Source: Bacteroidota bacterium | GTDB taxonomy: Bacteria > Bacteroidota > Ignavibacteria > SZUA-365 | Reading direction: 5' to 3' | Length of the DNA stretch: 38,874 nucleotides | NCBI GenBank assembly: GCA_014860565.1 | Contig: JACZJN010000010.1 | Span: 1 to 38,874, forward strand | Part shown: one piece after another, positions 1-38,874 of the stretch | Layout of the letters: every line of letters begins with the position of its first letter | Numbering within the stretch: the stretch's first letter is position 1 | The notes under the pieces: generated by a model | What the model was told of the DNA's origin: nothing | Databases searched by the model: none | The model's input: only the letters and a program-made list of their open reading frames with translations | Program-made: the position numbers and the translations under genes

Positions 1-67
1 CCAGCACTTCTACCTCGCGGAGCTTCTGGATGATCTGTTCGGGGGTGTGGCGTTTTCTCTTAGCCAT
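1..67 (-). CDS. IS3-family transposase OrfA, N-terminal fragment cut by window edge
   Basis: Read on the minus strand from the ATG at 67, the first 22 codons give MAKRKRHTPEQIIQKLREVE and continue off the window. This basic start followed by TPEQII.KLRE is the typical opening of the helix-turn-helix OrfA of IS3-family (IS407-like) elements, which binds the element ends. An AAGGAG Shine-Dalgarno lies just upstream (about 73-79 on the plus strand). Only some 17 bases of the usual IS3 upstream region remain before IS630-like sequence starts on the other strand, so the element end has probably been lost. Whether the rest of the element is intact cannot be seen here. Confidence 0.75.
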   Translation of the reverse strand, partial: MAKRKRHTPEQIIQKLREVEVL

Positions 68-84
68 GTCAGTCTCCTTCTTCG

Positions 85-597
85 ATGAAAGGTACTCAAA
101 GACTAACATTCATGCTGGACCAAATTGAAGGGGCAACATCACTTATCAGGGGTGCGAAAGGTCGAAAGATCTTTTTGATATTGGACAACCTGAAAGTACA
201 TCATGCAAAGATCGTCAAGGCCTGGCTGGCTGGCCGAGAGCACGAGATAGAGCTTTTCTACTTGCCATCGTATTCCCCCGAGTTGAATCCGGATGAATAC
301 CTCAATTGCGATCTGAAGGCGGGCGTGCATTCCAAGCCACCGATTCGTGACAAGAATAATCTCAAAGCGGCGGTCTCGTCTCATATGCATAAACTGCAAA
401 AAACGCCGGAGCGTGTGGCTAAGTATTTCCAACATCCGTATATTAGGTACGCTGCAAGATATGCGCGATATTATTATGCCGGGTTAATATACAATCAGCC
501 GCTGCTCAGGCAACCATCGGAAAAGTTGTTTTGGACAGGTATGATTACATATCGTGTACAAAGTGCATCCTGGCGAAAAAAACTGATTTGTGATTGA
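85..597 (+). pseudogene. IS630-family transposase, C-terminal remnant
   Basis: The translated segment contains the C-terminal half of the DDE domain of IS630/Tc1-type transposases: ILDNLKVHHAK (second catalytic Asp) and LPSYSPELNPDEYLN (third acidic residue), followed by LQKTPERVAKYFQHP, the usual end of the family. The N-terminal helix-turn-helix region and first catalytic Asp are missing, and residues 10-22 look shortened compared with the family. After HPYIRYAA, where such proteins normally stop, the frame runs on for about 45 non-homologous residues, so the native stop seems to be lost. It abuts the IS3 fragment. It is a non-functional relic, and the ATG at 85 is only the first in frame. 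Confidence 0.75.
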
Positions 598-613
598 GAT
601 AGAATATATTCTG

Positions 614-641
614 TTGCAAAACATGAATCGAACCTTATACA
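614..641 (+). promoter_or_regulatory. Putative promoter of the LRR lipoprotein gene
   Basis: A -35-like TTGCAA (614-619) and a -10-like TATACA (636-641) are separated by 16 bases. They lie 54 bases before the ATG at 695, in AT-rich DNA. Seen by eye only. Confidence 0.4.
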
Positions 642-694
642 AAGGGCTTTGATGTGTGATACGCAAATCGTGAAAAGATGAATATGGAGGTCGT

Positions 695-1345
695 ATGATT
701 AGAAGAATAAACAAAATATATTGGATATGTATTATTATCAGCATGCTCAATACTGCATGCGACGATAATAACCGCACCACGGTGGATCCGCCTAGTGTGG
801 TCTTCTATTCACTACAGGATGCGCTGGATCACAGCGAGGATGCCCTGGAGCTTCGATTGCGGAATATCGGAGACAGTCTGGCGCCCGAGATAGGACTCTT
901 GCCTCATCTGTATTTCCTGCGGATTGATGACAGCGACATTCGGTATCTGCCTGACGAAATTACAGCCCTTCGCCCACAGCTGCAGTTCCTGTATATGCCA
1001 AACTGTCAATTCGATCATATCCCGCCACAGATCTGCACCTTGAGCGGACTGAGTCATCTGATACTCGATGGCAATACCATAGAATCGCTACCGGAGGAAT
1101 TCGTTCAGCTGAAGCAGATAGACGGCCTTTCTCTGGTTGGAAACAGGCTGCGAGAGTTCACCAGGGAGTCTTTCGCTTCGAAAGACTGCCTGCTTCTGGC
1201 GCTTGATTCGAACCGGCTGACTTCTTTCGATTTCACGCGGGCTGATCTTCCCAGGGTAAATACCTTGTCACTTGTTGGAAATCCACTACCAGATTCTGTT
1301 AAACAGCGCTTGAAAGAGGAGTTTGGGAGTGTGGTAAGGTTGTAG
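695..1345 (+). CDS. Leucine-rich-repeat lipoprotein
   Basis: 216 residues. The N-terminus has a short basic stretch, a hydrophobic segment (about residues 8-21) and LNTAC ending at Cys22. This is a weak lipobox (Asn at -3), so lipoprotein anchoring is likely but not certain. From about residue 65 there are degenerate leucine-rich repeats of the LxxLxLxxNxL type (LPHLYFLRIDDSDIRYLP, LSHLILDGNTIESLP, IDGLSLVGNRLREF, VNTLSLVGNPLP), forming a small solenoid used for protein binding in this family. Its ligand is unknown. The start is supported by GGAGG at 686-690. It stands alone between transposon relics and has its own terminator, so it may be transferred cargo or a resident gene isolated by insertions. 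No catalytic domain is visible. Confidence 0.75.
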   Translation: MIRRINKIYWICIIISMLNTACDDNNRTTVDPPSVVFYSLQDALDHSEDALELRLRNIGDSLAPEIGLLPHLYFLRIDDSDIRYLPDEITALRPQLQFLYMPNCQFDHIPPQICTLSGLSHLILDGNTIESLPEEFVQLKQIDGLSLVGNRLREFTRESFASKDCLLLALDSNRLTSFDFTRADLPRVNTLSLVGNPLPDSVKQRLKEEFGSVVRL

Positions 1346-1350
1346 AAAAG

Positions 1351-1375
1351 AGTAGGCGACCGCCTACTTTTCTTT
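1351..1375 (+). terminator. Rho-independent terminator after the LRR lipoprotein
   Basis: Perfect hairpin AGTAGGC-GACC-GCCTACT (1351-1368) followed by TTTTCTTT, six bases after the TAG stop of the lipoprotein gene. Confidence 0.8.
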
Positions 1376-1488
1376 ACCTCCCAGTTCGCCACGCCGCATA
1401 CCAGATCGAAACTCTCCGTGACCACGGGATATCTGATATCCAGGACATGCAGGCGAAGGACAGGATGGAATATCTGGTCAAGGGGTGA
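1375..1488 (+). other. Possible orphan C-terminal coding fragment; rest of the gap shows nothing recognised
   Basis: In frame 1 the stretch reads VRHAAYQIETLRDHG, then ISDIQDMQAKDRMEYLVKG and a TGA at 1486-1488. Its composition looks like a genuine protein end, but it has no start and no upstream homology I recognise, so it may be the tail of a gene destroyed by the neighbouring insertions. The remaining bases to about 1620, before the IS256-like left end, contain no gene I can support. Confidence 0.25.
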
Positions 1489-1620
1489 TTGGGTCTCCCA
1501 TTGCATCTCTCGCCGCCGTTGCGCATGTTTCCGCTGAACCCGAGCACTGTTATACGCACGCCTCACCCTATCCGTTCCCACGAACTGCTTGACGAGCTAT
1601 GTTAGAATGTTGTTGATCAG

Positions 1621-1668
1621 TTGTGGATACGGAGGTTGAGAACGGACAAAAAAATGGCGTATCCTGAT
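1621..1668 (+). repeat. IS256-like left end (imperfect inverted repeat)
   Basis: Contains TTGTGGAT and TGGCGTATCCTGAT, which recur in inverted orientation at 4937-4969 beyond the transposase stop. The match is interrupted, so this is tentative. Confidence 0.4.
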
Positions 1669-1682
1669 CTTGTAAACCTTCA

Positions 1683-1699
1683 CTCAAATTAAACAGTTT
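1683..1699 (+). repeat. Left terminal inverted repeat of the IS1634-like element
   Basis: CTCAAATTAAACAGTTT, 15/17 identical to the reverse complement of 3579-3595; preceded by CTTCA. Confidence 0.85.
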
Positions 1700-1810
1700 G
1701 GCGCGAAAAAATAGTAAAAATCCTCGTTTCTGAACCATATAGGCATATTTATGTTGGGTGATGCGTAAAATGTAGTGGTACAATATTTCGCACCATATAG
1801 CAGAAATACC

Positions 1811-1839
1811 TTGACATCGTTGATGTACGGCCGTATATT
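1811..1839 (+). promoter_or_regulatory. Promoter of the IS1634-like transposase
   Basis: Perfect -35 TTGACA (1811-1816), 17-base spacer, -10 TATATT (1834-1839). The -10 region extended by TG also fits the TAnnTTTG box described for Bacteroidota. The ATG at 1852 lies only 12 bases after the -10 box, so the transcript would be leaderless or nearly so, which agrees with the lack of a Shine-Dalgarno site. Confidence 0.7.
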
Positions 1840-1851
1840 TGTAGTGACGCT

Positions 1852-3516
1852 ATGTTTATCCGTGCCAAGAAACGAGGACCCCACACCTACCTGCATATCG
1901 TCGAGAACGAACGCGTCGGCGACAAGGTAGTGCAGCATCTGCGACACAGTCTCGGTCGCCTCGACAAACTCCAGGAAAGCGGCGCCCTCGATTCCTTTCT
2001 CGCCTCCGGTCTCAAATTCGCCCGGAACCTCAACGTCCTCGATGCGCACGCACGCGGAGAAACAACCACAACGAAAACCGAACGTATCGGCGCCTCGCTC
2101 TTGTGTGAACGCTTGTGGCAGGAATGCGGCATCGCCGGAATTCTCGACCGTGCACTCACGGATCGTCGCTTCGAGTTTCCAGTCGAACGCGCTGTTTTCG
2201 TCACCGTGATGCATCGGTTTTTCTCGCCCGGCAGCGATCGCGCCGCCGAGTACTGGATGCGTCGCTATCGCATTGACAGCAATCCTGCTCTGCAACTCCA
2301 GCATCTCTACCGTGCCATGGCCTGGCTCGGCGAAGTGATCGACGAAGGGGGCGAGAAAAGGTCGAAGGGCGCACCGCCGCCCGTACGCCGGGTCAAGGAC
2401 GAAATCGAGGAAGCGCTGTTTGCGGCGCGGCGGGATCTTTTCAGCGATCTCTCGCTGGTGTTCTTCGACACGACGACACTGTACTTCGAAGGTGCGGGCG
2501 GAGAGGACATCGGCCATCGCGGCCATTCGAAGGACCATCGACCCGGGGATCCGCAGATGGTCGTCGGCATGGTGCTCGACAACCAGGGCAATCCGGTCTG
2601 TTCGGAGATGTGGCCGGGCAACACCGCGGACGTTACCTCGCTCGTTCCCGTAGCCACCCGGCTCAAGGAACGCTTCGGCATTGAACGCGTGTGCATCGTG
2701 GCCGATCACGGAATGATCAGCGAAGAAACGATCGCCGAACTCGAGAAAATGCAATGGGAATATATCCTCGGCGTCCGCATGCGCCGCTGCAAGGATGTCT
2801 CGCTGGACGTGCTCGGACGCGCCGGACGATTCCGGCAGGTTCATGGTGAGCGAAAGCAACCAAAGGATCCCTCGCCGTTGCGTGTCAAGGAAGTCCGGTA
2901 CGCCGGACACCGCTTCGTGGTTTGCCGCAACGACGAACATGTGCGTAAGGACCGGCACGACCGCGCGGCGATTCTCGCCGCCTTGCGCGAGCAGATCAAG
3001 CGCGGAACGAAATCGTTTGTCGGCAACAAAGGCTTTCGCCGCTACCTGAAAACCAAGGGAGCGAAGTTCGAAATCGATGAAGACAAGGTGCGCGAAGAAG
3101 AACGCTACGATGGCACCTGGGTGCTGCGTACGAACACGGCGATATCGACCGAGGATGTCGCGTTGAAATACAAACAGCTCTGGATGGTGGAGGCGATGTT
3201 CCGCACGATGAAATCCGTGCTCGAAACCCGTCCGATCTATCATCACAACGACGCAAGCATCATCGGTCAGGTGTTCTGTTCGTTTCTGGCAGTGGTGCTG
3301 CGGAAAGAGTTACAGGATCGCATCGCCCGAAGGGGTTGGAAGCTCGAATGGAACCGGATCGTCGAAGATGTCGATGCCATCGAAGAGATCACGGTACATC
3401 ATCAGAATCTGATCTTCCGGCTACGGACTGAAGCGACCGGTGTCGCCGGGAAAGTCTTCCAGGCGGCGGGAGTAGCGCTTCCTCCCGTCTTGCGTGACGG
3501 ACCACCGGAGGGGTGA
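1852..3516 (+). CDS. IS1634-family transposase
   Basis: 554 residues, the usual length for IS1634-type (IS4-superfamily) transposases, which excise and insert their element with a DDE active site. Visible landmarks are FFDTTTLYFEG (first Asp, about residue 205), CIVADHGMISEETI (second Asp, about residue 285) and YKQLWMVEAMFRTMKS (acidic residue in a Y-x2-L-W-x-VE-x2-FR-x2-K signature, about residue 445). The frame is uninterrupted. The ATG is the first possible codon after the promoter. Codon use is GC-rich like the host genes, so composition does not mark it as foreign. A long open frame on the opposite strand is a shadow of this gene. Confidence 0.9.
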   Translation: MFIRAKKRGPHTYLHIVENERVGDKVVQHLRHSLGRLDKLQESGALDSFLASGLKFARNLNVLDAHARGETTTTKTERIGASLLCERLWQECGIAGILDRALTDRRFEFPVERAVFVTVMHRFFSPGSDRAAEYWMRRYRIDSNPALQLQHLYRAMAWLGEVIDEGGEKRSKGAPPPVRRVKDEIEEALFAARRDLFSDLSLVFFDTTTLYFEGAGGEDIGHRGHSKDHRPGDPQMVVGMVLDNQGNPVCSEMWPGNTADVTSLVPVATRLKERFGIERVCIVADHGMISEETIAELEKMQWEYILGVRMRRCKDVSLDVLGRAGRFRQVHGERKQPKDPSPLRVKEVRYAGHRFVVCRNDEHVRKDRHDRAAILAALREQIKRGTKSFVGNKGFRRYLKTKGAKFEIDEDKVREEERYDGTWVLRTNTAISTEDVALKYKQLWMVEAMFRTMKSVLETRPIYHHNDASIIGQVFCSFLAVVLRKELQDRIARRGWKLEWNRIVEDVDAIEEITVHHQNLIFRLRTEATGVAGKVFQAAGVALPPVLRDGPPEG

Positions 3517-3578
3517 AAACCGTCCACTACACTCTTTCGAAGCCCGTAGTCCGTTGATATTGAATAACTTCACTTTTG

Positions 3579-3595
3579 AAACTGTTCAACTTGAG
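3579..3595 (-). repeat. Right terminal inverted repeat of the IS1634-like element
   Basis: AAACTGTTCAACTTGAG, inverted match to 1683-1699; followed by the CTTCA target copy. Confidence 0.85.
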
Positions 3596-3641
3596 CTTCA
3601 AGAACCGCCCTTTTGCGGAGGGCATAATCAGGAGACGCCAA

Positions 3642-4925
3642 ATGAATCAAGAACAATGTACGAAAGTGGATCACCTTCGTCAAATGCCAACGAGTCATGC
3701 AGACTGTAGAGAAACGCCTTCGCCTCCATCCCGCTCGATGCTCGACGAATACGTATACCAAGGAGCGCGGAAAATGCTGCAGCAAGCCATCGAAGAGTAA
3801 GTGCACCGGTACATCACCATACATGAACATCTTCGTGACGCCGTCGGTCATCGACTTGTCGTACGGAACGGATTTCAGCCACCTCGGAAAATCGTTACCG
3901 GTGCGGGCCAATTGGAAATCCGGCGTCTGCGGGTTCATGATCGTCGTGAAGGCCATCGATTTAGCAGCACCATTCTGCCGAAGTATCTGCGTCGCTCTCC
4001 TTCGATTGACGCCCTTCTCCCGGTCCTGTATCTCAAAGGCGTCTCGAGTGGCAATATGACCGAAGCACTCGAAGCAATTCTCGGTCCCGGTGCTCCTGGT
4101 CTTTCTTCGAGCACGCTTGTTGGACTCAAGGAGATCTGGCAGAAGGAATATCACGAGTGGACGCACCGTGATCTCTCGCAGAAGCAATATGCGTATTTCT
4201 GGGCTGATGGTATTTACCTCAACGTCCGCCTCGACGATGATCGCCCTTGTATGCTGGTGATCATGGGCGCAGTGGAGGATGGCACAAAGGAATTGGTAGG
4301 GATCCTTGATGGAGAACGCGAGAGCACTCTTTCCTGGAAGGAGCTGCTCCTGGTATTGAAGGCACGTGGATTGCGTATCAGCCCGAAGCTCGCCACCGAC
4401 GATGGAGCCCTGGGATTCTGGGCTGCGCTGGAGGAAGTCTATGGTGCGACCCGTCAACAACGGTGTTGGGTACACAAGACGGCGAACGTGTTGGACAAAA
4501 TGCCGAAATCCGTACAAGCCCAGGCGAAACGCAAACTCCATGAGATGTACCTTGCCGAGACGAAAGAAGCGGCACTCAAAGCGTTCGAGACATTCAGGGA
4601 GCTGTACGCGGACAAATATCCGAAAGCAACGCAGTGTTTAGTCAAAGACAAGGCCGTCTTGTTCACGTTCTACGATTTCCCACAGGAACACTGGCAGTAT
4701 ATTCGTTCGACGAACCCGATCGAATCCACCTTTTCCACTGTCCGGCATCGTTCCAGGCAAACGAAGGGATGCGGTTCGCGAGAGGCCACGCTCTCGATGG
4801 TCTACAAACTCTACCGAGAAGCGGAAAAGAAGTGGAGGAAGCTCAACGCGGCGCCGAAAGTGGCGCTGGTTCTGCGGGATGTAAAGTTCGAGAACGGAGT
4901 AGAAATGATCGCACAGGCAGCGTAA
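3642..4925 (+). pseudogene. IS256-family transposase with one in-frame ochre codon
   Basis: Mutator-type transposase. The ATG at 3642 follows CAGGAGA. The N-terminus MNQEQ...LDEYV..GARKMLQQAIEE runs into TAA at 3798-3800 (codon 53). Reading then continues in the same frame with VHRYITIHEHLRDAVGHRLVVRNGF through to the family's C-terminus. The catalytic regions are intact: YFWADGIYLNV (Asp), ATDDGALGFW (Asp), QRCWVHKTANVLDKMPKS and STNPIESTF (Glu). The family usually has Glu in this EE(E)V context, so a single GAA-to-TAA change explains the stop. No shift in frame is needed. About 427 codons overall. Unless read through or restarted at 3801-3825, it is inactive. Confidence 0.85.
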
Positions 4926-4936
4926 TCTCATCGTGA

Positions 4937-4969
4937 ATCAGGATGCAGCCAAAAATCCCTCATCCACAA
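4937..4969 (-). repeat. IS256-like right end (imperfect inverted repeat)
   Basis: ATCAGGATGCAGCCA and ATCCACAA, inverted counterparts of sequences at 1621-1668. Confidence 0.4.
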
Positions 4970-5371
4970 AATTTGGATATATCTCACTGCTTGATACAGA
5001 ATCGTCGACACCGCAGTCGGCCGAGCTTCTCACGTCCTGCCCGTGGTTCAGTAACTTGTTTTCACTGCATGACCTCACTTTCCCAATTCCCCGAACCACA
5101 GAGCCTTCATCTGCGTTATACGAGACAACCGACCTGCATCCCGGCAGATCCCAAACGTCTAACAGCCTGACGAAATATCACCACTTCACGAGCCAGAGTG
5201 CGACGATGGTACCATTCGCGATTGGGGACAACCGCGGCCTCCAACGGGAAAGAGATGATCGACCGTACACTGTATTTAATACTCGAATGTTGATTGCGTG
5301 AATCATCCGATATATAATCGAATACAACGCATCCAAGCCCATCGCCGCCCATTGTTTCGGCATGCCTGCAT
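4970..5371. other. 402-base gap between IS256-like and IS21-like elements; no supported gene
   Basis: Short open frames occur on both strands but none has a good ribosome site or a sequence I recognise. It is probably old intergenic DNA or a decayed gene between two insertions. Confidence 0.4.
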
Positions 5372-5413
5372 ATTCCGGAGTAATCCGACCATAGATTCCG
5401 ACGTTATCCGACC
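5372..5413 (+). repeat. Two 19-base direct repeats at the IS21-like left end
   Basis: ATTCCGGAGTAATCCGACC (5372-5390) and ATTCCGACGTTATCCGACC (5395-5413), 16 of 19 identical, 23-base period. IS21 ends are known to carry repeated transposase-binding sites like these. Confidence 0.6.
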
Positions 5414-5505
5414 ACGTCATGGGTACATGCTGCGGGAGCGAACCGAAGATGGCTCTTTTCCAAAAACTGCCGTATCCTCCGCTATTTCACAACGGAGAAG
5501 CGGCC

Positions 5506-6280
5506 ATGTCCAGAAAGAGAGCATCCATGAGAAAGATTAAAGAGGTTCTGCGTCTGGCGTACTTCGAGCACATGAGCGAACGACTGATCGCGCTCGGTTC
5601 GAACACACCCAAGACCGCGGTGCATGACTATCTCCTCCGTGCAGAGGAAGCCGGGTTGACCTGGCTCGAGGCGGAAGGGATGGATGAGTACACGATTGAG
5701 TGCTTGTTGTTCCCACCAACGAACACACCACAAACGAAGAAGACCGTACCGGACTGGACGTATGTCCATGAGGAGCTGCGCCGACCGCATGTCACGCTGC
5801 AACTGCTTTGGGAAGAGTACCGACAGGAGCATCCCGAAGGTTATTCGTACAGTCAGTTCTGTGAATTGTACCGGGGATACGTTCGCACTCTGGACGTGAG
5901 TATGCGGCAGACACATGCACCGGGAGAAAAGGTCTTCGTCGATTACAGTGGAACGCGCGTGGAGGTTGTCGATCCGAAAACAGGTGAGCTGCGAAAAGCA
6001 GAAGTGTTCATCGCCGTGTTCGGTGCAAGTAACTACGCCTATGCCGAAGCGACTTGGACACAACGCCTGCCAGATTGGATTGGTTCACATACCCGTGCCA
6101 TGATGTACTTCGGCGGGGTCCCTGCGGCGATCGTACCGGATAATCTTAAAAGCGGTATCAAGGATCCGCTCTATTACGACCCGGAGGTCAATCCGACCTA
6201 TCAGCGATGGGCAGAGTACTACGGCGTAGCGATACTGCCGGCACGGGTGCGCACACCAAAGGACAAAGCCAAGGTCGAGG
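5506..6280 (+). pseudogene. istA: IS21-family transposase IstA, C-terminally truncated
   Basis: The ATG at 5506 has GGAGAA upstream (5494-5499); an earlier in-frame ATG at 5419 lacks one. MSRKRASMRKIKEVLRLAYF begins the helix-turn-helix region. Catalytic-domain landmarks follow: VFVDYSGTRVEVVDP, AIVPDNLKSGI and RVRTPKDKAKVEV, the last holding the third acidic residue. Only about 258 codons of a protein usually near 500 are present. At about 6278-6284 the sequence changes to an unrelated gene. The frame then runs out of register through that gene to a stop at 6531. The IstB ATPase partner is absent, so this copy cannot transpose by itself. Confidence 0.85.
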
Positions 6281-7837
6281 TCCTCCTGGACGGGGATTGT
6301 CGCACGCAACAATGCAAACGTGGAGCTTCATGGGGTCGCCATCAGCGCCGCCGGGGTCATTGCGGGATCGGATGCCTTCGTGACGCTCGACAGTTCCTGT
6401 TCCATCCTCAACACCTACGCAGCGTTGACGAACATGGGTGCGACGATCCGCAGTACGGGGACGCAATCAACCAGTGTCGCCTCGCATCTGATCTCGACAG
6501 GCAGCGGACGCTCGGTTCTCACCCGCGATGAGTCAACAGGCGCATCATACCCGACAGCGACGGCGATCGATGTCCTGCAGAACAGCCAGCATGTCAAGAC
6601 GGACGAATGTATGTTCTCGGGATTCTGGCGCGGTGTCCGTCTCGAGGAAGCCACGCTGGTGGGGGACGCAAACGAGGACTTTCCTGCCGATGGAGGGAAC
6701 AACAGCATCCGCGCCACGCAGTGGGGGCTGATGGCGATGGTGAAAAGCGAAATCGACTTCGGCACGTTCGTTTCTGTACCAGCCTGGGAATCACATAATG
6801 AAATCGTCCTCACCAGCGGGACGGGCTACCATGCCGCCGTGGACGGCACGAGCATCATCTATGCCCGTCAATGCTGGTGGGATCCCGTGGATACCAGCAG
6901 CACACCACCGATCAACATTCTCGGCAACGATGTCGAATATGTCGCGCGTTTGACTACCGATCCGATTCCATTTACCGGCAGCGGTGGCGCGAGCTTCGTG
7001 GGTGCAACCGCATTCGGGAAAACGACGACATCCCCGCCACCGGTGGATGTGCGCGGCTTGGTCAAGCAGGCCCTGGCGCAGCGGGATCCGGGGCGCGTTC
7101 GCCATCTCGGCGGGCAGTTCCTGCAATCCTCGGCGGCACCGACGGCGGATTTCAAGCTCCTGCGCTTCCTGCATCGGGCGCTGCGCACCGCGGATGCACG
7201 CGGCAGCGTCGATTCTCTGCTTGCGCTCTGCCTATCACGAACCGATGTGGAGTCGAAGTTGCTGGCAGCGGATATCATTTCCGAGGACAGTCTGTATTCC
7301 GACGCCTTGCAGGTTCTGAATTCCTACAGTTTTGCCGGATCCACGGAACTGACCAAACGGGCCCTCGTCCGCAAGGCGCTGCTCTATCCGCGGGCATACC
7401 GCGGGGGATACCGTGACGGGCTTCTCGCGATCGATTCCCTGCGTTCCATGAACGACAGCACCCTGCTCCGCTTCGTGGGGCTCTATCCGCTGCTCTACAG
7501 CAGATTATCGCATGCGGAAACCTCGATCATACCCAAACGGGCAGTGACTTCCTTCATCGATCCGTCAATTCCGTCAACCATCGACGTCTGGCCCAACTAT
7601 CCGAATCCCTTCCGGGATGTGACATCCTTCACCTTCAAACTCGGGGAGGACACGCATGTACGCCTCGCCGTCTATGACGCAATGGGACGGGAGGTGGCGG
7701 TCGTCACCGATGCGGATTACAGCCGCGGTGTGCATTCCGCCGTCTTGCGCAGCAGTGGTTTACCGAGCGGATTGTATTTCTACCGGCTCACGACGGATCA
7801 AGGTGTGATTCAGCGGAAGATGCTCTTGATGCGATAG
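6281..7837 (+). pseudogene. Secreted T9SS-cargo protein missing its 5' end
   Basis: Frame 2 reads WTGIVARNNANVELHGVAIS immediately after the IS21 break, which fits the middle of a parallel beta-helix-like secreted protein. A hydrophilic, helical stretch follows (about 7050-7550), then the C-terminal block WPNYPNPFRDVTSFTFKL ... VRLAVYDAMGREV ... GLPSGLYFYRLTTDQG ... QRKMLLMR. That block is a standard T9SS type A sorting domain, which directs proteins across the outer membrane in Bacteroidota relatives. About 518 codons remain. There is no signal peptide or native start. The GTG at 6320 is only the first possible initiator and has no ribosome site, so the gene is probably dead, although its 3' half is undamaged. 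Confidence 0.75.
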
Positions 7838-7873
7838 AAACCTGCATTTCGGGTGAATACTATGGCCTGAAAA

Positions 7874-7912
7874 CGGCCCGATTCCCATCGCGAGTGTCGG
7901 GCCGATTGTATT
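7874..7912 (+). terminator. Hairpin terminator between T9SS relic and lysS
   Basis: CGGCCCGA (7874-7881) pairs perfectly with TCGGGCCG (7897-7904), 15-base loop, followed by ATTGTATTT. The T-run is poor, so strength is uncertain. Confidence 0.5.
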
Positions 7913-7934
7913 TCACCCCCGCCCGCCGTATGTT
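7906..7934 (+). promoter_or_regulatory. Putative lysS-pcrA promoter
   Basis: TTGTAT (7906-7911), 17-base spacer, TATGTT (7929-7934), 41 bases before the lysS ATG. Four of six bases match the consensus in each box. Confidence 0.45.
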
Positions 7935-7975
7935 TTAGATCCGACAGTATTGAAACAAACACAGCGAATCTCCTG

Positions 7976-9487
7976 ATGGAACAAGGCCAGACCGAAGACC
8001 TGAATGACCTGAGGCGCCGCCGGCGCGAGGAATACAACGAACTGCTCGCACACGGCGTACAGCCGTTCGCCTACGAATATCCGGTCGATGCGGAAGCTGC
8101 CGAAGTGCTCGCGAGCTTCACCGACGAAGCGCCGCAGCGCACGGTGAAGATCGCCGGACGCATCATGACCATGCGACGCATGGGCAAGGCGTCGTTCGCG
8201 CATATCATGGATCACACCGGCAGAATACAGATGTACGCCAAACGCGACGACCTCGGCGAGGAGATGTATGACGCGTTCAAGCTGCATGACATCGGCGATA
8301 TCGTGGGCGTGACGGGGTATGTGTTCCGCACGCGCACGGGCGAGGTGTCGGTGCACGCGCAGTCGATGACTCTGCTGGCCAAGTCCCTGCGTCCGCTGCC
8401 CGTGCCGAAGGAAAAGACCGACGAGCAGGGCAACAAGGTGGTCTTCGATCAGTTCACCGACAAGGAACTGCGCTACCGCAAGCGGCCGCTCGACCTGATT
8501 CTCAATCCGTCGGTGAAAGAGACGTTTGTCAAGCGATCCCATCTCATCCGCGCGATGCGGCAGTTCCTCGACAACCGCGGCTATATCGAGGTCGAGACCC
8601 CGGTGCTGCAGCCGCTCTACGGCGGCGCCGCCGCGCGTCCCTTCGTGACGCATCACAACGCGCTGGACATCCAGCTGTACCTGCGCATCGCCGACGAACT
8701 CTATCTCAAGCGTCTGATCGTGGGCGGCTTCCACGGCGTGTACGAAATCAGCAAGGATTTCCGCAACGAGGGGATGGACCGCAACCACAATCCCGAATTC
8801 ACCATGATGGAGCTGTACGTCGCGTACAAGGACTACCGTTGGATGATGGAGCTGGTCGAGGAAATGCTCTTTACCATCAACCGGGCGGTCAACAACAGCA
8901 ATACTGCCATGGTGGGAGGAAATGAAATCGATTTCACTCCGCCATTCAAACGCCTGACTATGTTCGATTCCATCGCCGAACATACCGGCGAACAGCTGCG
9001 CGGACTCGACGAGTCCGGTCTGCGCGCCGCCGCGCGCCGACTGGGCGTGCATCTCGAAGACAGCGCGGGTCCTGGAAAGATCATCGACGAGATTTTCTCC
9101 GAGCGTGTCGAGGACAAACTCATTCAGCCCACGTTCATCACCGACTATCCGCTCGAACTTTCTCCGCTCGCGAAAAAGCATCGCACGGAAGAGGGCCTGG
9201 TCGAGCGTTTCGAGCTGTACATCAACGGACAGGAAATCGCCAACGCGTTTTCCGAACTCAACGACCCGATCGACCAGAAGGAGCGCTTCACCGAGCAGGC
9301 GCGTCTGCGCGCGCGCGGCGACGACGAAGCGATGACCTTCGACGAAGATTACATTGAAACTCTGGAATACGGCATGCCGCCGACGGCCGGACTGGGCATC
9401 GGCATCGACCGTCTGACCATGCTACTCACCGGCGCGGAATCGATTCGCGACGTCATCCTGTTCCCGACCATGCGCCCGGAGAAATAA
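7976..9487 (+). CDS. lysS: Lysyl-tRNA synthetase, class II
   Basis: 503 residues, normal for bacterial LysRS, which charges tRNA-Lys with lysine in the cytoplasm. An OB-fold anticodon-binding domain (about residues 60-150, [20 protein letters not shown]) precedes the class II catalytic domain. Motif 2 is [14 protein letters not shown] (about residues 261-274) and motif 3 is [15 protein letters not shown] (about residues 470-484). [13 protein letters not shown] is also typical of the family. The ATG at 7976 follows a weak CTCCTG stretch rather than a good ribosome site, but the following residues fit the family start. The pcrA start lies nine bases after the stop, so the two genes are probably cotranscribed. 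Confidence 0.96.
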
Positions 9488-9496
9488 GCGAGCTTC

Positions 9497-11719
9497 ATGT
9501 CCTTTTTAAGCAAACTCAATGCCGTCCAGCGCGATGCCGTCGAGACCGTTGACGGTCCCGTGATGATCGTGGCGGGCGCGGGCAGCGGCAAGACGCGTGT
9601 CCTCACTTTCCGCATTGCCCATCTCCTGCATCAGGGCGTGCCGGCCCACAACATCCTCGCACTGACCTTCACCAACAAGGCCGCGCGCGAGATGCGCGCG
9701 CGCATCGAGGCTGTCGTGCCCGGCGAGGCCGCGCAACGCATCTGGATGGGGACCTTCCATTCCACTTTCGCGCGGCTCATGCGCCGCGATGCCGAACGCA
9801 TCGGCTTTCACCGCAATTTCTCGATCTACGACACGGAAGATTCCCTCGGTGTGATCAAGGGCATCATGAACGACATGGGCATCAACACGCAGCAGGTGTC
9901 CCCAACCGCCGTTCGTCATGCGATCAGCAGTGCGAAAAACCGCATGATGACTCCCGCCGATCTCGCCAACAAGGCCTTCGAGATATTCGAGCAGAAAGTG
10001 GCCGACGTGTTCGCCGAGTACGTCAAGCGTCTGCGGGCGTCAAACGCGATGGATTTCGACGATCTGATCCTGCATCCGATCCATCTCTTCGACAGCAATC
10101 CCGACGTACTCGAACGCTATCAGCAGCAGTTCCGCTACATCCTGATCGACGAGTACCAGGACACGAACCAGGCGCAGTACCAGATCGTACGGCGTCTGGC
10201 CGAGGCGCAGCGCAACATCTGCGTCGTGGGCGACGACGCGCAGAGTATTTACGCGTTCCGCGGAGCGGACATTCGCAACATCCTCGAATTCGAAAAGCAT
10301 TTCAAGGATGCGCGCGTGTTCCGGCTCGAACAGAACTACCGTTCGTCGAAAAACATCCTCGCCGGCGCAGATTCGGTGATCAAGCACAACAAGAAGCAGA
10401 TCCCGAAATCGCTGTGGACGGATAATGACGCGGGCGAACTGATCACGGTGCTGGAAACCGCCGACGAAGGCGAAGAGGCGTACAAAATCGTCACCTGCAT
10501 GCAGGACGAATCACGCCGACGGAAACTTCAGCTCAACGACTTCGCGATTCTCTACCGCACCAACGCGCAGAGCCGCGCGATCGAAGACGCCATGCGCCGC
10601 AGCGGCATTCCCTACACCATTGTCGGCGGAGTGGAATTCTACCGTCGCAAGGAAATCAAGGATGTGCTCGGCTACCTGCGTCTGATCGTCAATCCCGATG
10701 ACGACGAAGCGGTGCTGCGGGTGATCAACTATCCCACGCGTGGCATCGGGCAGACATCCATCGCCCGCCTCCGCGGCTATGCCGCAGATGAAGGCGTGCC
10801 GATGTTCGTCGCCGCGATCAACGTCGCGCAGGCACCCGGCATGACCGGCGCGGCGATCAAGCGGGTCGAGGAATTCGTCCGCCTGATCCAGAAATACGCA
10901 TCGCTGCGACGGGAAATTTCGGCCGGGGAGCTGGTCAGTTCTCTGATCGACGAGCTGGGCCTGATCACGGCATTCAAGAACGAAGGGACCTCCGAGGCAC
11001 GCATGCGCATCGACAACGTGCAGGAGCTGCTTTCGGCCATCGTCGATTTCGTGACCGACGACGGACAGAACACGCTCGAGGCGTTTCTCGAACAGGCGTC
11101 GCTGGTGGCCGACATCGACAGCTTCGACGAGTCGCGCAACGCGGTCACGCTCATGACGCTGCATGCCGCGAAGGGACTCGAATTCCCGGTGATCTTCCTT
11201 GTCGGCATGGAAGAAGGACTGTTTCCCTCCTCCATGGCGATCGAGCGCGACGAGGTGGAGGAGGAGCGTCGTCTGTGCTATGTCGGCATGACCCGCGCGA
11301 TGCAGAAATTGTACATGACGCATGCACGTTCACGCGTGCGTTGGGGCGAGCGGCTCGAACAGGTCTCTTCGCGATTTCTCGATGAAATCGATCCCGCGGT
11401 CGTGCAGCGCGATTCCACACGCAGGCGGAGTGCGCCCAGCAGCACGGCGTTCAGCGGCAACGGTCGGTCCACCGCAACCGCGCAACGCCGGAAGCCGACG
11501 CCCCAGCGTTCCGAATACAATCAACTCGGCGGTGCGGAATCCTACTCCCAGCTTGACGGTGACATCTCGATCGGTTCGACGGTGATGCATGCGACCTTCG
11601 GCCGCGGCAAACTGCTGTCCATCCAGGGCGCGGGCGACATGGCGCGCGGGGTCGTGCTGTTCGACTCCGTCGGAAAAAAGACACTCGTGCTGAAATTCGC
11701 CGGACTCAAACCCGCCTGA
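9497..11719 (+). CDS. pcrA: UvrD/PcrA-type superfamily 1A DNA helicase
   Basis: 740 residues, an ATP-driven 3'-5' helicase for repair and replication-conflict clearance. Motifs in order: Q motif LNAVQRDAV (7-15), Walker A AGAGSGKT (26-33), LTFTNKAAREM, Walker B DEYQDTN (about 218), VVGDDAQSIYAFRGADI, LEQNYRSS, VTLMTLHAAKGLEF and EERRLCYVGMTRA. The C-terminal 50 residues (SIGSTVMHATFGRGKLLSIQ ... VLFDSVGKKTLVLKFAGLKP) are the Tudor-like tail that contacts RNA polymerase in PcrA/UvrD. UvrD and PcrA cannot be told apart with certainty by eye. A short low-complexity linker (residues 640-690) precedes the tail. It follows lysS by nine bases. Confidence 0.95.
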   Translation: MSFLSKLNAVQRDAVETVDGPVMIVAGAGSGKTRVLTFRIAHLLHQGVPAHNILALTFTNKAAREMRARIEAVVPGEAAQRIWMGTFHSTFARLMRRDAERIGFHRNFSIYDTEDSLGVIKGIMNDMGINTQQVSPTAVRHAISSAKNRMMTPADLANKAFEIFEQKVADVFAEYVKRLRASNAMDFDDLILHPIHLFDSNPDVLERYQQQFRYILIDEYQDTNQAQYQIVRRLAEAQRNICVVGDDAQSIYAFRGADIRNILEFEKHFKDARVFRLEQNYRSSKNILAGADSVIKHNKKQIPKSLWTDNDAGELITVLETADEGEEAYKIVTCMQDESRRRKLQLNDFAILYRTNAQSRAIEDAMRRSGIPYTIVGGVEFYRRKEIKDVLGYLRLIVNPDDDEAVLRVINYPTRGIGQTSIARLRGYAADEGVPMFVAAINVAQAPGMTGAAIKRVEEFVRLIQKYASLRREISAGELVSSLIDELGLITAFKNEGTSEARMRIDNVQELLSAIVDFVTDDGQNTLEAFLEQASLVADIDSFDESRNAVTLMTLHAAKGLEFPVIFLVGMEEGLFPSSMAIERDEVEEERRLCYVGMTRAMQKLYMTHARSRVRWGERLEQVSSRFLDEIDPAVVQRDSTRRRSAPSSTAFSGNGRSTATAQRRKPTPQRSEYNQLGGAESYSQLDGDISIGSTVMHATFGRGKLLSIQGAGDMARGVVLFDSVGKKTLVLKFAGLKPA

Positions 11720-11922
11720 TCCTTCGCCGACACGCGTCCGCGACGTTCTGCGTGCCTGGTATCGTGCTCCCTGTTCCGCCCCATTCCCCACCATCCCGAA
11801 CGCCTCGTTCTCCATTCCGGACTCCTTGCGTTCGGTTCCGGACCAGGTACGCTGGTATTCCCCCAAATCGGAGGTCAATTCACCCGGTTGGGCACTTTTC
11901 CTACACCGGAATTGTGCGTCCC

Positions 11923-11951
11923 TTGCATTTCCGTTTCCTATTGCGTAGACT
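11923..11951 (+). promoter_or_regulatory. Putative promoter of the three-gene membrane-protein cluster
   Basis: TTGCAT (11923-11928), 17-base spacer, TAGACT (11946-11951), 36 bases before the ATG at 11988. The rest of the 268-base gap after pcrA holds nothing I recognise. Confidence 0.45.
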
Positions 11952-11987
11952 CGTGAGAGTTCATAAACAAGAGTAGGGAATCTCTTT

Positions 11988-12686
11988 ATGCGCAACACAA
12001 TTTTTCTTCCGCTGTTCGTTCTTCTGACCTGTTCCGCCCTCGCCCAGACCGCCGATTCCGGCATTCCGATCTCGCTCCATCAACAATTCAGCGCGCCCGC
12101 CATCCCCTTCGATGAGGCTATCGAACAACCGGGCGCTCCCGACGCCACGGCGACGGATGTTCGGCAATGGCAGCCGTATGATGGGGGGACGATCATTCTG
12201 CAGTCGGCGCTCGGTGCGGCCGGAGGAGTGCTGTTTGCTTACGCCGGCTGGGGCATGGGGAGCCAGAAAGGAGGATTCAGCGGATTTATCGACGGTATTG
12301 CCACCGGGTATCTGATGGGCAGCATCATCGGTGTGCCCGTGGGCACGTATCTCGGTGGCACGCTGATGGGTGGTGACGGAGCGTTGTGGGCAACGCTCGT
12401 CGGGGGAGGTGTCGGGTGTGCGCTGGGCGTCGTCGCATCGCAGGTCGAGGACCCGTCTGTTGGCACGCCGCTTTTCATTATCGGTACAATTGCTCCCCCG
12501 ATACTCGGCTATCATCTCAGCGCGGGAGGAGAGAGAACATCCATCCCTCCCAGCCCCGCCATGGGCAATAGTGCAAACGGACACAGGGTGATCACACCGC
12601 CGATGTCGAAACCTTTCCGCCAGGGAGCCGATCCCACCGTTCCGCGTCCCGACGTCAGTTTCACACTTCTGCGCGTGCCGCTGTGA
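11988..12686 (+). CDS. Exported glycine-rich membrane protein, tandem paralogue 1
   Basis: 232 residues, family not recognised. A signal peptide (residues 1-20, cleavage likely after SALAQ) is followed by a hydrophilic stretch with DATATDVRQWQPYDGG, then four hydrophobic glycine-rich segments (about 66-90, 100-128, 132-152 and 160-180). GxxxG-type spacing occurs in them (LGAAGGVLF, MGSIIGVPVGTYLGG, VGGGVGCALGVV). The soluble tail ends in DPTVPRPDVSFTLLRVPL. AGGGA lies upstream of the ATG. The next paralogue overlaps its stop. Glycine-zipper segments suggest packed helices in a membrane, but whether inner or outer membrane is unclear, and no function can be assigned. Confidence 0.7.
   Translation: MRNTIFLPLFVLLTCSALAQTADSGIPISLHQQFSAPAIPFDEAIEQPGAPDATATDVRQWQPYDGGTIILQSALGAAGGVLFAYAGWGMGSQKGGFSGFIDGIATGYLMGSIIGVPVGTYLGGTLMGGDGALWATLVGGGVGCALGVVASQVEDPSVGTPLFIIGTIAPPILGYHLSAGGERTSIPPSPAMGNSANGHRVITPPMSKPFRQGADPTVPRPDVSFTLLRVPL
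12627..12679 (+). repeat. 53-base perfect direct repeat, copy 1 (second copy 13475-13527)
   Basis: This segment encodes the shared C-terminal tail of paralogue 1 and is identical over 53 bases to 13475-13527 in paralogue 2. A 24-base core recurs at 14224-14247 in paralogue 3. Identity at DNA level, higher than in the rest of the genes, suggests recent duplication or gene conversion. Confidence 0.85.
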
Positions 12687-13534
12687 GCAAGGCGCCGCGG
12701 CAACCCAGCGATCATCAGAGGAATTCATTCCTCCCGCCGTGCGAGCGGCGGATGTATTCTGCATCATTGTCGATTGATCATGGACGTCGACAAACGCATT
12801 CCGCTGCAAGTTTCGCCACGCTCCGCGTCTTGTCGCTGCTGCTGTTATTATCACCTTCAAGCCTGCTTTACGCACAGGTATCGTTCGCTCCGTCCACTGA
12901 TTCCAGCATTCTGATTTCCTTTCGTCAGCACTTCAGCGCAGCAGACGTCCTCCCCGGGCGGAATTTCCCGGAGCGCAGTTTGACCGATGCCACGGCGATC
13001 GATGTCCCGCAATGGCAGCCGTACGACGGTCGGACGATGTTGCTGCAGACCCTGCTCGGAGCGGCAGGAGGGGCCGCCGTCTTTGCGGTCGGGTATGGCA
13101 TCGGCGGTTGGCATCAGGAGGGATTGGACGAACTGGCCCACCTTGTTGTCGGCTATTTCCTCGGCACTGTCGTGGGGATTCCGCTCGGCGTCTACTACGG
13201 CGGCGAACTGATGGGAGGGGATGGAAAGCTCTGGCCGACGATTGTATGCGGACTTCTTGGAAGCGGACTCGGGGGCGTCGCGCTCGGCATCACTCGCGAG
13301 CAGGAAATCACAATTCCACTTTTTGTCATCGCAACGATTGCGCCTCCCATCATCGGGTACCATGAAAGTGCCGCATACATCGGAAGATCGAGACCCGCGG
13401 CATTGCCCTCGGAGAGTCGCGTGCATGGAGGCGGGGAAAATGCTCCGTCGATGTCGATTTCCATCCGTGCATGTGCCGATCCCACCGTTCCGCGTCCCGA
13501 CGTCAGTTTCACACTTCTGCGCGTGCCATTATGA
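12683..13534 (+). CDS. Exported glycine-rich membrane protein, tandem paralogue 2
   Basis: Up to 283 residues, clearly homologous to the gene before it: TDATAIDVPQWQPYDGRTM, then glycine-rich hydrophobic segments (LLGAAGGAAVFAVGYGIGG; VVGYFLGTVVGIPLGVYYGG; GLLGSGLGGVALG; FVIATIAPPIIGYH) and the same tail DPTVPRPDVSFTLLRVPL. The start is uncertain. GTG at 12683 overlaps the previous stop by four bases (GTGA), which suggests coupling, but ATG at 12752 gives a more normal signal peptide (LRVLSLLLLLSPSSLLYAQ, cleavage after YAQ). Function unknown. The next gene overlaps its stop as ATGA. Confidence 0.7.
   Translation: MSKAPRQPSDHQRNSFLPPCERRMYSASLSIDHGRRQTHSAASFATLRVLSLLLLLSPSSLLYAQVSFAPSTDSSILISFRQHFSAADVLPGRNFPERSLTDATAIDVPQWQPYDGRTMLLQTLLGAAGGAAVFAVGYGIGGWHQEGLDELAHLVVGYFLGTVVGIPLGVYYGGELMGGDGKLWPTIVCGLLGSGLGGVALGITREQEITIPLFVIATIAPPIIGYHESAAYIGRSRPAALPSESRVHGGGENAPSMSISIRACADPTVPRPDVSFTLLRVPL
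13475..13527 (+). repeat. 53-base perfect direct repeat, copy 2
   Basis: Identical to 12627-12679; encodes the conserved C-terminal tail of paralogue 2. Confidence 0.85.
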
Positions 13535-14280
13535 GCGGGGCAGTTGTATCGAAACGAAATTGGCCGAGGGGTTGTTTCATATTCGCGCTGATGATTTTAC
13601 TCCTGGCACCATCAAGTCGGCTTTGCGCACAGATACCATCCGACCCGAAAGCGCTCCCCGTGGATCCGCTGCTCCCGGGCGGAGATTCGAGTATCGTCAT
13701 CCGTGGGTGGAAGCCGTTTCATCCGGGAGAGATGGCAATGCAGACCGTCGTCGCAGGGGGATCTTCCGTCGTCATCGGAGTTCTCGGTGCGTTCGTCATC
13801 AGCGGATTATCGAATGCCACGGGAGAATCGAGTCTTGGTGTCGCCGTCCTCTCTTTTTATGTGAGCGGTGCACTGATCGGGGTGCCGTACGGCATCGACC
13901 TTATCGGGAAGCTGTATGGCGGGAATGGCAGCTTCGTCGCGGCAATGGGCGGGGCGCTGCTCGCCACGGGCATCACCATCGCGACAGTGGATGCGCTTCC
14001 GCACGGACATCCCGAAGCCGATATCGCCGGGTGGTCGCTGTTCGCCACGCATTTCATCCTGCCACTCGTCGCCTGGCATCTGACCGCCTCGCCGGTCGCG
14101 GAGCAACGGCGTGGCTGGCCGGAGGAGGTGCGGCTGTTTCCCGCGGACGACGGCTCCCATTCCTTCACACGGATGCCGACATGGGGTACCGCAGCGATGC
14201 AGGACGTGGGTTTCACACACCGTGATCCCACCGTTCCGCGTCCCGACCTGCAGATGACGGTACTCAGACTGCGGTTCTGA
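13531..14280 (+). CDS. Exported glycine-rich membrane protein, tandem paralogue 3 (divergent)
   Basis: 249 residues starting at the ATG that overlaps the previous stop (ATGA, 13531-13534). The signal peptide is CFIFALMILLLAPSSRLCAQ. The fold resembles the two preceding genes: VIRGWKPFHPGEMAMQTVVA replaces the QWQPYDGG region, hydrophobic glycine-rich segments follow (GVLGAFVISG, VSGALIGVPYGIDLIG, GGALLATGITIATV, LFATHFILPLVAWHL), and the end is DPTVPRPDLQMTVLRLRF. The final Phe and alternating pattern resemble an outer-membrane beta-signal, but the hydrophobic core looks helical, so this may be coincidence. Overlapping starts imply that the three products are made together. Function unknown. 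Confidence 0.7.
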   Translation: MSGAVVSKRNWPRGCFIFALMILLLAPSSRLCAQIPSDPKALPVDPLLPGGDSSIVIRGWKPFHPGEMAMQTVVAGGSSVVIGVLGAFVISGLSNATGESSLGVAVLSFYVSGALIGVPYGIDLIGKLYGGNGSFVAAMGGALLATGITIATVDALPHGHPEADIAGWSLFATHFILPLVAWHLTASPVAEQRRGWPEEVRLFPADDGSHSFTRMPTWGTAAMQDVGFTHRDPTVPRPDLQMTVLRLRF

Positions 14281-14308
14281 GGTTCGCTCCTTTCTCTCGG
14301 AGCCGACC
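14281..14308 (+). other. Imperfect hairpin after the membrane-protein cluster
   Basis: GGTTCGCTCC pairs with GGAGCCGACC (one mismatch, one G-T) around an 8-base loop. No T-run follows, so it may be a weak terminator or an RNA-stability stem rather than a strong stop. Confidence 0.3.
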
Positions 14309-14344
14309 GCAAGGAGATTGCGAAAGTCATCGCAGGGAAGTAAC

Positions 14345-14872
14345 ATGCCGGCGGCTCCGAAAAACCAAGATGGAGTGGAGGTGCTCACCATGCTGCCGAA
14401 CGGAATACTGGGAATACTCTCAAACGATACCGCGCTTGTTGAACGCTTTCTCGCTGCGCACCGTCACCGATGCTCCGACGGACAGACACTGCGGATCGAA
14501 ACGCCTCACTGCGGGGGAGTTGTCCTGGGAAGCGCGATATCCCAGGCATCCTCCGCCGCCACACATTTCTCGCGCAGCGATGATGACGAATGTATCGGAG
14601 TATTCAACGGTGTGGCGTTTGACGACTGGGCGGTCGAAAGGAATCCACATTCGCTGGCACACCTTTCAACGCAGGAAATCGACTCCGGCGCCAATGGCAT
14701 GTTTCTCACCTGCGCTGCAGACGATAACAGACTTACCTTGATAACCGATCCATGGGGCACGCTGCCAGTGTACACCCACGAAAGCAAGGACGCGTTCGCG
14801 TTTTCAAGCTCACTCCATGCGCTGGCTGAATCAATGATAACGGATATAGCGCTCCGAAATGGGGGGGGGTAA
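14345..14872 (+). CDS. Asparagine-synthase-like protein, N-terminal part (frameshifted)
   Basis: 175 residues from the ATG at 14345 (GGGAAG upstream); TTG at 14318 is less likely. The later part resembles the N-terminal glutaminase-like (Ntn/GATase II) domain of asparagine synthases: ECIGVFNGVAFDDWAVE and LTLITDPWGTLPVYTHES followed by FAFSSSLHALAES, equivalent to the D.xGxxPLYY...FASExKAL block. The catalytic N-terminal Cys is absent, so glutamine hydrolysis is unlikely. The frame ends in TAA immediately after nine G residues. The rest of the domain structure continues in another frame from 14869, so this and the next entry are one gene. It starts 65 bases after the membrane-protein cluster. 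Confidence 0.65.
   Translation: MPAAPKNQDGVEVLTMLPNGILGILSNDTALVERFLAAHRHRCSDGQTLRIETPHCGGVVLGSAISQASSAATHFSRSDDDECIGVFNGVAFDDWAVERNPHSLAHLSTQEIDSGANGMFLTCAADDNRLTLITDPWGTLPVYTHESKDAFAFSSSLHALAESMITDIALRNGGG
14861..14869 (+). other. Run of nine G at the frame break: possible slippage site
   Basis: Nine consecutive G directly precede TAA at 14870. Ten or seven G would join the upstream frame to GTAAGCCAG... in the downstream frame, giving RNGGGVSQILTFG without a stop. It could be phase variation, transcriptional slippage, a fixed mutation or a homopolymer miscall. Confidence 0.7.
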
Positions 14873-14913
14873 GCCAGATCCTCACCTTCGGTACCACCTT
14901 TGACGGACAAACG

Positions 14914-16137
14914 GTGTACCCGAATATTCGCAAACTCGGTCGCGCAAGGGTCTGCCGTGTGCATCGAACGCCGCAATCCCTGACATCGAGCACGGAGGAG
15001 TATTTCACGCCAGTTGTCGAACCCTCTGAATATCGCGGCATCGATGACGACATCGTCGATTGCTTCCGCGTCGCGGTACGCAAGCTGCATCGGAAATCGG
15101 AAGGGAGCATGGTCTGCACGCTCTCGGGGGGAATGGACAGCAGGGTCGTGGCTGCAACCGTCGCCGCTGATGGACTCGACCTTCCCTTCGCGACGCATGC
15201 CGTGCGCGAAGGACACGATGTACGCATCGCCCGCACGATCGCCGAGCGGCTGCACCTGCGGCATCGTGTCATCAATCTTCCGACCGTCCTGCCGCTCGAC
15301 TTCTGTTCAGCCCGATTTCTCGGAGGGAGCAATGGCGCACTTGCGTTCGACAATTATCATGTGATGTGGGCGTATCCGGAGTACGCGAAACTCGGTCGCT
15401 TTGTGATGGACGGCGTGCATACCTCCATCGAAGGGCGATGGTTTCTGCGTAATAACAGTCAACAGGCTCGAAACCGGGATTCCTTTTTTCGTCGAACTTT
15501 CGAAGCGTTGCTGCGTCCGGAAATCCTGAAACATGTGAACGAAGCGGACCGCCACGTGCATCTCGCAAGTGCTATTCTGCAGGCAGTGGTACCGGATCCG
15601 GCCGACTATGTTTCTCCGGGTTGTTGCGCGGACGTGTTCAATGTTCAAACAGTGCTGCCGAATCATGGAGCCGACGGCGCGCTGCTGCAGAACAATTATC
15701 TCCGATACCTTTCACCGTATCTCGATCGCGACTATGTCTCGGTGATTTCACGAGTCGCGGAACACAAGCGCTGGGCCCAGTACCCACAGCGACTGATCGT
15801 TCGCAAACTCGCACCGCAGCTTTTACGCGTGCCGCGTTCGTATTCAGACATCCTCACGTGGCCGACGGACAATCCATATCTGCTACGGATGCCGGTGGCA
15901 CTCGAACGAGTGAATAGCCTGCTATTCAAGCAGCGTTGGCCGGCATTGTATCACCGACTCTCCCGCCGTTCGACCACCCTCGGGTACGATCTCGCATGGG
16001 GCGCGGGATTCGAGCCAGACGGTGGTTTCCGCGCATTCTTCGATTTCCCGGGGGAAATGAAAATACCGGGTGTTCCCGGTTCGCATGTCTCGACGGATAT
16101 CCAATCCATGTTGCATTTATTCGGCATACCAACGTAG
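14914..16137 (+). CDS. Asparagine-synthase-like protein, C-terminal PP-loop part
   Basis: 407 residues from the first possible initiator GTG (14914), but the frame is open from 14830 and homologous sequence (VSQILTFGTTFDGQTVYPNI) begins right after the poly-G tract, so this is not an independent gene. TLSGGMDSRVVAATVAADGL is the ATP-pyrophosphatase loop of the asparagine synthase C-terminal domain, which adenylates a carboxylate before amidation. The later part (DGVHTSIEGRW, YLRYLSPYLDRDYVS, RVPRSYSDILTWPTDNPYL) fits AsnB-like proteins of exopolysaccharide or secondary-metabolite loci, whose substrates vary. With part one it would be about 600 residues. The stop TAG lies inside a perfect palindromic repeat. 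Confidence 0.7.
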   Translation: MYPNIRKLGRARVCRVHRTPQSLTSSTEEYFTPVVEPSEYRGIDDDIVDCFRVAVRKLHRKSEGSMVCTLSGGMDSRVVAATVAADGLDLPFATHAVREGHDVRIARTIAERLHLRHRVINLPTVLPLDFCSARFLGGSNGALAFDNYHVMWAYPEYAKLGRFVMDGVHTSIEGRWFLRNNSQQARNRDSFFRRTFEALLRPEILKHVNEADRHVHLASAILQAVVPDPADYVSPGCCADVFNVQTVLPNHGADGALLQNNYLRYLSPYLDRDYVSVISRVAEHKRWAQYPQRLIVRKLAPQLLRVPRSYSDILTWPTDNPYLLRMPVALERVNSLLFKQRWPALYHRLSRRSTTLGYDLAWGAGFEPDGGFRAFFDFPGEMKIPGVPGSHVSTDIQSMLHLFGIPT

Positions 16138-16162
16138 GGCGGATTCATGAATCCGCCCTACG
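16133..16162. repeat. 30-base perfect palindrome overlapping the synthase stop codon
   Basis: CGTAGGGCGGATTCA is followed directly by its exact reverse complement. The TAG stop of the preceding gene is at 16135-16137, within the left arm. Sequences of this GGGCGGATTC type are common dispersed intergenic palindromes, and as RNA it would form a strong 15-bp hairpin. Confidence 0.85.
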
Positions 16163-16225
16163 ACACGGAATCATCCGGGAGGCAAGGGTTGAGGTATATG
16201 AATCCGCCCTACGACACGGGATCAT
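16147..16225 (+). repeat. Direct repeats derived from the palindrome arm
   Basis: The right arm plus flank (ATGAATCCGCCCTACGACAC and onward to ATCAT) occurs at 16147-16174 and again at 16198-16225 with one mismatch, 51-base period. A third, shorter remnant GTGAATCCGCCTGCC lies near 16250. The 168-base gap holds no gene. Confidence 0.8.
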
Positions 16226-16341
16226 AAGGAGGTCCGGGATCGGGTCACCGTGAATCCGCCTGCCATCCCTCCTCATGACATTCCCCTCCGGATTTCGTAA
16301 ATTCAATGAACACCAATCTTGAAACACCCGATAAGGAAATC

Positions 16342-16806
16342 ATGGAACAATCATCCGTCACGCGTTCACTCGTGGAAGATTTCGTGGCGCAGAAAACGCT
16401 GGCGCTAGCCGGAGCGTCGAGAAGCGGAAAGAAATTCGGGAACACGATTCTCAAGGAGTTGAAAGGCAAGGGATATACCGTGCACGTGGTACACCCGGAG
16501 GCCAGCCAAATAGACGGGGTTCCTTGCGTCCCTTCCCTCGCCGCCTTGCCGGAAGAGGTGGGCGGACTCGTACTGGCTGTCAAGCCGGCGGAAAGCGAGA
16601 AGCTCGTGCGCGAAGCGCATGCCGCAGGAATTTCCCGGATCTGGATGCAGCAGGGAGCAGCGTCGGGAGACGCCATCACCTATTGCGCGGAGAACGGCAT
16701 CGACGCCGTACACGGTGAATGCCTGCTGATGTTCGTCGAACCCGTGCAAAGCGTGCATTCCTTCCATCGCTGGCTGTGGAAAATATTCGGAAAACTTCCC
16801 ACATAA
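16342..16806 (+). CDS. CoA-binding domain protein
   Basis: 154 residues, a single Rossmann-type CoA-binding domain like that of succinyl-CoA synthetase alpha subunits and small YccU-type proteins: LALAGASRSGKKFGNTILKE (nucleotide-binding turn), YTVHVVHPEA, LVLAVKPAES, ISRIWMQQGA and HGECLLMFVEP. The family binds CoA, but its physiological role is mostly unknown. The ATG at 16342 is preferred because AAGGAA precedes it and homologues start about 20 residues before the first strand. An ATG 36 bases upstream (16306) is in frame but has no ribosome site. It is followed after 52 bases by a glycosyltransferase gene on the same strand. Confidence 0.85.
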   Translation: MEQSSVTRSLVEDFVAQKTLALAGASRSGKKFGNTILKELKGKGYTVHVVHPEASQIDGVPCVPSLAALPEEVGGLVLAVKPAESEKLVREAHAAGISRIWMQQGAASGDAITYCAENGIDAVHGECLLMFVEPVQSVHSFHRWLWKIFGKLPT

Positions 16807-16858
16807 CACGGGCCGCTCCGTCGTTCGAACGCAGCTCAATATCCCCGGAGAAGTATTC

Positions 16859-18457
16859 ATGGAGACCATGCCCGCCTCCTCTCCGCAGACGGTCTCGCGC
16901 GTGCGTGTCAGCGCCGGCATGCTGGCAATGCTTATCGGAGCAGCGGCCGTTCTGCTCCATGCGCTCGTCGCTGTGTTTACTCCGTACGGCATTTTTCGCG
17001 ACGAGCTGTACTACATCGCCTGCAGCAAGCGCCTTGCCTTCGGATATGTGGACCATCCGCCGCTCTCTATCGTGACCCTGTTTGTCGCGAGGAATCTCCT
17101 CGGTGATTCCATGTTCGCGATTCGTCTGGTTGCCGCACTGCTGTCCGGCCTCACGACCTGGCTGACGGGAATGATCGCGTTGCGCATGGGAGGATCACGT
17201 TTCGCCGTCGCAATCGCCTGCCTGGCTGCCATGCTCACGCCGATCAGCATTGCGATGCATTCGGTGTATTCGATGAATGCACTCGATCACTTTTTCTGGA
17301 CCCTGGGAGCCTGGCTCTTTCTGCCGCTTGTCGAGATGACGAAAGAGGGAGAACCCTCGCTCGAGACATCCGTACGACAAAAATACTGGTGGCTCCTCCT
17401 GGGACTTCTCATCGGACTCGGCAGCATGAACAAAATCGGCATGCTGTGGTTTGCCGCTGGCATCGCCGTTGCCGTGCTGTTCACTCCGTTGCGTCGACAA
17501 CTGCGTACGCCCTGGCCCTGGGTCGCAGCGGGCATCGCAGTGCTGCTGTTTCTCCCCTATGTGCTGTGGAATGCCGCGAACGACTTCGCACATCTCGAAT
17601 TCATCCGCAACGCAACGACGATGAAGTACGGGGGGATCTCCCGGCTCGGCTTTCTGAGGGACCTCTTTCTGGAAGTGAATCCGCTGTATGTCCCGCTGTT
17701 TCTGATCGGACTCTGGTATCTGTTCCTTCATCCGAAGGGGAAGGCCTTTCGCGCGCTCGGAATGGTATTCCTCGTCGCATTCGCGATCCTCTTTCTGAAT
17801 GGACACAGCAAGGCGGAATATCTTTCACCCACGTTCCCGATGATTTTCGCGGCAGCCGGCGTGTGGCTTGAAAGCGTGTCGCAGCGACGCCCTTCCGTGC
17901 TGAGGCCCGTGCTCGTCGTGTGGGTCGTGGCGGCCGGACTTCTCCTCCTGCCGTTTGCCGCGCCCGTGCTGCCGGCAGCCGCCTTCGTCAAATACACCGA
18001 TCTGCTCGGAGTCAGCCATCCCAACTCCGAAAGCAGAAATCTGGATGTGCTTCCACAATTCTTTGCCGACATGCACGGGTGGGAGGATTTCGCAAAAACG
18101 ATTTCAAAGGTCTATCTTTCCCTTCCGGAGAAAGAACGCCGTGACGCAGTGGTGTTCGCGAGGAACTACGGACAGGCCGGAGCGATCGAGTACTACGCGG
18201 ACCGATATCCCGCACCACGTGTCATAGCCGTGCACAACAACTACTGGCTGTGGGGGTATCCGGAGCAGATCGGTACCGTTATCGTCATCGGCGGCGAAGA
18301 AAAAACACATCGCGCTTCCTGCGACGAGGCGGTCGAGGCCGCGGTATTTCGCAGTTCCTACGTCATGCCGTACGAAAACAATCAGACGATCTGGATTTGC
18401 CGGGGACTGCGGCGTTCGATCAAGGTTATCTGGAAGGAAGAAAAAGTTTACATTTAA
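16859..18457 (+). CDS. GT39-type (ArnT/PMT-like) membrane glycosyltransferase
   Basis: 532 residues, an inner-membrane protein with about ten hydrophobic segments and a soluble C-terminal portion. [20 protein letters not shown] followed by HPPLS (about residues 45-70) is the hallmark of this GT-C family: an acidic periplasmic loop (DE...) with the catalytic Asp and a D-H-P-P motif. Members transfer a sugar from a polyprenyl-phosphate donor to lipid A, protein or another acceptor. The acceptor here is unknown. The C-terminal region has [20 protein letters not shown], also seen in homologues. Two ATGs (16859, 16868) are possible; GGAGAAG lies just before the first. Confidence 0.88.
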
Positions 18458-18489
18458 CGATAACAGTCGTATTCAATCGAGGAGAGATA

Positions 18490-19488
18490 ATGGAATATCG
18501 TTTTCTGGGAGGCTCCGGCCTTCGCATTTCCGCACTTTCGTTTGGCTCGTGGGTGACGTTCGGCGATCAGGTCGATGAAGATGCCGCCGCCGCCTGCATG
18601 AAGGAAGCCTATAATGCCGGAGTGAATTTCTTCGACAATGCCGAGGCGTATTCCGCCGGATTGTCAGAAACCATGATGGGCAACATCATCGCGAAGACGG
18701 GATGGAAGCGGAGCGACCTCGTGCTTTCGACGAAGATTTTCTGGGGCGGCGACGGTCCGAACGATACCGGCCTTTCACGCAAGCATATCATGGAGGGTAC
18801 TCACGCCGCGCTCAAACGCCTGCAGACCGATTATGTGGACCTGATTTTCTGCCATCGCCCGGACATCTACACCCCGATCGAGGAAACCGTGTGGGCGATG
18901 AACACGCTCATTCAGCAAGGGAAGGTGATGTACTGGGGCACCAGCGAATGGAGCGCCGAGCGCATCCGCGAAGCGCATGATTTCGCGCGCCGCGAACACC
19001 TGATCCCCCCGATCATGGAGCAGCCGGAATACAACATGTTCAAGCGCGATCGCGTGGAAGCGGAATACGAGCGTCTGTACAGCGAAATCGGCCTCGGTCT
19101 GACGATCTGGAGTCCGCTCGCCACGGGACTGCTCACCGGGAAATACAACGAAGGCATTCCCGATGGCACCCGCCTCGCGCTTCCGGAATACGAGTGGCTG
19201 CGCAATCGCCTCATGAAAAAAGGCTGGGAAGAGAAAATCGAGAAAACCCGCAAGCTGCAGAAAATCGCGGATGAAATCGGCGCGACGCTCGCCCAGATGG
19301 CGATCGCCTGGTGCCTGATGAATCCCGATGTGAGCACGGTCATCACCGGCGCCTCGCGCGCGGAACAGGTGGTCGAAAACATGAAGGCGCTCGATGTCGT
19401 CGAGAAGCTCGAAGAAGACGTGCTGCTCGCCATCGAGGACATCCTCGACAACGAACCCGCCGAGGAAGTCGACTGGCGCCGCCTGTAA
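18490..19488 (+). CDS. Aldo/keto reductase, voltage-gated K-channel beta-subunit type
   Basis: 332 residues, an NADPH-dependent (alpha/beta)8-barrel oxidoreductase. The catalytic tetrad is visible: Asp49 and Tyr54 in FFDNAEAYS, Lys82 in STKIFW and His122 in [16 protein letters not shown] and [14 protein letters not shown] are typical of AKR6/Kv-beta-like bacterial proteins, and [18 protein letters not shown] is the cofactor-binding end. The ATG at 18490 follows GAGGAGAG. Earlier in-frame codons belong to the 3' end of the upstream gene in another frame. The substrate cannot be deduced. It is followed by a hairpin repeat region rather than a classic terminator. Confidence 0.92.
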
Positions 19489-19498
19489 AACATATCTC

Positions 19499-19562
19499 CG
19501 GAGGATGAGCCTTCAGGCTCGTCCTCCGCAGAAGGGAAACGGACGACCCTGAAGGGTCATCC
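19499..19562. repeat. Two hairpin units of a dispersed intergenic repeat
   Basis: Unit 1 (19499-19528): CGGAGGATGAGCC, loop TTCA, GGCTCGTCCTCCG, a 13-bp stem with one G-T pair. Unit 2 (19541-19562): GGACGACCC, TGAA, GGGTCATCC with one mismatch. A third copy of unit-1-like sequence lies inverted at 24621-24642. They may act as terminators or RNA stabilisers for the genes they follow. Confidence 0.8.
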
Positions 19563-19600
19563 TCCACGGAGGGAAAGCGGAGGATTCAAAAAGGATACGC

Positions 19601-20827
19601 ATGTACAATTATCAATTCGACGGCAGATATTTCGCACAGGCGCCGGGCAAGATGGAGGCGATGTGCGCGGATGAACTGCGGGAACTAGGCGCGACCGACG
19701 TCGAGGCCGCCTACCGCGGCGTGTACTTCAGCGCGGACAAAGCGACGTTGTATCGCATCAACTACATGTCGCGCATGCTGTCGCGCGTGCTCGCGCCCTT
19801 GATCTCCATCCGCTGCCGGGATACCGAAGAACTGACTGCGACGTCGCGGAAGATCGCCTGGGAAACGTTTTTCACCGTGGATCAAACCTTCGCGATCACC
19901 GCATCCGTGACGAAAAGCAGCATCAACAACTCCCTGTACGCCGCGCAGTGCCTCAAAGACGGTATCGTGGATCACTTCCGCGACGTGTCGCGCGGCGTGC
20001 GTCCGTCGGTGGAGACCGTCAATCCCGACGTGCGGCTGAATCTGCATATCGAAGAAGACCGCGCCGTCATCAGTCTCGACACATCGGGCGAATCGCTGCA
20101 CAAACGCGGCTACCGCCTGCTCGCAGGCGAAGCGCCGATGCAGGAAACACTCGCCGCCGCCATCATCCGGCAGACGGGGTGGGACGGCGAGACGCCGTTG
20201 TGGGACTGCATGTGCGGTTCGGGCACCTTGCTCTGCGAGGCGCTCATGCATTACTGCCGCATGCCCGCACAGCTGCTGCGCAGGAATTTCGGTTTCTTCT
20301 ACTTGCCGGATTTCGAAGAGAAAACGTGGAAGAACGTGAAGGCGGAGTGCGACGCGCAGATGCGTCCGCTGCCGCGCGGACTCATCTCCGGCAGCGACAT
20401 TTCTCCCGCGGCAGTATCGGTGGCGAAGGAGAATCTCTCCCGTCTGCCGTATTCAGAGGCCGTCACGCTGAAGCGCCAGGCGTTCCAGCGTGTGAAGGAA
20501 TTCGAGAACGGAACTCTGCTCGCGAATCCTCCCTATGGCATTCGCATGGGGGAACTGGAGGAAGTGAAGCTCCTGTACACCGAGCTCGGTGATTTCATCA
20601 AGCAGCATTGCAAGGGAAGTACGGCCTTCATCTACATGGGCGATCCGGAACTGCGGAAGTCCATCGGACTCAAGACCAGCCGGCGCATTCCGCTGGTCAA
20701 CGGCAAGCTCGAAGGCGTGCTCGTGCGCATCGACAGCTACGAGGGCAGCAAGAAACCCTATTACGCCGAATACAAAGCCCAGGAAAACGAAGAAGAAACC
20801 ACGAAGGGATCGGATCGCGGGGAATAA
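19601..20827 (+). CDS. THUMP-domain class I RNA methyltransferase (RlmL N-terminal-like)
   Basis: 408 residues. An N-terminal ferredoxin-like/THUMP RNA-binding region (about residues 5-160, FAQAPGKMEAMCADELRELG) precedes a Rossmann methyltransferase domain. That domain has LWDCMCGSGTLLCEALMH (SAM-binding motif I, about 205), ISGSDISPAAVSVAKENL (motif II) and LLANPPYG (motif IV, NPPY). This layout is that of the YcbY/RlmL N-terminal half and YpsC, which methylate guanine N2 in 23S rRNA. The rRNA position in this organism is inferred, not seen. The ATG at 19601 is preceded by AAAAAGGATACGC. The acidic C-terminal end (ENEEETTKG) is not conserved in the family. Confidence 0.9.
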   Translation: MYNYQFDGRYFAQAPGKMEAMCADELRELGATDVEAAYRGVYFSADKATLYRINYMSRMLSRVLAPLISIRCRDTEELTATSRKIAWETFFTVDQTFAITASVTKSSINNSLYAAQCLKDGIVDHFRDVSRGVRPSVETVNPDVRLNLHIEEDRAVISLDTSGESLHKRGYRLLAGEAPMQETLAAAIIRQTGWDGETPLWDCMCGSGTLLCEALMHYCRMPAQLLRRNFGFFYLPDFEEKTWKNVKAECDAQMRPLPRGLISGSDISPAAVSVAKENLSRLPYSEAVTLKRQAFQRVKEFENGTLLANPPYGIRMGELEEVKLLYTELGDFIKQHCKGSTAFIYMGDPELRKSIGLKTSRRIPLVNGKLEGVLVRIDSYEGSKKPYYAEYKAQENEEETTKGSDRGE

Positions 20828-20858
20828 CACAAAGACACGAAGACACAAAGACACGAGG
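20827..20858 (+). repeat. Tandem 16-base repeat of an AAAGACACGAAG family
   Basis: ACACAAAGACACGAAG (20827-20842) is followed directly by ACACAAAGACACGAGG (20843-20858). A degenerate inverted relative (CTTCGTGTTTCTTTTTCGCG, then TCTTTGTGTC) lies at 21568-21604 upstream of priA. Confidence 0.75.
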
Positions 20859-20864
20859 ATATGG

Positions 20865-20902
20865 TAAAAAACAAGAACCCCGGGACGTTGCCCGGGGTTC
20901 TT
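20865..20902 (-). terminator. Rho-independent terminator of the thrombospondin-repeat gene
   Basis: AAGAACCCCGGG (20873-20884) pairs perfectly with CCCGGGGTTCTT (20891-20902), loop of six. On the minus strand it is followed by GTTTTTTACC. It may also slow plus-strand transcription from the methyltransferase gene. Confidence 0.85.
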
Positions 20903-20939
20903 CATTCAATTCTCGTTATCGTGTCGTGGTGTCGCGTGC

Positions 20940-21395
20940 TTACTTGCCGCGGCGACCGGAGCGCGTCGCGGAACCTGCCGGAGCCGGGGTGCCGGTGCCG
21001 GTGCAGACGCCCGTGCCCGTGCCGCCGTTACCACTGCCGCGCAGTGCGCGTCCTGCCGGGGAACCCGTTCCGCTGCCGGGTACGAAGTCGGGATCCTGTC
21101 CGTTGGGGATGCCGTCGCCGTCAGCGTCGGGAGCATTGTCATTGATGCCGTCACCGTCTGCATCGACGAAACCGCGGCCGTTGGTATTCAGGCGCGTGCC
21201 GGTCCAGTCGGGATCCTGTCCGTTGGGGATGCCGTCGCCGTCATCGTCCATGGCGTTGTCGTTGATGCCGTCGGCGTTCGCGTCGACGAAGCCCTTGTTG
21301 GCCGGCTTGCCCTGGGCATAGCTGCTGTTGGTGTTGACGACGGTGAGCGTGAGCGCGAAGGCTGCGAGTGCGAGGAGGGAAAGAATGCGTTTCAT
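20940..21395 (-). CDS. Secreted thrombospondin type 3 repeat (calcium-binding) protein
   Basis: 151 residues. The signal peptide MKRILSLLALAAFALTLTVV...SYAQG is cleaved probably after YAQ. Then come Asp/Asn-rich repeats: FVDANADGINDNAMDDDGDG, IPNGQDPDW, FVDADGDGINDNAPDADGDG and IPNGQDPDF. These are DxDxDGxxD calcium loops of thrombospondin type 3 kind, common in surface proteins of this group. The tail is Gly/Thr/Ser-rich and basic at the end (GSATRSGRRGK), without a T9SS sorting domain. The ATG at 21393-21395 has GGAG nine bases before it, and codons further upstream look non-coding. Two near-identical DNA copies of the repeat (about 21085-21125 and 21208-21248) show recent internal duplication. 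Confidence 0.75.
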   Translation of the reverse strand: MKRILSLLALAAFALTLTVVNTNSSYAQGKPANKGFVDANADGINDNAMDDDGDGIPNGQDPDWTGTRLNTNGRGFVDADGDGINDNAPDADGDGIPNGQDPDFVPGSGTGSPAGRALRGSGNGGTGTGVCTGTGTPAPAGSATRSGRRGK

Positions 21396-21638
21396 GATGA
21401 ACTCCAGTATTTTGTGAAAGGTGGTCTGTGTATGCTTCTGTCCTTGGAGATACCACAACCGTGCCAAAAGCAAAAAACCTTGATACGGACACATTTTCGC
21501 CATTTACTCTTCCAGCATACAATATCCTCGGCAAGTGTCGTCGCGGGGTATGGCAAAGATTGTCGATCTTCGTGTTTCTTTTTCGCGTCTTTGTGTCTTT
21601 GAGGTTTTTTCTTCCTCCCGGTCTGGATAATTTAGAAG
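21396..21638. other. Divergent intergenic region between the thrombospondin-repeat gene and priA
   Basis: It must contain both promoters, but I could not pick convincing -35/-10 pairs. It includes the degenerate repeat at 21568-21604 and a T-rich stretch just before priA. Confidence 0.4.
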
Positions 21639-24128
21639 ATGCACGAGAAACTCTACGCCGATATCGCCGTACCGAGCGTGCCGAAAGACACGCTCACCTA
21701 TGCGGTGCCCGACGGACTGTGCGAACGCATGCAGCCCGGGGTACGGGTCATGGTGCCGCTGGGACGGCGTCTGCTCATGGGCTTTGTCATCCGCGTGCAT
21801 GACCGTATGCCCGATTTCGCGCTCAAGGCCGTACAGCAGGTACTGGATCCCGCACCCGTGATCACGCCCGAGGTGATGCAGCTCTGCGACTGGGTGCATC
21901 GGTACTACGTATGCGGACTGGGCGAGGCGATCAAAGCGGCACTGCCGCAGGGGATGGACGTCGATACCGCACGCTATGTGTCGCTTTGTACCGAGGATGA
22001 GGAGCTGATCGCCCGGGTTGTCGGACGCTCGAAAACGAAAGCGGCGATCATCGACGCCCTGCGCACCGGGGAGGTTATGACCGAAGAAGAGTTGCTCGCG
22101 CTCAGTGGCGTGCGGTCTATTTCCGCGCAGTTGCGAGAACTTCTCATGGAAGGGGTTGCGCAGGTGGAATCCACCATCGAGCGGCCGGCGGCGCGCGCTA
22201 AAATCGTGCTCACGGTGCGACTGGTGGATCCATGGCAGAAGCGCGAAAAAATCGCCGAGGTCATGGAGATTCTCGAATCCCGCGCTCCCAAGCAGGCGAA
22301 TATCGTCGCGACGCTCTGGAAGCATCACGGACAGGGACGCCGCACGGTGCAGATGGCGGATCTCGTACGCGAGGCACGCGCGTCGAGCGCGCAGGTCCGG
22401 GCGCTCGAGGAGAAGGACATCGTCGAGATTCTCGAGGAAGAAGTCACGCGCGAATGGGAAATCCGCTACGCGGAAAAGAAAAAGAAAATCACCCTGACCG
22501 AAGCGCAGCGTCGCGTACATGGCGCCATCAGCGAAGCCGTGGATGCCGAAGCCCATCAGACGATGCTGCTGTATGGCGTGACGGGCAGCGGGAAAACGCA
22601 GGTGTATATCGAGGCGATTCGGCACACGCTGGCGAAAGGGAAAAGCGCCCTCGTCCTCGTGCCGGAAATTTCGCTCACACCGCAGTTTGTCTACCGCATC
22701 AGGGAAGCATTCGGGAAAGACGTCACCGTGATGCATAGCAGGATGTCGGTGGGCGAGCGCTTCGACGCATGGCGGCTGACGCTGGCAGGCGAATATCGCG
22801 TCGTGGTCGGTGTGCGTTCGGCGGTGTTTGCCCCGCTGGCGGATATCGGACTCATCGTCGTCGACGAAGAGCAGGAGGCCAGCTACAAGCAGTCCGACAG
22901 CGTGCCCCGCTATCACGGGCGCGACGCCGCCATCATGCGTGGGTGGCTCGAGCAGGTGCCCGTCTTGCTCGGATCGGCTACGCCGTCGGCGGAGAGCTGG
23001 CACAATGCACACAGCGGGAAATACGCCTGGCTCGAGCTGCCCGAACGCGTCGACAATGCGGTATTGCCGGTATTCGAAACCGTGGACATGGCGGAGGCCC
23101 GGCGCCAGCGCCTTCTGCGGGGCGCCTTTTCCACCACCTTGGTCGATGAAATTCGGAGCCGCTGCGAGCGGGGCGAGGCAAGTATCATTCTCCATAACAG
23201 GCGTGGCTTCGCGCCGCATGTGGAATGCCGCGACTGCGGATATGTCGAGGAATGCGAGAACTGCAGCATCTCGATGACTTTCCATAAGGACGCCGTGCTG
23301 CTCCGCTGTCATTACTGCGGGGCGACACGCAAGGTCCCGGTCATCTGTCCCGAATGCGGCGGTACCGATCTCGACAATGTGGGCGCCGGAACGCAGCGCG
23401 TGGAAGAAGATCTGAAAGCCGAGCTGCCCCAGGCCCGCATCATCCGCATGGATGCAGACAGTACGCGACGGAAGGGCGCGCACGATCTACTGCTCACCGC
23501 CTTCAGTCAGGGCGAAGCCGACGTGCTGCTTGGAACGCAGATGGTGGCGAAAGGACTCGATTTCGACCGGGTAACCCTAGTCGGCGTCGTCGCGGCCGAA
23601 CAGTCGCTGCTCATCCCCGACTTCCGTTCCTCCGAACGGACGATGCAGCTGCTGACGCAGGTCGCGGGTCGTGCGGGACGCGGTTCGCGTCCGGGTACGG
23701 TTGTGCTCCAGGCCTCGCAGCCCCAGCATCCGGTGCTGCAGTTTGTGCTGCGCCATGATTATCCCGGCTTCATGGAGAGCGAACTGCGCAGCAGGAAAGC
23801 ACTTTATTACCCGCCGTTTTCCCGTATCGTGCAGCTGACCTTCAGCGGCGAGGACGAACGCGCCGTGGAGCAGACCGCGAAGCTGTACCATATTTCGCTC
23901 GGCAGGGAGGAGCACTTTTTCTCCATGCATGCGCCACAGCCTGCGCTGCTGAGCCGCATCAACCGCCGCTACCGCTGGCAGCTTCTTCTGCGGGTGGAGA
24001 AAACCCGCGACGGCGACGGCAGTAAAATCGGCGATGCCCTGCGGCGGGCCGAAGAATATTACCTGCGCCAGGCGCGCAACAAGTCTGTGCATATAAGCAT
24101 CGACGTCGATCCTCACAACATGATGTAA
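21639..24128 (+). CDS. priA: Primosomal replication-restart helicase PriA
   Basis: 829 residues. PriA recognises stalled forks and reloads the replicative helicase. The N-terminal 3'-DNA-binding domain (TYAVPDGLCERMQPGVRVMV) is followed by the superfamily 2 helicase core: GVTGSGKTQVY (Walker A, about 313), VDEEQEASYKQ (DEAH-type box) and GSATPSAES. The eight-Cys zinc region is CRDCGYVEECENC...CHYCG...CPECGG (about 530-570), followed by QVAGRAGRGSRPG (motif VI). Length is normal. The ATG at 21639 fits the family start (MHEKLYADIAVP...), although no strong ribosome site precedes it. A 659-codon antisense open frame is a composition artefact. A DUF2721 gene starts ten bases after the stop. Confidence 0.96.
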   Translation: MHEKLYADIAVPSVPKDTLTYAVPDGLCERMQPGVRVMVPLGRRLLMGFVIRVHDRMPDFALKAVQQVLDPAPVITPEVMQLCDWVHRYYVCGLGEAIKAALPQGMDVDTARYVSLCTEDEELIARVVGRSKTKAAIIDALRTGEVMTEEELLALSGVRSISAQLRELLMEGVAQVESTIERPAARAKIVLTVRLVDPWQKREKIAEVMEILESRAPKQANIVATLWKHHGQGRRTVQMADLVREARASSAQVRALEEKDIVEILEEEVTREWEIRYAEKKKKITLTEAQRRVHGAISEAVDAEAHQTMLLYGVTGSGKTQVYIEAIRHTLAKGKSALVLVPEISLTPQFVYRIREAFGKDVTVMHSRMSVGERFDAWRLTLAGEYRVVVGVRSAVFAPLADIGLIVVDEEQEASYKQSDSVPRYHGRDAAIMRGWLEQVPVLLGSATPSAESWHNAHSGKYAWLELPERVDNAVLPVFETVDMAEARRQRLLRGAFSTTLVDEIRSRCERGEASIILHNRRGFAPHVECRDCGYVEECENCSISMTFHKDAVLLRCHYCGATRKVPVICPECGGTDLDNVGAGTQRVEEDLKAELPQARIIRMDADSTRRKGAHDLLLTAFSQGEADVLLGTQMVAKGLDFDRVTLVGVVAAEQSLLIPDFRSSERTMQLLTQVAGRAGRGSRPGTVVLQASQPQHPVLQFVLRHDYPGFMESELRSRKALYYPPFSRIVQLTFSGEDERAVEQTAKLYHISLGREEHFFSMHAPQPALLSRINRRYRWQLLLRVEKTRDGDGSKIGDALRRAEEYYLRQARNKSVHISIDVDPHNMM

Positions 24129-24137
24129 AAGACCTCC

Positions 24138-24617
24138 ATGACTGAAATCACAACCCCCATCGCCCAGCAGACCATTCAGGCGATTCTCACTCCAGCCTTG
24201 ATGATCTCCGCCTGCGGACTGCTCCTGCTCGGACTCAACAACCGCTACGCCATCGTCATCAGCCGCATCCGCATACTCAATGACGAGAAAAGGCGGAAAC
24301 TCGCCGATCCGGAAGGCATCGACCGCGAGTACGTCGACGCCCTTCGTTTCGAAAGCGTGCTGCAACAGATTCCCTCGCTCCTGACTCGCGCGAATTATCT
24401 CCGCCGCTCCCTGATATTTCTCTGGCTGGGCGTGATCGGATATCTCGTCTCATCGATTCTTCTCGGCCTGGGACTTTTCTTCGGGCTCAATGCCGCGGCC
24501 TTTGCGGTGTGGATCTTTCTCCTCGGCCTTGTCAGCGCGGCGGTCGGCGTCGTGTTCGCCCTGCTCGACATCACACTGGCGTTCCGGGTGTTGAAGCTCG
24601 AAGTAGAAATTTATTAG
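24138..24617 (+). CDS. DUF2721 family membrane protein
   Basis: 159 residues matching the DUF2721 pattern. An N-terminal helix (LTPALMISACGLLLLGLNNRY, about 17-37) is followed by a charged cytoplasmic stretch with VISRIRILNDEKRRKL, then two further membrane helices (LIFLWLGVIGYLVSSILLGL and WIFLLGLVSAAVGVVFALLD). Function in the family is unknown. The ATG lies ten bases after the priA stop with GACCTCC between, so they are probably cotranscribed. No enzyme motif is visible. Confidence 0.88.
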   Translation: MTEITTPIAQQTIQAILTPALMISACGLLLLGLNNRYAIVISRIRILNDEKRRKLADPEGIDREYVDALRFESVLQQIPSLLTRANYLRRSLIFLWLGVIGYLVSSILLGLGLFFGLNAAAFAVWIFLLGLVSAAVGVVFALLDITLAFRVLKLEVEIY

Positions 24618-24620
24618 AAG

Positions 24621-24642
24621 GGACGAGCCTGAAGGCTCATCC
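24621..24642. repeat. Third copy of the GGACGAGCC hairpin repeat
   Basis: GGACGAGCC, TGAA, GGCTCATCC: the reverse complement of unit 1 at 19499-19528, directly after the DUF2721 stop. Confidence 0.8.
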
Positions 24643-24658
24643 TCTGGAGGGAGGAGCG

Positions 24659-24695
24659 AAAAAAATCCCCGTCACGCGTTGGGAGCGTGACAGGG
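24659..24695 (-). terminator. Rho-independent terminator of the beta-helix gene
   Basis: Minus-strand stem CCCTGTCACGC, loop TCCCAAC, GCGTGACGGG (one bulge), then ATTTTTTTC. It lies 28 bases past the stop at 24724. Confidence 0.85.
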
Positions 24696-24723
24696 AAAGT
24701 TCTGCCAGTAACGGTAGGGTCGA

Positions 24724-26538
24724 TCAGCGGACGGTGATCACCGTTGTCTGGCGCACACCGTCGGCATCAAGACGGCAGATATAGCTGCCGGCCTCGACGG
24801 GCCTTCCGCGCCAGTTCGATCGATCCCAATCAACGGCATATTCGCCTTTCGGCATCCAGCGGTCAACGAGCGTCTGAACCAGTTCTCCATTGGTGGTATA
24901 GATTTCCAGGATGCCCCAGCAGTCCTTCACCACGTCGACCTTGATCTTTGTCGGATGCGTGGACTGACTCGGATTGAGGTCGCGAAGCAGTGCACTCACC
25001 GAGCCGTCGCTCTTGCCGATATTGTAGTCAGCCATGACAGGTCGGTCGAAAAAGTCCATTGCCAACACCGGCTGGTGCTGAGCGAATTCGGACGTGTTGC
25101 CCTTGTCGTCGATGAGCAGGGCAACGACACTGTCCCCGGATTCAAGAAGCCCATTGGTTGAGAAGAGCCAGACGCCTTCGGCATCGGGCGATGCCGTACC
25201 GAGGTAGATCGGCGCCTGACATTTCTTCAGTGAGCCCGAATGACATTTATAGAGTTCGACCGTGAGCAGATCGTCCTTGCCCCGAACTTCAACGCTGCCG
25301 CGTACCGTTGCCACGCCCTTGCCATATTCGGCCTCGAGTATCGAGGGGGCAGCCAACTGCTGGTTGGGCGTCGCGTCAGAGGACTCGGATCTTGTGGAAA
25401 CCTCTTCGCCAAGATCAATGCCGAGACCCGCATTCGCGAATATTGCATTCTGTGAGATGCGATTACCATCGGCATTTGAGGCCGCTCCGGCATACTCCTC
25501 TACATACACGCCGTTCCGTCCGTTGGCTGCGATCGTATTTCCGGAAATGGTATTGTTCGACGCAAAGCCGCCGACGTACTCATATTCCGCGCCACCGATA
25601 TTGATGCCGTTGAGTGTGTTGCCCATCGGCTTGTTGTCCAGGCTTATACCGATCACATTCTTTCTGATGATATTGTGGTGGGCCTGTGCGTTTCGCGTCT
25701 CGTCGCCGACGAGATGCATGCCGTCACTGCCGTTGCCTCCCACCAGATTCCCTGAGATCGTATTGCCGTAGCAGCCGCCGTAGAGCAGAATGCCATCGCG
25801 GCTGTTTCCGACCGCCGCATCGCCGGTACGTGTCACACCGATACGATTGCCGCTCAGCGTGTTGCCGAACACGCGTCCTCCCATGCAGTCGGCAAGGAGA
25901 ATGCCGTCGCCATTGTTGCCGGAGACGATGTTTCCGAACAGCAGGTTGTCATGCGCAAGGCCGGGTGAATGCTGAATGCTGATAATGCTGATACCCGCCC
26001 AGTGACTGGTTCGCGTTCCCGTTCCGTTCGGCCGCGTCGTCATGCCATCGGCGTCGAGTCCGACGATGCAATGGCGCACGATATTTTTGATCGTCCCCTG
26101 CAGGATTGCCTGCAGACGGATCCCGTCCTCGGCAAAGCTGTTGATGATCATCCCCTGCACGCGGTTGAACGACGAGAGAATCCAGATTCCCGGTGCATCG
26201 CCTGCGTTGCGGCCGTCGAGCACGATCTGGAGGTGCAGTGTGCTGGGGGGATTGCTGCCGATGCCGCTTCCGGGTTGTGACAGTCCGTCAATAATGACGC
26301 CCGCGGGATCGGTAAGCGGCGGGAGTGGTGAATCGGGCATGATGACATGGGGTCCGTCACCGGGGATTTCAAAGGTGATGACGTCCGGACCGGCCGAGGC
26401 GTTGGCCTGGAGCAGCGCCCAGCGGAGGGAATGTGCGCCGGCATCGGCGGTGCTGCGAACGACGTAGCTTCCCGCAAGCAACTGCTGCGCGGATAGCAGC
26501 AGCAGGAGGAGCATGGAAGAAATGAAATTGCGTACCAT
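24724..26538 (-). CDS. Secreted parallel beta-helix protein with T9SS-type C-terminus
   Basis: 604 residues. The signal peptide is about residues 1-22 (SMLLLLLLSAQQLLAG). VVRSTADAGAHSLRWALLQA opens a right-handed parallel beta-helix, as in NosD/CSLREA-type surface proteins. Repeated coils such as NTISGNLVGGNGSDGMHL, GNTLSGNRIGV and NTISGNTIAANGRNGVYV run to about residue 400. A beta-sandwich region (about 400-500) precedes an end of FlgD/T9SS type: WGILEIYTTNGELVQTL, then GEYAVDWDRSNWRG and AGSYICRLDADG. This C-terminal domain normally targets the cell surface through T9SS. The ligand or polysaccharide substrate is unknown, and no lyase residues were identified. Confidence 0.8.
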   Translation of the reverse strand: MVRNFISSMLLLLLLSAQQLLAGSYVVRSTADAGAHSLRWALLQANASAGPDVITFEIPGDGPHVIMPDSPLPPLTDPAGVIIDGLSQPGSGIGSNPPSTLHLQIVLDGRNAGDAPGIWILSSFNRVQGMIINSFAEDGIRLQAILQGTIKNIVRHCIVGLDADGMTTRPNGTGTRTSHWAGISIISIQHSPGLAHDNLLFGNIVSGNNGDGILLADCMGGRVFGNTLSGNRIGVTRTGDAAVGNSRDGILLYGGCYGNTISGNLVGGNGSDGMHLVGDETRNAQAHHNIIRKNVIGISLDNKPMGNTLNGINIGGAEYEYVGGFASNNTISGNTIAANGRNGVYVEEYAGAASNADGNRISQNAIFANAGLGIDLGEEVSTRSESSDATPNQQLAAPSILEAEYGKGVATVRGSVEVRGKDDLLTVELYKCHSGSLKKCQAPIYLGTASPDAEGVWLFSTNGLLESGDSVVALLIDDKGNTSEFAQHQPVLAMDFFDRPVMADYNIGKSDGSVSALLRDLNPSQSTHPTKIKVDVVKDCWGILEIYTTNGELVQTLVDRWMPKGEYAVDWDRSNWRGRPVEAGSYICRLDADGVRQTTVITVR

Positions 26539-26845
26539 TGGAGCACTCTATATAAATGTTTTTGAATGTTGGAAATTCTCTCTTGCCGCGGTTTGCTATT
26601 CCACCTTCCGAGGTGGTCGACGATGAGAAACCCACTGGGCCGTCATCGAAGTGAAACCTGGTCTGAATCGACACAACGCACTGATGATTCTTCATCAGGA
26701 CATTGCCAAGTGAGAATGGAGGTGAGAGGTGTGTCCAATCTAACCTCTTTTTTGTAAAAGTCAAGAGGAAAACGCAATTTTATCTGGATTTAGTATGAAA
26801 ACGCTTCCCCGAAAATTGTGATGCCGAGGGGAGCGGTAACCCTTT
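26539..26845. other. Divergent intergenic region with small hairpins
   Basis: Contains CCACCT-TCCG-AGGTGG (26601-26616) and AGAGGT...ACCTCT followed by TTTTT (26725-26753), which could be a weak terminator. A 63-codon plus-strand frame here (26566-26757) has no ribosome site or recognisable sequence, so I do not call it. Confidence 0.35.
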
Positions 26846-26875
26846 TTGCTGAAAAGTGTCACATCTACGTAGTAT
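26846..26875 (+). promoter_or_regulatory. Putative promoter of the beta-barrel gene pair
   Basis: TTGCTG (26846-26851), 18-base spacer, TAGTAT (26870-26875) running into TTTTGG, 24 bases before the GTG start. Confidence 0.35.
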
Positions 26876-26898
26876 TTTGGGATCAAAGACGGGTCCAT

Positions 26899-27606
26899 GT
26901 GAAGAATCTCACTCTCATCTTGACAATTCTGCCGATGCTGCTCCCCAGCCTGAACCTGGAAGCGCAGCCGAGCATTCCGTTTCGGGCAGGTCTGCAGGTC
27001 GGCATGGCAGCCGAACGCAGCAGCTACACATGGATGGGGAGCGGCGATGCGAAAACGACGCTTGACGTGGAAGCGCAGCAAAACGGATTTCTTGGGCTCA
27101 CCTTCGATTTCGTGCTGTCGGGACAATTGCTTCTGGAATTCGGCCCTCATTACGGACAGCGCAATGTCCCCATCGCCACACTCCAGCGCCTCGGAGGGGT
27201 GAATTTCACTCTCCGTCAGGATCCTGTCGATTATCTCGGCATTCCTGTCATCCTCAAGGTACTTCCGTTTGTTGACGGACTCGTCCTTCCCTATTTCGGA
27301 GCAGGCATGGAGTTCGGCATGAACTTGTCGTCCCTGCATGTGAGCATCGATGAGTTCCGCATTGCAGAAGAACCGCCGTTCTCCCGCACCATCTCCCGCA
27401 CCCGCAATCTCAACCAGCTCTACAGCTCGGTGCTTGCCGAAGCCGGGATCGACATCCATGCGTCAGCGGACTGGTCCGTGTTGCTCGGGGTACGCTATTC
27501 ACAGGAACTTACCCCGCTGCTCGAAGATCCGCTGCTGACCTGGGAAACGCCTCATAACTGGAAGGTGCGCTTCGCGGTGCTGTACACCTTCGGGGAGGGA
27601 CTGTGA
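26899..27606 (+). CDS. Outer-membrane beta-barrel protein, first of a pair
   Basis: 235 residues from GTG 26899, chosen because it places a signal peptide at the N-terminus (VKNLTLILTILPMLLPSLNL, cleavage after LEAQ). Upstream in-frame codons encode a non-coding-like sequence. The mature part alternates polar and hydrophobic residues and has aromatic girdles (PFRAGLQVGMAAERSSY, LGLTFDFVLSGQLLLEFG, VLPYFGAGMEFGMNL, WSVLLGVRYSQEL, WKVRFAVLYTFGEGL), as in PorT-like small barrels of Bacteroidota. The stop overlaps the next start (GTGA). Its role is not known; such barrels may be structural or transport-related. Confidence 0.65.
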   Translation: MKNLTLILTILPMLLPSLNLEAQPSIPFRAGLQVGMAAERSSYTWMGSGDAKTTLDVEAQQNGFLGLTFDFVLSGQLLLEFGPHYGQRNVPIATLQRLGGVNFTLRQDPVDYLGIPVILKVLPFVDGLVLPYFGAGMEFGMNLSSLHVSIDEFRIAEEPPFSRTISRTRNLNQLYSSVLAEAGIDIHASADWSVLLGVRYSQELTPLLEDPLLTWETPHNWKVRFAVLYTFGEGL

Positions 27607-28289
27607 GACGCGTGACCACGCTGCTCTGCACCGCGGTACTGCTGTTGTCAGCCGCCGTGTCGGCGCGGGCGCAGCAAACCAATGATGCACCCGCGATGCG
27701 GATCGGATTGCACGGGGGTGTGCAGACCAGTCTCTTTCGGTACAGCGTTTTCCCGTATGAAGGCGAATTCCAGTCGACTGTCGAACAGAGTACTGTCGCG
27801 GGAATTACGCTCGGACTGCCGATCGACGCCTCGTTTCAGTTGCAGGTGGATATCGCATGGTGGTCGCAGCCCTGGTCGGCGTTCCACGACGGTGATCCGA
27901 AAATCGAGATAGAACGGCGGAACCGGGCGCTCGTCGAGTTTCCGGTCTTGCTTCAGTACCGTTTCATCACGCTGCCTGTGCCATTGTATATCGCCGCGGG
28001 TCCGGTAGTGTCTCTCGTGAGCGATGGGGAGAAATCCTACTCCGTCAGTTATACCGGGTTTTCCGAGCGTGAAGGCTGGCGCACCTCCCGGCGCGACTAC
28101 CATGAAGAAACGCTGCATCTCGCCGTGGCCGGAGAAGTGGGGATAGAAATGCCGTTCAGTGCGTCCCTTTCGATGCAGATGGCCGTTCGACTTACCCAAC
28201 CGCTCGGAAAATCGGTGTCGACGCAGGACTTTACTCTCAGGGAACTTTCGGTCTGGCGCGCACGCATCGGATTTCTTTACACGCTGTGA
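27603..28289 (+). CDS. Outer-membrane beta-barrel protein, second of a pair
   Basis: 228 residues from GTG 27603, which overlaps the previous TGA by four bases (coupled translation likely). The signal peptide RVTTLLCTAVLLLSAAVSAR is cleaved after ARAQ. Strand-like amphipathic segments follow (MRIGLHGGVQTSLFRYSV, SFQLQVDIAWWSQPW, LVEFPVLLQYRFI, YIAAGPVVSLV, LHLAVAGEVGIEM, LSMQMAVRLTQPLG, WRARIGFLYTL), ending in the hydrophobic/aromatic pattern of an outer-membrane barrel. It resembles its neighbour in layout. The specific function is unknown. Confidence 0.68.
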   Translation: MRRVTTLLCTAVLLLSAAVSARAQQTNDAPAMRIGLHGGVQTSLFRYSVFPYEGEFQSTVEQSTVAGITLGLPIDASFQLQVDIAWWSQPWSAFHDGDPKIEIERRNRALVEFPVLLQYRFITLPVPLYIAAGPVVSLVSDGEKSYSVSYTGFSEREGWRTSRRDYHEETLHLAVAGEVGIEMPFSASLSMQMAVRLTQPLGKSVSTQDFTLRELSVWRARIGFLYTL

Positions 28290-28355
28290 TTGCGAAGCGG
28301 CGCCCTTTTTTCTTATTTTAGGGTACAATTCATCCGAATTAATACGGTACGGTGC

Positions 28356-29561
28356 ATGTCGCGTTCGCCGCTAGATATCCTTACTCGTCTGGTCACAAAA
28401 CCAGCCCGTCTGGTGTGCGGAATCATGTCCGGTACCTCGGTCGATGCCGTCGATGTCGCACTCGTACGTCTGAAGGGCAGCGGTCCGTCGCTTGAGGTCG
28501 AGCAGATTCACTTTGCGGAGACGCTGTATGCCGAAGAACTGCAGCAGCGCATCTTCAATAACTGCGAAGTCGCTTCAAGCAATATCAATGATATCTGTCT
28601 GCTGCATACCGCGATCACGCATGTCTATGCGGATGCCGTACGCGCGACCTGTCGGGAATGCGATATTGCGTTGGAGGAAGTGGACCTGATAGGAATGCAC
28701 GGACAGACGCTGCGCCATCTCCCAGAGGCCGTTCATATCGCAGGACACGACATCTGTTCGACCCTTCAAATCGGGAGTGGTCCGACGCTTTCCACGCTTC
28801 TGCGCATTCCCGTCGTGTATGACTTCCGCGCAGGGGACATGGCGCTGGGCGGACAGGGTGCGCCACTTGTTCCCTACGTCGATCACCTTCTCTTTCAATC
28901 CGAAGCCGAGGATCGCGTGCTCCTCAACATCGGCGGCATTGCGAATCTGACCTTGCTTCCCCGTGGTGGCGGCATCTCGGATGCACTTGCGTTTGATACG
29001 GGCCCCGGAAACATGCTCGTCGATGCCTTGATGCGGAAGTACTACGGACGAGAATTTGATGAAGACGGCGTCGTGGCAAGCTCGGGCACGGTCAATAGCG
29101 ATCTGCTCTCCTGGATGCTGCAGCATCCGTTCTTCAGGCAGAATCCTCCGAAGTCCACCGGCAGAGAGAGTTTCGGGGAGGATTATCTCGATGATCTGCT
29201 CAACATCGCTCGCGAGCTTTCCGTGCTCGACATTTCCGACATCGTCGCAACGGTGAGTGAGTGTACCGTACGCAGCATCAGCATGCAGCTGCGCGCCCTG
29301 CTGCCCTCGCCGTATCGCTTCCGGCTGCTTCTCAGCGGCGGCGGTGCGCGCAACCATTTTTTCACCGATGGTCTGCGTTATTCATTCCCCGAGGCCACAG
29401 TGGAAAGCACGTCCGCCTTCGGCGTCGCCCCCGAATCGAAAGAAGCATTGGCCTTTGCGGTGCTTGCCAACGAGTGGCTCGTGGGCAATGCCGCCAATCT
29501 CCCCGCCGCCACTGGGGCAAAACGCGCGGCTCTCCTTGGCGCATTGGCCATACCTGCGTAA
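28356..29561 (+). CDS. anmK: Anhydro-N-acetylmuramic acid kinase
   Basis: 401 residues. AnmK opens and phosphorylates 1,6-anhydro-MurNAc in peptidoglycan recycling, giving MurNAc-6-phosphate. Visible motifs are GIMSGTSVDAVDVALVR (phosphate-1 region), GMHGQTLRHLP, FRAGDMALGGQGAPLVPYVD, LLNIGGIANLTLLP, AFDTGPGNMLVDALM and LSGGGARN (adenosine region), in the family order and spacing. The ATG at 28356 is chosen because upstream in-frame codons lack a ribosome site and family homologues start shortly before GIMSGTS. A partner etherase (MurQ) is not in this window. It lies downstream of the barrel pair but separated by 66 bases, so it may have its own promoter (TACAAT at 28324). Confidence 0.93.
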   Translation: MSRSPLDILTRLVTKPARLVCGIMSGTSVDAVDVALVRLKGSGPSLEVEQIHFAETLYAEELQQRIFNNCEVASSNINDICLLHTAITHVYADAVRATCRECDIALEEVDLIGMHGQTLRHLPEAVHIAGHDICSTLQIGSGPTLSTLLRIPVVYDFRAGDMALGGQGAPLVPYVDHLLFQSEAEDRVLLNIGGIANLTLLPRGGGISDALAFDTGPGNMLVDALMRKYYGREFDEDGVVASSGTVNSDLLSWMLQHPFFRQNPPKSTGRESFGEDYLDDLLNIARELSVLDISDIVATVSECTVRSISMQLRALLPSPYRFRLLLSGGGARNHFFTDGLRYSFPEATVESTSAFGVAPESKEALAFAVLANEWLVGNAANLPAATGAKRAALLGALAIPA

Positions 29562-29736
29562 TTGAGCTGTTTTCGCATAATTGTTAGGATGTCGTGAGAG
29601 TTCACTGTTCCCACCCCCTCACACCCCTCCTGATCTTAAAGTTTTACATTAAAATTTTAAAAAGTTAACCATCTCTATTGCAATCGGTTGCGGCATTTCT
29701 TTAATTTACCACTTAAAGGAATTAAGGCCGTTCATC
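29562..29736. other. AT-rich gap after anmK; no gene seen
   Basis: Contains homopolymer-rich sequence (TTTTACATTAAAATTTTAAA) upstream of the nrdJ promoter, which could act as an UP-like element. No terminator hairpin for anmK was identified. Confidence 0.35.
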
Positions 29737-29765
29737 TTGACATGAAACTGGGCAAGGTGTATATT
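29737..29765 (+). promoter_or_regulatory. Strong promoter of nrdJ
   Basis: Perfect -35 TTGACA (29737-29742), 17-base spacer, -10 TATATT (29760-29765). Transcription would start near 29772, about 207 bases before the nrdJ ATG. Confidence 0.7.
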
Positions 29766-29771
29766 CAAACC

Positions 29772-29978
29772 CACATTTCGGTGGCGCTTTCCGCGTTCGT
29801 TTACCGTAAATTCTGTAACGGACAATCCCCCGGCCTGCATGACGCGGGGGTGGGAAGTTACGCGCCAAGAGTTCTGTCAATTCGTTGTATATTAAAGACT
29901 TAGGATCCCCCTTTTACAGTTGCTGTGAAGGGGATTGTCATCTCCACTATCACAGATCGAAAAAAAAGATACCGCCAG
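29772..29978 (+). promoter_or_regulatory. Long structured nrdJ leader, candidate cis-regulatory RNA
   Basis: The inferred 5' leader contains CCCCCG/CGGGGG (29827-29832 with 29845-29850) followed by GGTGGGAAG. It ends with a larger hairpin (29905-29935: ATCCCC...ACAG, loop TTG, CTGT...GGGGAT) 43 bases before the start. GGTGGGAAG resembles a conserved block of cobalamin riboswitches, and the downstream enzyme uses B12. However, no B12-box (AGTCAGGA..CCTGCC) or GCCACTG is present, so it is not a standard member. It could be a degenerate or different regulatory RNA, or merely a long leader. Confidence 0.4.
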
Positions 29979-32900
29979 ATGAAAATTTCGCGTCAATTTA
30001 CCCGTCCCGGTCAGAGTGCTTACGATAGTTTCGAATACACGAAGCGCTCGTCCGTCCTCCGCAACCCCGATGGCAGCGTTGTGTTCGAGCTGCATGATAT
30101 TGAAGTGCCGGCGCATTGGTCGCAGATGGCGACCGATATCCTGGCGCAGAAATATTTCCGAAAAGCCGGGGTTCCTCTGATGAACGAAGATGGGACGCAG
30201 CGGGTGAATGAACTCGGTGAACCCCTCTTTGGCGGTGAGACGAGCATCCGTCAGGTCGTGCATCGCATGGTCGGCTGCTGGCGTGATTGGGGCGAGAAAA
30301 ACGGGTATTTCGATACCGTGGAAGATGCACAGAACTACTATGATGAAATGGCGTACACGCTGCTGCGTCAGATGGCCGCGCCGAATTCCCCGCAGTGGTT
30401 CAATACCGGACTCCATTTCGCCTATGGCATCACCGGGAATTCGCAGGGACATTTCTATGCCGACCCCGAGACCGGCGAAGTGGTGGCTTCGGAGGATGCG
30501 TACAGTCGTCCCCAACCGCATGCCTGCTTCATCCAGTCCGTCGAAGACGATCTGGTCAACGAAGGCGGCATTTTCGATCTGGTCACGCGCGAGGCGCGCA
30601 TCTTCAAATACGGTTCCGGTACGGGCAGTAATTTCAGCAGCCTGCGCGGCCGCAATGAGCGCCTTTCGGGTGGCGGCATTTCCTCCGGGCTCATGTCCTT
30701 CCTGAAAATCAACGACCGCGCCGCCGGCGCCATCAAATCGGGCGGCACCACGCGCCGCGCCGCGAAAATGGTTGTGCTCAACGTCGATCATCCGGATATC
30801 GAGGATTTCGTGCGTTGGAAAGTGCGTGAAGAAGAAAAGGTCGCGGCATTAGTCACGGGCAGCCAGATAAACAAGCTGCATCTCAACCGCATCATGAAGG
30901 CTGCCACCAAGGGTGATTCGGTCGATTACACTAAAAACAAGGAACTCCAGCTGGCGATCATCCAGGCCCGCCGCGTGGGTGTGCGCGAAAATTATATCTT
31001 TCGTGCGCTTCAACTGGTCGAGCAGGGCGTCACCGAGTTCGATATCGATGAATTCGACACGCATTACGAATCCGAAGCATACAACACGGTCAGCGGACAG
31101 AATTCGAATAACACGGTCCGCGTCACCAATCCCTTCCTCGAAGGCGTGGAGAACGACGGCAACTGGTCGTTGACCTTCCGTACTACCGGGGAAGTCGCCA
31201 AGACACTGCGCGCCCGCGATCTGTGGGACGAGATCTGCTACGCCGCATGGGCCTCGGCCGACCCCGGGATTCAGTACGATACGACCATCAATGAGTGGCA
31301 TACCTGCCCGGTCGACGGACGCATCAACGCCTCGAATCCGTGCTCCGAATACATGTTCCTCGACGACACCGCCTGCAACCTGGCGTCCTTCAATCTGAAA
31401 TACTTCTGGGATGACGCAAAGCACGAATTCCGCGTCGAGGATTTCCGTCACGCGGTGCGGTTGTGGACGATCACGCTTGAGATCTCCGTGCTGATGGCGC
31501 AATTCCCGAGCAAAGCCGTCGCGCTGAAGAGCTACCAGTTCCGCACGCTCGGTCTCGGATACGCAAATCTCGGCTCCCTGCTGATGGTCGCGGGTGTGCC
31601 GTACGACAGCGATAAGGGACGTTCCGTCGCCGCCGGAATCACCGCCGTGATGACGGGCGAATCATACGCGACATCGGCGGAAATGGCGCGCGATCTCGGC
31701 GCATTTCCCCGTTACGAATCCAACCGCGATCACATGCTGCGCGTGATCCGCAATCATCGCCGGGCTGCCTGGAGCGCCGCGGAAAATGAATATGAAGGCT
31801 TGACCATCACGCCGCTGATCCTCGACGAACAGCTGTGTCCGTCCAATCTGACGCGCGCCGCGCGGGAGAGCTGGGACAGGGCGCTGCATCTCGGCGAGCA
31901 GCACGGTTTCCGCAACGCGCAGGTGTCGGTGCTCGCACCCACCGGCACGATCGGTCTCGTGATGGACTGCGACACCACCGGCATCGAACCCGATTTCGCC
32001 ATCGTCAAATTCAAGAAGCTCGCAGGTGGCGGATATTTCAAGATCGTCAATCAGTCCGTGCCCAAGGCGCTCGAATTCCTCGGCTACACGCGCGAACAGA
32101 TCGAAGACATCGAGAAATACATCAAGGGCCACGGTACCCTGGCCGGATGTCCCGACATCAATCGCGACGCACTCATCGAAAAGGGCTTCTCCGGCGACGC
32201 GATAGAGAAAATCGAAAAGCAGCTCGACACTGTGTTCGAACTGCGCATGGCATTCAACAAATGGGTACTCGGCGAAGCGTTCTGCAAACGCCTTGGTTTC
32301 TCCGATGAGCAGCTCGCGGATCCGAACTTCGATATGCTCAAGTCCCTCGGGTTCACCAGCGAACAGATCGAACGGGCGAACGAATACGTCTGCGGTACGA
32401 TGATGATCGAGGGCGCTCCGCTGGTGCGCAAGACCGATCTTCCGGTGTTCGACACCGCGAATAAATGTGGCAAGCGCGGACAGCGCTACATCGCGTACGA
32501 AGGGCACATTCGCATGATGGCCGCGGTGCAGCCGTTCATTTCCGGCGCGATCTCGAAAACGATCAACATGCCCGCGGATGCCACGATCGAGGACGTCAAG
32601 CGCGCCTACACGCTGTCGTGGAAACTGATGCTCAAGGCCAATGCGATCTACCGCGACGGCAGCAAGCTTTCGCAGCCGCTCAACACGATCAGCGATCCCG
32701 AAGCAGCCGCGCTGGCCGAGATGGGCGACGAGTTTGATTTCAACGAGCAGATCGGTCCGAAGGAAGTGCAGGAGAAAATCATCGCACGCGCCGCCGAGCG
32801 CCGGAAACTTCCCGCCAAGCGGCACGGGTTCGTGCGTGAGGCGGTCGTGGGCGGACATAAGGTATTCCTCCGCACCGGCGAGTACGATGACGGCGCTCTT

Positions 32901-33431
32901 GGTGAAATCTTCATCGATATGTACAAGGAAGGCGCTTCGTTCAAGGGGCTGCTCAACTGCTTCGCCGTGTTGGCCTCGAAAGCACTGCAGTACGGCGTAC
33001 CGCTCGAAGAACTGGTGGACTCCTTCACCTTCACGCGTTTCGAACCGGCGGGAGTGGTGATCGGCCACGAAGCCATCAAGAACGCCACGTCGATTCTCGA
33101 TTATGTCTTCCGCGTTCTGGGCTACGAATATCTCGGTCGCACCGATTTTGTTCATGTAAAGTCGGTGGACGAAACCACCGAACAGCCGCTCGCCAGCTTC
33201 AATACACCTCCGACACTGACCCGCAAACGGGAGAACGGCGACGGGACGGCGCGTCCCGAACCCGTGCTCGCGGAGAAAAAAGTGACGCGCATGGACAGTG
33301 AATCAATTCTCGTCGCGCGCGCGCAGGGCTACACCGGTGAAATGTGCGGGTCCTGTGGCTCCTCCCGCGTCAAGCGCAACGGCGCCTGCACGGTCTGCGA
33401 AGACTGCGGCACCACGAGCGGCTGCTCCTGA
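29979..33431 (+). CDS. nrdJ: Adenosylcobalamin-dependent (class II) ribonucleotide reductase
   Basis: 1150 residues. The enzyme reduces ribonucleotides to deoxyribonucleotides with a cobalamin-generated thiyl radical and needs no oxygen. The N-terminus [20 protein letters not shown] matches family starts; an upstream GTG (29925) falls inside the leader hairpin and is rejected. Key regions are [49 protein letters not shown] (active-site Cys region), [20 protein letters not shown] and an HhH-like insertion (about residues 690-760). The Cys-rich C-terminus CGSCGSS...CTVCEDCG...GCS shuttles electrons from thioredoxin. It stands alone with its own promoter and terminator. Confidence 0.95.
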
Positions 33432-33456
33432 TTATTCGGTACTGACTTTGCGACGA

Positions 33457-33495
33457 CAGGCGATGGAGGATACTTCATCGCCTGTTTCTTTTTTT
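33457..33495 (+). terminator. Rho-independent terminator of nrdJ
   Basis: CAGGCGATG (33457-33465) pairs perfectly with CATCGCCTG (33476-33484), loop of ten, then TTTCTTTTTTT. Confidence 0.9.
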
Positions 33496-33533
33496 GTAGA
33501 TTACCGAACCCCGCCATCAGAAAACGGTGTGCC

Positions 33534-34769
33534 ATGCGATTGATTCTCTCCTGTTCCCGCCTTCTCCCCATTCTGCTTCTCTCCTCGCTGCTGATGAGCT
33601 GCGATAGCATCAAATTCTGGGAAAGCGATACGGATGTGGGAGAGACAGTGTCAACCGCGCAGAAAGAAGTGATGGACGTGCGCAACCGTGCCACGGCCAT
33701 TCAAAGTGAAATCGATCGGCTGGACCGCCGCGACTTGCCGCCGTTTCGCCTCGGTGATACCACATTGACCGTGACACTGTATTCCCTTGGCGGGATCATT
33801 CGCCTCATCGACGAGCGCGTCGATGAGGAGCGATTGGGCAGCGCACGCAATCGCTACTACTTTGAAAAAGAATCGCTCTTTCATTTCTACGGGAAATCGT
33901 CACAGCGGCTGAATCCGCAAGAGTCTGAACCGCAGTTCGCGGAAGTCTCGACGCGTATTTACTTCAACGATGCCGGCACGCCGTTCAACTACGAGCACCG
34001 GATCAACGGCCTGAAAAGCGATATGTCCGAAGACGAACTTCCCTCGGTGATGCAGCGTGCGGAAGCGCTTCGCATGCTCGGCTTCGCCGATGTGAACGGA
34101 CAAATCGATACCGTCGCCTTCATCGAGACGCTGTACAGCGCGAAGACACCATCCGCATCGGATCCCTCCAAGGAAACGCAGGAGAACGTGACGGAAACAG
34201 CAGCAACCGATGACGTTGCCGAGGAAATGGCGCCGCCGGAGGAGGTTGTAGCAGAGAAAGTCGCGCCGCCTCCCACGCAGCCAGTGCAGAAGAAAGTCGC
34301 GCCGCCTCCCGCGCAGCCGGCGCAGAAGAAAGCCGCGCCTCCCGCGCAGCCGGAGCAGAAGAAAGTCGCGCCGCCCGCTCCTCCTGCCGAATTTGCCAAG
34401 ACGGGGGATGCCGACGCATATATCGAAGCGCACACGCATGCGATTCTCCCCGGAGCGTTGATCACACATCGCATCCGTTTTCAGAAGGGCAGTACCAGCG
34501 CGTCGCTGAGCACCCGGTTGAAGAAGGGGACGAACGAAGAATACGTGCTGCGGGCACGGCGCAATCAGCGTATGAGCGTGACCGTGCAGTCGCCGAATGC
34601 GGATGTCTATTTCCGCGTCTTTCTCCGCGACGGCGATATCAGCGGACAGCGGCGTGCATGGAGCGGATCCCTTCCGCGCTACGGCGACTATCACGTGGTG
34701 GTGTATCTCCGCGGTGGCGCGGTCGTCAATGGCGATGTTCCCTGTACGCTGACCATCTCCATCGAATAA
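33534..34769 (+). CDS. Lipoprotein with Lys/Pro/Ala repeat linker
   Basis: 411 residues. The lipobox LMSC ends at Cys23, so the protein is probably anchored in a membrane. Residues 35-60 are charged and probably helical. Residues 60-200 form an unrecognised folded domain (FRLGDTTLTVTLYSLGGIIR, STRIYFNDAGTPFNYEHRIN). Residues 240-285 are a low-complexity linker with repeats of VAPPPAQPAQKKAAPPA kind, like TonB-type spacers that cross the periplasm or peptidoglycan. The C-terminal domain (about 290-411) is beta-rich with YVLRARRNQRMSVTVQSPNA, similar in pattern to pre-peptidase-type or inhibitor-like modules. The start is the only ATG giving the signal peptide. Function unknown. Confidence 0.7.
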   Translation: MRLILSCSRLLPILLLSSLLMSCDSIKFWESDTDVGETVSTAQKEVMDVRNRATAIQSEIDRLDRRDLPPFRLGDTTLTVTLYSLGGIIRLIDERVDEERLGSARNRYYFEKESLFHFYGKSSQRLNPQESEPQFAEVSTRIYFNDAGTPFNYEHRINGLKSDMSEDELPSVMQRAEALRMLGFADVNGQIDTVAFIETLYSAKTPSASDPSKETQENVTETAATDDVAEEMAPPEEVVAEKVAPPPTQPVQKKVAPPPAQPAQKKAAPPAQPEQKKVAPPAPPAEFAKTGDADAYIEAHTHAILPGALITHRIRFQKGSTSASLSTRLKKGTNEEYVLRARRNQRMSVTVQSPNADVYFRVFLRDGDISGQRRAWSGSLPRYGDYHVVVYLRGGAVVNGDVPCTLTISIE

Positions 34770-34848
34770 GGCGGGATACGCCGTCGCCGGCGCGCGTGAG
34801 TGTTCCGGCGCACAACGTCCGACCACACTCCCTCATGTGAAAAACGAA

Positions 34849-34875
34849 GCGAGGCGGCCCAAAGAGCCGCCTCGC
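34849..34875. terminator. Bidirectional hairpin between convergent genes
   Basis: GCGAGGCGGC and GCCGCCTCGC pair perfectly (10 bp, 7-base loop). The plus side is followed by CATATTTTG; the minus side by TTCGTTTTTCAC. It serves the lipoprotein gene (plus) and the bacterioferritin gene (minus). Confidence 0.75.
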
Positions 34876-34960
34876 CATATTTTGTGGAGGGAAAACCGTA
34901 TGCGCCCGCTGAAAAGCATCGGCTGATGGCTGCCGGAGATCATTCGGCAGAAGCTGGAGG

Positions 34961-35464
34961 TTATGCGCCTGCCGCGCCCGAGGGCATCGCCGTGCGCTTG
35001 CTGCGCTCGATGGACTGCAGCGCCAGGTATTGCGATCCGAACTGTTCGAGATTGTGGATTTCGGTGTCGTACTGGTCGTAATGCCGTTCCTCATCGTTGA
35101 CCAGCTGTTCGAACAGCTTCTTGGTATTGGCGTCGGCATTGGCGGAGCTCTCGTTCGCCCAGAGATTGTAGTCGTGCGCAGAGCTTTCCTCCATGCTGCG
35201 CGCCAGTTCGAGCATTTCACGTACGGAATGCAGTTTCTGCACCTCGCCCCCGGCGACCATCTCGACATCGCCTTTCAAAAACAGGATGCGTTCGGCGAGA
35301 ATTTCCACATGCATCATTTCCTCGATCGCCGTCCGCCGAAAGAGGGCGCTGAGCAGTTCGTACCCCTGGTCATCGCAGTGGAAATGGAAATACATGTACT
35401 GATGCACCGCGAGCAGCTCGTCGGCTACCGCGCGGTTGAGAAGTTCGATACTTTTTTCATGCAT
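34961..35464 (-). CDS. bfr: Bacterioferritin
   Basis: 167 residues, an iron-storage ferritin subunit of the 24-mer haem-containing type. All ferroxidase ligands known from E. coli Bfr are present with an offset of two: Glu16, Glu49, His52, Glu92, Glu125 and His128. Met50 matches the haem-binding Met52. The ATG at 35462-35464 follows GGAG and begins MHEKSIELLNRAVADELLAV; longer upstream frames are non-coding. A C-terminal extension (SKRTAMPSGAAGA) is not part of the core fold. The gene is divergent from the aminotransferase gene with 147 bases between them, and no clear Fur box was seen there. Confidence 0.93.
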   Translation of the reverse strand: MHEKSIELLNRAVADELLAVHQYMYFHFHCDDQGYELLSALFRRTAIEEMMHVEILAERILFLKGDVEMVAGGEVQKLHSVREMLELARSMEESSAHDYNLWANESSANADANTKKLFEQLVNDEERHYDQYDTEIHNLEQFGSQYLALQSIERSKRTAMPSGAAGA

Positions 35465-35611
35465 GGGTAACTCCGGTAGGTGCTGATGGCGCGGCGGACC
35501 CGAGTTCAATTCGCCGCCGTATTTATGTAATTTCAGAAATCCCGCGCAGAAGCGCAATGCGGATGGCAGGACCCTTTTTCCGCGGATGATTTCTTTGCCC
35601 AAGGAGGCACG

Positions 35612-36871
35612 GTGTTTTCTTCCCGACTTCCCGACGATCTCTCCGAAAACCGGCTTTCACGGCGCGTGCGCGAATTGCGCGCCGAAGGCGTCGAACTGCT
35701 GGATCTCACGCTGTCGAATCCCACACGTGCGGGACTCACGTATCCGGAGGAGGAAATACGGGAAGCGTTCGCGCGTGCTTCGGCGCTTCCGTATGATCCG
35801 CAGCCTCGCGGGCTCGCGGTGACGCGCGAGGCGATCGCCGCCGGGAGCGGCGCGCTCCAGCGCGCCGACGGATTCCGCGGATCGGAACGGCGTCCATTCA
35901 TCGATCCCGCGCATCTACACTGCACGTCGTCGAGCAGCGAGGCCTACAGCATGCTCTTCAAGCTGCTCTGTGACCCCGGAGACGAGATATGCATCCCCTT
36001 GCCCGCCTATCCGCTCTTCGCCTGGCTGGCGGGACTGGACGCGGTCAGGGTGCGTCCCTACAATCTGCGCCTCGCGCCGGACGGACACTGGCATATCGAC
36101 ATGCATTCGCTCGACATGGCGATCAGCGATCGCACACGCGCGGTGATTGTGGTCAATCCGTCGAACCCGGCGGCGAACTACCTGCGTCCCGACGAATTCC
36201 TCCAGCTCGACTCCCTCTGCGCCCGCAACCGTATTGCACTGATCACGGACGAAGTATTCTGGGATTTCCCGCTGATCGATTTCTCAGCAGGGGCGGCTGG
36301 AATTGAGGCAGCGCCGGTTTCCCGTGAGAGCGAAAACGTCGTGACGCGGCAGCGCACGGTTGGCATCCCGGGTGAAGCGCTCCGCTTCACCATCAACGGC
36401 CTGAGCAAGCTGCTCGCCCTGCCGCAGATGAAGCTGGGGTGGATACTCACCGAGGGTCCCGCATCCCTGCGCGACGACGCGCTCGCGCGCCTCGACGTCA
36501 TCGCGGATTCCTATCTCTCCGTCTCGACGCCGGTCATGGCAGCCGCTCCAGCCCTGCTGGGATTTCGTGAGAACATCCAGTCGCAAATTCGCACACGCTG
36601 CCTGCGGAATCTGGAGACAGCACGTGCGCTGTTCGGGGACGCGCGATCCGGCCTGACACTACTTCCGCCGGAGGGCGGCTGGAGCGCGCTGCTCCGCCTT
36701 CCCGACGCCGCCGACGAAGAGGTGATCGCCCTCCGGCTTCTGGAGCAGGAGCGGGTACTCGTGCATCCCGGGTATCTGTTTGATTTCGCCCGGGGGAAAT
36801 TCCTTGTGGTCAGTCTGTTGTCACCTGAAGAGGGATTTGCCGAGGGAACGCGGCGTCTCCACTCGGGGTGA
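35612..36871 (+). CDS. PLP-dependent class I/II aminotransferase
   Basis: 419 residues, fold type I. GTG 35612 is preceded by AAGGAGG (35601-35607), the best ribosome site nearby. Features are LLDLTLSNPTRAGL (substrate-side start), YDPQPRGLAVTREAIA, SSSSEAYSMLFKLLCDPGDE, VVNPSNPAANYL (Asn that contacts PLP), LITDEVFWDF (Asp-Glu contacting the pyridine nitrogen) and Lys266 in NGLSKLLALPQMKLGW (Schiff base). A C-terminal Arg-type segment is present. The substrate is uncertain; the family includes aspartate, alanine and aromatic aminotransferases. It is monocistronic as far as visible. Confidence 0.9.
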   Translation: MFSSRLPDDLSENRLSRRVRELRAEGVELLDLTLSNPTRAGLTYPEEEIREAFARASALPYDPQPRGLAVTREAIAAGSGALQRADGFRGSERRPFIDPAHLHCTSSSSEAYSMLFKLLCDPGDEICIPLPAYPLFAWLAGLDAVRVRPYNLRLAPDGHWHIDMHSLDMAISDRTRAVIVVNPSNPAANYLRPDEFLQLDSLCARNRIALITDEVFWDFPLIDFSAGAAGIEAAPVSRESENVVTRQRTVGIPGEALRFTINGLSKLLALPQMKLGWILTEGPASLRDDALARLDVIADSYLSVSTPVMAAAPALLGFRENIQSQIRTRCLRNLETARALFGDARSGLTLLPPEGGWSALLRLPDAADEEVIALRLLEQERVLVHPGYLFDFARGKFLVVSLLSPEEGFAEGTRRLHSG

Positions 36872-36900
36872 TGCATGGTGTACATCGTCATGCCGAGTAG

Positions 36901-36928
36901 TGCCGTCTTGAGCTTGCGAAAGACGGCA
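36901..36928. repeat. Short palindromic repeat-like hairpin
   Basis: TGCCGTCTT (36901-36909), loop GAGCTTGCGA, AAGACGGCA (36920-36928). CTTGAGCTTGCGAAAG resembles intergenic CTTGAGCTTGTCGAAAG repeats common in many genomes. No T-run follows. Confidence 0.5.
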
Positions 36929-36962
36929 CGTATCGAGGCACGCATCCCCGCGTTGCTGATGC

Positions 36963-36991
36963 TTGACAATCACCCGCGGAATCGCTAGCAT
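36963..36991 (+). promoter_or_regulatory. Promoter of the FG-GAP T9SS cargo gene
   Basis: Perfect -35 TTGACA (36963-36968), 17-base spacer, -10 TAGCAT (36986-36991). The inferred leader is about 120 bases and contains CCGGCA-TCA-TGCCGG (37070-37084). Confidence 0.6.
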
Positions 36992-37119
36992 TGCCGGAAA
37001 CAATCCACTGGGGCCGGAGGAGGACGCGCCTGACCCATACGGATCGCGGATATCATGACCTGAATATCACCGGCATCATGCCGGGCTTTGTCATATGTTC
37101 AACATCATTGGAGGTTCCC

Positions 37120-38805
37120 ATGAAGAACCTGTTTCGAAGCAAGGCACCGCCTGGGGGGCGTGCCGTAGTGTGGCTTGTTCGTTTTGTGCCACTGCTGCTG
37201 CTGATTCCGGCGGCTGCGCGTGCGCAGCAGGAGTTCGCGAAAACCGCCAACAACCCGGGGTGGCATGTGCAGCTCTGGGACAATGTGATCCGGACCGATA
37301 TCTGGTATTTCGGTTGGTATTCGGCACCGTTGGGGGATATCAACGGGGATGGTTACGACGATCTCGCCGTGTCATCGCGCGCGGACACGACGTTCATCTT
37401 TCTCGGCGGAGATCCCTTCAACCACGAGGAAGCGTACATCGTGCGCGGCGGCAGCGCGGGAATCGCCTCGGCGGACTTCAACCGCGATGGAAGGATGGAT
37501 CTGGTCACTGCGATAGAAAACGCCCCCCCAGGGGAATACCCGCCGGAGTTCCGAGGCGCGTTGCGCATTTACCTGCAGAAGGAAGGCCCGCAGCCATTCA
37601 CATGGGAACCGGATCTGCTGATCCAAGGGGATACAATGGATCAAGTGGGAAGAACCATCAATCAGTTCCGTGGCTCCGTCCTCGTGCTCGATTTCAACGG
37701 AGACGGCTGGCCCGACATCCTCACGAAAGCCAATGACACTCGCGATTCCGTGCGATGGAAAGGCGTGCTGTATCTTGGGGGACCGGCGATGGATACGGTA
37801 ATTGATGCGGAGTTTCGGGTACAGGTTCCACTCCAACTCGACCACCCTTATATGGCGGATGCCCTGGTCGGTGATATCAACGGTGACGGGTATGACGAGA
37901 TCCTCATCGCAGGGACTGCACCGGGAGGACAACCGGAAGGGGAATATTGGGACGTGTTTTTCGGCAATCCCTGGACGATCGTCCGGGAACCACAACGTGT
38001 CCTTCGATTCTCGAATGGCTGGGCTCCCGAGCGTCATTGGTCCGCCATCATGGACGTCGATGCTGACGGATATGATGACATCCTCGGCTCGACCATCGCC
38101 GTCGCGCTCGGAGATGCACTCTTGCTTCGCGGCAGTGCCACGTTGCCCGAATACATCGTACCGAACGATTCCATCGCGAACTACAAACCTGATCCGAAAG
38201 GTGACCGATATCCCACGATCTGCTGTCCGGTCGGGGACATGAACGGTGACGGAACGGCTGATCTGGTGATGGCGTGGGCTCCCTATTTTTACCCAGGCAG
38301 TACCCCATACTATTTTTACCCGGGCGGACCGTTGTTTCGCGAGCCCATCGGATATTTCGGTACGACACCGGAGGGGGATCGGGTGGTGATGGGTGTTCAC
38401 CCTGCCGGCGATCTCAACGGCGATGGTTACGACGACATCATCACGCTCGGGAAGGGCTTCAACTCACAAAGCAACTGCCGCTTCCAGATATGGCTGGGCG
38501 CACGGCAACTGAGCACGGTTGTGGAATCGCCATCGATCCCCGTTACGCTCACTGTTACCGTCGCTCCCAATCCCTTACCATCGGGCAACCGCCGGTTGCG
38601 CGTTATGGCCGATGGAGCGTTTCCGGGCACGGTCGATGTCGTCATCACCGACATGCTCGGCCGCGTGTGCGACACACGAACCTGCGACCTCGTGGGCGAG
38701 ACGCCCGCGCTGACACTCGAACTGCCCGCGCTGCCCGCGGGCGTGTACATGCTCTCGCTGCGCCAGGGCAATGCGCTCGCGCAGCAGAAACTGATGCTGT
38801 TCTGA
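37120..38805 (+). CDS. FG-GAP/VCBS repeat surface protein with T9SS C-terminal domain
   Basis: 561 residues. The ATG at 37120 has GGAGG (37110-37114). The signal peptide WLVRFVPLLLLIPAAARAQQ is cleaved after ARAQ. Seven or so FG-GAP (integrin-like) repeats form a beta-propeller with calcium loops: GDINGDGYDDLAVS, ADFNRDGRMDLVT, LDFNGDGWPDILT, GDINGDGYDEILIA, VDADGYDDILG, GDMNGDGTADLVMA and GDLNGDGYDDIITLGKG. The C-terminal block (VTVAPNPLPSGNRRLRV, VDVVITDMLGRVCDTR, PALPAGVYMLSLRQGN, QQKLMLF) is a T9SS type A sorting domain. It is probably displayed on or released from the cell surface; the ligand is unknown. Another exported protein begins 26 bases later. Confidence 0.88.
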   Translation: MKNLFRSKAPPGGRAVVWLVRFVPLLLLIPAAARAQQEFAKTANNPGWHVQLWDNVIRTDIWYFGWYSAPLGDINGDGYDDLAVSSRADTTFIFLGGDPFNHEEAYIVRGGSAGIASADFNRDGRMDLVTAIENAPPGEYPPEFRGALRIYLQKEGPQPFTWEPDLLIQGDTMDQVGRTINQFRGSVLVLDFNGDGWPDILTKANDTRDSVRWKGVLYLGGPAMDTVIDAEFRVQVPLQLDHPYMADALVGDINGDGYDEILIAGTAPGGQPEGEYWDVFFGNPWTIVREPQRVLRFSNGWAPERHWSAIMDVDADGYDDILGSTIAVALGDALLLRGSATLPEYIVPNDSIANYKPDPKGDRYPTICCPVGDMNGDGTADLVMAWAPYFYPGSTPYYFYPGGPLFREPIGYFGTTPEGDRVVMGVHPAGDLNGDGYDDIITLGKGFNSQSNCRFQIWLGARQLSTVVESPSIPVTLTVTVAPNPLPSGNRRLRVMADGAFPGTVDVVITDMLGRVCDTRTCDLVGETPALTLELPALPAGVYMLSLRQGNALAQQKLMLF

Positions 38806-38831
38806 TAACACTTTACAGAGGAGTTACGGAC

Positions 38832-38874
38832 ATGAAACGCACATTATTCACGTTGCTGCTGCTCCTGTGCGCAG
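38832..38874 (+). CDS. Start of an exported protein, cut by window end
   Basis: MKRTLFTLLLLLCA... is the beginning of a signal peptide. GAGGAG (38818-38823) precedes the ATG. The gene lies 26 bases after the FG-GAP gene and is probably cotranscribed with it. Nothing of the mature protein is visible. Confidence 0.75.
   Translation, partial: MKRTLFTLLLLLCA

Follow-up and report, generated by a model that had tools for sequence, protein, structure and literature searches.

Three tandem paralogues at the locus

The window analyzed here is a 38,874-nucleotide stretch of a contig from a Bacteroidota bacterium of the class Ignavibacteria. Within it, three consecutive open reading frames, designated P1, P2 and P3, encode paralogous proteins, and all three were confirmed at the coordinates given in an initial annotation of this DNA (Table 1). 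P1 is 47% identical to P2 and 28% identical to P3. By inspection, each paralogue has near its N-terminus a hydrophobic stretch that ends in an AQ-type cleavage site, which upholds the signal peptides that had been annotated.

Table 1. Features of the P1-P3 locus (positions in the window)
Feature	Position	Strand	Remarks
P1	11988..12686	+	232 aa; signal peptide, four-helix glycine-zipper body and tail
P1 signal peptide MRNTIFLPLFVLLTCSALAQ	11988..12047	+	By inspection; hydrophobic core KD11 2.7
P1 four hydrophobic Gly-rich helices	12183..12527	+	AF2 prediction; residues 66-94, 96-126, 133-150, 156-180
P1 tail DPTVPRPDVSFTLLRVPL	12630..12683	+	C-terminus, 18 residues
P2	12683..13534	+	283 aa (GTG 12683) or 260 aa (ATG 12752)
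P2 tail DPTVPRPDVSFTLLRVPL	13478..13531	+	18 residues, identical to P1
P3	13531..14280	+	249 aa from ATG 13531; body orthologous to second copy of G010
P3 four helices	13723..14085	+	AF2 prediction
P3 tail DPTVPRPDLQMTVLRLRF	14224..14277	+	C-terminal
53-nt putative gene-conversion tract	12627..12679 (P1) = 13475..13527 (P2)	+	Identical sequence
24-nt block	12630..12653, 13478-13501, 14224-14247	+	Codes DPTVPRPD; identical in P1, P2 and P3

The initial annotation read both gene junctions as start-stop overlaps and deduced from them coupled synthesis in fixed proportions. The ATGA overlap between P2 and P3 (13531-13534) is real, whereas the GTGA overlap between P1 and P2 holds only if P2 starts at the GTG at 12683. 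This start would place ~45 residues ahead of the signal-peptide core; with the alternative start (ATG 12752) the n-region is shorter and 65 nt separate the gene from P1. Coupling of P1 and P2 is therefore uncertain, and overlap of genes does not in itself imply fixed proportions. A 7-bp GC hairpin (12734-12751) lies directly 5' of the alternative P2 start.

The neighbors of P1-P3 are uvrD on one side and an asparagine-synthase-like gene on the other; CoA-binding genes are also found in the flanks. The asparagine-synthase-like gene is split into a GATase_7 part (14318-14872) and an Asn_synthase part (14914-16137) in different frames; G001, a close relative, has one long ORF, and the split looks like a frameshift or an assembly error. 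Elsewhere in the window, three different transposase/integrase genes (DDE_Tnp_1, Mutator type and rve) stand in a row at 1852-6531, and two adjacent overlapping genes at 26818-28289 resemble outer-membrane barrels, with the ends VLYTFGEGL and GFLYTL; the second matches PF13568. A gene at 6320-7837 carries a type IX secretion (T9SS) C-terminal sorting domain (Por_Secre_tail, E 9e-8), which indicates that the host uses type IX secretion. It is located three genes upstream of P1, ahead of a lysyl-tRNA-synthetase-like gene and uvrD.

An undescribed family of exported proteins

Searches of Pfam, NCBIfam, PHROG and PDB sequences returned nothing credible for P1-P3, and none of the glycine-zipper families in Pfam and NCBIfam scored above its curated cut-off. 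The initial annotation had recognized no family, and no match to a known one emerged in the family databases. Profile searches for homologues, the check that had been proposed, did reveal a wide undescribed family. With profiles widened stepwise (alignments A1, A3, A8 and A10) and matches on the signal peptide alone discarded (e.g. L155-L160), members were found in 37 of the 391 genomes of the class, representing 26 of 190 genera (A8), and in a small number of other classes within the phylum (A10). A related-locus search with a six-row alignment yielded four genomes, all already known. Judged by their sequences, P1-P3 belong to an undescribed family of exported envelope proteins.

In other genomes of this taxonomic family, the gene follows a uvrD/pcrA helicase gene; the named records of these genomes are metagenome assemblies of Bacteroidetes/Ignavibacteria. 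G001, G002 and G005 have one copy, and in G001, where the P1 orthologue is 62-64% identical, and in G002 the next gene is asparagine-synthase-like. G010 has two overlapping copies on a short contig; VAQHS repeats at the contig end, where the first copy starts (L034 3-86), are probably an assembly artefact. Since close relatives have one or two copies, three are not required. Tandem, partly overlapping paralogues nevertheless recur, with three copies each in G000 and G544 in addition to the two in G010. We rejected a conserved operon, as the neighbors differ between genera.

Four glycine-rich segments had been annotated in each protein. Each paralogue does have four hydrophobic glycine-containing segments, but those of P3 are less glycine-rich (4-18% glycine per helix versus 16-29% in P1). 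AF2, run on monomers with eight sequences only and carrying no information on the tail, predicted four helices for mature P1 (46-74, 76-106, 113-130 and 136-160 in mature-chain numbering) and for P3, with a pLDDT of about 80-90 in the helices; in both, the N-terminal segment and the tail were unstructured and no strands were predicted. Across the orthologues in the same taxonomic family, the invariant positions of the body include (i) W.P and Q before and in helix 1, (ii) the glycines and the P of G.P.G around helix 2, (iii) GG.G at the turn between helices 2 and 3, and (iv) H..A after helix 4. Hydrophobicity of the helices is moderate (KD19 1.3-2.1), and the P1 body has one K/R only. From the hydrophobicity we infer that P1-P3 are located in a membrane; helix hydrophobicity and K/R content are compatible with either the inner or the outer one and do not decide between them.

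Foldseek against solved folds gave no match under E 0.001. In a comparison with TIM17/22/23 and other four-helix glycine-zipper folds, VIA gave Z 5.6 to TIM23 and Z 9.0 to the membrane domain of dolichyl-P-mannose synthase, a range that helical bundles often reach by chance; for this reason we do not read the Z of 9 as homology. Among the nearest described likenesses are PF13488 (Gly-zipper_Omp) and PF13441 (Gly-zipper_YMGG), which are likewise exported and whose hydrophobic helices, rich in glycine, presumably pack and oligomerize in a membrane. Unlike P1-P3, they have one short zipper, no four-helix body and no C-terminal ligand tail. Among 25 relatives, PF13488 matched one and PF13441 two, weakly.

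Six relatives (L122, L123, L125, L127, L131 and L137) carry a domain that is absent from P1-P3. This SNase-like domain (PF00565), above the Pfam cut-off in four of the six, is inserted between the signal peptide and the helices, ahead of body and tail, and its profile is closest to Tudor-SN (SND1) repeats. In G544, two of the three tandem paralogues are SNase-fused. The catalytic glutamate of staphylococcal nuclease is E43; at the column aligned with residue 43, each of the seven domains has S, Q or N, and the SNase-like domains thus lack the catalytic glutamate. The fusions suggest that the helical module presents other domains at the envelope.

A C-terminal tail in a fixed register

P1, P2 and P3 share a tail, DPTVPRPD...T.LR.., that runs exactly up to the stop codon, as the initial annotation had described. 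It had been set beforehand that the proposal would fall if all homologues lacked the tail; it is present at the C-terminus across the wide family, including all orthologues in G001, G002, G005 and G010 (NPTVPRPDLEMTVMRVRF, DPVTPRPDVTYPLFSVRF, DPVHPLPDVQVTLLNISF, DPVTPRADVEFTVLRVAF and DAVRPRSDIQVTLLEVIF), and is thus not a chance match. A strict pattern (hydrophobic at 0, -2, -4, -5 and -7, polar between) ends 27 of 46 distinct members versus 0 of 685 unrelated proteins from a 0.95-Mb sample of this genome; the members are related, and the counts describe conservation rather than independent trials. Five more members have a recognizable strand followed by 1-20 extra residues, and about ten stop right after helix 4 and are tailless. 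P1-P3 helped to build the profiles, while the distant members were found mainly through the body and their tails were read off afterwards. A looser C-terminal pattern fits 1.5% of the background proteins.

Some tailless members are repeatedly paired, on the same strand, with a gene whose product starts AHKQSVHQYITREAF-like (L189, 7052-7567 with 3707-7012; L204, 6871-7488 with 7521-10511; L195, 3943-4563 with 3370-3894). Two of these three partners have a T9SS C-terminal domain.

In 26 tails, selected as those of tailed members, residues are hydrophobic in 100% at 0, -2 and -4, in 96% at -5 and -7, and in 0-8% at -1, -3, -6 and -8. The residue at -2 is usually I or V, R is the commonest at -3, and all 26 end in [VILM]-x-[FL]. 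Conservation extends to -9, and the linker and the N-terminus are much more variable than the tail. Family-wide conservation at the very C-terminus is expected of a recognition element, which is what the initial annotation had suspected.

Its further suggestion, a general signal for export or outer-membrane insertion, was not supported. No convincing tail was found on unrelated proteins among 6,182 ORFs of the 0.95-Mb sample, and a tail profile run against the whole genome and 15 relatives returned none on unrelated proteins beyond weak chance matches. The tail is thus confined to one family here and is not a general export tag; the body is predicted to be alpha-helical, and beyond -5 the tail no longer keeps the register of outer-membrane strands (see below). 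We also considered the tail as a mobile DNA repeat and rejected this, as the 4.75-Mb genome has only three copies, all inside the P1-P3 genes.

Gene conversion among the tandem copies

A tree of the bodies, from which the last 20 residues were removed, pairs P1 with G001 (96/98) and P3 with the second copy of G010 (99/98) as sisters. The tails of P1 and P2 agree in 18/18 residues, those of P1 and G001 in 10/18. At identical residues, codons are identical at 16/18 positions in the tail versus 42/88 in the body (P = 3e-4), and P3 shares 24 identical nucleotides with P1 and P2 despite a body that is only 20% identical. Gene conversion of the 3' ends within the tandem array is the simplest account of the near-identical tails. 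The earlier argument that the tail is shared because it is constrained therefore stands in part: the motif is truly conserved across the family, but the three-way near-identity is in part gene conversion, or concerted evolution. Two duplications would account for the tandem copies, an ancient one that founded the P3 lineage and a recent one behind P1 and P2.

A proposed membrane anchor with a docking peptide

Our leading proposal, which we put at slightly below an even chance, is that the family proteins are exported four-helix glycine-zipper anchors with a C-terminal peptide for docking in the periplasm, the partner being PDZ, BAM or self. The protein would be exported by Sec and its signal peptide cleaved. 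The mature chain would then consist of a short periplasmic N-terminal segment (with the SNase-like domain in some relatives), the four-helix bundle and, after a variable linker, a peptide of ~10 residues at the C-terminus. The glycine-zipper bundle would sit, and probably oligomerize, in a membrane as the anchor, leaving the C-terminal peptide, which ends hydrophobic-x-F/L-COOH, free on the periplasmic side. There, in the form of an extended strand, it may be bound by a partner that recognizes the ends of chains. The analysis shows the family, the helical body as a prediction, the conservation and register of the tail, its gene conversion and the SNase-like fusions; we infer the docking itself, the partner, the identity of the membrane and the oligomerization.

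The likeliest partners would be an HtrA-type protease, through its PDZ domain, or the BAM machinery. Of the two, we favor a PDZ-type reader of the HtrA family: the register shift and the helical body speak against BAM, and MucE and AlgW provide a precedent. The PDZ domains of DegS and AlgW read a C-terminal hydrophobic-x-F at positions 0 and -2, and in MucE, a periplasmic protein, the tail that AlgW reads is ...ELRWVF (PMC8545111). MucE of Pseudomonas aeruginosa, an activator of the HtrA protease AlgW, thus has a free PDZ-read C-terminus with the same layout as the L-R-[VI]-x-F that recurs here (PMC8545111), although position -2 is W there and I/V in our tail; a sequence relationship is not expected. 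PDZ_2 domains have 12 matches in this genome and occur in all 14 controls, and such ubiquity means that their presence discriminates nothing. Conservation to -9 goes further than a PDZ pocket needs, and the tailless members speak against a docking peptide.

Alternative readings of the tail

There are several other possibilities for the tail. It could be a structural strand and not a signal, pairing with its own N-terminal segment or with a neighboring subunit in a P1/P2/P3 hetero-oligomer. Recurrent tandem, partly overlapping paralogues (G010, G000 and G544), the likewise conserved pre-helix segment W.P(Y/F)D, and tails kept alike by gene conversion are all consistent with this. However, the AF2 monomers gave the tail neither a strand nor a contact, and the tail is kept in single-copy genomes, so that a hetero-oligomer is unnecessary. 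We consider this reading unlikely, yet it is the best of the alternatives and a serious competitor.

A similarly unlikely reading is that the tail is an outer-membrane assembly signal, read by BAM as a beta-signal, and that the proteins reach the outer membrane. Its last five residues (L-R-[VI]-x-F/L) match barrel ends of the same genome (e.g. LRFGL, LRFAI and VFKFEL), and a C-terminal aromatic residue is typical of outer-membrane proteins (PMC3582582). The beta-signal of outer-membrane barrels is likewise hydrophobic at 0, -2 and -4 with a C-terminal F/L (PMC3582582), but the register of the tail shifts at -5 and the body is helical. For comparison we took 13 outer-membrane-like C-termini from this genome, six of them belonging to or adjoining PF13568 matches and the others chosen by eye among exported proteins; they are hydrophobic at 0, -2, -4, -6 and -8. 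The tail follows this alternation at 0, -2 and -4 and then continues at -5 and -7 instead of -6 and -8. Beyond that point the registers are opposite: family tails are hydrophobic in 96% at -5 and 4% at -6, the barrel ends in 15% and 85%. The tail also has I/V rather than an aromatic residue at -2, and the bodies predicted by AF2 for P1 and P3 are alpha-helical, not beta-barrels.

A place for P1-P3 in type IX secretion, either in the pathway or in its surface machinery, is improbable. A T9SS cargo gene is located upstream of P1, and at 20 distant loci PF18962 was above the cut-off in 5 of 38 immediate neighbors, all on the same strand, versus 0 of 178 other flanking genes (post hoc P 1.3e-4). 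In a second set, the ratio was 3/30 versus 7/118 (P 0.33), which taken alone did not reproduce the enrichment; the combined P of 0.002 includes a first-set adjacency found post hoc. Several of the cargo pairs involve tailless members, and P1-P3 themselves are flanked by uvrD and the asparagine-synthase-like gene. The T9SS sorting domain is also C-terminal, conserved and carried by exported proteins of the same bacteria, but it spans 75 residues and is found on many unrelated cargoes, whereas the tail has ~18 residues and occurs in one family only; PF18962 matched none of P1-P3. We regard the adjacency of T9SS cargo to family genes as a lead.

Still less credible are contact-dependent or pore-forming antibacterial proteins like CdzC/CdzD of Caulobacter, a two-protein glycine-zipper bacteriocin system on the cell surface (PMC5380434): tandem glycine-zipper paralogues, the existence of glycine-zipper toxins (PMC5380434; PMC10240207) and the SNase-like domains of some relatives fit. 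However, the Cdz system uses type I secretion, aggregates and comes with an immunity gene (PMC5380434), none of which was seen for P1-P3. Their signal peptides are of the Sec type by inspection, no transporter or immunity gene was recognized beside them, and the SNase-like domains of the relatives are without the catalytic glutamate.

Implications for the family

Returning to the anchor with a docking peptide, gene conversion would keep the tails alike, as expected if all copies dock on the same partner. The SNase-like fusions together with gene conversion of the tail point to a shared partner as the reason why module and tail are maintained. More tentatively, and with clearly less confidence than in the anchor itself, the tail may be an unrecognized docking signal of the Bacteroidota-type envelope with a dedicated partner, tethering glycine-zipper proteins and nuclease-like domains to a common assembly, with gene conversion keeping it uniform among tandem copies. 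If it is a docking signal, it parts from the outer-membrane beta-signal at a single register step. The family is widespread yet unannotated, and its C-terminal motif is precise and testable.

Follow-up and report, generated by a model that had tools for sequence, protein, structure and literature searches.

A conserved, probably cis-regulatory leader RNA upstream of nrdJ in one family of Kapabacteria/Ignavibacteria

Introduction

The nrdJ gene studied here encodes an adenosylcobalamin-dependent class II ribonucleotide reductase, and its start codon is separated by about 417 nt from the end of the upstream gene anmK (29561). What this long upstream region does for the expression of nrdJ is the question that the locus raises. 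To our knowledge, little is known about the control of class II ribonucleotide reductase genes in bacteria without NrdR, and an NrdR regulon finds no support here, as the model TIGR00244 has no match in the genome (G000, 4.75 Mb, 97.8% complete) while nine of 14 control genomes do match it. The nearest named relatives of G000 are Ignavibacteria/Kapabacteria metagenome assemblies. The stretch of DNA that was analysed, contig C165 with 38,874 nucleotides, is called the window below.

The nrdJ Gene and Its Promoter

The features around the start of the gene are as follows.

29979..33431, + strand: nrdJ, adenosylcobalamin-dependent class II ribonucleotide reductase (NF005736, TIGR02504, PF08471)
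29737..29765, + strand: promoter TTGACA-17-TATATT (consensus match; same hexamers in all 12 family genomes)
29772..29978, + strand: predicted 5' leader of nrdJ, about 207 nt (from the usual distance between -10 hexamer and start point)
29635..29653, + strand: operator-like site 1, CTTAAAGTTTTACATTAAA, pattern CTTNAAGTNNNACATNAAA (family conservation)
29700..29718, - strand: operator-like site 2, inverted, about 65 bp from site 1 (found by the site 1 pattern)

The product of nrdJ is a full-length class II ribonucleotide reductase, which scores 1878 bits against NF005736 (cut-off 1737), also matches TIGR02504 and PF08471, and is related to the solved structures 7b9p and 7b9q. Its ATG at 29979 is kept in relatives. 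A strong terminator-like hairpin of 14 pairs with a T-rich tail lies directly 3' of nrdJ (33455-33486), consistent with a single-gene transcript. At the nrdJ loci of G027, G045, G047 and G077, the open frames are very long (1606-2433 codons) and the NrdJ matches in them are split, a pattern that inserted inteins would produce.

The initial annotation had placed a TTGACA-17-TATATT promoter far upstream of nrdJ, and this promoter is both present and conserved. It agrees with the consensus at 11 of 12 positions; the score alone proves little, since 2.4 matches to the loose pattern would be expected in the 5 kb that were scanned. Both hexamers, TTGACA and TATATT, recur in all 12 genomes of the family sample (G000-G011), at a spacing of 17 or, in L033, of 18, and the end of the -10 hexamer lies 189-234 nt before the nrdJ ATG throughout. 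A chance origin is excluded by this presence in 12 of 12 genomes at such a distance from the ATG. Transcription usually starts about 7 nt past the -10 hexamer, from which the leader length of about 207 nt is predicted.

Upstream of the promoter, the 19-bp palindrome-like pattern CTTNAAGTNNNACATNAAA matches the window twice, against 0.04 matches expected. Within three mismatches, site 1 was found in all 12 family genomes and in L009 of the neighbouring family, and in neither L011 nor L012; the pattern was derived from the same alignments as were tested, and shuffled regions carried a site in 0.36 of 13 cases on average. A second copy about 65 bp away was found, again within three mismatches, in ten of the 12 family genomes (none in L033 and L010), inverted in eight and direct in L007 and L008. 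The paired operator at 29635-29718 suggests a second, transcriptional layer of nrdJ control.

Comparative Evidence for a Folded Leader

On its own, the leader of the window is no more stable than its shuffled versions (-56.4 vs -54.9 +/- 4.7 kcal/mol, z -0.32). The support for a predicted structured leader is comparative and comes from relatives. The following elements were delimited in the eight leaders that have the whole region in common (L001, L002, L032, L003, L004, L005, L006 and L034).

29773..29875, + strand: 5' domain of the leader, which holds H1 and H2 (consensus fold of eight sequences)
29780..29801, + strand: H1, short hairpin (pairing in eight sequences)
29827..29850, + strand: H2, hairpin whose sequence varies, with a GG-rich stretch after it (covariation in eight sequences)
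29909..29933, + strand: H3, hairpin of 11 pairs (pairing, covariation, consensus fold)
29931..29943, + strand: invariant GGGATTGTCATCT, covering the three final pairs of H3 plus the 3' tail (identical in all eight)

The consensus fold of the eight leaders reaches -24.2 kcal/mol, against -5.7 +/- 2.6 kcal/mol for 300 column shuffles, none of which was as good (z -7.1). Control blocks of equal kinship gave z values of 0.1 (first 213 nt of coding sequence), -0.1 (a second coding stretch) and 0.2 (an upstream block). When H1, H2 and H3 are taken together, 86.9% of 206 cells are paired and eight pairs have changed on both sides, with a covariation score that one of 500 shuffles reached; slid versions of the three helices pair only 37-58%. 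Four other family leaders (L033, L007, L008, L010) and L009 of the neighbouring family, all without H3, were left out of this alignment, and L007 and L033 were restored in later alignment variants of the 5' domain. The leaders thus carry the conserved fold with compensatory changes that is expected of a structured cis-regulatory RNA, more weakly in the 5' domain. Covariation and conservation in relatives, on which the initial annotation had staked its proposal of a structured leader of about 207 nt, were both found, and the fold is shared by eight relatives while the length remains a prediction.

H3 with its 3' tail is the strongest element of the leader, and the hairpin is its best conserved structure. 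In H3, 96.6% of 88 cells are paired and three pairs have changed on both sides, a result that nine of 500 shuffles reach. The consensus fold of H3 alone has a z of -7.7 in the eight sequences, and the single-sequence z of the H3 zone averages -3.5 over the eight. The 12 G-U cells that it holds point to an RNA hairpin rather than a DNA palindrome. The hairpin previously marked at 29905-29935 exists, with its stem at 29909-29933. The 13-nt block GGGATTGTCATCT is invariant, whereas in 430 nrdJ codons (1290 nt) of the same species invariant runs reach at most 8 nt, and a single codon is kept at only six of the 33 Ile/Val residues that are invariant in nrdJ. For these two reasons the block is held to be under selection as nucleic acid and not as peptide. 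From the end of the tail to the nrdJ ATG there are 28-40 nt.

Two further readings of this zone were tried and dropped. An upstream reading frame from a GTG within H3 (29925) runs in frame into nrdJ in the window and meets a stop in seven relatives; a peptide explanation of this frame was rejected, as letters are kept beyond what a peptide needs. A pairing of GACAATCCCC, which lies before H2, with GGGGATTGTC of H3 was seen by eye and exists in the window only.

The 5' domain is supported by a consensus fold z of -3.7 in the eight sequences, with none of 300 shuffles as good, and its single-sequence z is weak (mean -0.8 over eight). Seven of nine alignment variants hold (z -3.9 to -5.0) and two fail, with 62 of 200 shuffles as good when L007 is included and 31 of 200 when L007 and L033 are; with L007 added in one alignment mode, the signal is lost (z -0.4, 65 of 200). 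In H1, 98.2% of cells are paired, with exchange among G-U, G-C and A-U and no double change, and in the window's own fold a long-range helix UGGCGC/GCGCCA beats the H1 fold by 4.8 kcal/mol. H2 has changed on both sides in five of its eight pairs, with 71.0% of cells paired. The initial annotation described a G/C hairpin followed by GGTGGGAAG; both are present in the window (29827-29858), but GGTGGGAAG itself is not conserved, only a GG-rich stretch being kept after the hairpin. Positions 29775-29782 may pair with 29864-29871 to close the domain; this helix is tentative, being good in four sequences (L003, L004, L005 and L034) and weak in the remaining four.

Distribution of the Leader

H3 occurs in eight and the 5' domain in nine of the 12 family genomes, as a single copy per genome and only before nrdJ. 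L007 has only the 5' part of the leader, without H3, and L033, L008 and L010 have other leaders. Perfect matches to the pattern RRGGGATTGTCATCTY were found at nrdJ in eight of the 12 family genomes searched, and nowhere else. Two models were built, R1 for H3 and R2 for the 5' domain. R1 matches strongly in eight of 16 genomes and R2 in nine, once in each; all these strong matches are training sequences, and all of them (eight of eight for R1, nine of nine for R2) hold a fixed place before nrdJ, downstream of the conserved promoter and inside the predicted transcript. Neither model found a new member in 94 nrdJ loci (leaders with identical last 150 nt counted once) or in the 16 genomes; one weak R1 match (E 0.004) lies away from nrdJ in G003.

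In six of eight genomes the complement of the tail, AGATGACAATCY, is found only at nrdJ; G005 has one additional copy and G008 has two, and these share no pattern. The motif GCGGYAGCG is present in 14 of the 94 leaders, whereas shuffling them gives a mean of 3.8. The view that these other Kapabacteria leaders contain the same RNA was dropped, because R2 has no match in them and no shared fold was found.

Known RNA Families and the B12 Question

No Rfam family matches the window at gathering score, nor any of 20 further loci. When 29560-30060 was compared by cmscan with the full set of 4227 Rfam families (E<=10), the only result was one chance miRNA match on the other strand. The models RF00174, RF01482 and RF01689, whose use had been proposed in the initial annotation, match the leader neither at gathering score nor, in 29560-30060, at E<=10. 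The genome has one RF00174 copy of its own, on contig C216 (116.6 bits), and of 81 genomes 74 have RF00174, with none of the matches positioned next to nrdJ. The suggestion of a cofactor-sensing RNA of unusual type, linked to the cobalamin riboswitches, is therefore unsupported.

A long leader before a B12-related gene does recall the cobalamin riboswitches, and the downstream enzyme uses adenosylcobalamin. However, the leader matches no Rfam family in sequence or structure, GGTGGGAAG is not kept in relatives and the genuine RF00174 copy lies elsewhere in the genome, so that a member or strange relative of the cobalamin riboswitches is highly improbable here. In earlier work, B12 elements are reported to precede the B12-independent reductase genes nrdDG of genomes that also hold nrdJ, and inhibition of nrdDG in the presence of B12 was proposed (PMC545781). 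An off-switch of this nrdDG type before nrdJ itself would make little sense, and there is no support for B12 sensing by the nrdJ leader.

Another structured RNA is named after the gene, the nrdJ RNA motif, which a further paper cites as an Rfam motif for Streptomyces ambofaciens (PMC8388888). No match to it appeared among the 4227 Rfam families at E<=10, its presence in Rfam being taken from that paper. The motif is reported there in Streptomyces, and the present leader belongs to a Kapabacteria/Ignavibacteria family; the two are set apart by model search. No description of such an nrdJ leader in the Kapabacteria/Ignavibacteria group was found in the open-licence literature, and the leader RNA is a candidate for a new, narrowly distributed element outside Rfam.

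Possible Control of nrdJ in Other Kapabacteria

Outside the family of the window, other arrangements were observed at nrdJ. Of 21 genomes searched, a set selected in part for the leader motif, 16 have CTTCCTCTTTATGCTGCA in the 3' trailer of tRNA-Gly(GCC), ahead of a terminator-like hairpin (L190-L204 and L211). The complement of CTTCCTCTTTATGCTGCA, GCAGCATAAAGAGGAA, occurs wholly or partly in nrdJ leaders, for example in L014, L017, L091, L123 and L064. The complementarity extends over 12-19 nt in eight of 20 leaders examined, five of them with the trailer, against a shuffled maximum of 11; in the family of the window it is at most 8 nt in all 12 genomes. In seven genomes, the 3'-UTR of another gene holds a whole or partial copy of GCAGCATAAAGAGGAA directly ahead of a terminator-like hairpin (L188, L205, L207, L208, L209, L212 and L215). 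The most over-represented 8-mer of the 94 nrdJ upstream regions is GCAGCATA (14 vs 0.23). On sequence grounds, the arrangement in other Kapabacteria resembles a small RNA derived from a tRNA trailer that targets nrdJ, together with a sponge RNA.

The sequence TT[AT]TCCACA, which resembles a DnaA box, precedes nrdJ in 24 of the 94 upstream regions (L014, L015, L017, L026, L028, L063, L087, L092, L098, L105, L109, L110, L123 and others), whereas shuffled regions give 0.4; in most cases a TTGA-type -35 hexamer follows 13-15 nt further on. This suggests a possible control of nrdJ by DnaA in the wider class; for the family of the window such a box was rejected, with none in 12 genomes. In addition, six related loci (L013, L057, L058, L059, L060 and L066) share a compact branched leader, GUUCUCC...CGGCAGCAGCGA...GGAGAAC, in the last 140 nt before nrdJ, with a consensus fold z of -2.7 (2 of 200 shuffles); the leader of L059 has no match to Rfam at E<=5.

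Interpretation of the Leader

We consider the nrdJ leader to be a conserved, lineage-specific, structured cis-regulatory leader RNA, with a probability of roughly 0.7. Counted against this reading are the small number of sequences (only eight or nine, from one family), the lack of excess stability in the window's own leader (z -0.32), the different leaders of L033, L008 and L010 and the missing H3 of L007, the two failing variants of the 5' domain, the unfavoured H1 in the window's own fold and the failure of R1 and R2 to find members beyond their training sequences.

The same small sample of related sequences could be taken to mean that there is no regulatory RNA at all, and that an ordinary long leader owes its conservation to DNA binding sites or close kinship, with a conserved promoter adjoining its 5' end and operator-like DNA sites just upstream. 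Yet two coding stretches and an upstream block of equal kinship have no structure signal, and H3 lies about 140 nt downstream of the promoter, tolerates G-U pairs and has a conserved tail on one side only, which makes an ordinary leader quite unlikely. The invariant unpaired block beside a hairpin would also suit a site bound by a small RNA acting in trans; the nrdJ leaders of other Kapabacteria families, to which a tRNA-Gly trailer is complementary, may be such targets. In the family of the window, however, six of the seven tRNA-Gly trailers (L174-L180) hold only a terminator-like end, L176 ending at the tRNA, and AGATGACAATCY is confined to nrdJ in six of eight genomes, the extra copies in G005 and G008 being patternless; a seed under 12 nt, or a partner encoded in the few percent of sequence that the assemblies lack, would have escaped this complement search. 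A small-RNA target is accordingly still less probable than an ordinary leader.

A riboswitch of a new class deserves more weight, although we regard it as rather unlikely. Its 5' domain would bind a small molecule (adenosylcobalamin, a deoxynucleotide or ATP), and the signal would be relayed through H3 and the tail. The layout is modular, as a branched 5' domain at the mRNA start is followed by a linker and then by a hairpin at 28-40 nt from the start codon, the letters of H2 vary while its pairing is kept, and the sole association is with a cofactor- and nucleotide-linked gene. Against this, no known aptamer matches, the most conserved letters are in H3 and its tail and not in a junction, only four of eight sequences form a good closing helix around the 5' domain, the leader has no terminator-like site, H3 stops short of the start codon and, class-wide, nrdJ never follows RF00174. 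A narrower proposal would make this leader the founding example of a riboswitch class in which the 5' domain binds the cofactor of the enzyme or a nucleotide and H3 with GAUUGUCAUCU signals to the ribosome or a nuclease; we regard it as unlikely.

As a cis-regulatory RNA, the leader would tune nrdJ expression after transcription start. Most likely a dedicated factor, with a protein favoured, would recognise H3 and GAUUGUCAUCU and so change the translation or decay of the nrdJ mRNA, while the 5' domain may act as a modulator or stabiliser. Taken alone, recognition of H3 and its tail by a protein is put forward tentatively, with somewhat more weight than a riboswitch of any ligand and clearly more than a small RNA with a short seed. 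Protein-binding leader RNAs, such as ribosomal-protein leaders, are found in narrow hosts before one gene and have a hairpin beside conserved unpaired letters. The nrdJ leader resembles them in host range, in its single gene and in its hairpin with conserved unpaired letters, and the binding factor here is putative. No terminator-like site of a transcription attenuator was found on the + strand of 29737-29979, and H3 is positioned outside the usual ribosome footprint; for these reasons classical attenuation and a direct block of the start site are not favoured.

A structured leader tied to nrdJ would offer a handle on the post-transcriptional control of DNA-precursor supply in Kapabacteria/Ignavibacteria and, if the ligand-sensing alternative were true, it would represent a new riboswitch class for a central enzyme.
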